Assembly: GCA_021798875.1 (NCBI GenBank) | Contig: JAJZBN010000007.1 | Coordinates: 1 to 64,000, forward strand | Source of the DNA: a bacterium | GTDB lineage: Bacteria > SZUA-79 > Acidulodesulfobacterales > Acidulodesulfobacteraceae | DNA: 64,000 nt | Reading direction: 5' to 3' | In this document: positions 1 to 64,000 of the stretch, one piece after another | Layout: the number at the start of each line of letters is the position of its first letter | How positions within the stretch are numbered: position 1 is the first letter of the stretch | Position numbers and translations under genes: made by a program | Notes under the pieces: model-generated | The model's database searches: none | What the model was told of the DNA's origin: nothing | The model's input: only the letters and a program-made list of their open reading frames with translations

Positions 1-339
1 ATTAAAAATATTAATTTAATAAAAATAAAGTTGCAAAAATATAATTTTTTATTTTATTAATGATTTTAATAACTTACATAAAATATTTTACTTGACAAAT
101 AACACAGTTGCTGACACCTTTAATTTACACTTTTAATTTTTTGGAGTGAATAAAACTAATAAATCCTTTTTAATTTTCTTCTTAGCAGGAGGGGCGCTTT
201 GCCCGCAAACCCAATCAGGAGTAGGATAATAAATAAATCTGACACCTTTATTAAATCTGACACCTTTATTTGCCTTTATTTTTTTTAACAAAACCTGCGG
301 ATTTAGATATATGACAATAGCGGAATACGCAAATCGAAA
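1..339. other. Intergenic region with repeat fragments
   Basis: I see no gene in this AT-rich stretch. It holds three partial copies of the CTGACACCTTT half-repeat found elsewhere in the window (near 110-122 and twice in 234-269). The FAD oxidoreductase gene ends at 340, reading toward this region. Confidence 0.6.
234..269. repeat. Tandem pair of 18-bp half-repeats
   Basis: The 18-bp unit TAAATCTGACACCTTTAT occurs twice head to tail (234-251, 252-269). A shorter copy lies at about 110-122. The unit matches one arm of the palindromic element at 4845-4930, 20298-20386 and 20838-20925, so this looks like the eroded remains of such elements. Confidence 0.7.
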
Positions 340-1800
340 TTAAACTATATCGTTCTTTAAAGCGTCTCCGGTTGCCGCTACCATAGGATGAAGGGATGGG
401 GTCAACCTAGGTTGGCTTCCGAATTGCATAGTGGCTATGTCCGTAGCAGTTGCATGCATCTGAATAGCTAAACCTATAGTATTGATTAATTCTCCAGTGG
501 TAGAACCGCCCGTAATTTGACCTCCGAGCAGTTGCAAAGAATCTTTTGAAAATATTAAACGGCAATATATTTCTACAGTGCCCGGCATTGAAGCCGGATG
601 GTGGTCTGGGAGCCTCGATTCTCCTATAAGTATGTTGAACCCTTCGGCAACAGCCTGAGCTTCCGTCAAACCTGCTACTCCGAAAGCAAGTCCGTCGATT
701 TCGCTTGAGTAAACCGATACCGACCCCGCATTATATCGGGACAAGCGCAGATTAAACAGATTCATACCCGCTATCCTGCCTTCCGCCGCCGCCGCGGAAG
801 CAATCATTGAATGATTTGCCTTTCTGGTAAAAAAATCCTGCTTATGAGCGCAGTCTCCTACTGCAAATATTTTATTATCTTCCCTGGTTCTCTGAAATGC
901 ATCGACCCAGACTCCTCCAGACATAGAAAGCGTTAATCCCATTTTTTCGGCAAGTTTTACGTTAGGCCTTACTCCTATGGCTATCAATACTGCATCGACT
1001 TCGATATCATCTTTATCTTTTATTGCAAGTCCTTTTACGTTTTTGCCTGACCCATCGGACAAAATTTCTTGAACCTGAGAGTTTGTATGTATTTTAACTC
1101 CCTTAGATTTTAATATTTCTTCGATTCTGACGCAGACGTTTTTATCGAACGAAACCTCTAGAAGATTAGGAAGCATTTCTATTATATGCACTTCGATGCC
1201 TAATTTCCTAATTTCGTCGGCAAACTCCACGCCTATGAATCCGCCGCCTATAATCGCAAGCCTTTTAACTTTAGGGATAAGGTCGTTAAACAAACTTTCC
1301 AAATAGTTATAATCTTTTTGTATCGTAAAAACGCCGTTAAGTCCGGTGCCTTTTATATTTGGAATAAAATTTTCTCCTCCCATCGCCAAAACAAGTCTGT
1401 CGAATTTAATTTCTGTGACTTCTTTTAAATTTTCTATTTTATCCGGCTTGTTTTCAAAAGGACGGTCTGGCGGTATTGCTTCCATATAAGCCGTGCGGCT
1501 TTTTACGTTTATCTCTATAATATTCCCTATTAAAAGCTCGCCTCCCGCGGCAACTAAGGGTAGTCTTCCAGCCATGTCTTCGTCGGTTCCGTGAAGCGTT
1601 CCGAAAATATACGGAATTCCGCAAGGAATTACGGCATCGAATTCCCTTCTAACTACAAGAACTTTTTTATTTGGCCAGAACTGGGCGGCGGTTATTCCGG
1701 TCATCATTCCGGCCGGTCCTCCGCCTACAATAAGCACATCGGTCGTTACCGATTTAACAGTTTTAGTATCCATATAAATTTTCTTCGGCCCCGTTAACAT
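340..1800 (-). CDS. FAD/NAD(P)-dependent oxidoreductase, CoA-disulfide reductase / NADH oxidase family
   Basis: A soluble flavoprotein of about 486 residues with the two-dinucleotide-fold layout of the pyridine nucleotide-disulfide oxidoreductases. Visible motifs are an N-terminal FAD fold (VLIVGGGPAGMM), a second NAD fold (LAIIGGGFIGVEFADE) and the C-terminal FAD motif (IFAVGDCA). The single redox cysteine in IPCGIPY is placed as in CoA-disulfide reductase and Nox enzymes, which reduce CoA disulfide, polysulfide or oxygen with NAD(P)H. The substrate cannot be told from sequence. An in-frame ATG at 1773 follows a purine-rich GAAGAAAA and may be the true start; the first ATG has no visible ribosome site. 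It reads alone, with no close partner gene. Confidence 0.8.
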   Translation of the reverse strand: MLTGPKKIYMDTKTVKSVTTDVLIVGGGPAGMMTGITAAQFWPNKKVLVVRREFDAVIPCGIPYIFGTLHGTDEDMAGRLPLVAAGGELLIGNIIEINVKSRTAYMEAIPPDRPFENKPDKIENLKEVTEIKFDRLVLAMGGENFIPNIKGTGLNGVFTIQKDYNYLESLFNDLIPKVKRLAIIGGGFIGVEFADEIRKLGIEVHIIEMLPNLLEVSFDKNVCVRIEEILKSKGVKIHTNSQVQEILSDGSGKNVKGLAIKDKDDIEVDAVLIAIGVRPNVKLAEKMGLTLSMSGGVWVDAFQRTREDNKIFAVGDCAHKQDFFTRKANHSMIASAAAAEGRIAGMNLFNLRLSRYNAGSVSVYSSEIDGLAFGVAGLTEAQAVAEGFNILIGESRLPDHHPASMPGTVEIYCRLIFSKDSLQLLGGQITGGSTTGELINTIGLAIQMHATATDIATMQFGSQPRLTPSLHPMVAATGDALKNDIV

Positions 1801-1921
1801 GAAATTAAATGCAATTATATTTTAAATTATATCATACAAAAATGTTTTTAGCCCGCAATCCGCCGTACTCAAAGTCCTGATTTAGAAATTTTTATGCATT
1901 ATTGTAGTTAAATAATTTAAA

Positions 1922-2881
1922 CTATCGGGCATAATCTATAAGCGTTAGGCATTTTATCTTGTTTAAAAGGTCGAATGCTTCGATTAAACTCTTTAAAGGA
2001 ATTGCAATATCTATCAGTTTTACCCCTTTTTCGTAAAAGTTTTCTTCTTTGTCGTGAATATTTATGCAGCATACGTCTTTGTTATTTTTATCGTAATTTT
2101 TAACCCTCGAAATTAAATAATCAACAAGATATTTTTCATCGTCGAAAATATCGTACTGAAGTTCGTAATTAACCGCTGCAAGAAGAATATTAAAGCAGTT
2201 AAGACCCGCGCCGGACATTCTGTTAAAGCCGTCGGATATATATTTATAAAACTTATCCGACGGTTTAATAAATTCAAGATGATTTATAAATATCTCTTTT
2301 ACCGCTTTGTCTATAATAGGCTCGTTTTCCGTAAAAAAATAATCTACGCCGTCTTTTTCGAAAAGCATATCTTCGTCTTTTACGTTTATATTTAAGACCG
2401 TGAATTTCCTGTTGGAAAGCCTGTTTAAAATAACTTCTATGCTGCCTTCTGCAATATAATGCGCCGCAGTTTGACTTAATCTCTCAAATTCTTTATATAT
2501 TTCTTTTTCTATTATTTCAGCCTTTTCATAGTCTTTTTTATTGATTTTCAGTATAAACGATACGCCGTCTTTTTCGAATTCTATAGGAATAGAAGCTTTA
2601 TTATAAAAAGTATATTTATCGGAACCTTCCGAGCAGAGAGAGCCTCTTACGTTTTTCGTATAAATTCTCTGCCTTTCGTCGCCCGTCTTACCCCCGAAAG
2701 ATTCGTTGTTTAAAAGATATACCTCATCGCTGAACTCGATATTCCAGACCACGGTTGGATTTTCGGTATTGCAGTCGTATCCGTAATGCGCATTTATGGG
2801 ATGCATCGTAAAACCAACTCCGTTGCAGAGATATTCTACTATATTTCGTTTTTTAATGCCGCCGCCGTTTTTTTGATTCAT
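1922..2881 (-). CDS. Uncharacterised protein, 319 aa
   Basis: I do not recognise a family. The predicted protein is soluble, acidic and rich in Lys, Asp, Glu and Asn, with no signal peptide or membrane segment and no cofactor motif I can name. Base composition and codon use resemble the neighbours, and the frame is open throughout, which supports a real gene. The start has no obvious ribosome site; a later in-frame ATG (residue 26) is possible. It is separated by over 100 bp from the oxidoreductase gene downstream and about 350 bp from the porin terminator region upstream, so it is probably transcribed alone. Confidence 0.55.
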   Translation of the reverse strand: MNQKNGGGIKKRNIVEYLCNGVGFTMHPINAHYGYDCNTENPTVVWNIEFSDEVYLLNNESFGGKTGDERQRIYTKNVRGSLCSEGSDKYTFYNKASIPIEFEKDGVSFILKINKKDYEKAEIIEKEIYKEFERLSQTAAHYIAEGSIEVILNRLSNRKFTVLNINVKDEDMLFEKDGVDYFFTENEPIIDKAVKEIFINHLEFIKPSDKFYKYISDGFNRMSGAGLNCFNILLAAVNYELQYDIFDDEKYLVDYLISRVKNYDKNNKDVCCINIHDKEENFYEKGVKLIDIAIPLKSLIEAFDLLNKIKCLTLIDYAR

Positions 2882-3159
2882 GTATTTATTTATTTCTTAT
2901 ACAGACTTTGTCTTTCATTAATAATTTACATCTTGGTTACTTTTGAAAAATCGTAATATTTAGCAGTAATAAACGAGCGGTTAAAAATATTTCTTTGCAT
3001 TCCTGCTTTGTTACATTATGCTTATAACAGTTTTTAAATTCATTGGCTTTATCCCAATTGAATCCATTGCATTATTTAAGTTTGTCTATAATATCGCCAT
3101 CTATATAAATAAGTATATTTTCATAATATACAAAAATCAAGATTAATTTTTCCTTGAAA
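2882..3159. other. Intergenic region, no feature seen
   Basis: AT-rich sequence between the 319-aa protein gene and the porin terminator. It presumably carries the promoter for the 1922-2881 gene, but I see no convincing -35/-10 pair, RNA gene or repeat. Confidence 0.5.
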
Positions 3160-3190
3160 ATAAAAATACCCGCTTTTTAGGGCGGGTATC
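3160..3190 (-). terminator. Rho-independent terminator of the porin gene
   Basis: An 8-bp perfect stem (ATACCCGC at 3166-3173 pairing with GCGGGTAT at 3182-3189) has an 8-nt loop. On the minus strand it is followed by a T-rich run (TTTTTATTTT). It lies about 40 bp past the stop of the minus-strand porin gene. Confidence 0.85.
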
Positions 3191-3228
3191 AGGGAGGTGA
3201 TAGAGAGAAAAGCTATTAAGTTAAGAGT

Positions 3229-4797
3229 CTAAAATGCAATCCTTGCCTGCATGAAAAAGGCATTGGTCTGCCCCATCCATTGACCGTATTCTAAATATTG
3301 CGGGCTTGTCGATGCTATGTTTCTATAGTTGCTGGCATTTAAGAACTGGTAATTCTGCCAGTCGGCGGTCAGGGTTACGTGTTTATTAAGGCGATATGCC
3401 ACGCCGGCTACGCCTCTTTGGAAATCGTAAGGATTTCCGCCCGTAAGAGCATCTCCTGTAGCGTTATAATTTGTAGCCTCGTAATAATATCTTTGTATAA
3501 GCCCGAAAACGCCGAATTTTGTATTTGGGATATTGTAATATCCAAAAGCGTCGTATCCGTGTTCGACGTTATGTCCGTCATATAAACTTGTTATTGCAGG
3601 CATTGTACTGGAAGTGTAGCATCCGTAAACGCCGGTTTCTATACCGCAATAACTATTGGCATCCCCGCTTTCACCTGCGCCCGGTTCTACGACGTGGTTT
3701 ATTGCATAATCGTACTGCAATGCAATATTTGCATTAGGCGTTTTATAGTCTAATACCGCCGAGACTCTCGTTTCGGGACTGTTAGTATTCGGACCTATTG
3801 CCGCATCTCCAAAACTTGAATTATCTTCCGCCCAGGCATAATATCCGCTTATGCTTAGTCCGTTTAAAGCGGAATCCGCGCCCAAAGGATAAATGGTTAA
3901 TCTTGCCTGAGGAGATTTCTGGTCAACCGTTTCGTTTGCGTGAAATGCGGCGTTATCAAAAAAACCCGCGTTATACGCAAGATAAACCTTTCCGTTTGAT
4001 CTGTATTTACCGGAAACGCCGAGTCCCGCCTGAGTAGATGTTACGTTTAAGAAACCCCAAGGCGTTCTTTCCGCAACGTGATAACCCAATAAACCGTCTT
4101 CCCATGCGACCATAGGAGTCGGAAACTGTCCAGCTTTCAAATTAACGGTTAAACCGTTCGCATCGTAAACATGATTAAACTGTAAAAATGCGTATTTAAG
4201 CCTGAAATACTCGTTGCCGCCTGTAGATCCTCCGCTGGAAGCACTATTGTCCGATTTATTAATATTTGGTGTAATTTTTAAAAACCAATTATCCTTATGA
4301 TACAGAAATATTAAATATGCTCTGTTTACGTTAAACGCGTTGTAGCCGTTATTGCCGGTTGCAGGCGGATTTTCCTGAAGCTGCATCGAACCTTCCGTTA
4401 ATCCGGTCTGAGTGTAATATCCATAACCCATATAAACTAATGCGCCCAATGAAACGTTTTTCGTCCACGCCGGAAGGGTTTGCCCCTTGACTGTTTTCAG
4501 CGAAGCCTCTAACTTCTTTTCCGTAGTTTTTAAATTGTTAATCTGCTCATTAGTTTTTGCCGCATTCGGCTTTAACAGCTCATTGATGACGCTCTGTCCT
4601 ACTTTTACCCTGCCCGGTCCAGGTTTTAAAAATATTTCGCCTGTGTTGGGGTTTTCGTAAAGGGCGGCTCCCGATGCGCAAGCCTTCCCTGCCCCGCTGA
4701 ACGCAAAGACTAATGCCAGAACTGCGGCCGTCGCAAATATAAATGCCGGCAGCATATTCAATCGCATCGTCTTTTTTGTTTCGTTAATTTCGTGCAT
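3229..4797 (-). CDS. Outer-membrane porin
   Basis: A 522-residue exported beta-barrel protein. Residues 15-42 form a signal peptide (hydrophobic core, then AFSGAGKACASG). Residues about 75-105 are polar and helical, likely a short periplasmic coiled coil. The rest is rich in alternating aromatic strands (YMGYGYYTQTG, FRLKYAFLQFN) and ends in phenylalanine, the usual outer-membrane assembly signal. The pattern suits the phosphate-selective or multihaem-associated porin class; the solute is unknown. A strong GAGGAGG ribosome site stands 5-6 bp before the ATG and a clear hairpin terminator follows, so it is a single, probably highly expressed gene. Confidence 0.8.
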   Translation of the reverse strand: MHEINETKKTMRLNMLPAFIFATAAVLALVFAFSGAGKACASGAALYENPNTGEIFLKPGPGRVKVGQSVINELLKPNAAKTNEQINNLKTTEKKLEASLKTVKGQTLPAWTKNVSLGALVYMGYGYYTQTGLTEGSMQLQENPPATGNNGYNAFNVNRAYLIFLYHKDNWFLKITPNINKSDNSASSGGSTGGNEYFRLKYAFLQFNHVYDANGLTVNLKAGQFPTPMVAWEDGLLGYHVAERTPWGFLNVTSTQAGLGVSGKYRSNGKVYLAYNAGFFDNAAFHANETVDQKSPQARLTIYPLGADSALNGLSISGYYAWAEDNSSFGDAAIGPNTNSPETRVSAVLDYKTPNANIALQYDYAINHVVEPGAGESGDANSYCGIETGVYGCYTSSTMPAITSLYDGHNVEHGYDAFGYYNIPNTKFGVFGLIQRYYYEATNYNATGDALTGGNPYDFQRGVAGVAYRLNKHVTLTADWQNYQFLNASNYRNIASTSPQYLEYGQWMGQTNAFFMQARIAF

Positions 4798-4844
4798 GAC
4801 TTCCTCCTCTCTTTTAGTTTGGTTTGCTTAATTTATATATATTG

Positions 4845-4930
4845 AAAAAAGGTGTCAGATTAATTTTCCTTATATATAATTTGATTTATGCATATTTTTT
4901 CAAGCGGAAAATAAAATCTGACACCTTTTT
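4845..4930. repeat. Palindromic dispersed element (copy 1)
   Basis: An inverted repeat of about 86 bp. The left arm AAAAAAGGTGTCAGATTAAT continues into TTTCC; the right arm GGAAAATAAAATCTGACACC ends in a T run; an AT-rich centre separates them. It lies in the porin leader region, about 50 bp upstream of its ATG. Near-identical copies occur at 20298-20386 and 20838-20925, with half copies at 234-269, about 5163-5185 and 29685-29709. The style is that of REP/REPIN or MITE elements moved by an IS200-like (RAYT) transposase; no transposase is in the window. Confidence 0.8.
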
Positions 4931-5245
4931 CCGACCTTTCTGATTTCATATTTATTCTAACAAACGAATGTTACAATATTATTACAGTTATGTTAAATTT
5001 TCGTAATAATTTATTTTTTTATCTAAATTTCTGGATTTGCTATTAATTATAGAGATTTGTAATTGGGGTCGGTCAGGAAAATTTAGGATAATTCAGGATA
5101 GATGAATAAGAAATGATAATGGAAAATTAAGAATATTGCATACACTCCTATCATTTATAAAAGAAAAAGGTGTCAATTTTTTTCCGACTAATAATGCTGC
5201 AACAATTAATAACAATTTATAGTAAAATTAATCTGACTTTTTCTT
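4931..5245. other. Intergenic region with degenerate half-repeat
   Basis: No gene is visible. A degenerate half-element (AAAAAGGTGTCAATTTTTTT) lies at about 5165-5184, a worn copy of the dispersed palindrome. The rest is AT-rich sequence between the rrf2 stop and the porin leader. Confidence 0.55.
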
Positions 5246-5686
5246 TTATTGCATAACTCCCGATAAGACTTCCATTTTATTCTTTTTATCGGTTGCAAAA
5301 TCGGCGATAGAGTAAGAATTCAGGGCATTTATCAGAATTTTTCTTATATCGGTCCACATATAATGAACGTCGCAGATGCCTATTTCATTGCAGGCGGATT
5401 TATTTACCGCGCACCGGTTTAGCAGGATAGGACCGTCGATAATTTCGATAACCGTTTTTATCGTAATATTTTCGGGCTGAGTATTAAAAGTGAAACCGCC
5501 TTTAGTACCGGTGAAAGAGTTAACGATACCGCTTTTTGCCAATGTTTGAAATATTTTCGACATAAAGGAAGCCGGTGAATTTGTGTTTTTTGCAATATCT
5601 TTTACGAAACACACCGTTCCTGCGGGCTGTTTCGCCATATAAACCAATCCTCTGATAGCATAATCGCTGGCTCTTGAAATATTCAC
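5246..5686 (-). CDS. Rrf2-family transcriptional regulator
   Basis: A 146-residue winged-helix regulator. The N-terminus MNISRASDYAIRGLVYMA and the wing region TKGGF are typical of the Rrf2/IscR/NsrR family. Cysteines 92, 99 and 105 (C-x6-C-x5-C) sit where family members ligate an iron-sulfur cluster, so it probably senses iron-sulfur status, NO or redox state. It lies just past cydAB in the same direction but beyond a strong hairpin, so it probably has its own promoter. An AGAGGTG ribosome site precedes the ATG. Control of cydAB is a reasonable guess from position, not shown. Confidence 0.85.
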   Translation of the reverse strand: MNISRASDYAIRGLVYMAKQPAGTVCFVKDIAKNTNSPASFMSKIFQTLAKSGIVNSFTGTKGGFTFNTQPENITIKTVIEIIDGPILLNRCAVNKSACNEIGICDVHYMWTDIRKILINALNSYSIADFATDKKNKMEVLSGVMQ

Positions 5687-5741
5687 GTAAACACCTCTGA
5701 ATAAGATATGAATTATCTTTATTATTATATAATATAGGGTA

Positions 5742-5797
5742 AAAAAATGCCCTATAAAAAATTAAGGGGGGTTAATTTTATTATAGGGCTTTTTTGG
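5742..5797. terminator. Bidirectional hairpin terminator between cydB and rrf2
   Basis: A long stem begins GCCCTATAA (5749-5757), ends TTATAGGGC (5781-5789), and is extended inward by complementary AAAATTAA/TTAATTTT around a G6 loop. An A run precedes it and a T6 run follows, so it could stop transcription on either strand. It lies just past the cydB stop. Confidence 0.85.
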
Positions 5798-5826
5798 TAA
5801 AGGTTAAAATATATACATAATAAAAA

Positions 5827-6843
5827 TCAATAACTGCTGTCGTCCATTTTTACCTTTAAGCCAAACTTTTTATATGCGTAAATTGCATATATTAACACAA
5901 GCGGCAAACCAATAATAGTAGCAATAAGCATTACTAAAAGAGTAAAATGGTTTGAAGCCGAATTATAAATATTTAAACTGTATTTTGTATTAATCGAAGA
6001 TGGAACTATATTCGGAAATATGCCGACTGCCAAACTTGCAACAGCGCCTATAATAGCGACTACGGAATATGCAAAAGGTTTTATATCGCTTGTAGATCCT
6101 GCCGTTAATATAACTCCTATAGCTCCTATCAGCATTATAACCGGAACAATGTCCCCTATTATGCCGAAACTGTTGCCGAGAAGCCTTGGGGCAAATATAG
6201 GAGAAATTATTAAAAACAATAAAGTAACGATTATAAAGGCTACCGCAAATCCTTTTGCATAAGATCTTGCCCTATGCTGGACTTCTCCTTCTGTTTTCAT
6301 AATTAAATAAGTAGAACCGTGCATTAAAAACATGAAAAGAGATATAAGACCGCCTACTAAACCGAAAATATTTAAAAGGCTAAAAAGCGACTGATAATCG
6401 ATATGCTCTTTATTCAGCGGAACTCCCATTAATATATTTGCTATAGCCACGCCGAGAAGTAAAGCAATACCTAATCCCGTTACTGTAATGTCGGTATCCC
6501 AAAAGTTTCTCCATTTTGCAGTTTCTACTTTACTTCTAAATTCAAATGAAACCGCCCTGAATATTATCAGCCAGACGACAAGCATCATAGCAAGATAGAA
6601 CCCGCTGAAAATAGAAGCATAAACCAATGGGAACGCTGCAAAAACTGCTCCGCCTCCCAATATAAGCCACACCTGGTTTCCGTCCCAAACCGGACCGATT
6701 GCGTTAATAACGTATCTTTTTTCTTCATCGTTTTTAGCTATGAAATTTAAAAGTCCTCCTACGCCGTAATCGAATCCGTCCATAACCGACCAGCCCAAAA
6801 TGATAACGGCAACAAGAATAAACCATAATATATTTAAGTTCAT
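5827..6843 (-). CDS. cydB: Cytochrome bd ubiquinol oxidase subunit II
   Basis: A 338-residue integral membrane protein, the second subunit of the bd-type quinol oxidase that reduces oxygen to water with quinol at low oxygen. Family marks are the N-terminal GWSVMDGFDYGVG and GPVWDGNQVWLILGGG, followed by a run of hydrophobic helices. Length is close to the family norm. It is 23 bp downstream of cydA, with an AGGAGGTG ribosome site in the gap, so the two are one operon ending at the hairpin at 5742-5797. I saw no cydX-like small gene. Confidence 0.95.
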   Translation of the reverse strand: MNLNILWFILVAVIILGWSVMDGFDYGVGGLLNFIAKNDEEKRYVINAIGPVWDGNQVWLILGGGAVFAAFPLVYASIFSGFYLAMMLVVWLIIFRAVSFEFRSKVETAKWRNFWDTDITVTGLGIALLLGVAIANILMGVPLNKEHIDYQSLFSLLNIFGLVGGLISLFMFLMHGSTYLIMKTEGEVQHRARSYAKGFAVAFIIVTLLFLIISPIFAPRLLGNSFGIIGDIVPVIMLIGAIGVILTAGSTSDIKPFAYSVVAIIGAVASLAVGIFPNIVPSSINTKYSLNIYNSASNHFTLLVMLIATIIGLPLVLIYAIYAYKKFGLKVKMDDSSY

Positions 6844-6866
6844 GATAATAACACCTCCTAAATTAT

Positions 6867-8270
6867 TTAATTTGCTGCCTTTGCAGATTCGCCGGCAAGT
6901 TCGTCTTTTCCTTCATATCTTTCTCTTAATTCTCTTTTGAACAGATAAATCGCAAAAGAAGCCAAGGTTAAGTAAATTAAAACGAACATAACTACAGACA
7001 AGCCTACATCCAATACATTAACGTTCTTCGAAACTGAATCGACCGTGGTTAAAAGACCGTAAACCGTAAACGGCTGCCTTCCGATTTCGGTCGTAAACCA
7101 TCCCAATTCAATGGCAATTAAAGGCAAAAACGTAGAAACCCACAATAATTTTAACATCTTCGGGCTGTCGAACAATTTGTCTTTAAGCAGAAGATATAAA
7201 GCTATCAGCATAACTAAAGCAAAATAAAACCCAAAATACATCATTATATGAAACGACCAAAATACAATCCATACAGGCGGAAACATAGCGAGAGTCAATT
7301 TGGTGTGATCTAATTTTGAATCTTTTTTATTAATATATCTTATAGCCGCATTTAAACCCATAACTTTTGCCGCAGGATTTAAATATGAAAGCATACTTAA
7401 CATACTTGGAATACCTATTTGCGGACCGTTAGATTCTGTAGCATTATTTGGAAGAGCAAAAAGGGTTTCCGGCGCATATTTCTGAGAATGCCAGAGAGCT
7501 TCCATCATCGCAAGTTTTGTAGGCTGATATTTAACTACTTCTCTTGCACCGATATCGCCGACCAATATCTGTCCGCAAGCAACGATTACGCCGACTATAA
7601 CGGCTACTTTCAAAGCCTTCCTCATTACCATATCTTTATTATTTTTAATTAAAAACCATGAAGCGACGCCAGCCATAAAAAAAGCTGCATATTCCCATGC
7701 GCCTACAATGACATGGGTAAATTCCGACGGAAAATAAGGATTAAATACCATTTGCCAGAAATTAGTCATTTTAGGTATTCCATTAGAACCTATTTTATAA
7801 CCTGCCGGCGTCTGCATCCATGAATTTGCCACTAATATCCATACTCCGGACAAAGTAGAACCGAATGCGACAAGTATAGTAGATACCCAATGCGCTTTAG
7901 CAGAAAGCCTGTTCCATCCGAGAAGCATAACGCCTACGAAAATTGATTCCATAAAAAATGCAAACAATCCTTCGATTGCAAGAGGCGAACCAAATATTGC
8001 GCCTACGAAAGAGGAATACTGCGCCCAGTTCGTTCCGAACTGAAACTCCATAACAATTCCCGATGCAACGCCTACTACAAAGTTAATAGCGAATAATTTT
8101 GCAAAAAAACGGGTAACTCTTAAATACTCCTGATCTTTGGTAAAAACATAAATTCCTTCGGTTATTATAAGAAGCAAGCCCAAACCAATGGTTAAGGGCG
8201 GGTAAAGAAAGTGGAAAAAGGCCGTCATTCCAAACTGGATACGCGCCAGTAATAAAGCTGTACTATCCAT
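6867..8270 (-). CDS. cydA: Cytochrome bd ubiquinol oxidase subunit I
   Basis: A 467-residue membrane subunit carrying the haems and the quinol site. Axial and catalytic positions are visible: His20 in HFLYPPLT, the glutamate in AIEGLFAFFMES, the histidine in EFTHVIVGAWEYAAF, and the quinol-loop Lys and Glu in QPTKLAMMEALW. The C-terminal WFTTEIGRQPFTVYG is also conserved. The C-terminal half of the quinol loop looks short, giving a short-Q-loop enzyme. It starts with ATG after AAGGGGTG and is the first gene of cydAB. The haem it needs is probably made by the gene run just upstream. Confidence 0.95.
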   Translation of the reverse strand: MDSTALLLARIQFGMTAFFHFLYPPLTIGLGLLLIITEGIYVFTKDQEYLRVTRFFAKLFAINFVVGVASGIVMEFQFGTNWAQYSSFVGAIFGSPLAIEGLFAFFMESIFVGVMLLGWNRLSAKAHWVSTILVAFGSTLSGVWILVANSWMQTPAGYKIGSNGIPKMTNFWQMVFNPYFPSEFTHVIVGAWEYAAFFMAGVASWFLIKNNKDMVMRKALKVAVIVGVIVACGQILVGDIGAREVVKYQPTKLAMMEALWHSQKYAPETLFALPNNATESNGPQIGIPSMLSMLSYLNPAAKVMGLNAAIRYINKKDSKLDHTKLTLAMFPPVWIVFWSFHIMMYFGFYFALVMLIALYLLLKDKLFDSPKMLKLLWVSTFLPLIAIELGWFTTEIGRQPFTVYGLLTTVDSVSKNVNVLDVGLSVVMFVLIYLTLASFAIYLFKRELRERYEGKDELAGESAKAAN

Positions 8271-8375
8271 AAAGCACCCCTTAAAGTTAGAAAAAAAATT
8301 AAATTAAAATTAAATAAGAACAAATGTAAAAAATACAATATATAAATCAATAAAAATTCAACATCATTTAATTAA

Positions 8376-8403
8376 ATTTTATCTCACATTTTTAGATTGT
8401 CAA
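8376..8403 (-). promoter_or_regulatory. Promoter P1 of cydAB
   Basis: On the minus strand TTGACA (8403-8398) and TAAAAT (8381-8376) are spaced by 16 bp, placing a start about 100 nt before the cydA ATG. Sequence match only. Confidence 0.55.
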
Positions 8404-8441
8404 AAAAAATAATCAAGACAAATTTAATCCTATTTATCTTA

Positions 8442-8469
8442 TTTATACCACATGCAAAAAAATTGTCAA
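8442..8469 (-). promoter_or_regulatory. Promoter P2 of cydAB
   Basis: A second consensus-like pair on the minus strand: TTGACA (8469-8464), 16-bp spacer, TATAAA (8447-8442). Two tandem promoters with perfect -35 boxes would suit a gene pair under more than one control. Confidence 0.5.
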
Positions 8470-8510
8470 GAAAAAAATTAAGAAAGTCTAAATTATTTGA
8501 TTTTTACTTA

Positions 8511-11243
8511 TTAATGTGCTTCCGCCCAGTTTTTTGCGATTCCGATATTTACGGTCAGAGGAACGCCTGAAAGAAGATGTTTATCGGTCATTAGGGGTGT
8601 GATAACTTTTGCGAATTCATTTGCCATCGATTCTTCGACTTCGAATATAAGTTCGTCGTGAACCTGCAAGAGCATTGTTGCGGAGTTTTTTAGAGTTTCG
8701 TCGTTTTGAACGTAATTATAAATATTTACCATGGCGATTTTAATTATGTCGGCGGCGGTTCCTTGAATGGGAGCGTTTATTGCCGCCCTTTCGGAAAACG
8801 ACGACAAATTTTTTATTCCGGAATTTATGTTTTCTATATAGCATTTTCTACCGAAGGCTGTTCTGACGAATCCGTTAGTCTTTGCTTCTTTCACGGTTCT
8901 TTCCATATATTCTTTAATAGCGGGATGGTTTTTAAAATATAAATCTATGTACCGCCTTGCTTCTTCCGATGAAATACCGAGTTCTTTAGATAAACCGAAA
9001 GGGCTCATCCCGTAAATTATTCCGAAATTAATCACTTTCGCTTTTCTTCTCATATCTTTATCGACCGCTTCAGCGGCAATTCCGAAAATTTCTCCGGCGG
9101 TTTTTGCGTGAATGTCTTCACTATTTTTGAAGCTTTCTATTAACGCCGTATCTCCGGAAATTGAGGCCATTACCCTTAAATCTATCTGCGAATAGTCCGC
9201 CGAAAGAAGCGTGAAGCCGTCTTTTGCTATAAAAGAGCGCCTTATTTTAATACCTTCTTCTCCGGAAACGGGAATATTTTGAAGGTTGGGGCTCTGGCTT
9301 GCAAGCCTTCCGGTTGAAGTCGTTATTTGAGAAAAAGACGTGTGAACCCTGCCGTCTTTGTCCGTTTCCCTTAAAAGCACGTCAACGAAAGAAGTCTTAA
9401 GCTTAACTTTATTTCTGTAAGATATTAAACTGTCTAAAAATAAAAGATAGTCTTTTAATGTTTTATCTTCGTTGCCGTTTCCAAGCAGTATTTCAAATTC
9501 CGCTTTTAAAGTCTGAAGTACTTCTATATCGGTGCTGTTTTTTTTGACGCGCTTAAATTTCATCTCGTCGAACATGATTGCGCTTAACTGCTTCGGCGAA
9601 TTTATATTAAATTCTCTGCCTGCGATTTTATGTATTATTCCGGTGAGTTTTTTTGAATCCGAATCTAAAGATGCCGATAAAGACATAAGCATGTCTTTAT
9701 CAACTTTAAATCCTGCTTTTTCCATTTCGAGAAGGACCGACGAAAGGGGCATATCTACTTCGTAGAAAAGATGCTTTAAAGCGCCGTCCGTTTCTATTTT
9801 TGTTTTTAAAATTTTATACAAGTGATAGACGGTAAGAGCATAATTGTTTAACTCTTCCGACGGTGACGGCTTAAGCCCTTCTTGAAATTCCGTTTTTATA
9901 TCTTCGAAAGTATGCTTGTGTTTTATCGGATTCAAAAGATAGGAAGCGATTTTTATATCAAAATAAAGCCCGTTAAATTCAATTCCGTTATTTTCCAGAA
10001 ACAGTTTTGCGGCATTGAGTCCGCATCCTATTTTTAAAACGGAATCGTCTTTCAATAAATCCTTTAAATGTTTATCGTTGAAAATATCTTTGAGTCCGTA
10101 TGATGCCTGTCCCGTTTTTTTAGTATAAATATATATAGGATTTAATTCATCGTCGAATAATTCTTTCTTTTTTTCGGTAAAATCGATATAAATGGAAAGA
10201 GATTCGCCGTCTTCGGAGAAATTTAGAGAAGCGTAAGAATTGGTTTCGGCTTTTATTTTAACGCTATCATTATTGCTTTTATCAACATCATCGGCATAAT
10301 TATCGGCCAGACTTGTCTTATTATCTTCAACTCCTAAATCTTTTATCAGGGAATTAAATTCAAGCTCTTTAAAAACTTTATAAAGTCCTTCTTTGTTTTT
10401 TTCTTTTAAAATAAAATCTTCAAGGGAGTTAAATGCTTTTTTATTTTCTGCGGATATTTCCAAACCAGGTATAAAATACGCCTCATTTAAACTAATATCT
10501 TCATAGAAAGATGCAAGTTCCAAACTTTTATAGGCATCTTCCTTATAATTCACTAAAAGATCTTTGAGTTTCGGCTTGTTTATATTATCTATGTTTTTGT
10601 AAATGCCGTCTAAATTTTTATATTCTTTAATCAGCGCAAATGCGGTTTTCTCACCAATCCCTTTAATTCCGGGTATATTATCTGACGAATCGCCCATAAG
10701 CGCCAAAACATACCTGTATTCTTTCGGCTTTATTCCGTTTTCTTCCTCAAAAATTTTTTTTGTTATAATTTTATTTTTGAGGGCATCAAACATGAAAACT
10801 TTATCGGAGAGCAGTTGCTTAAGGTCTTTATCGCTGCTGACTATGCAGATAGACGCACCGATGCCTTCAAAATTCTTTACGGTTTTGGCAATTAAGTCGT
10901 CCGCTTCGTAACCGTTAAGTTTAAACGTTTCAAACCCGAGCAGATAAGAAATATCGGTTAAATAATCTACCTGCGAAACTAAATCTTCGGGCATTCCTTT
11001 TCTGTTGGCCTTATATTTCTCGTACGACTGCTTCCTTAAGCTCTCTTTGGAATCGAACAGACATGCGCCGTATTTTATATCCGCCTCCTTGATTAATTTC
11101 ATGAGCATTCTGGTATATCCCAAGGCGGCGCCGGTAGGTTTTCCTTTTGAATTTGTAAGCGGAGGAAGGGCATAAAACGCCCTGTAAAAATAGGAACTGG
11201 AATCTATCAAAAAAAGATCGGCTTTAATGGAGTCTTTTTCCAT
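8511..11243 (-). CDS. polA: DNA polymerase I
   Basis: A 910-residue family A polymerase for primer removal, gap filling and repair. The N-terminal 5' nuclease domain (to about residue 300) begins LFLIDSSSYFYRAFYALPPL. The C-terminal polymerase has motif A (LLSADYSQIDLRVMA), motif B (RRKAKVINFGIIYGMSPFG) and motif C (LLQVHDELIFEV). The middle 3'-5' exonuclease-like domain seems to have lost its metal ligands: the DTE-type motif reads YIDFTE, the NLKYD position reads GLNAAK, and the final YxxxD reads YALTV. It is therefore probably proofreading-deficient, as in Taq polymerase. It follows the RDD gene by 4 bp at the end of the haem-gene run. Confidence 0.95.
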   Translation of the reverse strand: MEKDSIKADLFLIDSSSYFYRAFYALPPLTNSKGKPTGAALGYTRMLMKLIKEADIKYGACLFDSKESLRKQSYEKYKANRKGMPEDLVSQVDYLTDISYLLGFETFKLNGYEADDLIAKTVKNFEGIGASICIVSSDKDLKQLLSDKVFMFDALKNKIITKKIFEEENGIKPKEYRYVLALMGDSSDNIPGIKGIGEKTAFALIKEYKNLDGIYKNIDNINKPKLKDLLVNYKEDAYKSLELASFYEDISLNEAYFIPGLEISAENKKAFNSLEDFILKEKNKEGLYKVFKELEFNSLIKDLGVEDNKTSLADNYADDVDKSNNDSVKIKAETNSYASLNFSEDGESLSIYIDFTEKKKELFDDELNPIYIYTKKTGQASYGLKDIFNDKHLKDLLKDDSVLKIGCGLNAAKLFLENNGIEFNGLYFDIKIASYLLNPIKHKHTFEDIKTEFQEGLKPSPSEELNNYALTVYHLYKILKTKIETDGALKHLFYEVDMPLSSVLLEMEKAGFKVDKDMLMSLSASLDSDSKKLTGIIHKIAGREFNINSPKQLSAIMFDEMKFKRVKKNSTDIEVLQTLKAEFEILLGNGNEDKTLKDYLLFLDSLISYRNKVKLKTSFVDVLLRETDKDGRVHTSFSQITTSTGRLASQSPNLQNIPVSGEEGIKIRRSFIAKDGFTLLSADYSQIDLRVMASISGDTALIESFKNSEDIHAKTAGEIFGIAAEAVDKDMRRKAKVINFGIIYGMSPFGLSKELGISSEEARRYIDLYFKNHPAIKEYMERTVKEAKTNGFVRTAFGRKCYIENINSGIKNLSSFSERAAINAPIQGTAADIIKIAMVNIYNYVQNDETLKNSATMLLQVHDELIFEVEESMANEFAKVITPLMTDKHLLSGVPLTVNIGIAKNWAEAH

Positions 11244-11247
11244 TTTT

Positions 11248-11667
11248 TTATTTACTTCTCGGAACGTCTATTACGTGGGTAAAGGCAAATCTATCGCCGA
11301 GCCTGTCGCCTTCCGGACTTTTTATAATAAAATAGATTTCTGCCGCATATATAATAGCTCCTATCACGACTAGAAGAAAATAGCCCAACAAAGGGATGAA
11401 AGAAAAAAGCAGGGGAACGGCAATAAAAGAATTTCTTATAATGGATTCTTTAAATTCCGGCTGTTTATTGTCTATGCCTGTCGTAACTTTTAATCCTATC
11501 AGTCTTTTGCCCAGACTCGCCCCGTCGAAAAAACCGTCTGCAATCAGAAGATAAAGAACTCCCGCAAGATAGCCGTAAGGGTAAAACATCTCGCTTAAAA
11601 ATCCGAATATAAGCAAATCTATAGCCTTTGCGATAAATCTGTGAAGGACGTTTGCTTTTTTATTCAT
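11248..11667 (-). CDS. RDD-family membrane protein
   Basis: A 139-residue protein with three or four hydrophobic segments and the RDD family pattern: RFIAKAIDLLIFG at the start, GASLGKRLIGLKV in the middle and GDRLGDRFAFTHV at the end. RDD proteins are small inner-membrane proteins; some take part in ion exchange, but the function here is unknown. It lies between ahbD (23 bp) and polA (4 bp) and is probably cotranscribed with both. Confidence 0.8.
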   Translation of the reverse strand: MNKKANVLHRFIAKAIDLLIFGFLSEMFYPYGYLAGVLYLLIADGFFDGASLGKRLIGLKVTTGIDNKQPEFKESIIRNSFIAVPLLFSFIPLLGYFLLVVIGAIIYAAEIYFIIKSPEGDRLGDRFAFTHVIDVPRSK

Positions 11668-11690
11668 AAATCAAAAATTTATTATAGTAA

Positions 11691-12839
11691 TTATTTATCG
11701 CCGGTTAAAGCGGTTCTTACTCTTATCGGTTCGTAAATACAGTAAGGCTCTTCTTCCATATAATCGCCCTTTTCGTAATACGCTCTTGCTCTGCAGCCTT
11801 CGCAAACTTTTTTATATTCGCAGATACCGCATTTGCCCTTTAAAAGCCCCGTATCCCTTAAATTTAAAAACACCTCGGAGCCGCTCCATATCTCTTCGGC
11901 AGACTGCTTTGTAACGTCTCCCGCCTGAACGGGAAGATATCCGCAAGGCTGAACAATTCCCTTTCTCGATATAAACATCACTCCGCTTCCCGCAAGGCAT
12001 CCTTTGGTAACTGCATTCATTCCGTGCGTTTCCGGAGTTATAGTTATGCCTGCGTCTTTTGCCTTTTTATGCATAATTCTGAAAAAATGAGGCGCGCAGG
12101 TTGCTTTTAATTCTATTTTACCCCTTAGTTCCATAGTCTTGTCGTAAAACCATGAAAGTATATCTTCGTATTTCTGCTTATCGAGCATCTGGGAATCGGC
12201 TATCTGAACTCCGCATCCGACCGGCACAAGCATAAATATATGCAGGGCTTTTAAATTGTTTTTAACGGCTAATTCGAGTATATCCGGCACTTCGTCTTCG
12301 TTATGCTTTGCTATAGTAGTGTTTACCTGAACTTCTATACCTTCTTTCTGCAAATTTTTAATGCCGTTAAAAGCGCTGTCGAAAGAACCCGGTATCATCC
12401 TGAAAGAATCGTGGGTTTTTGCGTTTGAACCGTCAAGGCTTATCGAAACTCTTTTAATGCCGCTTTCTTTAATCCGCTTTGCAGCTTTTTCGTCAACTAA
12501 AGTTCCGTTGGTAGCAAGCGCAACTCTTAAGCCTTTTTTCGTAGCATATTCTGCTATATCGAAAATATCTTCCCTGTAAAGCGGTTCGCCTCCGGTTAAA
12601 ATAAGTATCGGACTGCTGAATTTGCATAAATCGTCTATTACGCCGAAACACTTTTCGGTAGAAAGTTCGTCTTCCTGTCTTTCCATCTGCGCTTCAGCCC
12701 TGCAATGAACGCATTTTAGGTTGCATCGTGCGGTAAGCTCCCAGAAAACCAATCTCAGTTCGTTTTTTTTGGGCATTACTCCGCCGTGCATCATGCCTGC
12801 CGGATGTCCGTGCGGATGAGACATATGGTTATTTTGCAT
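11691..12839 (-). CDS. ahbD: AhbD-type haem synthase, radical SAM
   Basis: A 382-residue radical-SAM enzyme, most likely the last step of the sirohaem-dependent haem pathway, oxidative decarboxylation of two propionates of Fe-coproporphyrin III to vinyls. The His-rich N-terminus (MSHPHGHPAGMMHGG) is typical of AhbD. The SAM cluster motif is C39-x3-C43-x2-C46. C-terminal cysteines (KGCLAGSG, PCGYLP, CGICEYKKVCEGC) would hold an auxiliary cluster. A GAGGAGA ribosome site precedes the ATG, and the start overlaps the end of ahbC by 11 bp, so the two are translationally coupled. NirJ-like or peptide-maturing SPASM enzymes are alternatives, made unlikely by the neighbours. Confidence 0.85.
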   Translation of the reverse strand: MQNNHMSHPHGHPAGMMHGGVMPKKNELRLVFWELTARCNLKCVHCRAEAQMERQEDELSTEKCFGVIDDLCKFSSPILILTGGEPLYREDIFDIAEYATKKGLRVALATNGTLVDEKAAKRIKESGIKRVSISLDGSNAKTHDSFRMIPGSFDSAFNGIKNLQKEGIEVQVNTTIAKHNEDEVPDILELAVKNNLKALHIFMLVPVGCGVQIADSQMLDKQKYEDILSWFYDKTMELRGKIELKATCAPHFFRIMHKKAKDAGITITPETHGMNAVTKGCLAGSGVMFISRKGIVQPCGYLPVQAGDVTKQSAEEIWSGSEVFLNLRDTGLLKGKCGICEYKKVCEGCRARAYYEKGDYMEEEPYCIYEPIRVRTALTGDK

Positions 12840-14019
12840 CGTATATCTCCTCTTCGGTTAAATAACAGGCCGGATCCGGCGCCCATAAGTCGTCTTCTTT
12901 CGCCTCGGACCTAACCCTGAAATTTCCGTTGCAAATATCAAGCCATTTGCAGGTTTTGCATTTTCCTTTTACGTATTCTTTTTTGTTTTTAAGCTGTTTC
13001 ATTAAAGGATTTGAGGTATCCGTCCATATTTCGCTGAAATTTCTTTCCTTAACGTTTCCGAAAGAATAGTGTCTCCAAAACTGGTCGGCATAAACTTCTC
13101 CGTCCCAGCTTACGCATCCTATGCCAACTCCCGAACTGTTTCCGCCGTTCATTTTAAGGAGGCTCATAACATTAGCGGCTTCTTCGGTTTTGCCTTCTTT
13201 TAAAAGTTTTAAATAAATATAAGGGCCGTCGGCATGGTTATCCACCGTAAGGACTTCTTTCTGATTGTCTCTGGCATAAATCTCTTTAGTCAGTTCAAGT
13301 ATCGTATCTACAGTCTGCCTCGTCTCTTCATGCGTTAAGTCCTCTTCCATTAGCTTTGTTCCTCTTCCGGCATAAACAAGATGATAAAAACAGATTCTTG
13401 GAATATTTTCTTCTTCCATGAGTTTGAAAATTCCGGGTATTTCCTCTGCGTTTCTTTTGTTTATCGTAAACCTTAGTCCCACCTTAATTCCTGCTTCTTT
13501 AGCATAATTTATACCTTCTATCGCTTCCCTGAAAGCGCCTTTTTTGCCCCTAAACTTGTCGTGAACAGGTTCTAAACCGTCCAAACTTACGCCAACGTAA
13601 GATAATCCGACTTTTTTTAATTCTTTTGCCAGTTCTCTCGTAATAAGCGTTCCGTTTGTAGAAATAACCGCTCTCATGCCTTTTGATTTTGCGTAAAAAC
13701 ACAGATCTAGAAAATGCGGATGCATTAAAGGTTCGCCTCCGGAAAAAAGCATAACCGGAGAACCGAAAGCCGATACGTCGTCTATAAAAGCTTTTCCCTG
13801 CTCTAGCGTAAGCTCGTTGTTGTATTGCAGGTTTTTAGACTGCGAGTAGCAGTGTACGCAGTTTAAATTACAGGTTCTCGTCATATTCCATACTATAACT
13901 GGTTTTTTATCTTCCGAAAACTGCAAAAGATGCGACGGCAGTTTGCTCGACATGCGCCCGTATCTGAGTGCGTCCGAAGCGTGAACTCCTCCGCAGTAAA
14001 GTTTTGAAATTCCTATCAT
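12829..14019 (-). CDS. ahbC: AhbC-type 12,18-didecarboxysirohaem deacetylase, radical SAM
   Basis: A 396-residue radical-SAM enzyme. The N-terminus (ISKLYCGGVHASDALRYGR) and VIVWNMTRTCNLNCVHC are characteristic of AhbC/NirJ proteins. The SAM cluster ligands are C50, C54 and C57, and a C-terminal set (GCVSWDG, CKTCKWLDIC) fits an auxiliary cluster. AhbC removes two acetate side chains of didecarboxysirohaem to give Fe-coproporphyrin III, the AhbD substrate. It sits between cobA-hemD (111 bp upstream) and ahbD. NirJ of haem d1 synthesis is closely related, but no other nir gene is here. Sirohaem decarboxylase genes ahbA/ahbB are not in the window. Confidence 0.85.
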   Translation of the reverse strand: MIGISKLYCGGVHASDALRYGRMSSKLPSHLLQFSEDKKPVIVWNMTRTCNLNCVHCYSQSKNLQYNNELTLEQGKAFIDDVSAFGSPVMLFSGGEPLMHPHFLDLCFYAKSKGMRAVISTNGTLITRELAKELKKVGLSYVGVSLDGLEPVHDKFRGKKGAFREAIEGINYAKEAGIKVGLRFTINKRNAEEIPGIFKLMEEENIPRICFYHLVYAGRGTKLMEEDLTHEETRQTVDTILELTKEIYARDNQKEVLTVDNHADGPYIYLKLLKEGKTEEAANVMSLLKMNGGNSSGVGIGCVSWDGEVYADQFWRHYSFGNVKERNFSEIWTDTSNPLMKQLKNKKEYVKGKCKTCKWLDICNGNFRVRSEAKEDDLWAPDPACYLTEEEIYDAK

Positions 14020-14061
14020 TTATATCTTCTCCTTTAGTTTTTATTTTGAAATTATTTACTT

Positions 14062-14085
14062 GAGATTGATTCGCTCGCAATGACA
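14062..14085. repeat. REP-like fragment in the cobA-ahbC gap
   Basis: The complement of this stretch reads TCATTGCGAGCGAATCAATC..., close to a repeat core (CATTGCGAGCGAAGCAATCTC) that is dispersed in many bacterial genomes. It lies in the 111-bp gap between cobA-hemD and ahbC, inside the likely operon. Only one copy is seen in the window. Confidence 0.45.
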
Positions 14086-14130
14086 ATATGGAGTCATCGT
14101 GGGCAAATTTTTGACTGCTTTTTCAAATAT

Positions 14131-15741
14131 TTAATTCCGCTTTACTTTATAATAATCGACTATTCCGTCTATAAGTGAATCTATATTAACGTCTTTAGAT
14201 ATTATATCAGATTTTATACCAAATCCCAATGCATATTCGGCTGTTTTGTTTCCGATGCTTGCAAATTTAACGCCGGAAGAAACTACTTTTTGCAAAAGAT
14301 TTTCGTCGATATTTTTTAAAGCGTTTACAAAATTTTCTACGGTGGAATAGCTTGTAAAAGTAACCAGAATATTTTTCAAATCTAAATTTTCCGGCAGACC
14401 TATATTTTTGCCGGTCTTTTTTAGGGAAACGAAAACTTCTCTTATGGCCTCTTTAGACTCTTCCGGCACTACGGTTTCGTAAACGGGCAGATTTTCGACG
14501 AGGGCTCCCTTGGCAGCAAGAAATTCCGGAAGAGCTTTATTAATTTTTAAAGCCTGCGGAAAAAGAATCTTTTTAGCTTTAATATCGATGTCTTTTAAAG
14601 CATCGATTATTCCGTCCTGAGAAGGTTCTGCAGGAACGATATCTGGAATTATCCCATATTTTAAAAGTTCCTCTGATGAAACTTTGCCTACCGAAATAAT
14701 TTTTTTATCCGATAGCACTCTTACGTCCATTCCTTTTGAGAAAAAACGGCCGAAAAATCCGGCAACGGCGTTTGCGCTGGTAAAAATCAGATAATCGTAA
14801 CTTTTAATATCGTTTATGGCTTTGCCTATTTTTGCTTCGTTTATATTTTTGCTTTCTTTTATTATTTTTATAAGCGGGAGATTTATGACGAATGCGCCGA
14901 GTTTTTTAAGTTTACCCGAAAGCGTTCCCGACTGCCCCTCGCCTCTAGTGACTATAACGCTTAGACCGCTTAACTGCCTCGTCTCGAACCAGTTCAGCGT
15001 ATTTCTTAATTTTACTACGTTGCCCACGATTAATATCATCGGGCTTTTTAATCCTTTTTTTTCTACCTCTTCGGCTATAGTGCTTAAAGTGCCGACGGCG
15101 GCTTTCTGGTTTAAGGTAGTTCCTTCCTGAATAACCGCGCAGGGAGTATCTTTATCTTTTCCTGCTTTTATTAAATTTTTAGTATTGGAGTCTAAATTTT
15201 TATAACCCATTAATATGACTATAGTATCGGCTCCCGCCAATCCTTTCCAGTTTATCGTGCTTTTTTCCTTATGCTCCCCCTCGTGTCCCGTAACGATGGC
15301 TACCGTAGAAGCGTAATCCCTGTGGGTCAGCGGTATTCCCGCATAAGCCGGAACGGCAAAGGAAGAAGAAATGCCCGGTATTACCTCAAATTCGATATTG
15401 TCTTTAAACAGCCTTTCGGCTTCTTCGCCTCCTCTTCCGAAAAGATAGGGGTCGCCGCCTTTAAGCCTTAAAACGATGCTGTTGTTTTTAGCTTTTTCAG
15501 CAAGAAGTTCGTTAATGGAATATTGAGGAAGAGTGTGGTTCGAAGATCTTTTCCCTGCATAAATTATTTCGCATCCTTCTTTTGCGTAAGCTAAAATTTC
15601 CTCGGAAATAAGGCTGTCATATACTATTACGTCGGCTTCGCCGAGAATTCTTTTGGTTTTAAGCGTAAGCAGTTCGGGATCTCCGGGCCCGGCTCCCGCA
15701 AGATAAACTTTGCCCGTTTTTTTAACTTTTTCAGTCTTCAT
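14131..15741 (-). CDS. cobA-hemD: Uroporphyrinogen-III C-methyltransferase / uroporphyrinogen-III synthase fusion
   Basis: A 536-residue bifunctional enzyme. Residues about 10-255 are a SUMT domain (VYLAGAGPGDPELLTLK, LRLKGGDPYLFGRGGEE, IPGISS, GIPLTHRDY) that methylates uroporphyrinogen III to precorrin-2 with SAM. Residues about 265-530 are a HemD domain that cyclises hydroxymethylbilane to uroporphyrinogen III. Such fusions are common in Firmicutes and sulfate reducers. It follows hemC by 59 bp and precedes ahbC. Together with the Met8-like protein it accounts for flow from hydroxymethylbilane to sirohydrochlorin or sirohaem. Confidence 0.92.
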   Translation of the reverse strand: MKTEKVKKTGKVYLAGAGPGDPELLTLKTKRILGEADVIVYDSLISEEILAYAKEGCEIIYAGKRSSNHTLPQYSINELLAEKAKNNSIVLRLKGGDPYLFGRGGEEAERLFKDNIEFEVIPGISSSFAVPAYAGIPLTHRDYASTVAIVTGHEGEHKEKSTINWKGLAGADTIVILMGYKNLDSNTKNLIKAGKDKDTPCAVIQEGTTLNQKAAVGTLSTIAEEVEKKGLKSPMILIVGNVVKLRNTLNWFETRQLSGLSVIVTRGEGQSGTLSGKLKKLGAFVINLPLIKIIKESKNINEAKIGKAINDIKSYDYLIFTSANAVAGFFGRFFSKGMDVRVLSDKKIISVGKVSSEELLKYGIIPDIVPAEPSQDGIIDALKDIDIKAKKILFPQALKINKALPEFLAAKGALVENLPVYETVVPEESKEAIREVFVSLKKTGKNIGLPENLDLKNILVTFTSYSTVENFVNALKNIDENLLQKVVSSGVKFASIGNKTAEYALGFGIKSDIISKDVNIDSLIDGIVDYYKVKRN

Positions 15742-15800
15742 ATGTTCTTATAATCCCTTTTATAATTTAGTTATTTTATTATTAATATTTTTGTTTTGTT

Positions 15801-16757
15801 TCACAAATTATTTTTCCCGAGTATTCCAATAGCGCCTTTTTCGATAAGCATTAAGGCTAAGCCGCTGCCGATGTTTTCATAATCTTCTTTATTGCCTTTA
15901 AATTCGTCTTCCAAATATTCCCCTACAGTATTCGAAACAAAACCTTTTATGTAAATTTCACCGTCTTTAATGTAAGCATATGCGCCTACCGGCGAAGCGC
16001 ACCCGCAGTCCAATGCCCTAATGCACGCCCTTTCCGCAAAAACAGCTTTAAAAGTATCTTCGTCGTTTAAAGGCTTCATAACTTCTTTAATATCGTCTCT
16101 GTCTGTTCTATATTCTACTGCTATTACTCCCTGTCCGCACTGGGGTATATATATAGAAGGGTCTAAATATGCGTCTATATAAGACTGAAGATTAAGTCTG
16201 GCTAATCCCGAAGACGATAAAACTATCGCATCGAAAAAACCTTTTTTAACTTTTTCGAGCCTAGTATCTATATTGCCTCTCAAAGGTTCAAATATAAGCC
16301 CTTCGTAATACCTGTCCAAAAGAGAGCGTCTTCTTAAACTTGAAGTGCCGACGATCGCGCCTCTTTTTAAAAATCCGGTTAAATCTTGGATATAACCCGT
16401 TAAAGGCGATTGCGGTTTTTCCTTAAGTATTATGCAGTCGCTTGGATCGTCTCTTTTAAGGGTTACGCCTATTTCCAAGCCTTCCGGAATTACTTGAGGC
16501 ACGTCTTTTAAACTGTGGACGGCAATGTCTATATCTCCGCTAAAAAGCGCTTCTTCTATTTCTTTGACGAACAAACCTTTTCCGCCGAAACTGCTAAGCG
16601 AAGCATTTAAAATTTTATCTCCGGTCGTTTTTACCGTTATTATTTCAACTCTTATATTTTCATTTAAACTTTCGTAATGCGATTCCAGCCTGCTTTTAAC
16701 GAGATTTGCCTGATATAAAGCCAGTCTGCTTCCTCTTGTTCCTAATTTGATTTTCAA
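15801..16757 (-). CDS. hemC: Porphobilinogen deaminase (hydroxymethylbilane synthase)
   Basis: A 318-residue cytosolic enzyme that joins four porphobilinogens into hydroxymethylbilane. Family marks are LGTRGSRLALYQANLVK at the start, HSLKDVP, GTSSLRRRS and the cofactor-attachment cysteine in DCGCASPVGAYA (near residue 251). Length is normal. The start appears to be TTG, preceded by AAAGGCG. It lies 28 bp after hemA and 59 bp before cobA-hemD in the same operon-like run. Confidence 0.94.
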   Translation of the reverse strand: MKIKLGTRGSRLALYQANLVKSRLESHYESLNENIRVEIITVKTTGDKILNASLSSFGGKGLFVKEIEEALFSGDIDIAVHSLKDVPQVIPEGLEIGVTLKRDDPSDCIILKEKPQSPLTGYIQDLTGFLKRGAIVGTSSLRRRSLLDRYYEGLIFEPLRGNIDTRLEKVKKGFFDAIVLSSSGLARLNLQSYIDAYLDPSIYIPQCGQGVIAVEYRTDRDDIKEVMKPLNDEDTFKAVFAERACIRALDCGCASPVGAYAYIKDGEIYIKGFVSNTVGEYLEDEFKGNKEDYENIGSGLALMLIEKGAIGILGKNNL

Positions 16758-16785
16758 AATTCGCCTTTTTAAATTTTAGATTATT

Positions 16786-18192
16786 TTATTTTACAAGTTT
16801 TATTTTATTTTCGTTATATTCAGATAGTGACTCTTCTGCAGTTTTCGCATTTTCAGGTGTCGTTTCCGAAATGCGCTTTTTAAAAACTTCGGGGCAATCT
16901 TCCGCATCAAGATTAAAAAGAGCCTTGACTGTTTTAATAGAATTTATTCCGTCGGGATTTAAAGACGATTTTTTAATTAGCATGGTCGGTTCATGAAGCA
17001 GTTTGTTGGTTAAAGAATTAACCGCTATATCTTTTTCTTTTTCGTCGGTTATATATCTTGACAGTTCGGATTCGAGCAGATTTTTAATTTTATTTCTTAA
17101 AGATATTATAACCGGAACGGCATTCAAAGATTCTTTCCAGTTCATAAACTCGCCTACCGACGCATTTATCAAATCTAAAGCCGCATCCGCTTCACGCTTC
17201 CTGACTTCTATATTGTTTTCAATCATTTTTCCGATATCATCGATGTCGAATAAATAAACGTTTGGTATTTTATTTATTTCCGGATCTATATTCCGCGGCA
17301 TAGAAATATCTATTAAAAACAACGGTTTCTGTTTGCGCATTTTTATAACCGGCAAGATATCCTCATACTTTAATATATAATCTTCAGAACCGGTCGAACA
17401 CAAAACTATATCGGAATTGGGCAAATTTTTATAATATTCCGAAAAATCTATTACGTGTAAATATGTTTTTTCCTTGTCTTCAAAAGATTCTTCGACGAAA
17501 TTGCGTGCTTTTTCGGCGGTTCTGTTTGCTATATTGATATTTTTTACGCCGTATTTTATAAAGTGTTTTACTGTAAGTTTGCCCATTTCTCCGGCACCGA
17601 GAAGAAGCACTTTTTTATCTTCCAAACCGTTAAAAATTTTGCGGGACAGTTCCACGGCGGCATAGCTGACCGAAACCGGAGAAGCCGCTATTTTAGTTTC
17701 CGTTCTGACCGTTTTTGCGCAGTTAAAAGCTTTATGGAAAAGTTTATTTAAAAACTGTCCGCTTGTATTAAACCTGCATGCCTCGTTATAAGCTCCTTTT
17801 AGCTGTCCCAGTATCTGCGGCTCTCCGATTATCATGGAATCTAAACTAGATGCTACCGTAAAAAGATGCCTTACGGCATCTTCGTTAAGATACATATATA
17901 AAATTTTTTCCTTTTCCAAATCGTCGAAAAAATACTTAGCGATGTAATTTTTAATTGCGTGCCCGCCTTTTCCCTGAGTCCAGTAAGAAAGATTCATAAT
18001 AAATTCTGATCTGTTGCATGTCGTAAGAACGGCTATTTCTTTTATAAGCTGTCTGCCGGATTCATCTTTAAGTTCAAGCAGTTTGGTTGTAAACTCCAGT
18101 CTCAATTCCGGCGTAAGAAGTTTTTTTGAAACCGTTTCTCTTTCGTTTATATTTGAGGTTTTATGATTTAACCCAATAATTAAAATATCCAT
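16786..18192 (-). CDS. hemA: Glutamyl-tRNA reductase
   Basis: A 468-residue enzyme that reduces glutamyl-tRNA to glutamate-1-semialdehyde with NADPH, the first step of C5-route tetrapyrrole synthesis. Seen are the N-terminal GLNHKTSNINERE, catalytic Cys59 in TTCNRSEF, GEPQILGQLK, the NADPH fold LLLGAGEMGKLTVKHF and a helical C-terminal dimer domain. It is followed by hemC and preceded by the CcsA/HemX-like membrane gene, a common order. The hemB and hemL genes needed for the pathway are not in the window. Confidence 0.94.
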   Translation of the reverse strand: MDILIIGLNHKTSNINERETVSKKLLTPELRLEFTTKLLELKDESGRQLIKEIAVLTTCNRSEFIMNLSYWTQGKGGHAIKNYIAKYFFDDLEKEKILYMYLNEDAVRHLFTVASSLDSMIIGEPQILGQLKGAYNEACRFNTSGQFLNKLFHKAFNCAKTVRTETKIAASPVSVSYAAVELSRKIFNGLEDKKVLLLGAGEMGKLTVKHFIKYGVKNINIANRTAEKARNFVEESFEDKEKTYLHVIDFSEYYKNLPNSDIVLCSTGSEDYILKYEDILPVIKMRKQKPLFLIDISMPRNIDPEINKIPNVYLFDIDDIGKMIENNIEVRKREADAALDLINASVGEFMNWKESLNAVPVIISLRNKIKNLLESELSRYITDEKEKDIAVNSLTNKLLHEPTMLIKKSSLNPDGINSIKTVKALFNLDAEDCPEVFKKRISETTPENAKTAEESLSEYNENKIKLVK

Positions 18193-18230
18193 AAAATTTA
18201 TTATACTATAATATTTCGTAAATTTATTAA

Positions 18231-19049
18231 TTATTCAAATCCGTGAAAAGCCGGAAAAAAATAAAAAGAAAAACCTAAACTGGCTAATATTAAGATAAAG
18301 CCGATAATGCCGAACACGGCGGCCCTCTTCCCTCTTAAACCTTTCGCCATTCTTTCGTGAAGCAAAACCGCATAAATAAACCACGTTATCAAAGATATAA
18401 TTTCGATAGGCTTGACGATTAAAAATGTTTTAAACAAGGAACTCGACAGATAAATTCCCATAACTATTCCTATGGTTATAAAAGGAAAACCGACCTTTAA
18501 GCAAATATAGTTTATATTATCCAGCAGTTCTAAATTGTAGCCGCTTCTTGAAGGCATATCTAAGATTTTTAAATTTTTTTTACTCTTTATTTTTCTTTCC
18601 TGAAAAATATATATTAAAGAAACTATAAAAGCAAGAGCAAAAAGGGAATCGCCTATCAATATCAGCAGTATATGGGTGAGCAGAATAATTCTGTCCGTAT
18701 TTTCCATAACCGGTCTTACATGTACATGCGGAACAAAAAAAGCTATGATTAGGTTTACGGCGACTAAAGGGGTAATATAAAGTAAAATGTATTCGACTTT
18801 ATAAAAAAACCCGAATATTATCACTACCAACATCAAAATCCATGCATTAAAAAAAACGAATCTGTCTATATGGACAGGCACCGCAAACCCTTTAATTCCT
18901 AAAAACGTTAAGAAAATTATCGTTTGGCATATAAATCCGGCATAAACTAAATAAACGAAAAATTTATGGGACTTTTTGTCTTTAAACGCAAAAACAATAT
19001 AAGAAAAAATATATATAACTAAAGGAATTAAATACAGTTCTTTAAACAT
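18231..19049 (-). CDS. CcsA/HemX-type cytochrome c assembly membrane protein
   Basis: A 272-residue polytopic membrane protein with about eight hydrophobic helices and several histidines near membrane boundaries (FFVPHVHVRPV, LLTHILLILIGD, LLHERMAKG). This fits the CcmC/CcsA/HemX haem-handling family. In many bacteria such a gene stands just before hemA and is called hemX; it may regulate HemA or move haem to c-type cytochromes. The CxxCH protein at 59889-60731 would need haem attachment, which suits either role. The gaps are 7 bp from met8 and 38 bp to hemA. Confidence 0.75.
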   Translation of the reverse strand: MFKELYLIPLVIYIFSYIVFAFKDKKSHKFFVYLVYAGFICQTIIFLTFLGIKGFAVPVHIDRFVFFNAWILMLVVIIFGFFYKVEYILLYITPLVAVNLIIAFFVPHVHVRPVMENTDRIILLTHILLILIGDSLFALAFIVSLIYIFQERKIKSKKNLKILDMPSRSGYNLELLDNINYICLKVGFPFITIGIVMGIYLSSSLFKTFLIVKPIEIISLITWFIYAVLLHERMAKGLRGKRAAVFGIIGFILILASLGFSFYFFPAFHGFE

Positions 19050-19056
19050 TGCGTTT

Positions 19057-19701
19057 TTATGCCCTCTTAATAAAATTGCTTATAAAAAGACTTGCTTCGG
19101 AAAATCGTTTATCTTTTATAAGCTCGAAAAGATCCGAATTAATTAGTTCTTCAAAAAGTTCTTGATTTTTACTCTGAGGATATTTTTTTAATTTAATCTC
19201 TTTTCTTATAAAACCTAGAATTTTAACGTAAGTATCGTATTCTTCCCCGTAAACTTTTTCTAAATCCTCCCTGATTTTTCTGGCAAGCCTCGGACTGTGT
19301 CCGCTCGTAAAAATCGCTATATCGAATTCGCCCCTCGAAACAAGCGCCGGAAGCGTAAAAGTACAAAAATCCGGCTTATCGGCGACATTTATTAGAATAT
19401 TTTTTTTAACGCATCTTTCGTAAAGTTTTTTTTCCATCCTGGAATTTTCTTCTCCTGCCGATACTGCGCAAAAAACTGCAAACGCTCCTTCCTCGTCACC
19501 TGTTTCATATCCCCTTTCAATAATTTTTATGGCGCTTTTATCGGCAAGTTTTTTAATTTCTTCCGATATTTCAGGAGCTATAACGGTTATATCGGCTCCG
19601 CGTTCGTTAAGCCTTTCGACTTTTCTGGAAGCGATCGAACCGCCGCCGACGACTAAAACTTTTTTGCCGGCGATATTAAGGTTTACGGGATAATATTTCA
19701 T
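19057..19701 (-). CDS. Precorrin-2 dehydrogenase, Met8/SirC-like (possible sirohydrochlorin ferrochelatase)
   Basis: A 214-residue protein matching the N-terminal half of CysG and Met8p. The NAD fold is GKKVLVVGGGSIASRKVE, and the typical core is ILINVADKPDFCTFTLPALVSRGEFDIAIFT cut short by SGHSPRLARKIRE. It oxidises precorrin-2 to sirohydrochlorin with NAD and, in Met8p, also inserts iron. Whether it has chelatase activity cannot be read from sequence, but no separate chelatase gene is in the window. Its start overlaps the AMMECR1 stop by 1 bp. Confidence 0.88.
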   Translation of the reverse strand: MKYYPVNLNIAGKKVLVVGGGSIASRKVERLNERGADITVIAPEISEEIKKLADKSAIKIIERGYETGDEEGAFAVFCAVSAGEENSRMEKKLYERCVKKNILINVADKPDFCTFTLPALVSRGEFDIAIFTSGHSPRLARKIREDLEKVYGEEYDTYVKILGFIRKEIKLKKYPQSKNQELFEELINSDLFELIKDKRFSEASLFISNFIKRA

Positions 19702-20273
19702 TAATTTTCACCGAAAACGATAGCGGAAAAAATAAGAATTTCGGCGCCTTGTTTGTAAGCGTCCGGAGGAAGGCCGGCTTTCATAGAAACCGCCTCCAAA
19801 AACTGCCGCCTGTCCATATTGTTTTCGGTAGCGACTTGGGGAAGCAGAACTCCGTGACGACCGTTTTTTATAATATATAGACCGTGTTTACCTATTTCTA
19901 TTTTTTCAAAGTCGTCTATTTTTTGCAGCGGCGTCAGAACGGATATTTCTATTTTGACGTTTTTAAGTTCGGCAGCGTCGAGCGGCATAAATCTGGGATC
20001 GCTGAAAGCCGCTTCTTTTGCCATGTTATAAACGTTTTGATAAACCGGAATATTAAAGTTGAAATTGCCTATACATCCCCTCAATTGCTCTCCTTTTGTC
20101 TTAAGAGTAACGAATACGCCTGCGTCCGCCTTAAGATTATCGGTCAGCGAAGAAATTAAGTCTTTAGAATTAATATATAAATCCTTACTGCGGTTAAAAC
20201 TATCCTCTATCGATTTTCTGGCTATTTTCAGCAAAACCGACTTTTCGTTTTCCGTTAAATCGTAATTTTTCAT
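19701..20273 (-). CDS. AMMECR1-domain protein
   Basis: A 190-residue AMMECR1-family protein (AmmeMemoRadiSam system protein A family). The hallmark is the LRGCIGNF motif, with ISVLTPLQKI and a C-terminal FLEAVSMKAGLPPDAYK. The family is widespread and its biochemical role is unsettled. No Memo or partner radical-SAM AmmeMemoRadiSam gene is adjacent. It is the first gene of the haem-gene run and overlaps met8 by one base. A palindromic repeat lies just upstream. Confidence 0.85.
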   Translation of the reverse strand: MKNYDLTENEKSVLLKIARKSIEDSFNRSKDLYINSKDLISSLTDNLKADAGVFVTLKTKGEQLRGCIGNFNFNIPVYQNVYNMAKEAAFSDPRFMPLDAAELKNVKIEISVLTPLQKIDDFEKIEIGKHGLYIIKNGRHGVLLPQVATENNMDRRQFLEAVSMKAGLPPDAYKQGAEILIFSAIVFGEN

Positions 20274-20297
20274 TTTTATCGCCTCTATTAGCTTATT

Positions 20298-20386
20298 GGA
20301 AAAGGTGTCAGATTAATTTTCCGCAATAAGCTTTCTATGTTAATTGATTGTTCCGTATACGGAAAATAAAATCTGACACCTTTTCC
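20298..20386. repeat. Palindromic dispersed element (copy 2)
   Basis: An 89-bp inverted repeat running from GGAAAAGGTGTCAGATTAAT to ATCTGACACCTTTTCC, with a variable AT-rich centre. It lies between osmC and the AMMECR1 gene, 4 bp past the osmC stop. It is almost identical in its arms to the copy at 20838-20925 on the other side of osmC. Confidence 0.88.
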
Positions 20387-20390
20387 TAAT

Positions 20391-20813
20391 TTAACAATTT
20401 TTAATTTTATAAGACCATTCTATATCTACGCACTGTTTCAGCATAGCCCAGACGCTGCAGTATTTATCTTTAGAAAGTTCTATAGACCTTTGAACAGCCT
20501 GTTCATCAATATTTTCGCCGGTAAATTCATAAACTATAGATATTTTCGTAAAAACTCTCGGATGAGTATCTGCCCTCTCACCCGTAACGTTAACCTTAAA
20601 ATCCGTTACGACTTGCTTTTTTTTCTTTAAAATGGATATTATGTCCATAGAACTGCATCCGGCGAGACTTACCATAATCAAGTCGGTCGGCCTAATTCCG
20701 GCTTCGTCGCCCCCGGTATCTTTAGACGTATCCAATAATATAGAATAATTTTCGTTATGTTCGGAAACAGCCTTAAACTGCAAATTTTTTAGATATTCTA
20801 ATTTAATTCCCAT
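20391..20813 (-). CDS. OsmC-family peroxiredoxin-like protein
   Basis: A 140-residue OsmC/YhfA-type protein. Two cysteines expected of the thiol peroxidase site are present: Cys53 in LAGCSSMDI and Cys119 in DKYCSVWAML. OsmC proteins reduce organic hydroperoxides at dimer-interface cysteines; this short form is of the YhfA branch, whose substrate is less clear. The gene is tightly bracketed by two near-identical palindromic elements (4 bp after its stop, 25 bp before its start). Confidence 0.88.
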   Translation of the reverse strand: MGIKLEYLKNLQFKAVSEHNENYSILLDTSKDTGGDEAGIRPTDLIMVSLAGCSSMDIISILKKKKQVVTDFKVNVTGERADTHPRVFTKISIVYEFTGENIDEQAVQRSIELSKDKYCSVWAMLKQCVDIEWSYKIKNC

Positions 20814-20837
20814 AATACCTACACCTCCCTGCTTTCG

Positions 20838-20925
20838 GGAAAAGGTGTCAGATTAATTTTCCGCAAATAAATTATATGTTAATAGACTATTACGTATGCG
20901 GAAAATAAAATCTGACACCTTTTCC
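20838..20925. repeat. Palindromic dispersed element (copy 3)
   Basis: An 88-bp inverted repeat with the same arms as copy 2 and a different AT-rich centre. It lies just upstream of the osmC start and overlaps the place where its promoter should be. Confidence 0.88.
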
Positions 20926-20930
20926 ATCAT

Positions 20931-21010
20931 TTTGTCGCAGTACCGGAATTGAATTCCGATACCTTTACAATTTGTGGCTGTACCGGAATTGAATTCCGAT
21001 ACGGCAATTG
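20931..21010. repeat. Two 40-bp tandem units with inner palindrome
   Basis: Two adjacent 40-bp units (20931-20970, 20971-21010) share 22 identical bases, TACCGGAATTGAATTCCG plus ATAC. The core CGGAATT-G-AATTCCG is a perfect odd palindrome. The array abuts the gpsA stop codon and may act as a transcription stop or a protein-binding site. Confidence 0.8.
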
Positions 21011-22033
21011 TTAGATAAACTCGTCTTTTATATCTCTTTCCAAAAGTTTTATTATGGCGTCTGATGGCTTAAGCCCTTCGTAAAGAATCGAGTAAACCAC
21101 TTCGGTAATGGGCATATAAATATTTTTTTCTTTAGCGATATTATGCACCGATTTCGTCGTCGCAACTCCTTCCGCAACCATCTTCATGCCGTTTAAAATC
21201 GAATCTATATTTTCCCCTCTGCCAATCCTGAGTCCTACCGTTCTGTTTCTGCTTAAGTCGGAAGCGGCGGTAAGCATTAAATCTCCTATGCCGGAAAGTC
21301 CCGTAAAAGTTTGGCTATCTGCCCCCATAGCCTCTCCGAATCTCGTCATTTCTACGATACCGCGTGTAAGAAGAGCCGCTCTTGCATTATTACCCAATCC
21401 AAGTCCGTCGGAAACTCCGGCGGCAATAGCTATTATGTTCTTAAGGGATCCTCCGAGTTCTACCCCTTTAACGTCGTTTAAAGTATATACTCTAAAGTTT
21501 ACCGCATTTTTAAAAAAATTTTTTATTTCGTTTAAAATTGCATCGTTTTGCGAAGCAATACATACTGCGGTAGGCAGATATCTTGAAACTTCCGCCGCAA
21601 AACTAGGGCCGCTTAAAACTGCGTATCTTGCAAGCATTTTTTCGCCGAATACGCCTTTAAAAACCTCGCTCGGCAAATTCATAGACTCGTCTCCAAGCCC
21701 TTTAGCAGTATTTAAAAATATATAAGAACCGAAATCGAATCTATCTTCGTTTTCTTTTATATCTAAAAGAGTATTCTTAAGTGCTTTTGACGGAACGGTT
21801 AAAAATATAATTTTACAATTTTTAAAGACGGTTTCATAATCGCCTGTCACGGTTATATTTTCGTCCAGCCTGACATCCTTAAGATAGTACTCGTTATATC
21901 TTTTTATTTTTAGTTCTTCCGCAAAATCTTTATTCCTGCATTTTAAATAAACTTCGTCTGAAAATTTTGAAAAATTAACGGCTAAAGCCGTTCCAAAACT
22001 TCCCGAACCTATAATTCCCACGGTTTTATTCAT
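21011..22033 (-). CDS. gpsA: Glycerol-3-phosphate dehydrogenase (NAD(P)+)
   Basis: A 340-residue cytosolic enzyme that makes sn-glycerol-3-phosphate from dihydroxyacetone phosphate for phospholipid synthesis. The NAD fold is [18 protein letters not shown]. Further marks are [10 protein letters not shown], the catalytic-lysine region [19 protein letters not shown] and [10 protein letters not shown]. Length is normal. Its start overlaps the gyrA stop by 8 bp, so it is probably translated by coupling with gyrA. Confidence 0.95.
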
Positions 22034-24461
22034 AATCTTCCGTCATCATATCGTTTGACGATATTACGGCGCTGACGACTCTTTCGTTTTCGTCTAAATT
22101 GACCAATTTAACGCCCATAGTATTTCTCCCTATGCTTCTTAAATTAGACTCGTTAATTCTTATAATTTTACCGTTAGATGTTATTAATATTATATCGTTA
22201 TCTCCTGAAGCTTTAAGGACGGATACTACGAATCCGTTTCTCTCTCCGGTTTTAACGGCGATTATCCCTTTGCCGCCTCTGCTCTGTTTTCTAAATTCCG
22301 TCATGATAGTTTTTTTGCCGTAACCTTTTTCGGTAATAGAAACAAGATAATCGTTTTCCGAAGAAAGTACGTCCATAGAAACTACCTCGTCGTTTTTTGA
22401 AAGCGCAATGCCTCTTACGCCCATAGCCCCCCTTCCAAGCGTTCTAAAATTATTCACGTCCGCGCAAAGGGATTTCCCGTTTTTCGTGGCGATTACGACA
22501 AGCTGATTTTTTAAGCCATTGTCCACTATCCTCGTGCTTATGACTTCGTCGCCTTCTTTAAGCTTTATGGCTATTAAACCGTTTTTTCTGATATTCGCAA
22601 ATTTATCCAAAGACGTTTTTATTATCTGCCCCTTTTTAGTAGCGATAAAGATAGAGTAATTAACGTCAAAACTTTTAACGGGAAGCACGGACGAAACGGT
22701 TTCCTTTTCTTTCAAATTAAGAAGATTTATTATCGGTTTGCCTTTTGAGGTTTTAAGAGTCTCCGGTATAGAATAAACGTTTAATTTATAGGCGTTTCCA
22801 AAGTTAGAAATGAAAAGAATATTATCATGCGTATTTGCGCAAAAAGAGCTTGCTACAAAATCTTCCTCTTTAGATTTTATGCCCGTTTGACCTTTTCCTC
22901 CCCTGTTTTGCGCCTTGAAAGTCGAAAGTTTGGTCCTTTTTATATAGCCGTTTTCCGTCATCATGACTATCATTGCTTCATTCGGAATAAGGTCTATCAG
23001 TTCGGTTTCGTTTTCTTCAGGCACTATCTCCGTCTTTCTTTCGTCGCCGAATTTCTCCTTTATAATCTTAAGTTCTTCTTTTATTACGTCTTTTATAAGT
23101 TTTTCGCTGGCAAGAAGTTCTCTTAATTTTTTCACTTTATCCAATATTTCTTCATATTCTTTAATGATATGTTCGCGTTCAAGATTGGTGATTTTCTCCA
23201 ATTTTAAGTCGAGTACCGCCCGCGCTTGAATCTCTGAAAAGTTGTATTTTTGCATAAGGAGCTCTTTAGCGGCGGATGGAGATGCAGAAGTTTTAATGAG
23301 TTCTATAACTTCGTCTATATTTTGCGCTACGACTTTAAACGCTTCCAAGATATGAAGACGGGCTTCGGCTTTTTTCAGTTCGAATATCGTTCTTTTCGTT
23401 ACGACTTCTTTTCTAAAATCTACGAAAAGAGCCAGCATATCCTTTATATTTAAAATCTTAGGCTGATTATTTACTATTGCAAGGAAAATTACCCCGAAAG
23501 TTTCTTCAAGCTGAGTGTGTTTAAATAGATTATTCATCACTACGGTTTCGTTTGCGTCTCTTTTAAGTTCTATAACTATCCTCATTCCTTCCCTGTCCGA
23601 TTCGTCGCGAAGATCCGATATTCCTTCTATCTTTTTTTCCTTGACGAGTTCCGCTATACGTTCAAGTATTTTAGACTTGTTTACCTGGTAAGGTATCTCC
23701 GTAATAACTATTTTTGCTTTTTCAAAATGATGTTTTGCCCTTACTTTAACGAGCCCTCTTCCCGTGTTAAAATAATTATTTATTCCTGAATAACCGTAAA
23801 TAATGCCTCCGGTAGGAAAATCCGGACCTTTAATTATTTGCATAATGTCGTCTATGCCGCATTCCGGATTATCGATATAATAAAGAACGGCATCCACGGC
23901 TTCAGTAAGATTATGCGGGGGTATATTTGAAGACATGCCGACGGCTATTCCCGACGAACCGTTCACCAAAAGATTCGGAAACTTAGCCGGCAGTACTGCT
24001 GGTTCCTGCAAAGAACCGTCATAGTTAGGAGTAAAATCTACCGTTTCAAAATCTATATCGTCGAGCAGGAAAGAAGAAAGCTTGGTCATCCTTATTTCCG
24101 TATATCTCATAGCCGCAGGCGGATCTCCGTCTATGGAACCAAAATTTCCCTGTCCGTCGACGAGAGGATATCTTAAAGAAAAATCCTGCGCCATCCTGAC
24201 GGTTGCATCGTAAACCGCCGCATCGCCGTGAGGATGATATTTACCTATAACGTCTCCGACGATTCTTGCGGATTTTTTATACGGTTTATTAAAATCGTTG
24301 CCTATTTCGTTCATAGCAAAAAGGATTCTTCTGTGAACGGGCTTTAATCCGTCTTTTACTTCGGGAAGCGCCCTGCCTATAATAACGCTCATCGCGTAAT
24401 CTAAGTAGGACTGCCTCATCTCGTCTTCGATGTTAATGTTGATAATGCTTGTTTGCTCCAA
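22026..24461 (-). CDS. gyrA: DNA gyrase subunit A
   Basis: An 811-residue type II topoisomerase subunit that cuts and rejoins DNA for negative supercoiling. The catalytic tyrosine is Tyr120 in [10 protein letters not shown]. The quinolone-resistance loop reads [10 protein letters not shown], with alanine where E. coli has Ser83. The C-terminal beta-pinwheel has the GyrA box QNRGGKG, which separates it from ParC. The start is TTG, supported by an AAAGGAG ribosome site 7 bp upstream. It overlaps gpsA by 8 bp; gyrB is not in the window. Confidence 0.95.
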
Positions 24462-24532
24462 AATTTTTCTCCTTTGTATTTATTTATTTAAATACGGGGG
24501 TATAATTCAATTCCGTCTCCGTCACAAATTGA

Positions 24533-25585
24533 TTATCCGCCGATTGCGTTCATAAAATCGTTAGCCCAGGATATATCCCCTTTTTTTTCCGTTTTTTCGT
24601 TAAAGTTATGTTTGAAATGTTTTAACTTGACGATGTTAGAAATTTTCTCGAAAACAATTTCGTCGTCGCTTTCTTTTAAAATATCTTTAATATTGTACTC
24701 ATCGTCGTAAAAAAGACAAAGCCTCAGATTTCCGGATGCCGTCAGCCTCAGCCTGTTGCAACTGCCGCAAAAATGCTCGGACATAGGACTTATAAAACCT
24801 ATAACCGTATCATTGCCGTCAAAACCGAACAACCTGCTTACGCCGTCGTAAACGCTTAATTTATTATCGTCAACATTTTCGTCAGATACGTTATTATATT
24901 TTATTTTAAATTTTTTGGGCTTAAAATCATCAAACTCTAATTTTATTTTTTCTTCGATCTCTTGCGAAGACACTGCATCCGCAATATTTCCTCCGATAGG
25001 CATATATTCTATAAATCTTAAATTAAGTTCAAATTTTCTTGCAAAATTTACGAAATCTATAATTTCGTCGTCGTTGATTCCTCTTATTAAAACCGTATTA
25101 ATTTTAACCGGATTATAACCTATTTTTTTTGCAAGTTCAATGTTTCTCAAGACGGTTTCAAGACTGCCTGTTCTGGTAATTTTTTTAAACTTTTCTTCGT
25201 TTAAGGAGTCTAAACTTATATTGATTCTTTTTAATCCCGCATCGAATAAACCGTGAGCATACTTATCGAAAAGAATGCCGTTTGTAGTCATGGAAATATC
25301 GCTTAACCCTTGTATTTCGGCAAGTTTTTTCACAAAATCGGTCAATCCTTTTCTTGCCAAAGGTTCTCCTCCGGTAATCCTGACTTTGTTTACGCCGTGC
25401 CTTGAAAGAATGCGCGCTAACCTTAAGATATTTTCATATGAAATAATATCTTCGTGATTAATAAGGGAAACGCCCGATTCGGGCATGCAGTAAACGCATC
25501 TTAAATTACACCTGTCGGTAACGCTTATCCTAAGATATGTTAATCTTCTGCCGTATTCGTCAACTAAATTATCCAATTTATCCAT
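24533..25585 (-). CDS. moaA: GTP 3',8-cyclase (molybdenum cofactor biosynthesis)
   Basis: A 350-residue radical-SAM enzyme for the first step of molybdopterin synthesis. The SAM cluster is C26-x3-C30-x2-C33 (TDRCNLRCVYC). The C-terminal substrate cluster is FCGSCNRLRLTASGNLRLC, and the chain ends in the expected Gly-Gly. It follows the penicillin-binding protein gene by 38 bp. A possible user of the cofactor in the window is the sulfite-oxidase-like protein at 45468-46016. Confidence 0.95.
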   Translation of the reverse strand: MDKLDNLVDEYGRRLTYLRISVTDRCNLRCVYCMPESGVSLINHEDIISYENILRLARILSRHGVNKVRITGGEPLARKGLTDFVKKLAEIQGLSDISMTTNGILFDKYAHGLFDAGLKRINISLDSLNEEKFKKITRTGSLETVLRNIELAKKIGYNPVKINTVLIRGINDDEIIDFVNFARKFELNLRFIEYMPIGGNIADAVSSQEIEEKIKLEFDDFKPKKFKIKYNNVSDENVDDNKLSVYDGVSRLFGFDGNDTVIGFISPMSEHFCGSCNRLRLTASGNLRLCLFYDDEYNIKDILKESDDEIVFEKISNIVKLKHFKHNFNEKTEKKGDISWANDFMNAIGG

Positions 25586-25623
25586 TAGTATTAGTATGTT
25601 TTATAAAAATTATTCCGCATTTA

Positions 25624-28011
25624 TTAAAATAAGCCGAAAAACGACTGCGGATTTTTAACCTTTTTCTTCTTTACGGTTTCGGTAGGTTCGGTGCCTTTAA
25701 TATAAGGCATTAGTACAGGATCTTTATAGCTTGAATTAGCTATTAAACCTGTATGCGGATTAATTTCCGCAAAAACTATTCCCTTAGGTATTGAAAATGC
25801 CCGAGGCGGATAAATATAAAGCGCTTTTTCCATATAAGCGTTCCATATAGGCGCCGCAGTTATAGCCCCTACCATAAACCTGCCCATAGAATGAAAATCG
25901 TCTAAACCCGTCCAGACCCCTGTAACCAAAGAAGAAGTATATCCCATAAACACGCCGTCCCTATACTGGCTGGAAGAGCCTGTTTTGCCGGCTACGTAAG
26001 GCGTAATTTTCCTAATATTTCCAATGGTAACTCCGGTTCCGTTAGTTATAACCCTTTCCAACATATTCGTCAGAACGTAAGCTACTTGAGGCGATAAAAC
26101 CTGTTTGCATACAGGTTTATAACGATAAAGCTCTTTTCCGCCCGGAGTCAATATTTTAATTATAAAAACAGGCTTGCATTCTTTGCCTCCGTTTGCAAAC
26201 GACGTATAAGCATCGGTTAAGTCTATCAGGCGGACGCTTGAAGAACCGAGAGCCATAGTTAAATTTCTAACTACGTGATGAATACCCATTTCGTTTGCAA
26301 GATGCGCAACTTTATCGATACCTACTTTTTTAAGCAGTTTTACTGCCACAACGTCTATAGAGTGCGCCAATCCTATAAGAAGCGTAGTGGGTCCCGTAAA
26401 TCTTCTTGAGAAATTGTGCGGTTTGTAATATTTCCCAGGCACTCCGGTAGGATATATTACCGGCGTATTATTGATAATTGATGAAGGGGTATACCCTTCC
26501 GTAAGGGCTTCGGCATAAACTATGGGCTTAAAAGCTGAACCGGTCTGCCTTTTAGCGTAAAGCGCCCTGTTAAACTGAGTCTGACGAAAGCTTATTCCGC
26601 CGACCATTGCCCGCACAAAACCGTTTTTAGGATCTAACGAAACTAAAGCTCCCTCTATAACGTCTTTTTCTTCCAAAGAAAAAACCGGTATATGATTTTT
26701 GTTCAAGCCGTCAAATTTGACGAGTATTTCATAACCGGGTTTTAAAGCCTGATTGACGTTATTGATAGTTCTGTATGCAAAATATACGTATCTTTGAAAA
26801 TGAGACGCCCATCTCATATTGGACACCGGCAGTATTCCTCTAAATTTTCCTACCGATACATAGGCGGTCTGTCCGTTTTTAGAAATAGAAGTAACAAAAC
26901 CTTTATATAAACCGCCTTCATATAAATTATCTATCAGGTTTTTTTCGTCTTTTATTTTATTAAGCATTTCGCCGTAAGAATATTTATGCAAAGGTCCCGT
27001 GTATCCGTATTCATGGGTAAGTTTGACTAAACCCTTTTTAACCGCTTTATCCGCATACATCTGCGCCCTTGCGCTTAACGCGGCGTATATTTTTAGGCCG
27101 CCTTCTTTGTAAACCGCCTTCCCGTATTTGCTGATAATTTCCTGCTTAATAAAGGCGAGATAATAGGGCGCTACGCCGTAATATTGAAAAAAATTCCTAA
27201 AAACAAGCTTTGTTTTATATGCTTGTTCGGCCTGCGCTTTAGTTATAAATCCGTCGTTTGCCATCTGAAACAGCACATATTTCTGTCTTCTTTTCGCATC
27301 TTTATAATGGACATACGGGTCTAAAAAAGACGGGGCCTGCGGCAGTCCGCCGAGCATAGCGGCTTCAGGAAGGGTAAGTTTCCATACGGGCACCCCGAAG
27401 TATGTCAGAGAAGCAGCTTGTATTCCGTATGCATTATTGCCGAGATAAATCTGATTAAGGTAAATATTTAATATATCGTTTTTAGATAAATTATCTGCAA
27501 CCCTGTATGCTAAAATAGCTTCCCTCAGTTTCCAAATATAAGTTCTTTGATAAGGCACTAAAATAGTTTTTGCGACCTGCTGGGTTATAGTAGAACCGCC
27601 TTCCACTATATGTCCTGCAAAAAGATTAACGAAAAAAGCCCTTGCTATCGCTTTATAGTCAAGCGGTCCCTGATTATAAAAATTTTTGTCTTCCGCAGCT
27701 AAAAAAGCCTCCCTTACCTGCAAGGGAATTTCGGAAAAAGGCACTACCTCTCTGTTGACGGAACCCAGATAACCTACTAATTTACCGCTTGCCGAATATA
27801 CGTAGTTGACTTCCTGCGGATGATAGTCTTTTAAATTATTAATACTTGGAACCGTAGAAGCAAGAAGAAAATACAATACGGTCAGAATAACGACCGGTGC
27901 AAAAATTATAATCAGTATAGCCGAAATAATTATCTTAGTTAATTTTTTTTTCTTGGTTTTTAGTTTGCTGGAATTACTCCCTTTAGTTTTTTTATCGTCT
28001 TTAGTTTTCAT
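25624..28011 (-). CDS. mrcA: Class A penicillin-binding protein 1A (bifunctional)
   Basis: A 795-residue peptidoglycan synthase. A Lys-rich cytoplasmic tail and one membrane helix (about 27-52) lead into a GT51 glycosyltransferase domain with catalytic Glu107 (AAEDKNFYNQGPLD). A PCB-OB-like insert follows, then a transpeptidase with the active-site serine near residue 492 (TGSAFKP) and KTGSS near 676. It acts on the periplasmic face of the inner membrane. The C-terminus is Lys-rich. Length and order are normal for PBP1A. Confidence 0.92.
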   Translation of the reverse strand: MKTKDDKKTKGSNSSKLKTKKKKLTKIIISAILIIIFAPVVILTVLYFLLASTVPSINNLKDYHPQEVNYVYSASGKLVGYLGSVNREVVPFSEIPLQVREAFLAAEDKNFYNQGPLDYKAIARAFFVNLFAGHIVEGGSTITQQVAKTILVPYQRTYIWKLREAILAYRVADNLSKNDILNIYLNQIYLGNNAYGIQAASLTYFGVPVWKLTLPEAAMLGGLPQAPSFLDPYVHYKDAKRRQKYVLFQMANDGFITKAQAEQAYKTKLVFRNFFQYYGVAPYYLAFIKQEIISKYGKAVYKEGGLKIYAALSARAQMYADKAVKKGLVKLTHEYGYTGPLHKYSYGEMLNKIKDEKNLIDNLYEGGLYKGFVTSISKNGQTAYVSVGKFRGILPVSNMRWASHFQRYVYFAYRTINNVNQALKPGYEILVKFDGLNKNHIPVFSLEEKDVIEGALVSLDPKNGFVRAMVGGISFRQTQFNRALYAKRQTGSAFKPIVYAEALTEGYTPSSIINNTPVIYPTGVPGKYYKPHNFSRRFTGPTTLLIGLAHSIDVVAVKLLKKVGIDKVAHLANEMGIHHVVRNLTMALGSSSVRLIDLTDAYTSFANGGKECKPVFIIKILTPGGKELYRYKPVCKQVLSPQVAYVLTNMLERVITNGTGVTIGNIRKITPYVAGKTGSSSQYRDGVFMGYTSSLVTGVWTGLDDFHSMGRFMVGAITAAPIWNAYMEKALYIYPPRAFSIPKGIVFAEINPHTGLIANSSYKDPVLMPYIKGTEPTETVKKKKVKNPQSFFGLF

Positions 28012-28125
28012 AAAAATATTTTATAAATTTAATTAATTCCGCAATAAATTTACGGACATTTTTATATTATACAATATTAATTTTAAGTTTAAAAGTTTGA
28101 AACGAATTTGCTTGAAATGATTGTA

Positions 28126-29673
28126 TTATTCAAGAGTAATAGAAGGGGAGCCGTTTTTGTCTTTTGCGCTTTTTGAACCCTTAAGCAGGAAAATAACGGG
28201 TATAGACACGGCAAAACATACCGCCATAAATATAAACGCCAAATTAAACGCAATCATTGTAGATTGCTTAGTAACCATACCGTTAATTAGTGCAAGTACT
28301 TTTTTTACCGGAGGGTAAAATATGAACGAATGCGTAATTTGCGCCGCCCTCCTTAAAGACAGCATGGTCTGTGTATTATCGCTTACATTTTGAACAAGCA
28401 CGGAATGCGCCATCTGTGTATTATTATCTATCATCGTCGCCAGTATAGCGATACCTATAGAACCGGCAACCTGTCTTATTAAGTTAAACAAACCGGCGCC
28501 GTCTATTTTATATTTATTTTCAAGCGTGATTAAAGAAGACGTCATCAAGGAAACTATAATCAATCCAAAGCCGAGACCCTGCGTAAACTGAGGCCAAAAT
28601 ACGTCCCAGAAACCCATATTAAGACTCATGGAACCTATTTGAATAGAGGAAATAATAGATAAAATGAACCCTATAAAAACTAAAATTTTTGGGCCTACTT
28701 TATTAAACAGCCTGCCTGCAAGCGGCATGCTTATAACCATTGCAAGACCCCTCGACATTATGGCAATGCCTGCATCGTATGCGGAATACCCCATTATTTT
28801 CTGCAAAAACATAGGCAGAAGAAACAGGCTCCCGAAAATTCCGAGGCTGAATACCATAGACAAAAAAGAATTGGCGGATAAATTGATATCTTTTAAAACT
28901 TTAATGTTAACCGCTGGATTTTCCACAATAAGTTCCGTTATAACGAAAAGCACCGAAGCAACTGCCGATATAATTGTTAGATTCACTATATAGCTTGAAG
29001 AAAACCAGTTTTTATACTGACCGTCCGTTAAAACAATCTGCATCGCTCCGAGTCCTACGGTTAAAAAAATTATCCCGAGCCAATCGACGTTTCCTTTTAT
29101 CCTCTTCATCAAAGGATGATCTTCTATTATTAAATAAATAAGTATAATGTTCAAAAGCCCTATAGGAAGATTAACGTAAAATACCCACGGCCAGGAATAG
29201 TTAGTTACTATCCAGCCGCCGATATAAGGACCGATTGCGGGGCCTAAAACTATCGCAAGGCTGAATATCGCCATAGCCTTGCCCTGTTCTTTTTTTTCAA
29301 AATTTTCGGCAAGATAAGTCTGGGACAGAGGTATAAGCGCCCCGCCTCCTACGCCCTGAAGCAGGCGGAAAAGTATTATGGAGTCTAAATTCCAGGAAAG
29401 TCCGCATAATGCGGAACTTACGGTAAATAAAAAAACGGAAGATATGTAATAATTTTTTCTGCCGAAACGCGAACTAAAAAAACTCACTAAAGGCATTAAA
29501 ATAACGCCCGAAAGCATATAGCCGGTAACGACCCACGTAACCTGCTCTATAGAGGCGTCCATTGCGCCCTGAATATATGGCAGGGCGACATTTACTACGC
29601 TCATATCCATACTGTAAAGCGTAGTGCTTGGAATAACCGCTAAAACTATCAGCCATTTATTTTTTAAATCCAT
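28126..29673 (-). CDS. emrB: EmrB/QacA-type drug efflux transporter (MFS, DHA2)
   Basis: A 515-residue inner-membrane antiporter with the roughly 14 helices of the DHA2 family. Typical motifs are TTLYSMDMSVVNVALPYIQG in helix 1 and RLLQGVGGGALIPLSQ in helix 4, with WPWVFYVNLPIG. It would pump toxic compounds with proton exchange through the EmrA adaptor and the TolC-like channel encoded upstream. It is the last gene of the operon. The 47-bp gap to emrA contains a half-copy of the dispersed palindrome, and the ribosome site is weak. Confidence 0.88.
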   Translation of the reverse strand: MDLKNKWLIVLAVIPSTTLYSMDMSVVNVALPYIQGAMDASIEQVTWVVTGYMLSGVILMPLVSFFSSRFGRKNYYISSVFLFTVSSALCGLSWNLDSIILFRLLQGVGGGALIPLSQTYLAENFEKKEQGKAMAIFSLAIVLGPAIGPYIGGWIVTNYSWPWVFYVNLPIGLLNIILIYLIIEDHPLMKRIKGNVDWLGIIFLTVGLGAMQIVLTDGQYKNWFSSSYIVNLTIISAVASVLFVITELIVENPAVNIKVLKDINLSANSFLSMVFSLGIFGSLFLLPMFLQKIMGYSAYDAGIAIMSRGLAMVISMPLAGRLFNKVGPKILVFIGFILSIISSIQIGSMSLNMGFWDVFWPQFTQGLGFGLIIVSLMTSSLITLENKYKIDGAGLFNLIRQVAGSIGIAILATMIDNNTQMAHSVLVQNVSDNTQTMLSLRRAAQITHSFIFYPPVKKVLALINGMVTKQSTMIAFNLAFIFMAVCFAVSIPVIFLLKGSKSAKDKNGSPSITLE

Positions 29674-29684
29674 GATAATCCATA

Positions 29685-29709
29685 GGAAAAGGTGTCAGAT
29701 TAATTTTCT
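29685..29709. repeat. Half-copy of the dispersed palindromic element
   Basis: One arm only (GGAAAAGGTGTCAGATTAAT then TTTC), lying between emrA and emrB inside the efflux operon. Confidence 0.75.
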
Positions 29710-29720
29710 CGCATTAAAGT

Positions 29721-30875
29721 TTATTTTTCTATTTTTACGAAAGGTTCTACCGATAACCCTGGATACAGGGGGGTCTTGGAATAAAACTTTTTGTTTAAAT
29801 TAATCTTGACCGGAACCCTCTGCACTACTTTTATATAGTTTCCCGTTGCATTTTCCGGCGGAAGAAGACTAAAAACCGAACCGGTACCGGATTGAAAACT
29901 CGAAACCTTTCCGTGAAAAATTACGCCAGGGTATGCATCGACGGTTATAATAACCGGTGCGCCTACTTTTATATTATCGACGTCCGATTCTTTAAAATTA
30001 GCCACTATCCAAACTTTATGAAGATTGACTACATTCAGGTAAGGAATGCCCGGCATAACGTAACTTCCGACGTTTACGTTCTTTTTCGTCACGTATCCGC
30101 TGCAGGGCGCATAAACTACGGTTCTGTGAAGATTAATCTTTGCTATTTTATATGCGGCGCGCGCCGTCTTTGCATAGAAAGCCCTTGATTTCAAAGCCGT
30201 TCTTAATTCCGCTATGCTTGCGTCGATCTGTGTCAGGTTAGCTTCATCTGCTCCGACTTTCGCTGCAGCCATTCTGTATTTTGTAGCCATTTCATCGAAC
30301 ATAAGTTTTGAAGCGGCCTTTCCTTCATAGAGATTTCTGTATCTTATATAATTCTGCCGGTCTAATTTTTCTAAAGCCTCGTCGGCTTCAAGCTGATATG
30401 TCGCTTTCGACAAAGCGCTGTTCTGGACTAAGATAGACATAGATATCTGCTTAATCTGCTTTTTACTTCCTTTAAAACCGGCAAGAGCCCTGTTTACGTC
30501 CTGAATGTAATCGGACTGGTCTATTTTAAAGAGCGGCTGTCCTTTTTTTACAAACTGATTTTCTTTTACGTATACTTTTACGACTTTACCTTTAACCTGA
30601 GGAGCAACAGGCACTATAGCACTGCTCCCGTCCACGAAAGCGTCGCTTGTCGTAACATGGGTGAATGAAAATTCGATATTATGAAGCTCAAAAATAGTAC
30701 CGATAACTAAAACTGCGATTATTGCTATTAAAACGTATTTCTTTTTAATTCTGTTTTTTTTGCCGCTGCCGCTTACATTTCCGTTGCCGTTGCCGTTATT
30801 GCCGGCATTTTTATCGGCGGCGGCTTTATCTGCGCTACCGTTATTTACGGCACCTTCATTTGATTTATTTTCCAT
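29721..30875 (-). CDS. emrA: EmrA/HlyD-type membrane fusion protein
   Basis: A 384-residue adaptor. A low-complexity Asn/Gly/Ala tail (1-40) precedes one membrane helix (about 47-63). Then come a lipoyl/barrel-sandwich half (VAPQVKGKVVKVYVKENQFVKKGQPLF), a long helical hairpin, the second half (VYAPCSGYVTKKNVNVGSYV) and a beta-barrel. It would bridge EmrB to the outer-membrane channel. A GGGAGGA ribosome site precedes the ATG. The start overlaps the tolC-like gene by 11 bp. Confidence 0.88.
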   Translation of the reverse strand: MENKSNEGAVNNGSADKAAADKNAGNNGNGNGNVSGSGKKNRIKKKYVLIAIIAVLVIGTIFELHNIEFSFTHVTTSDAFVDGSSAIVPVAPQVKGKVVKVYVKENQFVKKGQPLFKIDQSDYIQDVNRALAGFKGSKKQIKQISMSILVQNSALSKATYQLEADEALEKLDRQNYIRYRNLYEGKAASKLMFDEMATKYRMAAAKVGADEANLTQIDASIAELRTALKSRAFYAKTARAAYKIAKINLHRTVVYAPCSGYVTKKNVNVGSYVMPGIPYLNVVNLHKVWIVANFKESDVDNIKVGAPVIITVDAYPGVIFHGKVSSFQSGTGSVFSLLPPENATGNYIKVVQRVPVKINLNKKFYSKTPLYPGLSVEPFVKIEK

Positions 30876-32316
30876 ATCTATTCCTCCCTATGTCTCTTTG
30901 AAGCTTGGCTAAATATATATCGTATCCGTAAAGCGAATCGTAATAGTTTAATTCCGCATGTTTCAGATAAGTTTCCGCGTCTAAAACTTCGGTTGACGTG
31001 GTAGTTTCCTGTATATACTGCAAATTTGTAATTTTAAGATTCTCTTCAGCCTGCCTTACCGACAATTTTGCGGCTTTAATATTTTTAAAAGCCGTCCGAA
31101 GATTTAATAAATCGCTTTTAACCTCCAGCCTGACATCGTTTATGTAAGATTTTAGGCCGTATTTTAATGCCGTCTTTTCATGCTTTTCTTTCTGGTAATT
31201 ATCCGACGTCTTAAACCAGTTAAACAGGGTCCATGTAGCGCTTAAACCTATTATCTTATTTTCCTGGTTATTAAACGCATTATTTTCCGCAAGCCAGTTT
31301 TGACCGGACTGAGAATATGCGGCAAAAGCCGCAACATGAGGATAATACCTGCTCTCGGCAATCTTTTCTTTAAGCGTTTGCTGTTTAATTTTAAATCTGA
31401 ATATTTTTAATCCCGGTCTGTGCCTTAAGGCATAAACAAAAAGAGAGCTTAGCCGGTATCTTTTAAAATTAACGTAACGTATATTTTTAAAGACGTCTTT
31501 TGCGTTAATGTTTTGATTGAGGACGGTGTTAAAATTAGACACTGCGATATTTAACGCCGATTTAGAAGACGTCTTATACTGCACGGCGTCCGCAAGGGCG
31601 ACTTCGGATTTCAGCAGATCGTTATAGGGAATTACGCCTTGCCTGTAAAGGAGTTTTGCCTGCATCTCGTGGGATTTTAAAGATTTTACCTGTTCGTCCG
31701 CCACTTTTAACTGTTCCTGCGCCCTTAAAACGTTAAAATAAGCCAATTTTACGCCTTCTATAACGTTTAAAACCGCTTCCTGCTTCTGTACCTTCGATAT
31801 ATTAATCCCTATTTTCGCAAGCTCCCTTTTATCCAGTAGCGCAAAGCCGGTAAAAATCGGCTGGGTTATTTCGAGGCTCCAGTTAAAATTGGTATCGGAA
31901 TTCATGTATATTCGCGGAGGAAAATACATGTATCCGCTTTTTGCGCCGGAGCCGGTAAACGTCGGAATTGGGACGTGCGACGTCTGAAGATAAGGCTGAT
32001 ATTCCATTCTCGTCGCATTGTAATTAAAAGAAACTTTAGGCAGTATACCTGCCGTAGCCGCGTTAAAATTTGCCTGCGCCGCTTTAACCCTTTGAACCGC
32101 GCTTTTTATTAAATCGTTATTTTTCAGCGCCTGCCTTACTGCCCTGTTCACGGTATATACGCCATTTTGAGCCGCTTGCCGCCCCATACTTATGCCGGCG
32201 TTATATTTATGCTTATTTTTTTTGTTTGTTTGAGCATAAACGTTTATCGGCGATACAATGCTTATTATATAAAAAATAATTAATAAAAAAACCGGCTCAA
32301 TTATATTTTTTTTCAT
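30865..32316 (-). CDS. TolC-family outer-membrane efflux channel
   Basis: A 483-residue exported protein with an N-terminal signal segment (FLLIIFYIISIVSPINVYAQ) and two OEP repeats of long alpha-helices and short beta strands (RAVRQALKNNDLIKSAVQRVKAAQ, GIVPYNDLLKSEVALADA-like). It forms the outer-membrane duct of the tripartite pump. It lies between arsR (34 bp) and emrA (overlap). Confidence 0.88.
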   Translation of the reverse strand: MKKNIIEPVFLLIIFYIISIVSPINVYAQTNKKNKHKYNAGISMGRQAAQNGVYTVNRAVRQALKNNDLIKSAVQRVKAAQANFNAATAGILPKVSFNYNATRMEYQPYLQTSHVPIPTFTGSGAKSGYMYFPPRIYMNSDTNFNWSLEITQPIFTGFALLDKRELAKIGINISKVQKQEAVLNVIEGVKLAYFNVLRAQEQLKVADEQVKSLKSHEMQAKLLYRQGVIPYNDLLKSEVALADAVQYKTSSKSALNIAVSNFNTVLNQNINAKDVFKNIRYVNFKRYRLSSLFVYALRHRPGLKIFRFKIKQQTLKEKIAESRYYPHVAAFAAYSQSGQNWLAENNAFNNQENKIIGLSATWTLFNWFKTSDNYQKEKHEKTALKYGLKSYINDVRLEVKSDLLNLRTAFKNIKAAKLSVRQAEENLKITNLQYIQETTTSTEVLDAETYLKHAELNYYDSLYGYDIYLAKLQRDIGRNRYGK

Positions 32317-32350
32317 TTTATTTTACCGCCTAATTATAATTCCATTTTGT

Positions 32351-32701
32351 TTACTTCTCGGCGGATGCTTTTTTGATTAGCGGAATCAAGTTTTTTAAAA
32401 CTTCGTGTTCGCCGTTAAGGCTGTAATTCATCCATGTGCCTTTTCTTCTCGTTTGAACGAGACCGGACTTTCTTAGTATGCCGAGATGAAAAGAAAGGTT
32501 CGGCTGCGATATTTTAAAAATTTCCTGAAATTTACAGACGCACATTTCTCCGTTATCTATTAGCAGGCTTATAATTTCAAGCCTTACCTTATCCGATAAA
32601 GCGTAAAAAATATCTCTAAGTCCGTCTATAGATATATCTTTAGATATATCTATAGACTCGACGTCTTCTGCGCTTTCTAATATTTTTAACGTTGTTTTCA
32701 T
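32351..32701 (-). CDS. ArsR-family transcriptional regulator
   Basis: A 116-residue winged-helix repressor. The DNA-recognition region is ISQPNLSFHLGILRKSGLV. The helix before it reads GEMCVCKFQEI, with a CxC pair where ArsR proteins bind As(III), Sb(III) or other soft metals, so a metal or metalloid signal is likely. It stands between the Cys-rich protein gene and the efflux genes. An ArsR rather than a TetR or MarR regulator controlling an EmrAB pump is unusual. The two palindromes at 33206-33246 are its probable operator. Confidence 0.88.
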   Translation of the reverse strand: MKTTLKILESAEDVESIDISKDISIDGLRDIFYALSDKVRLEIISLLIDNGEMCVCKFQEIFKISQPNLSFHLGILRKSGLVQTRRKGTWMNYSLNGEHEVLKNLIPLIKKASAEK

Positions 32702-32790
32702 AGCTTGCTTTACTTGAATTTTTCTTTGTTTAAATCTTTTATGTTATGTGAATTAAAATTTATATATTTATCTGCCGGAAACATCTATCA

Positions 32791-33141
32791 TCAGCAGCAG
32801 CAAGAACCTTTTTTCTGGTTTTTTGCCGCTTTTTCCATAGCCTGTTTTATTTCTTCCTTGTCGATATCGCCTTCTATTTCTACGGAAAGGCTTCCAAAAT
32901 CTCCTTCTTTTAAAGAAATAGATTTTATTCTGGCTTTCTGCGAATCGCTAAGACAGTCGCATTTTCCGGTATTACAATTTTCTATGCTTTTTTCCATATC
33001 GCTCTTCGAAACTTCTTTCGCGTTCAACTCGACAAGCACTCCGTTTTCAAGATTTCTTATATCCACCACCGCTTCTTTCGGAGTAGTTTTTTTAGCTTTT
33101 CCTGACCCGCATCCGCAAGAACCCGTATTATTTCCAGACAT
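32791..33141 (-). CDS. Cysteine-rich small protein, possible metal-binding
   Basis: A 116-residue soluble protein of no family I recognise. Cysteines cluster at the start (SCGCGSG), in the middle (ENCNTGKCDC) and at the very end (GSCCC), the pattern of a soft-metal chaperone or scavenger. The region between is a small mixed alpha/beta segment. A strong AAAGGAGG ribosome site precedes the ATG. It is the first gene behind the promoter and palindromes at 33206-33290, ahead of arsR and the pump, so a role in metal or arsenic handling is inferred from context only. Confidence 0.65.
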   Translation of the reverse strand: MSGNNTGSCGCGSGKAKKTTPKEAVVDIRNLENGVLVELNAKEVSKSDMEKSIENCNTGKCDCLSDSQKARIKSISLKEGDFGSLSVEIEGDIDKEEIKQAMEKAAKNQKKGSCCC

Positions 33142-33205
33142 TCATACCTCCTTTAATTCAATTTAATGAAAATTACAATAATAAATTTTTTTATACAAAA
33201 AATTA

Positions 33206-33246
33206 TTTAATCATGCATGATTAAAACATATACTATCATAGTATAT
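33206..33246. promoter_or_regulatory. Two palindromes, probable ArsR operator
   Basis: A perfect 20-bp palindrome (TTTAATCATG and its complement, 33206-33225) is followed after 2 bp by an odd palindrome with 9-bp arms ATATACTAT/ATAGTATAT (33228-33246). They lie just downstream of the promoter at 33262-33290, where a bound repressor would block the operon. Confidence 0.7.
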
Positions 33247-33261
33247 TCATATTATAGTTTA

Positions 33262-33290
33262 AGTATATAAAAATTTTTTTATATAGTCAA
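33262..33290 (-). promoter_or_regulatory. Promoter of the Cys-rich/arsR/efflux operon
   Basis: On the minus strand TTGACT (33290-33285), a 17-bp spacer and TATACT (33267-33262) give a near-consensus sigma-70 promoter. The predicted start falls about ten bases before the first palindrome. Confidence 0.7.
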
Positions 33291-33325
33291 GCAAAATATA
33301 AAAAAAAATTTATATTTAAAGCTTA

Positions 33326-34237
33326 TCACTTATCTTTAAGAGAAAATTTTTCTATAACCGTACTTAAAAGCACTTTCGACTCGTTGTCGTTATTTTTTGC
33401 TTTATCTAAAATCTCGGTCAAATTATTTTTCAGTTCTACGTTGCTTATACCCGATATAAGTTTTTCCGCTTTTGCCATATCTACCGAAAAAATGTTATCG
33501 GAATCTTTTTCTTCCATTAATTCCTGAAATAATTTTATTAACGGGTTTTCGTTCATTATTTCATTATTTTTTTCTATTAATTTTATTAACGATGAAGACA
33601 TATAAGACGCAATTTCTTCTATATCTTTTTCTTTAAGGCTGTTCAATGCCGCGCGCACCTCGGCAATTGCATGCTCGGGGATAGTTATTTTGCTGATATC
33701 CCTGCCTTCTCCCTGCATGCTCAAAAAAAATTGGATATAGGTTAAATCCAGAGCAAAAACCCTGAAGAAATATTTCGTTTTTTCCTGATTAATATAAAAA
33801 TAATAAGTTAGGCCGAAATACGTCGAAGAAATCAAAAATCTGTTTAAAGTATCTTTAAGCGGCGAAAGATCTAAGCTTTTTATAATTTTTGCTTCGGAAT
33901 TATAATTTGCTTTAATAACCGTAAAAATAGAAATCAAGTTATTAAGGAGTCCGTTAATTTCTATTAAATCGGTTTTTATATCTTCTGTAGATTTGTGTTC
34001 GCTCGACTGCACCCTCAAACCTATAAATATAGCTATAACGGCTGCAAGCACCGCAAGGGAAGAAGTAAGCGAAGCGCTTACTTCGCCGCGCGCCTCCCAT
34101 AAATTAGGATGCTTATAATTCAAGAACAAAAGAATTAAAGACAGGATTACCGAAAATAAACTTATTACTACTACGAATATTCCCAACTGCCACGCGTCTA
34201 TTTTTTTTAAAAAATTAATTTTTCTCATTATTTTCAT
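33326..34237 (-). CDS. Uncharacterised two-helix membrane protein
   Basis: About 303 residues from an ATG at 34237; a TTG-started extension to 34285 is possible. Near the N-terminus are two membrane helices (LGIFVVVISLFSVILSLILL and SSLAVLAAVIAIFIGL) with a short loop. A long cytoplasmic, helical, Lys/Glu-rich domain with possible coiled coil follows. I do not recognise a family. It is read in the same direction as the efflux operon but upstream of its promoter, so it is probably separate. Two-helix anchors with a helical tail are seen in some phage-defence effectors and sensors, but nothing specific supports that here. Confidence 0.55.
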   Translation of the reverse strand: MKIMRKINFLKKIDAWQLGIFVVVISLFSVILSLILLFLNYKHPNLWEARGEVSASLTSSLAVLAAVIAIFIGLRVQSSEHKSTEDIKTDLIEINGLLNNLISIFTVIKANYNSEAKIIKSLDLSPLKDTLNRFLISSTYFGLTYYFYINQEKTKYFFRVFALDLTYIQFFLSMQGEGRDISKITIPEHAIAEVRAALNSLKEKDIEEIASYMSSSLIKLIEKNNEIMNENPLIKLFQELMEEKDSDNIFSVDMAKAEKLISGISNVELKNNLTEILDKAKNNDNESKVLLSTVIEKFSLKDK

Positions 34238-34344
34238 ACTATTTTTTAATCGAATTTTATATTGATAATATAATATAATTGCCAAATAAGTTCTGATTTT
34301 ATTATAATTATATCATATAAAAAAAATTTTATATTTGATTTTAT

Positions 34345-34352
34345 GCTATAAT
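34345..34352 (+). promoter_or_regulatory. Extended -10 promoter of the 139-aa gene
   Basis: TGCTATAAT is a full extended -10 element, about 100 bp before the ATG at 34451. No clear -35 is seen, as expected for extended -10 promoters. Confidence 0.5.
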
Positions 34353-34450
34353 TTTTAATGTGAAAACATAACGGAATTATAATTATTTAAAAAATTAACG
34401 CCTTATTAAATATTCTAAATACTGTAGAAAAATAAAAAGGAGAGAGAATT

Positions 34451-34870
34451 ATGCCTTATAAAGCAGATACCGTAGCTTTTTCCGGTCTTTTGCAGTGGGA
34501 GGACGTGGAAAAACTCATAGAAGACGTTAAAAACTCCGGCTCGAAATGGCATTACGTCTATACCCAGACGGACGACGATAAGGGCGAAATGGATGCAAAA
34601 GCTTCGGCGGAATTTTTAAAGGAAAGAATGGACGAAATAAAAAATCTGGATAAGATTTGCGGATGGTTTTACGTCCACACGAAAGACGAGCCGTCTATAA
34701 TAAAAATTTATCATCCGAAAATGTCCGGCGGCGGCTGTTCTTTAACGACGCCCCCGCCATGGATTATCGTTTCCAAGGAAAAACCGGAAGATATAGCCGA
34801 CCTGGAATCTTACAAACCAGTAATAAAACCGGCGAAAAAAGGCCTGTTTAAACGTATCTTCGTTATTTAA
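34451..34870 (+). CDS. Uncharacterised small protein, 139 aa
   Basis: A soluble protein with a good AGGAGAGAG ribosome site 5-10 bp before the ATG. It has a central segment DKICGWFYVHTKDEPSIIKIYHP, a Gly-rich stretch SGGGCSLTTPPPW and a basic C-terminus (KPAKKGLFKRIFVI). I do not recognise a family. It is convergent with the large restriction-modification gene (71 bp between stops) and divergent from the membrane protein gene. Its codon use matches the chromosome core. Confidence 0.6.
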   Translation: MPYKADTVAFSGLLQWEDVEKLIEDVKNSGSKWHYVYTQTDDDKGEMDAKASAEFLKERMDEIKNLDKICGWFYVHTKDEPSIIKIYHPKMSGGGCSLTTPPPWIIVSKEKPEDIADLESYKPVIKPAKKGLFKRIFVI

Positions 34871-34941
34871 CGGCGACCGCTGACTGTCAGTGCGGCAATA
34901 GTTCCTTAGTTTCACGTTTATTCATTTATACTATTTGCAGC

Positions 34942-37900
34942 TTATACGACGGAAATGAACTCCGCCACTATTTTAAAATCGTTTTCGGATGCGTTTTCCA
35001 ATATTATGTCTTCAAAGTCTTTATTATCCGGAGAAAGAATGATTCTTTTATGCGACCAAAGTCCGTCTTCGCCCGAATATTCCTTTTCGCTGCGGTATCT
35101 TTTTACGGTAAACTTTTGATTCGTTTCGTGGTCGGAAACTAACCTCGATTCCGCAAGAACAACTTTGCCGTCGCGCGAACCTTGCGGCTCAAAACGGAAT
35201 ATGCAGTAACTGCCGTCCGGTATGGTCGGCTCCATCGATTTTCCGACGACTTTCGCTATAAACATATCGGGATATAATTTATGCAAATAATTTAAATTCT
35301 TAACGCTTTTCCAGCCGAGCCGCTCGACGTACTGTTCGCCGCTAAACTTTGAAGCGGCGGCTTCCAAAGAATACACCGGAAGATATTCTACGAATTTCTG
35401 CTCTTCCGGAACGTCGTCGTCGGGAATTACGTCAAACTTTGCAGGGAAATCGATTACGTTAGACTTTACGGCCTTATCGTCATATTTTTCAAGACTTTCA
35501 ACCGCCGATTCGGATTCGACTATTTTATATTTTGAAATTTCTTTTATTATATTTACCGATTTTATGCTAACGTTAATTATTTTTTTAATAAGGTTTACGA
35601 TATATTTGTAATCGTTAATTTCTTCCAAATATATGTTCAGGTCGTTTTTTATAAGGCTGTTTTTATCGATATTTACTTGATACCTGTTCATTATCCATTC
35701 TATAGCCGATCTTCCGTTAACGATATAATCGTAAGATTCTAAAGGTATATTGGATAAAGTTACGAATTCATTGTATATTATCACCGTTTTATCTTTATCC
35801 TTGCCCTTTCTGCCGAATTTCATTTTCTCTATTCGGTAAAGCTCTTTTTCTGGTAAATCTTTTGGATTTTTAGATATTGTTTCGGTAACCGGATACGGTT
35901 CTATATTTTCGTAATGAATATGCAGATTTGCCAATTCCCTGCCGTATTTGCTTATATCTTTAAATTCTGCGATAAACGGAATGCGAGGAAGCATTTTAGT
36001 CAAATCGTTGGCAAACGTTTTTTTATAATCTTCATTATGCAATATGCCGTATATATAATAAAAAATATCCTCTTTATTTATGCTTGCGTCATGGTACTTA
36101 TCCCGTATTTCTTTTAAGAATTCATCCGAAATGTTGTCTTTTTTAGTATATTTAATTTCTTCCTGCAGAGGTTCGGAATGAAATAAACTTTGTTGTGAAT
36201 TATTCGTATCTTCGGTTTTTTCATAGTAGTAAAGTGGAAAGGCTTGACTATTGAATAATATTTGCAAATCTGGAACATTATTTACAATAACAGATGAAAA
36301 AGTTTTATCGCCGATACCGTTTACGCAGATTAATAAATTATCCGAATTTTTATCCGGAAATATTTTAGGCATCTGAGAAATTTCTTCATTTAATTCACGC
36401 GTTCCGTTATAATAAAGCCATTGTTTGCAAAACGGTCTATGAACGGCAGCAACTATATCTTGATTATTAAATTCTAATTTTTTTTGACTTTTCAATCTGT
36501 TTTTAAGTCCTCTTGTCCAGCTAATTTTAGTCGGGTCGTTATTTACGAAACTGTCTATATTTTTGGGTATATTTCCTGCATTGCCGTAGCGGTCAACCTC
36601 GCCGTTATAAAACTCAATCATCGATTTTACGTTATTTTCAAGCTTTTCTTTTGAAAAGTTGTAGCACCATGAATCTCTCTGTGTTTTTAAACCGCCTGAA
36701 TAAATTTTAAATATAGTTTTACTTTCTAAACTTGTTTTATCGCCCATAGGAATAAATTCGGAAAATACGGGATTTCTTTTTTTTATCCAGTCATGGGATT
36801 CGTTGGGAATAATTTCCTGCCATTTTATAGCGGTTATGTCTTTTTTAGAAGAAATATAATTTAATTTTTCGTCAGTTTTTAATTTTTCCGGTATTTCATA
36901 ATAGAATATTTTATTATTTTTTGCTTTATCCGGATTTTTTACAAGCAAAGTTATAGCAACTCCGGTTCCACATTTGTTTCCGAAAACGTTTTCGCCTTCT
37001 TCCGCGTTATAAGCCCTGAAATTTCCTTTAAGGTTAAAACAGTAAACGGACGAAAACTCGTCCAACAGACTCTTGCGGAAACCGTCAAGGGCTTTGCCGT
37101 TAATATAAGAGTTATTGCTTATGTAGCATATTACTCCTTTATCTTTAATTCTGTCCGTCGCCCACCTGAAAGCCCTTATGTATGAATCGTGAAGACTTTG
37201 CTTGAGCTGTGCAGTAGAATTTTTAACGTATGTATTTACTATTTTTTCGTCCAATTTTGGATATTTGTCGGCTTTATTGTCGTCGTTAGCATTGTCCTGC
37301 TTTGCCGAATAAGGCGGATTGCCTATAATAACCCTTATATCTTGCCGCTTCTGTTTTAACGCCCTTTTGCTGTTTCTTTTCAACGGATAAAATGTTTCTT
37401 CGTCTGTGACTGATATAACCATTTGCTTTGCCTGCGACTTATATTCCTCTTCAAGCATCTGAAAAGTATCTGTTAAGACTATACCTGTAAACGGCTCGTA
37501 TTTTCCGGTTATATTTTTATACGTTTCTTCTATATTTATGGCGGCTATATAATATGCCAGAAGCATAATTTCGTTTGCGTGCAGTTCTTTTTTGTATTTA
37601 TTTTCTAATTTATCCGGAGCTATTATGCCGTTATGAAGCAGTCTCGTTATAAAAGTGCCTGTTCCGGTAAAAGGATCAAGTATATGAACGTCTTCGTTTT
37701 CCAATTTTGTTCCGAATTCTTCATTTAATACATGCTCTACGCTGTTTACTATAAAGTCCACTATTTCTACAGGCGTATATACTATTCCGTATTTATCGGA
37801 CGATTTGGGATTTGCGAGAGAAAAGAAATTATCGTAAAGTTCTATTATTACCTTTTGTTTGTCTTCCGGATTTTTAATCGCGCTTACTCTTTTCTCAACC

Positions 37901-40269
37901 GATTCGTAAAAACGCTCCAATTTTTTGGTTTCGTTTTTAAGCCCTTTTTCGTCCAATAAATTTATTATTTTATCCATTGCAAGAGAAATAGGGTTTATTT
38001 TTACAAAGTCGGAATCGAATAATGTTTCAAAAACCGGTTTGGTAATAAGGTGCTGGGATAGCATAATAATAGCGTCTTCTTCGGATATTACGGGACTTAT
38101 GTTCTGCCTTAATTCGTCTAAAAAAATATCGAACTCTTTTCTGTCGTTTGCGTTCTGTTTTAAAATTTCGTTTATTCTTGCAATATGGACGTTCATTATG
38201 TCTATTATATCTTTCGTCCAATTTAACAGATATTCCTTATCGCCGCATTTTTCTACTATTTTTGCCATTATGGCGTCTTTCCACATCTTTATCTTATCTT
38301 CGGGAAAGTCGAAATTAAGCTGTTCCTTTGGAATGCTTACGCCCGTTCCTATTATATGTATCCTGTCGCTTTCTCCGTTATATTTTAACTGATTTATTGT
38401 TCTGTCCATTTGATCGTCGTGGGCACGAAGACTTTCAAGCGTATTCCAAACTATATTATAGTTTGTTTCCTTTAAAACATCCTCGGGCGCTTTATTAATA
38501 GGTATGGCAACCGGCAATATAATATATCCGAATTTTTTTCCTTCCGATTTTCTCATAGCGCGTCCTACTGCCTGAATAATATCTATTTCGGAATCTTTAG
38601 GATTTAAAAATATTACCGCATCAAGCGCCGGAATATCGACTCCTTCTGACAAACACCTTGCATTGGATAATATTCTGCATTCGCCCTCAGGTACCGGTTC
38701 TTTCAGCCAGCCGATACGCTCATTTCTTTCTATAATATTGGTGGTGCCGTCTATATGCTCTGCTTCGCATTTTAATTCGCCTAAATTCTGGGTTATTTTT
38801 TTAAATTCTTTTGCGATTTTTTTAGAAATTTCAATTTTGCCGGCAAACATAACCGCTCTTTTCATTGGATTAGTATCCGTAAATATATTGGAATCGTCTA
38901 TGCTTTTTTTGGCTAACCCGTTGTAACAGCCCGTTAATTTAGATAAATCGCCTAAGTTTAAAGTACTGTCTTTTTTCGCAAGTTCCGACTGCATATCTTC
39001 GTTAATAAAATCTTGCGACACCATATAAACCATAACCTGATAATCGGATAATAGGTCAAGCTCTACCGCTTTGGAAAAACTTAATTTGTATATAGTTTCT
39101 CCGTATATTTTAGAATCTTCATCCATAGAACAAAGCACTATGTCTTTTTTATTAGCTTTAGTCTTAACGTTTGAAGTGTAAATCCGAGGCGTTGCCGTCA
39201 TATACATCCGCTTTTTCGCTTTAATCTTGTCGTTGTCGTGTATCATGACAAAGTTAGAATCGTCTTTTATTGGACCCTTAATAACTCCCGTAGTTCTGTG
39301 GGCTTCATCGCAAATTACGAAATCGAATTCGGGCAGTCCTTTTGACTGCGCTTTCTGAATTACGTCAAGCGACTGATACGTGGAAAATATTACGGTTCTG
39401 CCGTTTTTATTGCCGCTTTTAAAATTTTCCAATAATTTATCGGCGTCGGTAGTAGCGGGAAATGAAAGTTCATGCAGTCTTAAATCTTCGTCTTTGCCTA
39501 TTTTAACGTCGGAACATACCGCATATGAATTTATGGGGTTTTCGGCTTCATAATTCCATTCTTTTAAAGTTTGGGATAAAAGCGATATAGACGGCACTAA
39601 AAACAGTATATTGGACTGCTCCGGCGTTATAGCTTCCGCTATTTTAAGCGAAGTATATGTCTTTCCGGTGCCGCACGCCATAATCAGCTTTCCTCTGTCG
39701 TGATATTTAAAATATTCGACGGCTTTTTCCAGAGCCTCTTTCTGATGAGGCCTTATGGTTTTTTTGGGCTTTACTTCAAGTTTTTCGATTTTATTTATAT
39801 CAAATTGCAGCCAATCGATAGAACTGTTTTCCAGATCTTCCAAAGTTATCAGGCTGACGGGAACGGTCTGCTCGCTAAGAGATTCGCTAACGTTATCGCT
39901 TATACTGTTTGTGGTAACTACCAATAACCTGTCGGTAAAAATTTTTTTGCCGGATTCGGTGAAAAAAGAATCTATATCTTCTTTGACTAATTTATGTCCT
40001 TCTTCGTAAACCTTACACTGAATAGCGCAAAATCTTTTCTCTCCTTCGCTAAATTCCGCTACGAGGTCAACGCCTTTATCCTTTTCATTTAAACCATATT
40101 CAGAATGCGATATAACAAATTCTTTAAACGTCCATACATTTTTATATAAATTTTTGTATATATTGTCAGTTTTTAAAAAATTCAGCGTTAATGTTTCAAA
40201 AGCCGTTCCCAAATCTCTTATGTTAGTATACTCGGCTCTTAAATTGCTTAAAACTGTCTTTATGGACAT
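34942..40269 (-). CDS. Type ISP-like restriction-modification enzyme with C-terminal S24/LexA-like domain
   Basis: A 1775-residue single-chain enzyme. Residues about 15-130 form an Mrr-like nuclease (D68, Q84-x-K86). Helicase motifs are ACGTGKT (198-204), CDEAH (near 321), MTATPR and QAVGRAMRK. The adenine methyltransferase has motif I DPFTGTGTF (near 868) and NPPY (near 984), followed by a target-recognition region. This order matches LlaGI/LlaBIII-type enzymes. Unlike those, the C-terminal 130 or so residues form a LexA/UmuD-like peptidase fold with a Ser near 1678 (VVGKSMEPTIPDG) and a Lys near 1722 (FTVKRY), both in catalytic-dyad context. No HTH precedes it. A GGAG site stands before the ATG. 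It is the main intact defence gene of the island. Confidence 0.88.
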   Translation of the reverse strand: MSIKTVLSNLRAEYTNIRDLGTAFETLTLNFLKTDNIYKNLYKNVWTFKEFVISHSEYGLNEKDKGVDLVAEFSEGEKRFCAIQCKVYEEGHKLVKEDIDSFFTESGKKIFTDRLLVVTTNSISDNVSESLSEQTVPVSLITLEDLENSSIDWLQFDINKIEKLEVKPKKTIRPHQKEALEKAVEYFKYHDRGKLIMACGTGKTYTSLKIAEAITPEQSNILFLVPSISLLSQTLKEWNYEAENPINSYAVCSDVKIGKDEDLRLHELSFPATTDADKLLENFKSGNKNGRTVIFSTYQSLDVIQKAQSKGLPEFDFVICDEAHRTTGVIKGPIKDDSNFVMIHDNDKIKAKKRMYMTATPRIYTSNVKTKANKKDIVLCSMDEDSKIYGETIYKLSFSKAVELDLLSDYQVMVYMVSQDFINEDMQSELAKKDSTLNLGDLSKLTGCYNGLAKKSIDDSNIFTDTNPMKRAVMFAGKIEISKKIAKEFKKITQNLGELKCEAEHIDGTTNIIERNERIGWLKEPVPEGECRILSNARCLSEGVDIPALDAVIFLNPKDSEIDIIQAVGRAMRKSEGKKFGYIILPVAIPINKAPEDVLKETNYNIVWNTLESLRAHDDQMDRTINQLKYNGESDRIHIIGTGVSIPKEQLNFDFPEDKIKMWKDAIMAKIVEKCGDKEYLLNWTKDIIDIMNVHIARINEILKQNANDRKEFDIFLDELRQNISPVISEEDAIIMLSQHLITKPVFETLFDSDFVKINPISLAMDKIINLLDEKGLKNETKKLERFYESVEKRVSAIKNPEDKQKVIIELYDNFFSLANPKSSDKYGIVYTPVEIVDFIVNSVEHVLNEEFGTKLENEDVHILDPFTGTGTFITRLLHNGIIAPDKLENKYKKELHANEIMLLAYYIAAINIEETYKNITGKYEPFTGIVLTDTFQMLEEEYKSQAKQMVISVTDEETFYPLKRNSKRALKQKRQDIRVIIGNPPYSAKQDNANDDNKADKYPKLDEKIVNTYVKNSTAQLKQSLHDSYIRAFRWATDRIKDKGVICYISNNSYINGKALDGFRKSLLDEFSSVYCFNLKGNFRAYNAEEGENVFGNKCGTGVAITLLVKNPDKAKNNKIFYYEIPEKLKTDEKLNYISSKKDITAIKWQEIIPNESHDWIKKRNPVFSEFIPMGDKTSLESKTIFKIYSGGLKTQRDSWCYNFSKEKLENNVKSMIEFYNGEVDRYGNAGNIPKNIDSFVNNDPTKISWTRGLKNRLKSQKKLEFNNQDIVAAVHRPFCKQWLYYNGTRELNEEISQMPKIFPDKNSDNLLICVNGIGDKTFSSVIVNNVPDLQILFNSQAFPLYYYEKTEDTNNSQQSLFHSEPLQEEIKYTKKDNISDEFLKEIRDKYHDASINKEDIFYYIYGILHNEDYKKTFANDLTKMLPRIPFIAEFKDISKYGRELANLHIHYENIEPYPVTETISKNPKDLPEKELYRIEKMKFGRKGKDKDKTVIIYNEFVTLSNIPLESYDYIVNGRSAIEWIMNRYQVNIDKNSLIKNDLNIYLEEINDYKYIVNLIKKIINVSIKSVNIIKEISKYKIVESESAVESLEKYDDKAVKSNVIDFPAKFDVIPDDDVPEEQKFVEYLPVYSLEAAASKFSGEQYVERLGWKSVKNLNYLHKLYPDMFIAKVVGKSMEPTIPDGSYCIFRFEPQGSRDGKVVLAESRLVSDHETNQKFTVKRYRSEKEYSGEDGLWSHKRIILSPDNKDFEDIILENASENDFKIVAEFISVV

Positions 40270-40554
40270 AAAAACACTCCGTTTAACGTATTTTAATTAA
40301 CACTATTAAGCACTGATTAATTATTGAATTAGCTTTATTTTTAACATATGAATATTATATTAACAGTTTTTTGAAATAATAAAAACGCTTGATTTGCTTT
40401 TGTTGTTAATATTTGCATTGTGCATTTTTTGCACAATGCTTTTTCATAGAGATACAAAAATAGACTGTTTTTATTTGAACTGTTTCCAAATTGTAAACAG
40501 TTCAGCAGCCTATTTTTCGGTTTTATTTCGCCAGATACCAAACTTTCGGGATAG
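40270..40554. other. Upstream region of the RM gene with possible repeat remnant
   Basis: No intact gene. On the minus strand near 40370-40450 one frame reads SIVQKMHNANINNKSK, which resembles the start of the RhuM core, so this may be a further rhuM remnant. The rest is AT-rich and would carry the promoter of the large gene. Confidence 0.35.
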
Positions 40555-40740
40555 CATAGAATAACCTTTTACAACATGCTATTTTAATACTGTAGTTGCA
40601 CGCCGGCGAAATTTAGCAGCTTTTTTCAATTTACTTTGTAACCGACCGATAAAATAACATCTGAATTATAAGATTCTATTTCTCGTTTTACTATCCGATT
40701 GCCTTCATTTTTAACTGTTGCAATTTTTGCAACAGTTGAG
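40555..40740 (-). pseudogene. rhuM fragment C (central part, with stops)
   Basis: The minus strand encodes TVAKIATVKNEGNRIVKREI, then ESYNSDVILSVGYKVN, a stop codon and KKAAKFRRRATTVLK. It is clearly homologous base by base to 42961-43150 of the longer rhuM copy but interrupted by stops. It begins at the vapC stop codon, so the vapBC pair separates it from the N-terminal fragment at 41508-41797. Confidence 0.85.
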
Positions 40741-40741
40741 C

Positions 40742-41125
40742 TTATCTCCCTAAACTTAAAAACTCTTCGCTAAGCATGGGGTAATGCTTTTTATTTAATG
40801 TGAATAATTTGAAATTGTAATTTTTTGCCGCAGCTCCTATTATTGCATCTGCAAGCTCTATTTTATGGGACTTTCTATATTTATTTATATATATACCTGC
40901 TAATTCGCCTATTCGTTTATTTATATCTAAAAAATAAAAACTTTCTATAAGTTCACGGGTTTTTCTTTCCTCTTTGTCCGTCATTCCCGAGTAAACCTCA
41001 ACAACCTGAATGGGCGTTATATATATTTTGCCTGATGTTTCTTCGGATAAGCGTTTTGCGTCAGCCACTATCGTTTCTTTACCTCTTAATATCCAAATGA
41101 TAATATCCGTATCAAAAATTATCAA
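40742..41125 (-). CDS. vapC: VapC-type PIN-domain toxin
   Basis: A 127-residue PIN-domain ribonuclease. Acidic metal ligands are in place: Asp5 (MIIFDTDIIIW), Glu43 (VVEVYSG) and Asp93 (IELADAIIGAAA). VapC toxins cut tRNA or rRNA when not bound by the antitoxin. Its start overlaps the antitoxin gene by 14 bp, the usual coupling. The pair lies between two rhuM fragments, which suggests it arrived as a cassette. Confidence 0.9.
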   Translation of the reverse strand: MIIFDTDIIIWILRGKETIVADAKRLSEETSGKIYITPIQVVEVYSGMTDKEERKTRELIESFYFLDINKRIGELAGIYINKYRKSHKIELADAIIGAAAKNYNFKLFTLNKKHYPMLSEEFLSLGR

Positions 41126-41357
41126 TTCTATTTCCCTTTCTTAATTTTCTAATAAAATCGTTAATTTTAAAATCGGGTTTATCTTTCCACGCGCCTTTAG
41201 AGTTGTCTATGGCGTCCGATATTTTATTACTTTTATTCACCAAGTTTTTTTTTAGGTTTTCTCTTATTATTTGAGATGCGCTTTTACCTAAAATCAAACT
41301 TTCTTGCTTTAAAATTTCGTATATTTCATCGTCTAAATATATTTGCGTTCTTCTCAT
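41112..41357 (-). CDS. vapB: VapB-type ribbon-helix-helix antitoxin
   Basis: An 81-residue protein. The N-terminal RRTQIYLDDEIYEILKQES is a ribbon-helix-helix DNA-binding and dimerisation unit; the C-terminal tail (ISDAIDNSKGAWKDKPDF) would wrap the PIN toxin. An AGAGGAA ribosome site precedes the ATG. It probably represses its own operon through the inverted repeat at 41406-41430. Confidence 0.85.
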   Translation of the reverse strand: MRRTQIYLDDEIYEILKQESLILGKSASQIIRENLKKNLVNKSNKISDAIDNSKGAWKDKPDFKINDFIRKLRKGNRIDNF

Positions 41358-41405
41358 TAAAGTTCCTCTTTTTATAAATTAATCATTTATAAATTTACCG
41401 ATATA

Positions 41406-41430
41406 ATGTATATTATAACTTATTATACAT
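41406..41430. promoter_or_regulatory. Inverted repeat, probable VapB operator
   Basis: Arms ATGTATA (41406-41412) and TATACAT (41424-41430) are separated by 11 bp in an AT-rich region 49-73 bp upstream of vapB. The spacing suits a ribbon-helix-helix repressor. Confidence 0.45.
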
Positions 41431-41507
41431 CATATTGATAGATTATAAAACATATAAAACGAAAATAATTATTTTCATAATTTATTTTTTTTAATATATT
41501 TTAAAAT

Positions 41508-41797
41508 TGAGTTTGATAAGTTTTGCCATCTGTCGCAGTATGTGCAAATTTTGCACATACTTCTTTGGAATCAAGTTCACCAATCCTCAGTATATTTCTT
41601 ATATGTTTAGTTACAACTATCCTATCTACTTCAAATAAATCTGCAATCTGGGTTTGAGTTGCCCATATAGTTTCATTTTGCCAATCCCTCCTTAATTCGA
41701 TTGCTCCGCTTTCCGACTGATATGATATATAGCTATTTCATTTTTAATATTTTCCATAAATTCTTATTCCAAATTCAATCCTATTTTAGCTGCTGGT
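41508..41797 (-). pseudogene. rhuM fragment A with hsdM tail
   Basis: From 41797 the minus strand encodes the last residues of an HsdM copy (AAKIGLNLE, stop), then ATGGAAAATATT at 41755, the rhuM start. An extra 5 bp in the ATATC run breaks the frame. Beyond it are ETIWATQTQIADLFEVDR and CAKFAHTATDGKTYQTQF, then a stop. The layout repeats the intact junction at 43290-43380, so this is a duplicated and decayed allele with a different middle sequence. Confidence 0.85.
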
Positions 41798-41907
41798 ATA
41801 CTATATAGGCTATATCGGAAATATAAACCGCCAAACGGCTTATTTCTTCTTTTTATCGGCTAAATTTTATAGATAGCACCGATAATATTTCATCTATCAA
41901 TTTCTTT
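41798..41907. other. Intergenic region, no feature seen
   Basis: AT-rich sequence between the rhuM/hsdM remnant and the MNT promoter; nothing recognisable. Confidence 0.4.
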
Positions 41908-41959
41908 ATTCTTTTTTCTTGATAATTTTTATATTTTTTCAGGTATAATTTATTTATAC
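41908..41959 (+). promoter_or_regulatory. Promoter segment of the MNT-HEPN pair (52-bp repeat, copy 1)
   Basis: Contains AGGTATAAT with a perfect -10 at 41944-41949, and TTGATA upstream with a long (about 19 bp) spacer. The whole 52-bp segment is repeated without change at 44952-45003 ahead of yjbQ. Confidence 0.65.
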
Positions 41960-42013
41960 CAAACAATTAGCATTTGATTCATAAATCTTATAAATAAGGC
42001 AGGTTAGAGGAAT

Positions 42014-42343
42014 ATGCAAAGAAATAAATCGGTTCCTTTTATTAAAGTAAGATTGAACGATTACGAAGTAGAAGCTATTAAACATTTTGCAGATAATATA
42101 TTTAATAATCCTTCGGTATATATATTCGGTTCGCGGGCAGATTTATCATCGAAAGGGGGAGATATAGATATTTATATAGAAACGAGCGACGACTCTGAAG
42201 AAATCTTCGATAAAAAAATTAATTTTTTAACCGAACTTACAAAAAAAATAGGGGAACAGAAAATAGATGTCGTTATAAAAGGAAAGAATTCAAAAGATAA
42301 AGATATTTTTAATATTGCAAAAAAAAATGGGGTAATGATTTGA
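42014..42343 (+). CDS. MNT-type nucleotidyltransferase antitoxin
   Basis: A 109-residue minimal nucleotidyltransferase. The active-site pattern is YIFGSRADLSSKGGDIDIYI: GSR (39-41) and Asp50-x-Asp52. In MNT-HEPN systems this protein neutralises the HEPN toxin, in known cases by adenylylating it. A TAGAGGAA ribosome site precedes the ATG. The stop overlaps the HEPN start. The last 57 bp of the gene are duplicated at 45011-45066. Confidence 0.88.
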   Translation: MQRNKSVPFIKVRLNDYEVEAIKHFADNIFNNPSVYIFGSRADLSSKGGDIDIYIETSDDSEEIFDKKINFLTELTKKIGEQKIDVVIKGKNSKDKDIFNIAKKNGVMI

Positions 42344-42777
42344 TAGAACTCAAATATATTTTAAACGTTATAGACAAACAGTTTTCTAAAATAGAATTAA
42401 TAGTTTCGGAAATAAAAGACTTTTTGCCTCTTAAAAACGAGGATATGGAAGATATAAACAAAATCAAAACGATTGATTCTTTTATATACAGATTCGGTAA
42501 AATTCAAGATATTATGGGGGAAAAACTATTTCCCGCATTTCTTGAGCATTTGCAGGAATATAATACGTCAATGTCGTTATTGGATGTTTTACATAAGCTT
42601 GAGAAATTAAGATTGCTGAATACCGATGAATGGATAAAAATAAGGCAGATAAGAAATACGATGACGCATGAATATCCAGATAATGATGATGAAATTATTG
42701 CAACGATAAGTTCCGCCCTTGATTATTTTGAAATAATGAAAAATATTTATAAATCGATAAAACAAAAATTAGGCTAA
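42340..42777 (+). CDS. HEPN-domain toxin
   Basis: A 145-residue all-helical HEPN protein. The RNase motif is R105-N-x3-H110 (IRNTMTHEYP). The start is TTG, overlapping the MNT stop, so translation is coupled. It is expected to be an RNA-cutting toxin held by the MNT partner. Its end touches the truncated end of rhuM copy B on the other strand, so the cassette probably removed the rhuM 3' part. Confidence 0.85.
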   Translation: MIELKYILNVIDKQFSKIELIVSEIKDFLPLKNEDMEDINKIKTIDSFIYRFGKIQDIMGEKLFPAFLEHLQEYNTSMSLLDVLHKLEKLRLLNTDEWIKIRQIRNTMTHEYPDNDDEIIATISSALDYFEIMKNIYKSIKQKLG

Positions 42778-43332
42778 TTAGGACTTAAGCGTTGTATATT
42801 TAACAAGCCTGCTTTCTTCAAAAACCATATAAAAGCAAACGCACCGCTTCGTTTGTTGCCGTCGATAATCCGCCTTACTGCTTTCCGGCAAAAGAGCCTT
42901 TACATCGTCTAACGCTTTTAAAAATAGTTTATAATTTGACGCAATGCGTTCTTTATTAATAGAATAACCTTTTATAATATGCTCTTTTAATATTGTGTTG
43001 GCCCACCGGCGAAATTTAGTTGCTTTTTTTGAATTTACTTTGTAACCGACTGATAAAATAACATCCAAATTATAAGATTCTATTTCTCGCTTTACTATCC
43101 GATTACCTTCATTTTGAAGTGTTGCAATTTTTGCAACAGTTGATTTATCGTCTAATTCGCCGTCTTTATAAATGTTTTTTATGTGGCGCGAAATGCCGGA
43201 TTTATCGATACCAAAAAGATCTGCAATCTGTTGCAAACTCGCCCATAATGTTTCTTGCTTGATATCTGCTTTAAATTCAATCGCTCCGCTTTCCGACTGA
43301 TATATAGCTATTTCATTTTTAATATTTTCCAT
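42778..43332 (-). pseudogene. rhuM copy B, internally deleted and truncated
   Basis: The longest rhuM copy: a 184-codon frame with the RhuM N-terminal DNA-binding part (LWASLQQIADLFGIDKSGISRHIKNIYK) and core (VKREIESYNLDVILSVGYKVNSKKATKFRRWA). Normal RhuM proteins are about 330 residues. After SSKADYRR the frame reads nonsense, but another frame gives DGNKRSGAFAFIWFLKKAGL, the Fic-like C-terminal motif, so a deletion with frame change has occurred. It ends at the HEPN gene. RhuM genes often accompany Type I restriction systems; the hsdM fragment is 6 bp upstream. Confidence 0.82.
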
Positions 43333-43338
43333 AAATTC

Positions 43339-43677
43339 TTATTCCAAATTTAGCCCTATTTTAGCTAATTGTATTTTTATCTCTTCGTTAAGCCTTTTTT
43401 CTTCCGCCATCTGTTTCGACAGTTCCGCCGTAAGCCGTTTCATCTTTTCTTCAAATAATTCGTCGTCTTCTTCCGTTTCTTTAGTGCCGACGTATCTGCC
43501 GGGCGTTAAAATATAGCCCTGCTTTTTTATTTCTTCAGTATTTACCGCCTTGCAAAATCCTGCAATATCCTCGTATTTTCCTCCTTCGCCCCTGAAAGCA
43601 TGGTAAGTACCCGCGATTTTATTAATTTCTTCATCGGTAAGCTCCCTGTGTCTTCTGTCTATCATAACGCCCATCAA
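43339..43677 (-). pseudogene. HsdM C-terminal fragment (Type I methyltransferase)
   Basis: A 112-codon frame matching only the C-terminus of HsdM: IDRRHRELTDEEINKIAGTY, then FCKAVNTEEI, ILTPGRYVGTKETEEDDELF and a helical tail ending KIGLNLE. The methyltransferase motifs (NPPF, SAM site) are absent, so it is a remnant, not an enzyme. It directly precedes rhuM copy B, as hsdM precedes rhuM in intact loci. No hsdR or hsdS is seen. Confidence 0.88.
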
Positions 43678-43708
43678 TATTCAGCGGTAATTGAGTATTT
43701 CAGAATTG

Positions 43709-44401
43709 TTAATTTTTAAGCTTATTTTCTAAATTATTTTTTGGTAATTTTTTGGTAATTAATTTTTCTAAATCGGAAAGATCTTCTAAAAATCTATCTT
43801 TTAATATATCATCTTCTTTATATGCGCTATAATATCTATTAAACAGCAAATCAATATTTTTATATATTTCCTTTAGAAATTCTAACTGGGAAGGATTAAG
43901 ACTGTCCGTATAATTTTTACCCATAAATATAATGTCATGCAAATCTCTTGCTGCGGTTCTATTTTCAAAAGCAGACCTTTTAAAATCAAACAAAAAAGGT
44001 AATTTATAAATTCGAATATTGTTTACTATATCCGTTTTAGATTCATGATATCCGCTTCGAAACGACATTTCTATCTTAAGATTTTCTTTTTTGTCAGTCT
44101 TATATTCTCCGTAAGTTATTATCATTTTTTTTACGGTATCGGTATGTTTTTTGGTATGTATATCAAGTAAAATCGGTCTATTTTCACCGTGATAGTAAGT
44201 AAAAGCTTTGTTGATAACATATTCAAGGTTGACGTCTTTATTTGCATCAAAATCTAAATCCGTGGACATCCTGTCAAGACCGTAACCTAATAATAAAGCT
44301 GTTCCGCCTTTTAAAGCAAGCGGCAGAGCGTTTTTTAAAATTGTCTCGGATATTGTTCTCATTATTTTTAAGTGGGTTTCGTTATCTTTACATAAAAGCA
44401 T
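43709..44401 (-). CDS. AbiEii/AbiGii-type nucleotidyltransferase toxin
   Basis: A 230-residue DUF1814-type nucleotidyltransferase. The core is LKGGTALLLGYGLDRMSTDLDFD, with Gly-Gly-Thr (32-34) and Asp48/Asp50 as likely metal ligands. AbiEii proteins are toxins of type IV-like abortive infection pairs. It overlaps the upstream gene by 14 bp. A Lys/Asn-rich tail follows the domain. Phage-defence activity is inferred from family. Confidence 0.82.
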   Translation of the reverse strand: MLLCKDNETHLKIMRTISETILKNALPLALKGGTALLLGYGLDRMSTDLDFDANKDVNLEYVINKAFTYYHGENRPILLDIHTKKHTDTVKKMIITYGEYKTDKKENLKIEMSFRSGYHESKTDIVNNIRIYKLPFLFDFKRSAFENRTAARDLHDIIFMGKNYTDSLNPSQLEFLKEIYKNIDLLFNRYYSAYKEDDILKDRFLEDLSDLEKLITKKLPKNNLENKLKN

Positions 44402-44792
44402 TTTTCCACCTTAATAGCATGTCTGTTTCTTTTTTATCTGCATGCTTAATCATAATATCTAAATATTTAACGAACTCTTCAATATCTTTATCTTCCAGAA
44501 GATAATCTTTAAATATAATATGATCGGGGTAATGTTTTAATACAAAAATATTTTGGTACAACATATCGGCAATCGCTCTTGCAGGAGATGCGCATTTTAC
44601 AGACTCTATATTTTTGCCTATTGAGTTAAAAAATTTAGTACAGTCATATAAGCCCGATAAACCGAATAAATATTGCGTATCGGTATAATCTACTCCGCTT
44701 ACCGACCAGTTATCCGCACTTATAACCCCGGAAAGATGCCAATCCGCTCCGCTTATATTTAAAGCCCCCATGCCTGTAATATATTTGTTCAT
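44388..44792 (-). CDS. Probable partner (antitoxin) of the AbiEii-like protein
   Basis: A 134-residue soluble protein of no family I can name. It starts MNKYITGMGALNISGADWHL and has no clear winged-helix AbiEi domain. It is translationally coupled to the AbiEii-like gene by a 14-bp overlap, and small upstream partners of such toxins are usually antitoxins. The role is inferred from position only. The start has a poor ribosome site. Confidence 0.6.
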   Translation of the reverse strand: MNKYITGMGALNISGADWHLSGVISADNWSVSGVDYTDTQYLFGLSGLYDCTKFFNSIGKNIESVKCASPARAIADMLYQNIFVLKHYPDHIIFKDYLLEDKDIEEFVKYLDIMIKHADKKETDMLLRWKNAFM

Positions 44793-44951
44793 AAAAAACG
44801 TATTTTTTTATAAGTTATTTATATTGTTAATTCTTAAGTATATAAAATTTATGGAAAAGAAATATTATAATTTAATTATAACATACTGAGTTAAAGTTTT
44901 TAATAATCTAAAAGGCCTCAAATTTTCTGAATGAAATAAAAATTTTTTACT

Positions 44952-45003
44952 ATTCTTTTTTCTTGATAATTTTTATATTTTTTCAGGTATAATTTATTTA
45001 TAC
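44952..45003 (+). promoter_or_regulatory. Duplicated MNT promoter, now before yjbQ (52-bp repeat, copy 2)
   Basis: Identical over 52 bp to 41908-41959, with the perfect -10 TATAAT at 44988-44993. It is the only evident promoter for yjbQ. Confidence 0.65.
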
Positions 45004-45010
45004 TACACAA

Positions 45011-45066
45011 AAAGAATTCAAAAGATAAAGATATTTTTAATATTGCAAAAAAAATGGGGTAATGAT
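45011..45066 (+). pseudogene. 3' end of a second MNT gene copy
   Basis: These 56 bp match the last 57 bp of the MNT gene (42283-42339) except for one A fewer in an A9 run. The copy is joined to the duplicated promoter with the 323 bp between them missing, and it supplies the GGGGT ribosome site for yjbQ at the same place it serves the HEPN gene. Confidence 0.8.
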
Positions 45067-45462
45067 ATGAAAATAAATAACTTCACGGTAAAAACCGGCA
45101 AAAGAACCGAACTAATAGACATTACGCAAACGGTTGTAGATTTTATCGTCAAATACGGCAACGGGGAAGGGCTGTGTATGGTTTATTCGCCGCATACTAC
45201 AACGGCGGTTATTATAAACGAAGCATACGATCCCGACGTTGCTTTAGATATAAACCGTTTTTTAGATAATCTTGCTCCTAAAAACAATAATTACCGGCAT
45301 GCGGAAGGAAATTCCGATGCGCATATAAAAGCGGCTATAATAGGCAATTCAAGGATATTGCCATATTCCGGCAATAAGCTGAATCTCGGAAGATGGGAGG
45401 GGATTTTCCTTTGCGAATTCGACGGTCCGAGACAGAGAAATATAAATATAATTTTAATTTAA
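45067..45462 (+). CDS. yjbQ: YjbQ-family protein (secondary thiamine-phosphate synthase-like)
   Basis: A protein of about 131 residues, UPF0047/YjbQ family. Characteristic motifs are YSPHTTTAVIINEAYDPDV, YRHAEGNSDAHIKAAI and LNLGRWEGIFLCEFDGPR. Some members have weak thiamine-phosphate synthase activity; the physiological role is uncertain. The ATG at 45067 is preferred over the upstream one at 45043: the family begins there, GGGGT precedes it, and the extra eight residues are the leftover end of the duplicated MNT gene. Confidence 0.88.
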   Translation: MKINNFTVKTGKRTELIDITQTVVDFIVKYGNGEGLCMVYSPHTTTAVIINEAYDPDVALDINRFLDNLAPKNNNYRHAEGNSDAHIKAAIIGNSRILPYSGNKLNLGRWEGIFLCEFDGPRQRNINIILI

Positions 45463-45467
45463 TTTCT

Positions 45468-46016
45468 CTATGCGTATCTTTCTTCTTTAAACGGGTCTGC
45501 ACCGTTGGAATAGCCTCTTTGCTCCCAGTACCCAAGTTCTTCTTTATCTAAAAAGGTAATCGTTTTTACCCATTTTGCGCTTTTATATGCATATTTATCG
45601 GGAATAACAAGGCGGACGGGGAAACCGTGTTCCGGAGTTAAAATTTGCCCTGCATATTTTAACGCGAATATCGAGTTGTCCTTGAGAAGGAAATCGGTAT
45701 CCACGTTTGTAGTATAACCGTCGTAAGAACCTATCAAAACGTATTTTGCATCTTTAAGAGGTTTAACTATAGCGGCAAACTTTTTCGACAAAACGCCCTC
45801 CCATTCCGCCGATTCTTTAGTCCAGCCGGTAACGCAATGGAAGTCGTCGGTTACTTTATCGTTACCTATTTTTACGATATCTTCGTAAGTGAAAACAGCC
45901 GGATTTTCGACTAATCCTTTTATCGTAAGCCTGTAGTCGTCAATGTTTACGTCCGGAATATATCCTAAATCAAGCTGAATTAAATCGTCTACTTTTTTCT
46001 GGTTCGGCGGTATCAT
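45468..46016 (-). CDS. Sulfite oxidase-like molybdopterin-dependent oxidoreductase
   Basis: A 182-residue protein with the oxidoreductase molybdopterin-binding fold. The molybdenum-ligand cysteine is Cys61 in DDFHCVTGWTKE, and GFPVRLVIPDKYAYKSAKW follows as in YedY/sulfite oxidases. It has no Tat or Sec signal, so a cytosolic form is likely. Substrate unknown. It follows the isochorismatase-like gene by 12 bp and the two are probably one operon. It would use the cofactor made by MoaA. Confidence 0.82.
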   Translation of the reverse strand: MIPPNQKKVDDLIQLDLGYIPDVNIDDYRLTIKGLVENPAVFTYEDIVKIGNDKVTDDFHCVTGWTKESAEWEGVLSKKFAAIVKPLKDAKYVLIGSYDGYTTNVDTDFLLKDNSIFALKYAGQILTPEHGFPVRLVIPDKYAYKSAKWVKTITFLDKEELGYWEQRGYSNGADPFKEERYA

Positions 46017-46028
46017 ACTAGTTTTATT

Positions 46029-46658
46029 TTAATTAAGAATATTTTCCACGATAGTTTTAGAATTTTCACATATAAACATTTTTCTCATATTTTCTAAAGA
46101 CCTGCCGTGCGCCTCTTTATCCATAGAAGATACGCAGTTTTCTGCAATTACCGGATAAAATCCTCGGTTTGCGGCGTCCCTTGCGGAAGATTCGACTCCT
46201 ATTTCCGTCGCTATTCCGGTAAAAATAAGAGTATTTATATTCCTGTTTTTCATCATCTGCTCGAAATAAGTTCCGATAAATATGCTTGCCGTAGGCTTCT
46301 CAAGCAGTATGTCGCCCTCTTGCGGAGCTATATCTTCGAGAATATTTCTGTCGCTTGAACCCTTTGCCATAAAGTCTGGAAGTTTTGCGGGATCGTCAAC
46401 GCCGAAACGCCTCATCATAGTATAATACGACCATGAAGACCTGAATTCTTTTGCCGCCGGTGTTATAAGGGTATATACGACTGGAATTTTACCCCTTAAT
46501 GCATTTATTAAATATTTAATATCGGAAACAAATTCAGTTTTATTATATATTCTGGAAACCAAGCCGTTTTGAACGTCCCACACTACAAGGCACGAACTTT
46601 CCGGATTCAGTATTTCTTTTAAATTTTCATAAATTTCAATGCCGTTAATTTTTTTCAT
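46029..46658 (-). CDS. Isochorismatase-family hydrolase-like protein lacking the usual cysteine
   Basis: A protein of about 209 residues from the ATG at 46658, which has a TGGGAGG ribosome site 5 bp upstream; a longer frame to 46712 lacks one. The alpha/beta fold is recognised by CLVVWDVQNGLV (Asp28) and FTGIATEIGVESSARDAANRG. In amidohydrolase members the last motif carries a nucleophilic cysteine; here it is Gly (TEIGVE), as in true isochorismatases, so a nicotinamidase role is unlikely. The reaction is unknown. It lies between the repeat protein and the sulfite-oxidase-like gene. Confidence 0.82.
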   Translation of the reverse strand: MKKINGIEIYENLKEILNPESSCLVVWDVQNGLVSRIYNKTEFVSDIKYLINALRGKIPVVYTLITPAAKEFRSSWSYYTMMRRFGVDDPAKLPDFMAKGSSDRNILEDIAPQEGDILLEKPTASIFIGTYFEQMMKNRNINTLIFTGIATEIGVESSARDAANRGFYPVIAENCVSSMDKEAHGRSLENMRKMFICENSKTIVENILN

Positions 46659-46708
46659 GATACCTCCCAAAAAAATAATTAATGTAGAACCTGTAATAAG
46701 AACGGTTT

Positions 46709-47227
46709 TCATAACTTAGGCATCCTTTCTGCAACGATATTCCTGACGCTTTCGCTTTTGTCGTCTTGCATTAAAGGCAGATATTCTTCGGGGATTCTTT
46801 TCGATACCGCTTTTCTTACCAATGCTTCTTCGTCTTTTATCATATCTTTTAAATATTCGGGAGCTATTCTTTCGGCGACCTTAATTCTTACTATCGGTTC
46901 TTTATCATGCATTAACGAAGGTAGATAAGATTCGTCTATTCTTTCGGCGACCGCATGCCTTACCCAAAAAGATTTGTCGTTCATCATTTTTGGAAGCTCT
47001 TTTGCATCTATTCTTTTTGCGGCTATTAAACGGACTTCTTTATACGGGTCGTTTATTAGCGCCGTTAAATTTTCTGCGGCTATCCTCGAGGCAACTTTAT
47101 ATCTTACGTTTTCGTCTTTATCGTTTAAAGCATGAACTAGATAAGCGGGATTAGCCGTACTTACTGCATTAAACCTCTCTTTAAAGCCTTCGTTGTTTAG
47201 AATATTTATAAATTCGCTTTCGGTCAT
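46709..47227 (-). CDS. Leucine-rich-repeat-variant / HEAT-like repeat protein
   Basis: A 172-residue protein built of about six repeats of roughly 24 residues, each like DKEPIVRIKVAERIAPEYL. This is the LRV pattern, a helical scaffold for protein binding. The N-terminal iron-sulfur cysteines of some LRV proteins are absent. It is cotranscribed with or close to the isochorismatase-like gene (50 bp). Function unknown. Confidence 0.75.
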   Translation of the reverse strand: MTESEFINILNNEGFKERFNAVSTANPAYLVHALNDKDENVRYKVASRIAAENLTALINDPYKEVRLIAAKRIDAKELPKMMNDKSFWVRHAVAERIDESYLPSLMHDKEPIVRIKVAERIAPEYLKDMIKDEEALVRKAVSKRIPEEYLPLMQDDKSESVRNIVAERMPKL

Positions 47228-47361
47228 TTTATATTTGAAGCAGATAAAAATTAATAAATTTTAATTTTAATTCGCTTTATTTGCTATAATTATACCATAC
47301 GGTAATTATTTTTAATATTTTTTGATATTCGGCAATTTTTATATTTCATATTTTTTAGAGG

Positions 47362-47367
47362 TATAAT
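47362..47367 (+). promoter_or_regulatory. -10 element of the DUF488 gene
   Basis: AGGTATAATTTATTTATA at 47359-47376 has a perfect -10, 38 bp before the ATG. The surrounding bases resemble the promoters at 41908 and 44952. Confidence 0.5.
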
Positions 47368-47404
47368 TTATTTATATATGCCGCATATATGAGGAGTAAA
47401 AATT

Positions 47405-47797
47405 ATGCTGAAAATAAAAAGAATTTACGATGAACCGTCCGAAAAAGACGGAATACGAATACTCATCGACAGATTATGGCCAAGAGGATTAAGCAAAGAG
47501 AAAACAAAAATAGATTTCTGGTTTAAAGATATAGCGCCGTCCAACGAATTGAGAAAATCGTTTCACGAAGCGGCAATAGATTTTAACGAATTTAAAACAA
47601 AATATTTGGAAGAACTTTCTGAATACGACCGCATGCATAATTCGTCAACCGAACCTAATTCGAATAATTCGATTGCCGCAATATCAAGATTATTAAAAAC
47701 TAAAGACCAAGATATAACATTATTATACGGACTTAAAGACGAAATAAACAACAACGCCGCCGTATTAAAAGAATTTATTTTAAAAAAAAGAAACTAA
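47405..47797 (+). CDS. DUF488-family protein
   Basis: A 130-residue DUF488 (YeaO-like) protein. The family motif is IRILIDRLWPRGLSKEK, followed by FKDIAPSNELRKSF. It is small, soluble and of unknown function. GAGGAG precedes the ATG. It is the lone plus-strand gene in this part. Confidence 0.85.
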   Translation: MLKIKRIYDEPSEKDGIRILIDRLWPRGLSKEKTKIDFWFKDIAPSNELRKSFHEAAIDFNEFKTKYLEELSEYDRMHNSSTEPNSNNSIAAISRLLKTKDQDITLLYGLKDEINNNAAVLKEFILKKRN

Positions 47798-47807
47798 GAT
47801 TTTCGCT

Positions 47808-47838
47808 TTTACGCAATAAATAGAAGCGTAAATAATTC
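47808..47838 (+). terminator. Weak hairpin after the DUF488 gene
   Basis: TTTACGC (47808-47814) pairs with GCGTAAA (47826-47832) with an 11-nt loop, followed by TAATTCTT. It is a possible but poor terminator. Confidence 0.3.
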
Positions 47839-47892
47839 TTATTTGCGGTTTTAGAATTAATTTTATTAAACAATATTTAATATTTTCAAAGT

Positions 47893-49110
47893 TTACGATA
47901 AATATTGCAGGAAATTATCCGCCGAAATAATATACTGAGTTAAGCCGTTAGACGAAGTTTTTTTTAAAATATCTTTTTTATTTACAACCTGAATAGCAAA
48001 CTGCGTTTGAGTTTTTTGTTGAAACGTTAATAGATTTTTTGAAACGTTTTCGTCGTTAAATTTAGTTTCCGCCATAAAGACAGTCTTATCGTCTTTAGTA
48101 ACAACAAAATCAACTTCTCTGCCTTCTTTGTCTCTTATGTAAGACAATCCATAGTTTCCGTAACCTAAGCTTTTCCATAATAATACCGTTTTATAAAGAT
48201 GAAAGGCGACGATGTTTTCAAATCTTTTCGCCTCGTCTTCAATCTCTGCCCAGTCGTAAAGATAAATTTTAGGCTCTTTTTTAATTGCCCTGAATATCGA
48301 TTTAGAATAAGGCTTTATAGAAAAAAAGTAATAAAACTGCTCAAGCAATAAAAGCCAGCTCTTAATAGAATCGAATGCTGCGCTTAAATCTTCCCTTAGC
48401 GAATTCACCGAAAGAGGAGAAGCTACTTTATAAGGCAAAAGATTGGATAATATTTCGATATTAGAAATATCGCGGACGGGATAAGCGTTTCTTATATCTT
48501 CCCTTATTAACGTTTTCTTCCGTTCGTTTGACCACAGATTATAAAACATTCTATCGTTTTTTAAAAACGGTTCGGGAAATCCAGAAAAATTAAATAATTG
48601 TTTATAATTTTCCAATGACTGCTTTTTATCGAAACCTTCTTTAAGATAGTTAAAAAAACTATCCGGTTCTATAAATGAGTTTTCCAATTCTCCCAGCGAC
48701 AGAGGAAAAAGATTAACCCCAAAATATCTGCCGAATAAACTGTCGCCGCCCTTTTTAAAAAGATCAAGCCTTCCGCTTCCCGTAACTATAAAGTTATATT
48801 CGTCATTATAACCGTCGTAACATCCTTTTAAATAATTTTTCCAATTTTTATATTTATGTATTTCGTCGAATACCACCAAAAACTTTTTTTTTATATCTTT
48901 GCTTTCGTTTTCAAAAAAGTAAGGCGTATTTAATATCTTTTTTTGATCGTTTATTATATCCCAGCTTAAATAAGAACCTTGAGAAAATTTATTTAAAATA
49001 GCTTTGGCGAAAGTAGTTTTTCCGCTTTGCCTGGGGCCGCTTACAAAAAGCATTTTATTGTATTCGTCTAATACTTTTGCTCCAAATTTTTCGATATTCC
49101 TTTTTATCAT
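47893..49110 (-). CDS. AAA+ ATPase with DUF4143 domain
   Basis: A 405-residue protein. The Walker A site is FVSGPRQSGKTTFAK (near 23-37), Walker B is FLVVFDEIHKYKNW, and a sensor-like ...VTGSGRLDLFKKGG follows. The C-terminal DUF4143 part has EVDFVVTKDD and AETKF, a PD-(D/E)xK-like signature (D...E-x-K). The family is widespread in mobile and genomic-island DNA and its role is unknown. It is a single gene with no obvious partner. Confidence 0.85.
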   Translation of the reverse strand: MIKRNIEKFGAKVLDEYNKMLFVSGPRQSGKTTFAKAILNKFSQGSYLSWDIINDQKKILNTPYFFENESKDIKKKFLVVFDEIHKYKNWKNYLKGCYDGYNDEYNFIVTGSGRLDLFKKGGDSLFGRYFGVNLFPLSLGELENSFIEPDSFFNYLKEGFDKKQSLENYKQLFNFSGFPEPFLKNDRMFYNLWSNERKKTLIREDIRNAYPVRDISNIEILSNLLPYKVASPLSVNSLREDLSAAFDSIKSWLLLLEQFYYFFSIKPYSKSIFRAIKKEPKIYLYDWAEIEDEAKRFENIVAFHLYKTVLLWKSLGYGNYGLSYIRDKEGREVDFVVTKDDKTVFMAETKFNDENVSKNLLTFQQKTQTQFAIQVVNKKDILKKTSSNGLTQYIISADNFLQYLS

Positions 49111-49232
49111 ATTGACTATTTTATATTGTATTTGAAAAAAGTCAAGACTTTTTCCGAATTTGCTCTAATAATGTCATATGGTAAGGATTTTTGGAAAAAG
49201 CATTATAATGTCTGCCGCATTTATAAACTTTA

Positions 49233-49889
49233 TCATTCAAAATAGTTTATAACGTCTTCGTTCCTGAAAGTTTTTATTTCGTTTACCTTGCTTGTTTTTT
49301 TGTAGTAACCTATGGAAATGCCGAGCAGAAACTTTTTATTTTTAGGCAGTTTAAATGCTTTCCTTAAAACGTCTGGGTATGCGACTAAATAAGCCTGAGG
49401 ACAAGCGCCCAAGCCTAAATCGTGCGCCGCAAGTAAAATGTTCTGCGCTAAAAAACCGCAGTCGAAAACCGACCATAAACCTAAATTTTCATCCATATAT
49501 ATAAAAATAGCGGTCTGGGAATGAAAAAAAACATAGTTGCGAAGGGAAAATTCGGTTCTTTTTTCTTTGTCGTCCCTGTTAATGCCTATATATTCAAACC
49601 TGTGCCTGCCTGTTTCAAACATATTATTGTTTTGCTTTTCAGGCCAGGAATCGGGAAAAGGATAATCCGGATTAATAGGAGTGCAGTTTTTCGCAAGTTC
49701 GTAAAGATTGGTTTTAATAAATTCGGAGGTTTTACCTGTAGAGACCGCTATCTCCCACGGCTGTGAATTTGCCCATGAAGGAGCTCTCAGCGATAATTTA
49801 AGTATTTTGTCTATAATCTCCTTAGGTACGGGCTTGTCTTCAAAATCTCTTTTCGACGTCCTTGAGTCTATAGCTTCAAATAGTTCCAT
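49233..49889 (-). CDS. Nitroreductase-family flavoprotein
   Basis: A 218-residue FMN-dependent NAD(P)H oxidoreductase. The N-terminus LFEAIDSRTSKRDF carries the FMN-phosphate arginines, and SLRAPSWANSQPWEIAV and AAHDLGLGACP are typical. It reduces nitro- or quinone-type compounds; the true substrate is unknown. GAAGGT precedes the ATG. It lies alone. Confidence 0.88.
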   Translation of the reverse strand: MELFEAIDSRTSKRDFEDKPVPKEIIDKILKLSLRAPSWANSQPWEIAVSTGKTSEFIKTNLYELAKNCTPINPDYPFPDSWPEKQNNNMFETGRHRFEYIGINRDDKEKRTEFSLRNYVFFHSQTAIFIYMDENLGLWSVFDCGFLAQNILLAAHDLGLGACPQAYLVAYPDVLRKAFKLPKNKKFLLGISIGYYKKTSKVNEIKTFRNEDVINYFE

Positions 49890-49948
49890 TATTATACCTT
49901 CATAATTTTTTTATATAATTATATCATATTTTTATTGTAGCAATTCCT

Positions 49949-51985
49949 TTAATTATCTTTTGCATATTTCAAGGGCACCTTATTCCCGTAGTATGTCCAA
50001 AAACGGCTTCTGTCTGCCTTGTGGGCTTTAGCTTCGTAAAGAGCCTGGTCGGAGAAACGGATAAGTTCTAAGGGGTTATATAATTCGATAGATTCGCCTG
50101 CGGTCGTTAAAAGGGTATCGCCGACGCCTTTTTTATCCGCAACGTATTTATTTGAAAACGGATATAAAACTACTCCCATACTTAAGCCGATTTTAACCGA
50201 AGTATTTATATTGTCCTTTATATGTATAGGCTCTAAAATCAGTTCCCCTATTTTATCTATTATTTTTTCTAAAGTATCTACGTCATCCAAATATTCTATT
50301 AAAAGAACAAACTCGTCTCCGCCCAATCTTGCTACAAAGTCGGTTTTCCTTAAACCTTTCTGCAAACGTTCCGATGTAACCTTAAGTACGACGTCTCCGG
50401 CATCGTGCCCGTAAGTATCGTTAATCTGTTTAAAGCCGTCTAAGTCTAACATGCATATAGCCATTAGCTTTTTGTTTCTGTTAGCTCTTTCGACGGCGCG
50501 TTCAAACTCAATTTCTAAAGCCCTTCTGTTGGGAAGATTCGTTAGAGAGTCTGTGATGGATTGACGCAAAAGTTCTTCCGCGAGATAGTGTCTTTCGGTA
50601 ACGTCCATAAAAGTCCAAACGATTAAAGGATGTTCCTGCTCTCCCATAATCCTTTGGCCGGAAACGTCGACATAAATTAAAACTCCGTCTTTGCGTTTCA
50701 TCTTGAGATCTCTTAAATAAGCGCTGCCTTTAATTAAAGCTTCCTGAATAATGGCAAGCATTTGTTTGGCGCTTTCTTCATCGTCGGGATAAAAAATATC
50801 TTTGGTGAAATGCCCTAAAACTTCTTCTTTATTGGAATAGCCTAAAATATTTAAAAACCCGCGATTAGCTTCTATAATTATTTTTTCAGGATGTCTAATC
50901 AAAACTATGCCGGTTGCGGTATTAGATAATAAAGCCTCCTGCAATTCGATAAGTTTGCGTATAGTCTCTTGGCTTTTATGTCTTTCCGTGACGTCCACTT
51001 CCGTCCAAACTATACGCTCCGGCTCTCCAGGCTTAGACGGCAGTTTTTGTCCGGAAATATCTACATATACCAAAGAACCGTCAAGACGTAAATAAGGTAC
51101 GTCGTTAAGCAATCCTTCGCCTTTAGATAGAATAGTTTCGGCTAATTTGCCTACTTTTTCGTACGACTCCGAATCCGGAAAAAACTCCCTCATAGGATGC
51201 CCTACCATATCTTCTACGGAAGAAGCGCCGTATATTTGCAGAGTGCGCTCGTTTACCAATTCCATAACCCTTTCCGGATAACGTAAAACATTTATGCCTA
51301 CGGTAAGATTGCTAAGCAAAAGCTCGTTAAATTTTCTTAAATCTTCCCTGCGGATTTCGTCGTCCATTCTGTCGAGCGCTAAACCTATATCGTCGGCAAG
51401 CTGCAATAAAACGGATTTTATATCTTCGTCGAAAAGTTCTTTTTCTTCAATGTAAAAAGCTATAACTGCATAAATCTCGCCTTTTTTGAAAACAGGTATC
51501 GCGGAACTTTTTGCTATGCCGCAAATTTTTGCACGCTTGCGCCAAGGCTTTCCTCTTTCATCGCTAAAAAAGTCAAAATTAAATATAGGTTTTTTACTTC
51601 TCCAGACCTGACCCATAACTTCTTGCCCTTCGGGTAAGTCTTCTCTGGCGGATATAACGATGCCTTCTAAGTAACCTATTTCTCCGGATTTGGCAAGCAT
51701 CTTATATAGTCCGTTTTCGTCCGGCATGCCAATGCAAGCAAGACGAATGTCTGAGTATTGACGGGCAATATAGCAGATTTCGTTAAAGAGTTTCTTTTCG
51801 TCTTTAACTTTAGCTATTATCTGATTGGCAGTCTTGAGCATTGCCGTAAAACGCGTCAGTTTTTTATTGTGCTCTAAAGATTTTTGCAATGCGTTTTTAA
51901 GTTTTTCCTGTTCGGTTACATCCGTCCAGCTTGCTATTCTAACTGTTTTACCTTTATATATTACCGAATCCGCATAAATATACAT
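49949..51985 (-). CDS. PAS/GAF/GGDEF signalling protein, C-terminal part (diguanylate cyclase)
   Basis: A 678-codon frame that is the C-terminal part of one larger gene with 51961-53055. It starts inside a PAS domain (MYIYADSVIYKG), then has a GAF domain (about 55-205), two PAS domains (about 215-335 and 340-465) and a GGDEF domain (about 475-640). The GGDEF motif is intact (ARLGGDEF near 556), with an RKTD inhibitory site five residues before it, so c-di-GMP synthesis with product feedback is expected. The apparent start has no good ribosome site; the true gene begins at 53055, with a frame change at 52003-52009. Confidence 0.85.
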   Translation of the reverse strand: MYIYADSVIYKGKTVRIASWTDVTEQEKLKNALQKSLEHNKKLTRFTAMLKTANQIIAKVKDEKKLFNEICYIARQYSDIRLACIGMPDENGLYKMLAKSGEIGYLEGIVISAREDLPEGQEVMGQVWRSKKPIFNFDFFSDERGKPWRKRAKICGIAKSSAIPVFKKGEIYAVIAFYIEEKELFDEDIKSVLLQLADDIGLALDRMDDEIRREDLRKFNELLLSNLTVGINVLRYPERVMELVNERTLQIYGASSVEDMVGHPMREFFPDSESYEKVGKLAETILSKGEGLLNDVPYLRLDGSLVYVDISGQKLPSKPGEPERIVWTEVDVTERHKSQETIRKLIELQEALLSNTATGIVLIRHPEKIIIEANRGFLNILGYSNKEEVLGHFTKDIFYPDDEESAKQMLAIIQEALIKGSAYLRDLKMKRKDGVLIYVDVSGQRIMGEQEHPLIVWTFMDVTERHYLAEELLRQSITDSLTNLPNRRALEIEFERAVERANRNKKLMAICMLDLDGFKQINDTYGHDAGDVVLKVTSERLQKGLRKTDFVARLGGDEFVLLIEYLDDVDTLEKIIDKIGELILEPIHIKDNINTSVKIGLSMGVVLYPFSNKYVADKKGVGDTLLTTAGESIELYNPLELIRFSDQALYEAKAHKADRSRFWTYYGNKVPLKYAKDN

Positions 51986-53055
51986 CCAAAGTTCTTCGCC
52001 TGTTTTTTTAATGCCTTAAACGTTACGTAATGTTTATAGCCGATATCGGTAAGGCCTTTTTTAATGGAGTCTTTTGCTGTTTCTTTATGTTCTTCGGCTA
52101 ATACATCCCAGAAGTATTTATCTTTAAGTTCTTCCGCAGTATAGCCCAACATGACTTGAAGAGCGGGATTGGCATAAATAAATTTATCGGTATGCATGTC
52201 TAATCCAAGCGGCATGTTTTCTGCAAGGGTTCTAAACGTTTCTTCCGATTCTTTAAGTTTATTTTCGAGGATTTTCTTTTCGGTTATGTCGGTTATTGTC
52301 GCCTGAATATAAGTTCTGCCGTTATAAACGGTAGAACTTATAGTAGTTTCCACGTCCCTTATTTCCCCGTTTTTAAGCCTGTGTTTAAAAACGGCAAAAT
52401 TAGAACCTTCTTTTAGCGCTTTCATTCGGAAATTTTTTAAATCTTTATCCGATATAAAAGGGTTTATAACTTTTATATCCATATTTCTGAATTCTTCTTT
52501 TGAAAATCCGTAAAAATCTACCGCTCTTTTATTGGCATTTATTATGATGCCGGTTTCTAAATCTATAATTAAAGATACCGATGGAAAATTATCGAAAAAC
52601 GCCTCAAGTTTCTTTTCCGTAGATTCAGACTTTTCCTTTGCTTTTTTAGCGGATTCTATTTCTGACATGAAATCGGTTATATTTGTATGGGATTCAAAAA
52701 ATAAAAAAGAATCCGAATCGTCCCTAAAAGCCTCTACTTTGTATAAATGACCTTTATGATTATGAATTACGTTGGAAATATTTTTATCTTTATTTTCTTT
52801 AAGTTCCATTATGGGGCATATTTCTCCCATTTCGTGGCAGGGCTTATCGTAACCGTGGGATATTTGGTAGCATTTTCCCAAGGATTCGTTTATTTCATTA
52901 TTTCGTTTTTCGGGGGGGGGGGGGGTGAATAGGCTTGAATAGGTTTCTTTAGCGGTTTTATTTAAAAATACAACGTCGCATTTATCGTTGATTGCTAATA
53001 TCGGACATAAAATTTTATCGAAAACAAAGTAGTCTTCCGGCGGAACTTCTTTCAT
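51961..53055 (-). CDS. PAS-domain N-terminal part of the split sensor gene
   Basis: A 364-codon frame: PAS 1 (about 8-120) with the unusual cysteine pattern C62-x10-C73-x6-C80 and His in between (KCYQISHGYDKPC then GEICP), PAS 2 (about 145-265) and most of PAS 3 (about 270-350). It ends 25 bp after the next frame begins. Adding one A to the A7 run (52003-52009) joins the frames in the middle of PAS 3, giving one protein of about 1,030 residues. A 14-C tract lies near codons 44-48. It could be a broken gene, a phase-variable one, or a sequencing error in the run. Confidence 0.82.
   Translation of the reverse strand: MKEVPPEDYFVFDKILCPILAINDKCDVVFLNKTAKETYSSLFTPPPPEKRNNEINESLGKCYQISHGYDKPCHEMGEICPIMELKENKDKNISNVIHNHKGHLYKVEAFRDDSDSFLFFESHTNITDFMSEIESAKKAKEKSESTEKKLEAFFDNFPSVSLIIDLETGIIINANKRAVDFYGFSKEEFRNMDIKVINPFISDKDLKNFRMKALKEGSNFAVFKHRLKNGEIRDVETTISSTVYNGRTYIQATITDITEKKILENKLKESEETFRTLAENMPLGLDMHTDKFIYANPALQVMLGYTAEELKDKYFWDVLAEEHKETAKDSIKKGLTDIGYKHYVTFKALKKQAKNFGCIFMRIR
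52003..52009 (-). repeat. A7 run at the frame junction
   Basis: Coding-strand A7 in the KALKK codons. Eight As would fuse the two frames to read KALKKTGEELWMYIYADS, a normal PAS sequence. Confidence 0.8.
52912..52925 (-). repeat. C14 homopolymer in coding sequence
   Basis: Fourteen consecutive Cs on the coding strand encode the end of Thr44 and Pro45-48. It is by far the longest G/C run in this AT-rich window. Its place near the start makes it a classic site for slipped-strand on/off switching. Confidence 0.9.
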
Positions 53056-53296
53056 TAGTATATTATATTTACTTATTTACTTTCTTAAGATTTATTGAAC
53101 AAAAATATATTTAAAACTAAGCTGCAATAAAAATTTAAGAATACATAAATATCAAACGATATTTTGTATTATACTTAATATTAAAATATTATATATACTT
53201 AAATATAATATTTCAATAGAAAAATTTTTAATAAAATTGCCTGTTTAATTATGCAACATAAAATTTGTTTCGATATTTTTTATAAATTATGAACTT
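53056..53296. other. Intergenic region, no feature seen
   Basis: AT-rich DNA between the sensor gene start and the YhaN remnant; the promoter of the sensor gene must be here but no clear element was seen. Confidence 0.45.
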
Positions 53297-53671
53297 TTAT
53301 ATCGCTATTTCTTTATTTAAAATATCGCGGACAAGCCGCAATCTTATATATTTTTCTGAGTAATATTCTATCTGTGCAGCAACTGAGGATGCCTTTTCTT
53401 CCGCATCTTCTATGGATTGCGATAATTTATCTTTTTTTGCTTTTAAACTTTCCTGCTTTTCTACGATATCCGCGCTGATATCCATAATCTGCGACAGTAA
53501 AGCGTTTTCATTCAAATTTTCATCCTTATAACCGGCAGAGATCAAGCAATCTAACAACAAAAGTTTATTTTCGCCTATGTGCTTTTTTATATTCTCTGTT
53601 TCTTCTTTTATATCCCTAATTTTTTTGGCATCATCGGCTATTTTTTCCATTTTTTGCAGCCAAGAACGCAT
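53297..53671 (-). pseudogene. YhaN fragment (coiled-coil part)
   Basis: A 124-codon coiled-coil frame. Read back through 53696-53760 in the same frame it continues from KWDDIWEGIKITPLVPREMR, a typical YhaN/SbcC-like segment. It stops at LRLVRDILNKEIAI, where full YhaN runs on to the ABC signature and Walker B, so the C-terminal ATPase half is lost. It is the tail of the decayed gene at 53813-54952. Confidence 0.75.
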
Positions 53672-53812
53672 TTCACGCGGAACAAGAGGGGTTATTTTTA
53701 TACCTTCCCATATGTCGTCCCATTTGACGGTTAACCGTTCTTTTGCGACTCGGCTTTATCTTCTTCTATTTTTGATAAATTTGATAAAAAAATAGCCTTT
53801 TTGGAAACCAAT

Positions 53813-54952
53813 TCAGATTTTTTCCAGAGCTCGTCGCTTATACGGTCGGCGTTGGATGAGTTTTTTTTCATAGGCGGGGACAAATGTTTTTGAATTTAAT
53901 TTGCTTATTGCATCAGAAATTTCTAAAATTTTGTCTTCAAGTTTAACGTATTTATTTGCCAAAGAAGCAATGTTCTTGCTTTCTTGCAAACTTAACGTTA
54001 ATTGCGAAGTTTCTTTCGTCGAATCACCAGGCCTTATTTGAGAAACTAGAACTATTTCTTTGCCGCCGTTTACCAAATCATCCATGCCGAATCCGAACAT
54101 ACTGCCGAAAGAAGATTCGTCGATTCCAAAAATAAATTTTTTAAGGATTAACGGATCCAATTCATTTCCGTTTTCGTCAAGAAACGTCCTTAAATGCCCT
54201 TTTCGTCTTTGAAAAACTAAACTTTCTCCCGATGAATTTTCTATTTTTGCAAATATTCTTAATTTATTGCCGTCAAATTTAAAACTGTCGACGGTTCTTT
54301 CTTTTTTAATTCCGAAAAAAAGAGATTTAACCGCCCTTAATGTCGTCGTTTTTCCAGATTCGTTATGTCCGTAAACTATGCGGAAATTTTCCCGACCATC
54401 AAAATTTATAGTTTTATCTATAAACTGACCATAAGGTTTTAAACTCATCCAGATTATTTTCGAAGTGTGAAGAACGCCCACGTTAAATACACTTTTTTCT
54501 GCTTGCGGATAATTGGAAGCCAAATTTTCTTTTACGGCAGGAGCGGAAAAACTTTGACCGTGAATTGCTATATTGAGGTTTTTTAAATAAAATGTTTCGG
54601 GATGTTTAGAGGAAAATATTTTTATTCCTTCCGGCAATTTTAAATTTTTGGTAATTTTACTTTCGGCATCATGATTTCCTTTGGCTATAAAAACATTAAT
54701 ACCGTTTGACGTCAGTTTGGATAATTTGTTTAATAAAAATAAACCGGTATTGTAATCTTTCCAATCTCCGTCATACATATCCCCTGCTATTATAACAAAA
54801 GATACCTCTTCCTCTACCGCTAAATCTACAAGTTCGGACAGAGCCTTTCTTGCCGCCCCCCTGATTTCTTCTACGGGAGCGCCTTCATAATTTTCAAGCC
54901 CTATTAGCGGACTGTCGAGGTGAATATCTGCTGCATGAATAAACTTAATCAT
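53813..54952 (-). pseudogene. YhaO-YhaN fusion remnant (SbcD/SbcC-like)
   Basis: A 379-codon frame made of two genes. Residues 1-165 are the first half of a YhaO/SbcD metallophosphoesterase (HAADIHLDS, IAGDMYDGD, AKGNHD). At GVLHTS it switches in frame to the start of a YhaN/SbcC ATPase (MSLKPYGQFIDK, with Walker A YGHNESGKTTT). A deletion has joined them, losing the YhaO C-terminal half. Near residue 355 the frame shifts; the next frame carries ISDELWKKSELVSKKAIFLS and a stop. Several lesions show it is decaying. Its start overlaps the next gene by 4 bp. Confidence 0.82.
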
Positions 54953-56235
54953 CCAAGAGGATTTTTTAATATATAAATTTTTCCGTTTTTATAGTTAAAA
55001 AGATAAAGCGATTTATGAAATATATTATTTTTCAGATTAATTACGCCGCATACGCCTTTAATTTTTTTAACTTTCAATATAGCTTTATAAAAATTGACGC
55101 CTTTATAAGCGTTTTGTCGGTTTGATAGGTTTAAATCTGCGGCTTTCGATGACAATGCGGCAGCTTTTATAACTATTTTCCCTATATCATAACCTTCGGC
55201 GCTCAATATATTTGGAGCTTTTCCGTATGATTTTTTATAAGCAGAGGAAAATTTTTTTACTATTTCGTTGCGCGCATATTTAAAGAAACCGTCCGGAAAA
55301 AAAGAATTTTCCATATAAAAAGAGTTTTTTTCCATAAAACGTCTCGAGTCGATAGAACTAAGCGTAAATAAAGGAAATCCGGTAATATTGTAATAGACCA
55401 ACTGGGTTAAAATTAGTTCCAGTTTCGATTTGCCGCCCAATACGAAAAGACCGCCAAACGGAATGTTAGGTTTAGATTTTGTTATACCGTTCATAAGATC
55501 GTATTTCGTAACGCCGAGTTCTGCTCTTTCCGCCGCAGTTACGTTGCGGTCGGTTATCGCGTTAAAAATAACTATGTTGTCGAAATTATTAAAAAAGTCT
55601 ACCGTATTTTTATTATAAGCGGTTTTATTTAATAAAGTTATCCCATATTTTTTGGCATAAAAAGCAATATACCTTAAAGTTAAAGGTCCGTATCCATAAT
55701 ATGGATATATGACCGAAACGGACTTAATACCGTGTTTATATGCGTATTTCATGTCCGTTTTTATTTCCTGTTTCAAAGTCATACCGTAGCCGAAAACATA
55801 ATGCGATAAATCTTTTTTAGCGACTACCGGAGAGGGAGTAATTACCGGAATTTTAAATTCATCGGAATATTTTGCAAAATATTTCAACTGTCCGGCAAAA
55901 AGAGGTCCGATTATAGCCGAAACGTCTTTTTTGCTTAAAGATTTAAACAAATCGTATATGTTTGTTTTGCCTGCGCTTAACGACAGGTTAACTATAATGA
56001 ATTTTACTTTGGAGGCTCCGCTTTTCTTTAAACTCAAAAGCATTCCGTTTACAAACTGCTTGCCGAAAAAAGCATACCTGCCTTCTACAGGCATTACCAT
56101 GGCTATTCTTATAACAGATCCTTGATTTAATGCATTACCGCCTTTAGCAACAGCGAATTTGCATATATATAACGAAAAGACAAAAATAGTAAAAAAAATT
56201 GCGGAACCGAAAAATAAAATTTTTATTCTATTCAT
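54949..56235 (-). CDS. Periplasmic ligand-binding protein (Peripla_BP_6/LppC-like)
   Basis: A protein of about 428 residues from the ATG at 56235; a TTG-started longer frame to 56298 lacks support. The N-terminus is a signal peptide (ILFFGSAIFFTIFVFSLYIC). The rest is a type I periplasmic-binding fold (IRIAMVMPVEGRYAFFGKQF, AIIGPLFAGQLKYFAKYS, IPVITPSP), as in branched-chain amino-acid receptors and LppC/LpoA. No ABC transporter genes are adjacent. The stop overlaps the yhaO start by 4 bp (ATGA), so the two were one operon. Confidence 0.8.
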   Translation of the reverse strand: MNRIKILFFGSAIFFTIFVFSLYICKFAVAKGGNALNQGSVIRIAMVMPVEGRYAFFGKQFVNGMLLSLKKSGASKVKFIIVNLSLSAGKTNIYDLFKSLSKKDVSAIIGPLFAGQLKYFAKYSDEFKIPVITPSPVVAKKDLSHYVFGYGMTLKQEIKTDMKYAYKHGIKSVSVIYPYYGYGPLTLRYIAFYAKKYGITLLNKTAYNKNTVDFFNNFDNIVIFNAITDRNVTAAERAELGVTKYDLMNGITKSKPNIPFGGLFVLGGKSKLELILTQLVYYNITGFPLFTLSSIDSRRFMEKNSFYMENSFFPDGFFKYARNEIVKKFSSAYKKSYGKAPNILSAEGYDIGKIVIKAAALSSKAADLNLSNRQNAYKGVNFYKAILKVKKIKGVCGVINLKNNIFHKSLYLFNYKNGKIYILKNPLG

Positions 56236-56360
56236 GTTGTATTTTGATAACAATTTAATTATTATTATATTTATACAACTTATCTTTACCGCAGTCAATC
56301 CAATTTATTTTAAAAGGTTATAAACCGTTTAATTTTTTTGAATTTTATTTTATTATTCTT

Positions 56361-57437
56361 ATGAACGCCGAAGATTTTGAATCGTATAAAAATTACAGGA
56401 TATACATAAATGCAAAACGGGAAGGGCTTATAAAAGAAACGGCCGATAAAAAAAGAGCTACGGCCGATATCTCTTATTTAAAAAAGCGCGATTTTTATGA
56501 AAGGTTAAAAAACGGCGCCGAAAAAGAAATAAATTTATTAGACGAATTAAAAATCAAACCTTTAAAAACTTCCCGCATTATAAATTACGGCCGCGAACAA
56601 AATATTTCCCTTTCCTTGCCGGAATTTTTGCATATATACTATCCTGACGGTTTATTTGAAAATTTTTACGGCGATACTTCATCGCAAAAACTTAACGAAG
56701 GATTGTTTTTAACGTCGTCCAGATATGCCGGCGTTAACTTTTTTAAACCGGATTTGTCTTTAATAAACGAACTTAGCTTATACTGCAAAGATACGGACGG
56801 AAACCAAAAATTTTCCTTTATATATATAGGATTGCACGAATCTGCCAATAAAGATTTTATCGAAAAATTTACGGATAAATTCGATAAAGATATATTTATT
56901 TTAATAATTCAACCCTATTCTCTATTAAAATCGGCATATAAAAATAAACCGAAACAATTAAATATTAAATTTCCGCAAATTTCGGCTTTAGACCCTTTTG
57001 CAAAAAATTCAAAATACGGATTTGCCTTAAGAAACACTCTCGCTTTTCATTTATCGCAAGAGATGGCTATACTTTATCTGTCGCATAACAGCTCTCTTGC
57101 AAGTTTAATAAAAAAATTTAAAGACGCCGGCAAGAAAGTAAAAATTTTTCTCGGCGAAGAAAATTACAAAAAAAACATAACTATACCTGCAACTGCGAAT
57201 GCAAATACCAAAAAAGATGCTGTAGCTTACGGAACGGATGGACTTGAAGAATATCAAATTATCAGCAAATTTATAATTGATTCTTTAACAAAAGAAAATA
57301 TTACTATTGACAATTTATTGAAACTAAGCAATATTAGATTAAAAGCAAATGAAAATGAAATTATGAGAGCGCTTTCTATTCTTGAAATTAATTCGGTAAT
57401 AGAAAGACTGCCCGGAGGAATAATAAAAAAAATATGA
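56361..57437 (+). CDS. Divergent DprA-like protein
   Basis: A 358-residue protein upstream of topA, the usual place of dprA. The C-terminal 60 residues resemble the DprA winged helix (MRALSILEINSVIERLPGG). The middle has a worn Rossmann-like core (FALRNTLAFHLSQEMAILYL, like the RNRLIAGLS region), but the GSR and GGARG-type motifs are missing. DprA loads RecA on incoming DNA; whether this form can do so is doubtful. It overlaps topA by 4 bp (ATGA). Confidence 0.65.
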   Translation: MNAEDFESYKNYRIYINAKREGLIKETADKKRATADISYLKKRDFYERLKNGAEKEINLLDELKIKPLKTSRIINYGREQNISLSLPEFLHIYYPDGLFENFYGDTSSQKLNEGLFLTSSRYAGVNFFKPDLSLINELSLYCKDTDGNQKFSFIYIGLHESANKDFIEKFTDKFDKDIFILIIQPYSLLKSAYKNKPKQLNIKFPQISALDPFAKNSKYGFALRNTLAFHLSQEMAILYLSHNSSLASLIKKFKDAGKKVKIFLGEENYKKNITIPATANANTKKDAVAYGTDGLEEYQIISKFIIDSLTKENITIDNLLKLSNIRLKANENEIMRALSILEINSVIERLPGGIIKKI

Positions 57438-59773
57438 AAAATTTAGTTCTCGTAGAGTCCCCTTCTAAAGCAAATACTATAAATAAATATTTAGGTCCCG
57501 ATTTTATAGTCAAAGCTACAGTGGGACATATTAAAAATTTACCGAAAAGTTCGATAGGGGTCGATATAAAAAACGGTTTTGAACCTAAGTACGAAATAAT
57601 AAAAGGAAAGGAAAAAACCGTAGATGAAATTAAAAAACTTGCAAAAAAAGCGGATATTATTTATCTGGCTCCCGATCCCGACCGCGAGGGAGAAGCTATA
57701 GCATGGAACATAAAAGAGATTATAGACGAAATTAACGGCAAAAAACCCGATATAAAAAGGGTTCTTTTTCATGAAATTACCAAAGATAAAGTTTTAGAGG
57801 CTATAAAAAATCCTGCCGTCTTAAACGAATCGATGTACGAATCCCAAAAAGCGCGCAGGATTTTGGACCGTTTAGTCGGTTACAACCTCAGCCCTTTTTT
57901 ATGGGATAAAGTAAGAAGAGGGCTTTCCGCCGGCAGAGTTCAATCCGTCGCCCTGTATCTTATAGTAGAAAGAGAGAAAGAGATAAACGCTTTCGTCAAA
58001 GTCGAATTTTGGACGGTAACCGCTTTATTTGAAATTCAAGGCGGAGACAAGAAAAAATTTTCTACCGATATTGAAGGCGAACTTTTTAAAATAAACGGAA
58101 AAGATCCTGAAATTAAATCCGAAAAAGAAGCCGGAGAATTGCAAAACAGGCTTATTTCGATAAAAAACGATTATTCTATCGAAGACGTATCAAAGAAGCA
58201 GACTTACAGAAAAGCCCCTCTGCCGTTGATAACGAGCACACTTCAGCAGGAAGCCGCAAAAATACTTCATTTTCCCGTAAAGAAAACAATGTCCGTAGCG
58301 CAAAAACTTTACGAAGGCATCGAAATAGGAGCGGTGGAAGACGTAAGCAAAAAATCTCTTGGCCCCATAGGCCTTATTACATATATGAGGACGGATTCCA
58401 CGAGAATATCGGACGAAGCGGCATCGGCGGCTAAGAAATTTATAAATGAAGTTTACGGTTTAGACTATATTGCCGATAAAAACTCTCCCAAAAAAAGCAA
58501 ATCCCCGGCAAACGCCAAAAAAGTTCAGGATGCGCACGAAGCTATCAGACCGACGAATATTTTATTGACGCCTAAAAAAATTAAAGCATACCTAAGCGCC
58601 GACGAATTTAAATTATACAATCTTATTTGGACGTACTTTACTGCATCTTTCATGAGCCAGAGTATATACGACCAGTACGCTCTGACGCTAAAAGGAACTT
58701 ATATAGGCAAAAATAAAGAAAAAGACGAATACATTTTTAAGACTACCGAAAGCATATTGAAATTCGACGGCTTTCAGAAAGTTATAAATGAAAATCTTAA
58801 AAATAAAGAGATATTGGAAGAAGAAAGCAGCATTCAAAATCAAAATGAAAAAAATCCTTCGTCTATAATTAAATTATTCGAACTGCTTTCAAAAGGAGAC
58901 CCTGCTTCAATAAAAAAAGCCGACGTTTTTCAGCATTTTACTTCTCCTCCTCCGAGATACACCGAAGCAAGCTTAGTCAAAGCTTTAGACGAAAACGGCA
59001 TAGGAAGGCCTTCTACATATCAGAGTATAATCGCCAATATAAAGACTAAAGATTACGTAACGATGACTACGGAATCTGCCGATACGGCAAAAAAGGGGAG
59101 CGCAACCCAAAAATTTAAGCCGACCGAACTTGGAATGACGGTGTCGGATATTTTAAAAGCCGGTTTTTCCGACATAATAAATCTAAAATTCACCGCAAAT
59201 ATGGAAAAAAAATTAGACGACATTGAAAGCGGAGCAATAAAAAGAACGGAACTGCTTACTGATTTTTACGAAAAATTTATGAAAAACTTTAAAGATGCGA
59301 AGGTTAATATAAAAAACATAAAGGGTTCGTCCGAACCTACCGACGTAAAATGCGAAAAATGCGGAAAACCTATGGTTATAAAAATGGGGCGCTTCGGTAA
59401 GTTTCTTGCCTGCAGCGGATATCCTGAGTGTAAAAACACTAAAGAAATAAAAAAAGTGAATAATGACGGCAAAAATATAGAGCCTGAAAACGAAGAAACG
59501 GGAGAAATCTGCGAAAAATGCGGAAAACCTATGATTATAAAAGCAGGCAGATACGGCAAATTTCTTTCATGCAGCGGCTATCCCGAGTGTAAGAATATTA
59601 AACCGATTCCGGTAAAAGTTAATCAATCCAAAATACCGTGTCCTACAGGATGCGGCGGTTATCTTGTAGAAAAAAGAACGAAAAAGGGAAGAAAATTTTT
59701 CAGTTGCTCCAACTATCCCAAATGCGATTATGCTTCATGGACGCTGCCCGAGACAGAAAAAGCCGAAAAATAA
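57434..59773 (+). CDS. topA: DNA topoisomerase I
   Basis: A 779-residue type IA topoisomerase that relaxes negative supercoils. The TOPRIM domain begins KNLVLVESPSKANTINKYLG and has DPDREGEAIAWN. The active-site tyrosine is near residue 317 (GLITYMRTDSTRIS). Three C-terminal zinc ribbons are seen (CEKCGKPM...CSGYPEC twice, and CPTGCGGYL...CSNYPKC). The start overlaps the DprA-like stop by 4 bp. Length is normal. Confidence 0.95.
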   Translation: MKNLVLVESPSKANTINKYLGPDFIVKATVGHIKNLPKSSIGVDIKNGFEPKYEIIKGKEKTVDEIKKLAKKADIIYLAPDPDREGEAIAWNIKEIIDEINGKKPDIKRVLFHEITKDKVLEAIKNPAVLNESMYESQKARRILDRLVGYNLSPFLWDKVRRGLSAGRVQSVALYLIVEREKEINAFVKVEFWTVTALFEIQGGDKKKFSTDIEGELFKINGKDPEIKSEKEAGELQNRLISIKNDYSIEDVSKKQTYRKAPLPLITSTLQQEAAKILHFPVKKTMSVAQKLYEGIEIGAVEDVSKKSLGPIGLITYMRTDSTRISDEAASAAKKFINEVYGLDYIADKNSPKKSKSPANAKKVQDAHEAIRPTNILLTPKKIKAYLSADEFKLYNLIWTYFTASFMSQSIYDQYALTLKGTYIGKNKEKDEYIFKTTESILKFDGFQKVINENLKNKEILEEESSIQNQNEKNPSSIIKLFELLSKGDPASIKKADVFQHFTSPPPRYTEASLVKALDENGIGRPSTYQSIIANIKTKDYVTMTTESADTAKKGSATQKFKPTELGMTVSDILKAGFSDIINLKFTANMEKKLDDIESGAIKRTELLTDFYEKFMKNFKDAKVNIKNIKGSSEPTDVKCEKCGKPMVIKMGRFGKFLACSGYPECKNTKEIKKVNNDGKNIEPENEETGEICEKCGKPMIIKAGRYGKFLSCSGYPECKNIKPIPVKVNQSKIPCPTGCGGYLVEKRTKKGRKFFSCSNYPKCDYASWTLPETEKAEK

Positions 59774-59888
59774 TATAATATTGATTTGATTTTATAAAAA
59801 AATTAAATTATTATTATATATTATTTATTAATATTTATTAAATTATATTATTAATTATTTTATTAATTATTTTATTTCGAGGTGCCAT

Positions 59889-60731
59889 ATGTCAAAAAGC
59901 ATTTTTCAAGCCATTAAAGACGTATCTATCAAAACGAAGATCATCGTTCCATTAGTACTTTTGGTTATTATACCGATAGCTTTAATCTCTTACAACACAT
60001 ACAATCTTCAAAGAAATCTTACGGTATCCCTGACTAAACACGATGCCATAGTAACGGCAAAAACTACGCTTTCAAGTTTAAACGCGATGATGCTTAACGG
60101 AACCATAAAGAAAAATAAAGACAGAAAACAGCTTTTTGGCATATATAAAAAAATCAAAGGCATAAAGCGCTTTAAAGTTATAAGGGGCAGTCTCGTAAAT
60201 AAAGAATTCAATAAAAAATACGGGCCCGGCCTTAAGGAAGAGTTGCCTAACTCTTCCTTCGATAAAGAAATATTAAACTCCAATAAAACTATAACTAAAA
60301 TTATTTACAGAAAAGGGCTGCCTTACGAACTTAAAGTAGGCGTGCCTTTCGTCGCAAAAACCAATTCAAGGGGCATAGACTGCCTTGCCTGCCATAAAGA
60401 CGCATCTTCTGGCGATGTTCTTGGAGGAATTAAATTAGTTTATTCTTTAAAACCGCTAAGGAATTCTCAGAAAATATTTACAAAAGAAACGTTAATAATC
60501 GGCATAATTTTTATAGTTATTATAATTCTGTTTCTTTATTTTATTATAAAAAGCGCGATAATTAAACCGATTGCAAAAATGTCTAAATTAGCCGACGAAA
60601 TTTCTAAGGGGCATTTTGAAGAAGAAATAGAACATCCCAGAAACGATGAAATAGGTTCGCTTGCAAAATCTTTTAACAGGATGCAGGTCAGCCTGAAAAA
60701 AGCGATGGAACTCCTAAAAAGAGGCAGATGA
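59889..60731 (+). CDS. Haem-c-binding periplasmic sensor with HAMP domain
   Basis: A 280-residue membrane protein: helix 1 (about 18-36), a periplasmic domain (37-197), helix 2 (about 199-222) and a HAMP domain (about 220-272; IKPIAKMSKLADEISKGHF). The periplasmic domain holds one covalent haem site C165-x2-C168-H169 (CLACHK), as in Tll0287/DUF3365-like haem sensors for redox or gas. There is no kinase, cyclase or methyl-accepting domain after HAMP; the protein simply ends. GAGGTG precedes the ATG. It overlaps yggS by 4 bp. Confidence 0.8.
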   Translation: MSKSIFQAIKDVSIKTKIIVPLVLLVIIPIALISYNTYNLQRNLTVSLTKHDAIVTAKTTLSSLNAMMLNGTIKKNKDRKQLFGIYKKIKGIKRFKVIRGSLVNKEFNKKYGPGLKEELPNSSFDKEILNSNKTITKIIYRKGLPYELKVGVPFVAKTNSRGIDCLACHKDASSGDVLGGIKLVYSLKPLRNSQKIFTKETLIIGIIFIVIIILFLYFIIKSAIIKPIAKMSKLADEISKGHFEEEIEHPRNDEIGSLAKSFNRMQVSLKKAMELLKRGR

Positions 60732-61438
60732 TAAACATTCCTATATCGGACAATATAAATAACATTAAAGCAAGGATGAAAAGCGCCGCCTTAAAAAGCG
60801 GCAGGAATTTTTCAGATATAACGCTTCTTGCGGCTTCAAAAACAAGAACAGCGGATGAAATAGCGGAAGCGGCAAGGAGCGGCATAAAAGTTTTCGGAGA
60901 AAATTACGTTCAGGAATTTTTGTCAAAATTTGAAACGCTCAGCCAAAACAAAGATATTATCTGGCATATTATAGGACGCCTCCAAAAAAATAAAGTCAAA
61001 TATATTATCGGGAAGGTTGATTTAATACATTCGGTGGACGGCATTGAACTTGCGGAAATTATAGAAAAACATTCGGCCGCAAAAAATATAACCTCTAATA
61101 TTTTAATAGAAGTAAATCTTGCAGGGGAAAAAACAAAAGGCGGAATATTGCCTGAAAAATTAACCGGTTTAATATCAGAAATAAATAAATTTCGACATAT
61201 TAAAGCCGCAGGACTTATGACTATGCCGCCGCTTGAAAGCGGAAGCAGAAAATACTTTAAGCATTTAAAAGAGCTTATCGACGAAATAAACTTAAAATCC
61301 GTTTACAAAGAAAAACTTTCCGTTCTTTCCATGGGCACGTCCGGCGATTTTGAAACTGCAATAGAAGAAGGCGCGACCATAATAAGATTAGGAACCGTTA
61401 TATTTGGAATGAGACCTCCTAAACAAAAAATAAATTAA
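60728..61438 (+). CDS. yggS: YggS-family pyridoxal-phosphate homeostasis protein
   Basis: A 236-residue PLP-binding TIM-barrel protein (PLPBP/YggS). The PLP lysine is in LLAASKTRTADEI. GENYVQEFLSK, WHIIGRLQKNKVKYI and LSMGTSGDFETAIEEGATIIRLG are typical. It buffers PLP and affects amino-acid and keto-acid pools. It overlaps the sensor gene by 4 bp and precedes maf by 11 bp; proC lies convergent beyond, and yggS-proC linkage is common. Confidence 0.93.
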   Translation: MINIPISDNINNIKARMKSAALKSGRNFSDITLLAASKTRTADEIAEAARSGIKVFGENYVQEFLSKFETLSQNKDIIWHIIGRLQKNKVKYIIGKVDLIHSVDGIELAEIIEKHSAAKNITSNILIEVNLAGEKTKGGILPEKLTGLISEINKFRHIKAAGLMTMPPLESGSRKYFKHLKELIDEINLKSVYKEKLSVLSMGTSGDFETAIEEGATIIRLGTVIFGMRPPKQKIN

Positions 61439-61449
61439 AAAAATAAAAG

Positions 61450-62046
61450 ATGAATCCGCTTTACATTCTTGCTTCGTCTTCCCAAAGAAGAATATCTTTA
61501 TTAAAAAAATTTGGATTTAGTTTTATTGCCGTAGATCATAATATAGCCGATGAACCTAAGTTTGAAGATTTAAAATTAAAAGAAAATATTTCTATAGAAA
61601 ATTTCGTCAGGCAATTAGCCTTAATGAAAGCGCAAAGCGCTGCGGTTAATTACAAAAACAGCTACGTTATAGGTGCCGATACAGTTATTTTTTTTAACGG
61701 CAAAGCTTACGGAAAACCTCTTAATTTAGATGGCGCTTTTAACATGTTAAAAGACCTTTCCGGAAAAAGGCATGAAGTTTATTCCGGAATAAGCATAGTA
61801 AACGAAAATAAAAATATAGCCTTAACCGATTACGATAAAACTTTAGTTTCTATAAGAACGTTAAGCGATAAAGAAATAAATTCTTATATATCCGACCATC
61901 CGCCCTTCGACAGAGCAGGAAGTTACGGAATTCAAGACGAAAACGGAATAGTAGAATCATATAGCGGCTCGTTCGAAAACGTCCTTGGTCTTCCGGTACA
62001 GAAACTTTTGCAGGTTATAAAAGAACATAATCTTCCGCAAACCTGA
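61450..62046 (+). CDS. maf: Maf-family nucleotide pyrophosphatase
   Basis: A 198-residue house-cleaning pyrophosphatase for non-canonical dTTP/UTP-type nucleotides. The family start is LYILASSSQRRISLLKKFG; VIGADTVIFFNGKAYGKP and PPFDRAGSYGIQ are also present. It follows yggS in one operon and is convergent with proC. Confidence 0.93.
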   Translation: MNPLYILASSSQRRISLLKKFGFSFIAVDHNIADEPKFEDLKLKENISIENFVRQLALMKAQSAAVNYKNSYVIGADTVIFFNGKAYGKPLNLDGAFNMLKDLSGKRHEVYSGISIVNENKNIALTDYDKTLVSIRTLSDKEINSYISDHPPFDRAGSYGIQDENGIVESYSGSFENVLGLPVQKLLQVIKEHNLPQT

Positions 62047-62053
62047 TATCCCT

Positions 62054-62908
62054 CTAAACCAAACCTTTTGCCCTTAAATATGCCGCATTGACGGCCGAAT
62101 CCAGAACATACTTAATGCGTCCTTCTTCTAATTTTGCAAGCCCGTATGCCGTAGTTCCGCCCGGCGAGGTTACCATATCTTTTAAATCTTTCGTAGAAGT
62201 CTTAGAAAATTCCGGGCTGTTTAAAAGTTCGGCGGAGCCGATTATGGTCTGTACGGTTAATTCTTTTGCGATATCCTTGGGAAGTCCAAGTTTAACTCCC
62301 GCTTCTATAAGCCCTTCCGCAATTAAAAAAATATAAGCGGGACCGCTTCCGCTAAGAGCTGTTACGGCGTCAAAATATTTTTCGTCCAAGCGAATGATTT
62401 TCGACGACAACTCAAGTATTTTAGTAACTTCGGCAATATCTTTTTCGGAAACTCCAGCGTTATAACACATTGCGCCCATTCCTTTTCCTGCCAAAGAATT
62501 TATATTGGGCATAATCCTGAATATTTTTAATGCAATACTTTTTTTAAGGGTCTTTTTAAACACTGTTTCTATAAAATCTATTTTTACCCCTCCGGCAATT
62601 GAAACAAAAACAGGAATATTATTACTGTTTTTCAATTTATTTAAAGTCCCCGCCGCAACTTCGACGACGCTTTCCACCGAATACGGTTTTACGGCGATAA
62701 AAACGATATCGCAATTTTCCGTTATTTCGCCTACGCTGTTTAAAGAATTAACTCCAAGTGCATTCTTGACAAAATCCGCTCTCGAAGAATCCGTATCGTA
62801 AATAAAAATTTGCAGACCTCCGGATTTTGATCCGGTTATTCCTTTTATTAGTCCATAAGCCATATTGCCGGCTCCTATAAAACCTATTGAAATTTTTTTT
62901 ATCGGCAT
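62054..62908 (-). CDS. proC: Pyrroline-5-carboxylate reductase
   Basis: A 284-residue enzyme for the last step of proline synthesis. The NAD(P)H fold is GFIGAGNMAYGLIKGI, and the substrate region is GSGPAYIFLIAEGLIEAGVK with TSPGGTTAYGLAKLE. AAGGAGG precedes the ATG by about 6 bp. It is convergent with maf and follows the MFS gene in the same direction. Confidence 0.94.
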   Translation of the reverse strand: MPIKKISIGFIGAGNMAYGLIKGITGSKSGGLQIFIYDTDSSRADFVKNALGVNSLNSVGEITENCDIVFIAVKPYSVESVVEVAAGTLNKLKNSNNIPVFVSIAGGVKIDFIETVFKKTLKKSIALKIFRIMPNINSLAGKGMGAMCYNAGVSEKDIAEVTKILELSSKIIRLDEKYFDAVTALSGSGPAYIFLIAEGLIEAGVKLGLPKDIAKELTVQTIIGSAELLNSPEFSKTSTKDLKDMVTSPGGTTAYGLAKLEEGRIKYVLDSAVNAAYLRAKGLV

Positions 62909-62942
62909 AACATCCTCCTTATTTTATTTTTTTTTATTTAGT

Positions 62943-64000
62943 TTATTTATATTTTCCTTCCTTAATCGCCGAAGATACTCCGAAAGATAAAAGAAGTATA
63001 ACTCCGTATAAGGTAAATATCCAGTGAAGGGCAAATTTTTGAGCTATTATTCCGCCTATCGGGGCCGCGACCGAACCTATGCCGAATCCGGAAAAGAAAA
63101 AAACGCCGTATGCAGTCGCCCTGAATTTTTCATGGGCGTTTTCGCTTATCATAAGGTTCGAAATAGGGTTTATGGAGAAATTAAAAGCGGAAAACGCAAG
63201 AACGGATATAAAAAGTAAAATATCGTGGGTAAAACCGGAAATTAAAAGAAAAATTCCGCTTATCAGCACTAAAAAAGCAAAAGCCCTATTTGATTTATAA
63301 TGCTTCGTTATTCTGGTACTATTATATTGAAACAAAACTCCTACCAGAAGAGCGACGGTTACAAAAAACCCTCCTGCAGCGGCGGCTTGATTGTGAAAAA
63401 AGATATAATTTTTAAGTTCGGTACCGACATAGGCAGGCAAAAAAGAAAACACCCCCTGAAAAACAAAACCGTTTAAAAACTCGGCTATAAAAATCAGGAT
63501 CAGGTTTAAATGAAAAAATTCTGTAAGAAAAGCTTTTATGTTTGACGAATCTTTTTTTATCCCGCTCCCCGCTTTTGCTTCAAAGGCCGCGGCGCCGTCC
63601 GAAGACTGCATTTTTAATATATAAGACCAAGCCAAAAGTATTAAAAAAATTATGCCGAGTATCAGATACGGAAAATTATATCCGAAAAAATAACCGAGTA
63701 TTCCGGCAAAAGCTGCGCTTAAAGCTACTCCCAGAGTGCCTGCTATACCGTGTATCGCAAATGCTCTGAGCTTATCGCTTCCTATAAACGACATCATGCT
63801 TAAGCCTACCGGATGATAAATACTTCCTATCAGCCCCATAAGTATTATAGAAAGCGAGAAAATAAAAAAATTGGATGCTAAAGCCGCCGTAAAAGAAAAT
63901 AAAGCCATCCCCCCGAGATAAACCCGCAAAATATGTTTCTTTTTTATTTTATCCGCTATAAAACCTACCGGCAATGATCCTACGCCGAATAAAAAAAGGT
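62943..64000 (-). CDS. MFS transporter, 5' end outside the window
   Basis: At least 350 residues of a major-facilitator transporter, about ten hydrophobic helices in the visible part. The frame stays open upstream of the TTG at 63974 (FLFGVGSLPVGFIADKIKKK), so the start lies beyond the window. The loop 2-3 motif PVGFIADKIKKKHILR is the MFS signature. The C-terminus is complete. The type resembles fosmidomycin-resistance (Fsr)-like or sugar-efflux carriers; substrate unknown. Confidence 0.85.
   Translation of the reverse strand, partial: LFLFGVGSLPVGFIADKIKKKHILRVYLGGMALFSFTAALASNFFIFSLSIILMGLIGSIYHPVGLSMMSFIGSDKLRAFAIHGIAGTLGVALSAAFAGILGYFFGYNFPYLILGIIFLILLAWSYILKMQSSDGAAAFEAKAGSGIKKDSSNIKAFLTEFFHLNLILIFIAEFLNGFVFQGVFSFLPAYVGTELKNYIFFHNQAAAAGGFFVTVALLVGVLFQYNSTRITKHYKSNRAFAFLVLISGIFLLISGFTHDILLFISVLAFSAFNFSINPISNLMISENAHEKFRATAYGVFFFSGFGIGSVAAPIGGIIAQKFALHWIFTLYGVILLLSFGVSSAIKEGKYK

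Follow-up and report, generated by a model that had tools for sequence, protein, structure and literature searches.

The stretch of DNA analysed (the window, 64,000 nucleotides) holds an open reading frame at 34942-40269 on the minus strand that runs without interruption for 1775 aa. Its parts and the features around it, in nucleotide positions of the window and residues (aa) of the predicted product, hereafter the ISP-S24 protein, are as follows.

34942-40269, minus strand: whole gene, a predicted Type ISP restriction-modification enzyme with a C-terminal S24 domain, 1775 aa
39787-40173, minus strand: Mrr-type nuclease domain, aa 33-161 (Pfam Mrr_cat_2, 7e-37)
38548-39762, minus strand: SF2 helicase-like motor, aa 170-574 (Pfam ResIII and Helicase_C)
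37864-38232, minus strand: ISP coupler domain, aa 680-802 (Pfam ISP_coupler, 9e-40)
37309-37677, minus strand: core motifs of an N6-adenine methyltransferase (motifs and LlaBIII alignment)
35590-36714, minus strand: Type ISP C-terminal specificity domain, aa 1186-1560 (Pfam Type_ISP_C, 9e-105)
35401-35517, minus strand: linker between enzyme and tail, aa ~1585-1623, modelled mostly at low confidence (pLDDT about 48-63, model residues 1-30)
34945-35400, minus strand: S24 (LexA/UmuD-like) tail, aa 1624-1775 (Pfam, conservation, AlphaFold/Foldseek, hhalign)
35350-35367, minus strand: candidate self-cleavage site LEAAA|S, aa 1635-1640 (motif, LexA pattern, profile alignment)
35236-35238, minus strand: predicted catalytic Ser1678 (GKSMEP), invariant in 84/84 relatives
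35101-35103, minus strand: predicted catalytic Lys1723 (TVKRY), invariant in 84/84 relatives
43339-43677, minus strand: remnant of an HsdM C-terminus, sharing 89% identity with the intact L043 HsdM across 111 aa
42778-43332, minus strand: RhuM gene, with two broken RhuM copies at 41694-41799 and 40556-40739
40415-40439, no strand: perfect 10-bp inverted repeat (GCATTGTGC...GCACAATGC)

The nuclease motif GVDL...QCK (aa 66-86) is intact, as are the motifs of the motor (ACGTGKT at 198, DEAH at 321, TATP at 358 and QAVGRAMR at 566), within which Pfam bounds ResIII to 170-362 and Helicase_C to 466-574, and those of the methyltransferase, from DPFTGTGTF (865-873) through NPPY (984-987). The alignment with LlaBIII (PDB 4xqk) spans residues 18-1584, LlaGI (PDB 5ffj) aligns to most of the same region, and PADLOC recognised the body as a restriction enzyme-methyltransferase with a match ending at about 1588. 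Judged by its sequence, the gene product is a complete Type ISP restriction-modification enzyme of the LlaGI/LlaBIII kind with predicted activity, and the Pfam and PDB matches bear out the LlaGI-type order of nuclease, helicase and methyltransferase proposed in an earlier sequence-only reading of this DNA. Since the LlaBIII alignment ends at 1584, the S24 part comes as a C-terminal addition to a complete enzyme.

Pfam Peptidase_S24 (PF00717) matches aa 1666-1770 of this extra piece with an E-value of 8.6e-9, above the curated cut-off. The AlphaFold2 model of the tail has a mean pLDDT of 87, with a flexible linker ahead of the domain, and comparison of the model with solved structures by Foldseek returned LexA, lambda CI and UmuD' as the best matches (E down to 3.7e-6, probability 1.00), several of the top structures being RecA-bound LexA or CI. 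A search of PDB sequences with a small tail profile gave no match, whereas the fold search did, and hhalign related the tail to a LexA profile at 98.4% (E 1e-14). These E-values, together with the 84 conserved relatives, exclude chance as the origin of the S24 match. The earlier proposal of a Type ISP enzyme joined to a LexA/UmuD-like domain is thus upheld by Pfam, the LlaBIII alignment, profile comparison and AlphaFold/Foldseek, the predicted structure being an S24 fold of high confidence. The serine that it placed near 1678 is S1678, the lysine placed near 1722 is in fact K1723, and both residues are present in all 84 relatives. By sequence and predicted fold, then, the tail is a serine-lysine peptidase domain of the LexA/CI/UmuD type. 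It is under purifying selection, with dN/dS of about 0.11-0.26 in most close pairs and 0.40 in one very close pair, similar to the values of the enzyme bodies.

The fusion is real and old within the lineage. Among 99 relatives the ISP-S24 protein occurs with 89% (G002, G023), 88% (G014) and 70% (G021) identity and, more distantly, with about 49-51% (G007, G026, G009); one named relative, L048, is Candidatus Acididesulfobacter. An assembly artefact is ruled out, since independent genomes of the genus and family carry ISP-S24 at 49-89% identity. Untailed ISP enzymes exist as well: G026 has one tailed and one untailed, that of G029 is untailed, and the untailed homologues L032 and L015 (1576-1595 aa) share the core of the tailed enzyme.

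The earlier reading considered the tail on this one Type ISP enzyme, but it is not confined to that type: defence enzymes of many unrelated kinds carry it. Among the 99 relatives, other open frames match only the final ~185 residues, with up to 85-94% identity. By Pfam and PADLOC these frames encode tailed HsdR (L038, L039, L036, L030), an HsdR-like protein (L037), a Type III Res (L040), a ResIII-like protein (L029), a DruE-like helicase with MZB (L028) and a Schlafen-group-3 helicase (L033). When 84,980 species genomes were scanned with a profile of the tail, 397 related stretches came up, and the 80 best were kept. In every open frame recovered the tail lies at or very near the protein C-terminus, and the bodies fall into HsdR family A (29), HsdR family B (11), Schlafen group 3 (10), ISP (9), Res-like (6), Type III Res (4) and DruE/MZB (3), with smaller clusters of Type_ISP_C methyltransferases of IIG-like kind (3) and Eco57I/DrmMI-like proteins (2), alongside a single additional Res that has RE_endonuc, and some short or truncated pieces. 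The IIG-like and DrmMI-like methyltransferases have no SF2 motor, which rules out a tail limited to helicases. One of the former (L102:3387-8429) has a stretch of an IS200-like transposase (Y1_Tnp) inside its frame.

The hosts of the tail span many phyla. In a broad sample of 356 genomes outside the family, 14 have a strong tail match (E < 1e-30), for the most part on enzymes of the kinds already named. In the loci inspected, tailed enzymes lie among genes of their own systems: HsdM and HsdS adjoin the tailed HsdR of L043 and L049, a gene for an N6_N4 methyltransferase adjoins the tailed hosts of L104 and L072, and an SNF2/DEAD helicase and an MZB protein adjoin the DrmMI-like proteins. The tail can occur more than once in a genome: G057, G010 and G300 each have this kind of tail on two or three distinct defence enzymes, which in G057 are an HsdR, a Res-like protein and a DruE-like helicase. 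The S24 part of three CI-type repressors of HTH_3-S24 architecture (L101, L156, L159) also belongs to the tail family, and these repressors may be the source of the enzyme tails or be derived from them. Short tail pieces that lack an enzyme body were seen in L046 (1199-1645), L070, L071 and L093, some of them beside the 139-aa gene that the window also has; they are probably remnants left after loss of the body or by contig breaks. Spread of the tail by plasmids or phages was rejected, as the plasmid and phage collections searched hold almost none of it, namely a single plasmid record and a phage repressor of weak similarity that is present as two records; three viral contigs have a tail match.

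The tail has been exchanged between unrelated defence enzymes. The maximum-likelihood tree of tails does not follow host type: HsdR family A requires 12 label changes, at least 6 of them forced by well-supported branches, and HsdR family B requires 10, at least 5 of them so forced. The tails of ISP, HsdR and Res proteins of the window lineage cluster together, and within the genus the ISP and HsdR tails are ~90% identical. At the DNA level the final 510 nt of the ISP gene share 90% identity with the end of the L042 gene for HsdR; the bodies of the two proteins have no relation to each other.

The window itself may bear traces of such an exchange: by its surroundings the ISP gene sits in a degraded Type I restriction locus. 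The HsdM remnant, which represents the C-terminal quarter of an HsdM, is followed by RhuM and its fragments and then by the ISP gene; in G014, what is left of HsdS sits immediately upstream of the ISP gene, and the downstream flanking DNA is common to the window locus and the L043 locus that bears HsdR. Most simply, one enzyme body was exchanged for another at this site and the tail was kept, as a functional unit or as a recombination site. The homology at DNA level between the ISP unit and its sister loci ends exactly at 40439, and the inverted repeat at 40415-40439 may for this reason be a recombination border or a terminator. As the border of a repeated cassette it was discarded, there being no other copies in the window. 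The locus offers nothing usable for SOS control of the ISP gene through a palindrome or promoter. Beside the tail, here and in several genomes of the genus, lies a gene for a 139-aa protein (34451-34870, plus strand) with no Pfam family above cut-off, and DNA of the flank that carries it matches in 14 of the 16 genus genomes. Genes of toxin-antitoxin-like kind surround the restriction gene as a small defence island: one for a PIN protein (40742-41125, minus strand), an MNT/HEPN-like pair (42014-42777, plus strand) and an AbiEii-like gene with its neighbour (43709-44792, minus strand).

The sequence-only reading had offered two places at which the peptidase might cut. The first, Ser-Gly (1643-1644), was ruled out, as relatives do not conserve it. 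The second, AAAS, proved to be part of the conserved LEAAA|S: 84 aligned tails share the loop consensus P-x-x-x-L-x-A-A-A-(G/T/S)-x-F, in which the putative P1 is Ala in 82 tails and Cys in the other 2, which read Cys|Gly, and the putative P1' is Gly in 51, Thr in 17 and Ser in 16. The ISP-S24 protein, with AAA|S, thus has Ser rather than Gly at P1'. Another 12 tails, one of them incomplete, agree with the dyad and the site pattern. LexA proteins retrieved with the same tool read (V/I)-A-A|G-x-P, and the spacing from P1' to the serine is 38 in the ISP-S24 protein, about 35 in most tails and 32-37 in the LexA set. A gap-free profile alignment places the Ala-Gly of LexA one residue earlier than the motif does, so that the candidate bond is A1639|S1640 or A1638|A1639. 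In the AlphaFold2 model LEAAAS forms a short helix, whereas the LexA control run gave an extended strand just ahead of Ala-Gly. The conserved site of Ala|Gly type makes self-cleavage by the tail more likely, and we consider cleavage of some kind probable.

We infer the trigger, the cleavage and the outcome of tail action, including its direction (off or on), and prefer the following model. In unstressed cells the tail would be inert. Upon build-up of single-stranded DNA, RecA filaments (probably; or another stress signal) would prompt the tail to sever the chain of which it is part at LEAAA|S, and the restriction body would be freed with the new C-terminus -LEAAA, a possible ClpXP degron. The freed enzyme would be destroyed or crippled, and chromosomal DNA left unmodified during repair would be spared, a built-in form of restriction alleviation. 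Across tails the body would end in -L-x-A-A-A (or -A-V-A) after such a cut. Cleaved E. coli LexA has a similar end, -VAA, as has the ssrA tag, -LAA, and proteases of the ClpXP type can recognise such ends. The alanines at P3-P1 may be kept for cleavage alone, so that their conservation gives the degron no independent support. One and the same tail fits ISP, HsdR, Res, Schlafen-type and methyltransferase bodies, and its action must consequently not depend on the structure of the body; a C-terminal degron, being independent of that structure, would explain one tail on motors, nucleases and methyltransferases alike.

Precedents for the separate steps have been described. That DNA damage leads to alleviation of restriction has been known for a long time (PMC12707154, PMC11109961), degradation of EcoKI HsdR by ClpXP when host DNA is unmodified is an established form of alleviation, for which a degron was sought but not found (PMC4231737), and cleavage of LexA uncovers latent signals recognised by ClpX (PMC10584840). 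These LexA and EcoKI precedents, together with the presence of recA, clpX and LexA-type genes in the same genome as ISP-S24, are among the grounds for preferring damage-triggered cleavage followed by destruction. It counts against the model that the documented alleviation of EcoKI proceeds with no S24 tail and does not require SOS induction (PMC11109961). So do the Ser at the putative P1' of the ISP-S24 protein, the one-residue disagreement over the bond, the helix modelled for LEAAAS and the existence of S24 repressors that answer to signals other than RecA (PMC7101444). In its full form, stress-triggered self-cleavage followed by destruction of the enzyme, we hold the model tentatively, as one that is slightly more apt to be wrong than right.

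The same self-cleavage anatomy would equally fit a tail that acts as an inhibitory or tethering module, whose cleavage upon damage or infection turns the enzyme on and arms restriction at times when RecA filaments rise because of phage or damaged DNA. UmuD, processed to UmuD', is a precedent, and some tails reside on CI-like HTH repressors, in which cleavage derepresses genes. It is hard, however, to picture one tail inhibiting hosts of such unrelated architecture, a nuclease or motor activated during damage to the host's own DNA would be dangerous, and untailed homologues (L032, L015) have the same core; we regard arming by cleavage as unlikely.

The tail may alternatively be a structural module that does not cleave and that pairs two copies of the enzyme, or the enzyme and a partner. 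The S24 domains of LexA and CI dimerise, Type ISP enzymes require two converging copies for DNA cleavage, and the helical prediction for LEAAAS would suit such a role. Dimerisation alone, however, needs neither the Ser, the Lys nor the A|(G/S/T) site kept in 84 tails, and the hosts differ in stoichiometry, which makes a purely structural function rather improbable.

A tail that cleaves itself upon a trigger other than RecA, be it another protein, a phage product or a metabolic signal, has precedents in IrvR and ImmA-cleaved repressors and in S24 repressors under RecA-independent control (PMC7101444), and several tailed genus genomes gave no LexA match, which speaks for it. It appears the least probable of the three alternatives, as RecA is universal and the usual co-protease for the S24 fold, and several of the best structural matches are RecA-bound LexA or CI. 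The genus genomes G002-G006, G008, G009 and G015 gave no LexA match, although several carry tailed enzymes; these genomes are incomplete drafts, and LexA may be patchy in the window genus.

Beyond damage-triggered destruction of the single enzyme, one may speculate, with more reserve than for that model, that one portable self-cleaving LexA-like domain, whose cleavage exposes a degron, serves as a general switch of immunity, handed around among Type I, Type ISP, Type III, DruE-, DrmMI- and Schlafen-type enzymes and making their lifetime or activity depend on the DNA-damage signal. If so, an SOS circuit would act directly on enzymes and not via transcription, and through the tail DNA damage would be coupled to immune enzymes in a simple, physical way. 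This bears on the old question of how restriction enzymes spare their own chromosome during DNA repair. Because one tail sits on many enzyme types, one set of experiments would probe the control of several defence systems. The tail would, if the proposal is true, also supply a ready-made damage-responsive degron for tools and a genome marker for further damage-controlled defence proteins.

A full-text search of open-licence papers, beyond which an earlier description is possible, found no account of restriction or defence enzymes joined to an S24 or LexA-like domain; fusions of this sort are surely annotated in databases. The Type ISP enzyme and the S24 domain are each known, and what we did not find described is their combination and the exchangeable tail across immune systems. 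LlaGI and LlaBIII (PDB 5ffj, 4xqk) share with the ISP-S24 protein a single chain of Mrr nuclease, SF2 motor, coupler, N6-methyltransferase and specificity domain, but both end where the S24 tail starts. With LexA, lambda CI and UmuD the tail shares the predicted fold, the Ser-Lys dyad and a candidate cleavage site of the form Ala/Cys|small residue, 35-38 residues before the Ser; in these proteins, however, the domain follows a small DNA-binding domain, whereas the tail follows enzymes of ~700-1800 aa, and its loop, L-x-A-A-A|(G/T/S)-x-F, departs from that of LexA. The tailed HsdR, Type III Res, Schlafen-group-3, DruE-like and DrmMI-like proteins have the same C-terminal tail, with up to 90% identity to that in the window, on entirely different bodies. 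ClpXP-dependent alleviation of EcoKI (PMC4231737, PMC12707154) resembles the tailed enzymes in proposed purpose, which is to remove a restriction motor once the host's own DNA lacks modification or is damaged; an S24 tail is absent from EcoKI, whereas in the tailed enzymes the signal domain would be built in.

Follow-up and report, generated by a model that had tools for sequence, protein, structure and literature searches.

Slippage-prone poly-G/C tracts at c-di-GMP genes of a bacterial genus without detectable MutS1 or MutL point to probable simple-repeat phase variation

Introduction

Is a diguanylate cyclase gene in this bacterium switched by slippage at homopolymeric runs? The question was raised by the window, by which we mean the whole 64,000-nucleotide stretch that was analyzed (G000:C53:1–64000, 36% GC), taken from a genome of 2.5 Mb in 126 contigs. 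A gene with PAS, GAF and GGDEF domains on its minus strand carries a C14 run and is split at an A7 run, and the original prediction was that a change in the length of either run would turn the protein on or off. Homopolymer phase variation is best known from the surface structures of host-associated bacteria. Here the gene itself was analyzed together with its homologues, and long G/C runs were followed through the genomes of the genus.

Results

The gene consists of two overlapping open reading frames (ORFs) in different frames (Table 1). By Pfam, the upstream ORF contains a PAS domain at residues 149–257 and a cut-off PAS domain at 272–326, and the downstream ORF contains GAF, PAS, PAS and GGDEF domains in that order. 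The architecture originally proposed was recovered as PAS, PAS (cut off), GAF, PAS, PAS and GGDEF, with the exception of its first PAS domain; the N-terminal ~140 amino acids gave no Pfam match, yet are conserved among homologues. The upstream ORF shows ~62% identity over ~350 residues to PAS-GGDEF proteins of ~690 amino acids from five related species. The GGDEF domain is predicted to be a diguanylate cyclase, as both the active-site motif and the RKTD motif are intact. A set of 231 residues is invariant among four orthologues, and the window gene keeps 175 of these versus 159 in the intact G014 copy, so there is no excess decay in the window gene and no sign of long decay. The earlier statement that the output end, with its GGDEF and RxxD sites, is not decaying held up.

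Table 1. Coordinates of the features of the split PAS-GGDEF gene in the window
Feature	Position	Strand	Remarks
Upstream ORF, 364 aa	51961..53055	-	Cys/His-containing conserved N-terminal domain, PAS, partial PAS
C14 homopolymer (G14 on +), codons 44–48	52912..52925	-	Pro residues; loop not present in homologues
A7 run at frame junction, third PAS domain	52003..52009	-	One base short versus in-frame PAS homologues
Downstream ORF, 678 aa	49949..51985	-	PAS end, GAF, PAS, PAS, GGDEF
GGDEF (diguanylate cyclase) domain	50144..50557	-	Exceeds Pfam cut-off, E 1.4e-37
RKTD inhibitory-site motif, five residues, then GGDEF active-site motif	50309..50350	-	Sequence KGLRKTDFVARLGGDEF

The frames of the two ORFs part at the A7 run (T7 on the plus strand), which is where the split had been predicted. 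Such a run is by itself ordinary, being one of 92 A/T runs of exactly 7 in the window. The closest PAS homologues (G013 and G002) also have A7 and a continuous frame; relative to these two, the window copy is missing one base at the T/A junction before the run. On this comparison the frame lesion need not involve a change in the length of the A run, and A7 as a proven switch was rejected as stated because G013 and G002 carry the identical run in frame. A full-length protein requires that both the C run and the A7 site be in frame. The sequenced allele fails at the second of these, whereby no full-length protein would be obtained at any length of the C run. The two runs, which had been treated as equivalent on/off sites, are thus not interchangeable: a reading frame kept open by C14 still stops at the A7 lesion.

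Product of the downstream ORF could be formed only through internal initiation or a change of frame. With the former, translation from the ATG at 51985 alone would give a GAF-PAS-PAS-GGDEF enzyme that is no longer coupled to the N-terminal sensor, and the overlap of 25 bases between this ATG and the upstream stop permits re-initiation. The start lies inside a PAS domain, however, a strong Shine-Dalgarno sequence was not seen ahead of it (preceding sequence ACAGGCGAAGAACTTTGG), and the orthologues are continuous, so a split gene of this kind appears quite unlikely. We consider it very unlikely that some full-length protein arises through a frameshift at A7, whether programmed or incidental (−1 slippage of the ribosome on A AAA AAA, or slippage of RNA polymerase). 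The slippery heptamer A AAA AAA does occur in the −1 register (zero frame TTA AAA AAA CAG), but A7 runs are common, in-frame homologues need no shift, and no stable RNA structure was found downstream of A7 (z-score 0.17). Programmed frameshifting at A7 was rejected on this last point, the structure expected to stimulate it not having been found.

A difference in A-run length was seen at another locus, a GGDEF-EAL gene that has A7 in G000:C97 and A8 in G015:C25 within DNA that is otherwise 99.3% identical; the C97 copy is shortened to 435 amino acids, versus 556 in G015:C25. The two loci (L064 and L252, respectively) come from two species and share this identity over 5.46 kb, with the differences clustered and including, besides A7/A8, a G10 promoter run versus GGGTGTG. 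Their near-identity may reflect recent transfer or binning exchange.

The C run was confirmed as exactly 14 bases (G14 on the plus strand), close to codon 45 as predicted. None of 100 dinucleotide shuffles of the window reproduced a run of this length, and the second-longest G/C run in the window is 6; its length far exceeds chance, in keeping with the earlier remark that it is striking in AT-rich DNA. None of nine aligned homologues has residues at this position, and judged by that alignment the run is an in-frame insertion in a loop, unique to the window gene. A comparison of run lengths with relatives, in which a single fixed length was to count against switching, does not apply to this site as framed because the homologues have no tract there. 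When alleles were computed, C12, C13, C15 and C16 all terminated at codon 52–56, and C14 left the frame open as far as the A7 lesion. The C run would then act as a translational switch, with 14 (± multiples of 3) on and other lengths stopped by codon 52–56. Of the two switches predicted, the C run is borne out in that changes of one or two bases in its length would stop translation; the A7 run is not, homologues sharing it in frame. C14 was also considered as a promoter spacer and rejected, as the promoter test (see below) singled out neither strand at this run.

G/C runs of at least 9 are present in all 16 genomes of the genus, 100 in total. In G000, 17 runs of exactly 7 (among the matches listed) compare with 16 of at least 9, so the lengths do not follow a geometric tail and are instead bimodal. 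The relation of the long runs to listed GGDEF domains was derived from search coordinates, with observed and expected counts based on the identical set of listed domains and HD-GYP genes left out of the count. Within 2.5 kb of such a domain lay 18 of the 100 runs, versus 3.0% expected (binomial P 1.3e-9, although the 100 tracts are not independent, since orthologous loci are included and those at C88 and C121 are one locus). For runs of exactly 7, a comparison restricted to genomes listed in full, the figure was 2 of 132, and the two classes differed within the same eight genomes (Fisher P 1e-4). Narrowing the distance to 1.5 kb left a weak enrichment (6 of 100 runs of at least 9, P 0.013, listed GGDEF domains), and relative to runs of exactly 7 there was none (1/55 versus 2/132, Fisher P 1.0). 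It emerges from 2 kb upward, as expected if a gene of 2 kb starts with the tract and ends with the GGDEF domain. The majority of the 100 tracts lie away from c-di-GMP genes.

On the G strand, 10 of the 100 runs have a TTGA box on their 5′ side and, immediately 3′, a TAT-AT box, versus 1 of 100 on the opposite strand and 3 of 1422 among short G4–6 runs. These ten runs fill a predicted −35/−10 spacer, mostly ahead of diguanylate cyclase genes. For seven of them the next ORF is a GGDEF ORF, and the tract at the C88 end, an eighth, comes from the same locus as C121; the spacer tract at G015:C99 is followed by a short ORF and, further downstream, by a GGDEF gene that is broken. Orthologues of the window gene have such promoter-spacer tracts in G005 (G14) and G004 (G12). 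Together with the stops computed for C12, C13, C15 and C16 in the window gene, these tracts in relatives place the repeats where a change in length would alter protein or expression. Members of a 669-aa PAS-GGDEF family differ in where the run lies: G000:C121 and G003:C45 have it in the promoter, G005:C20, G004:C5 and G003:C65 have it beside the start codon, and G000:C97 and G015:C25 lack it. These differing positions suggest repeated gain.

A further tract was found at the 3′ end of a gene assigned by Pfam as a GAF-HD-GYP phosphodiesterase (L061:3988-5778 and its orthologues L253–L266). The run is present in 7 of 14 species, with lengths of 10, 12, 13, 13, 15, 16 and 20 G, and absent in six; G015 has a scaffold gap at the site, and G011 has one just after the run. 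A change in length here would be expected to affect only the tail of the protein. Lengths of homologous tracts thus vary between genomes, both for this 3′ tract (10–20) and for the promoter tracts of the window-gene orthologues (14 and 12). Within the G000 assembly, one promoter tract occurs at two contig ends as G13 and G11 (C88/C121) with otherwise matching flanks, as expected from a mixture of lengths. This pair is suggestive only, as the C88 end is noisy and noise after a homopolymer at a contig end means that the difference may be partly technical. Sequence past the homopolymer also looks noisy in the right-hand copy at C108 and at the start of G015:C47. The C108 locus (L067:4001-4113) has the same tract as C12 and C20 on the two sides of an N run, with one flank noisy, and is an assembly break.

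A miscount of one or both runs of the window gene, through sequencing or assembly, has to be weighed against these data, as the window comes from a single metagenome-style assembly of many contigs, and sequence after long G runs is noisy at some contig ends. The C14 run, however, lies in the interior of its contig, where both flanks are homologous to the same protein, and A7 is short for an assembly error. Moreover, poly-G occupies promoter spacers in one orientation (10 versus 1), and homologous tracts recur across genomes that were assembled independently. We regard a miscount as unlikely.

The genomes were also searched for mismatch repair. The MutS1 family (MutS N-terminal domain family, PF01624) went unmatched in all 16 genomes of the genus and in all 14 others of the family, whereas it is present in 28 of 31 outgroup genomes. 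Likewise, the MutL family (PF01119) gave no match in any of the 30 family genomes (G000–G029). Positive controls were detected in 11/14 and some genomes are incomplete, but incompleteness does not account for an absence in 30 of 30. Campylobacter and Helicobacter are not known to possess MutSL repair. According to a paper on porA, mononucleotide phase variation rises 100- to 1,000-fold when mismatch repair is lost (PMC3639595).

The lack of detectable MutS1 and MutL also bears on a serious rival explanation, namely that the window gene is a pseudogene, decaying after frame loss, in which C14 is a neutral expansion in a genome lacking mismatch repair. The frame loss at the A7 junction is consistent with this, as are homologues without C14 and the state of the neighboring yhaO/yhaN-like genes (53297–54952), which look fused and truncated (partial Metallophos and partial AAA_27), i.e. 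older decay. On the other side, the reading frame stays open over 364 codons in one half and 678 in the other, neither GGDEF nor RxxD is damaged, and conserved residues are no less well retained than in the intact G014 copy, so that any death of the gene would be recent; C14 is in frame, and neutral expansion does not predict a genus-wide enrichment at c-di-GMP genes. We give the pseudogene reading real weight, at clearly less than an even chance. Most likely, the sequenced allele belongs to the tract set as a formerly constrained member that was broken recently or is secondarily off.

Discussion

The observed runs, their positions and enrichment, the promoter architecture, the differing lengths at homologous sites and the lack of MutS1 and MutL matches lead us to favor, with a probability of roughly two in three, simple-sequence-repeat phase variation: slippage-prone G/C tracts would be carried genus-wide with a preference for c-di-GMP genes, in a lineage lacking detectable MutS1 or MutL. 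From the same sequence data we infer that tract length would switch within populations, and that length-dependent expression and any phenotype would follow. The proposed mechanism is that tracts prone to slippage accumulate on c-di-GMP genes, in the −35/−10 spacer, at the ribosome-binding site, in coding sequence or at the GAF-HD-GYP 3′ end, and that their slippage would produce random differences in c-di-GMP level from cell to cell. Random switching of the c-di-GMP network looks likely. The core of the original prediction, slippage control of a c-di-GMP gene, was strengthened by the GGDEF enrichment, the promoter poly-G and the missing MutS1 and MutL, and the part it gave to A7 was not.

Several known systems resemble parts of this arrangement. 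The porA promoter of Neisseria meningitidis also has poly-G in the −35/−10 spacer (9–11 G, versus 10–14 here), but porA encodes a surface protein, whereas the genes here are mostly predicted diguanylate cyclases, for which control by tract length is proposed; the window gene differs further in that its run is in coding sequence and not in a promoter (PMC3639595). In Clostridioides difficile, pdcB and pdcC are likewise c-di-GMP enzymes under phase variation, although they are phosphodiesterases controlled by inversion of promoter DNA via site-specific recombination, and not mostly cyclases with simple repeats as here (PMC9286219; PMC11868660). The tail-only switching predicted for GAF-HD-GYP has a counterpart in Helicobacter canadensis, in which poly-G near the 3′ end of coding sequence alters the C terminus only, in genes that differ from the GAF-HD-GYP gene (PMC2823697). 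Poly-G/C tracts have been cataloged genome-wide as candidate switches in the Campylobacter phasome, again similar, but in a host-associated genus, whereas here the tracts concentrate on c-di-GMP genes (PMC6321876). The examples of phase variation in c-di-GMP enzymes that a 2025 review gives concern phosphodiesterases, whose switching is epigenetic or occurs through DNA inversion (PMC11868660), and a literature search limited to open-licence papers found no diguanylate cyclase controlled by a simple repeat. Simple-repeat phase variation as such is already known; its concentration on diguanylate cyclases without detectable MutS1 or MutL is new.

If this reading is correct, poly-G promoters of diguanylate cyclases in cells without detectable mismatch repair would leave the choice of lifestyle partly to replication slippage. 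A broader proposal, that the family hedges its bets over the c-di-GMP network through repeat slippage made frequent by the loss of MutS1 and MutL, is more tentative and falls a little short of even odds; several diguanylate cyclases, the HD-GYP phosphodiesterase, and genes for a flagellin and a sigma factor would switch independently, giving many heritable c-di-GMP states per clone.

Long G runs were also noted at other genes. In G014:C1 (L164) and G010:C32 (L199), a gene of the sigma-70 family loses its frame at a G10 run, and in G014 this split gene lies directly upstream of the window-gene orthologue. An EcoRI-type methylase gene contains a G15 run in G003 (L176:2002-3162), and in G000 a G10 run lies shortly before the probable start of a gene for a HindVP-type endonuclease (L063:3-1073); both are candidates for restriction-modification switching. 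In G005, a G11 run was found 140 bases upstream of a flagellin gene (L183:1878-3009).
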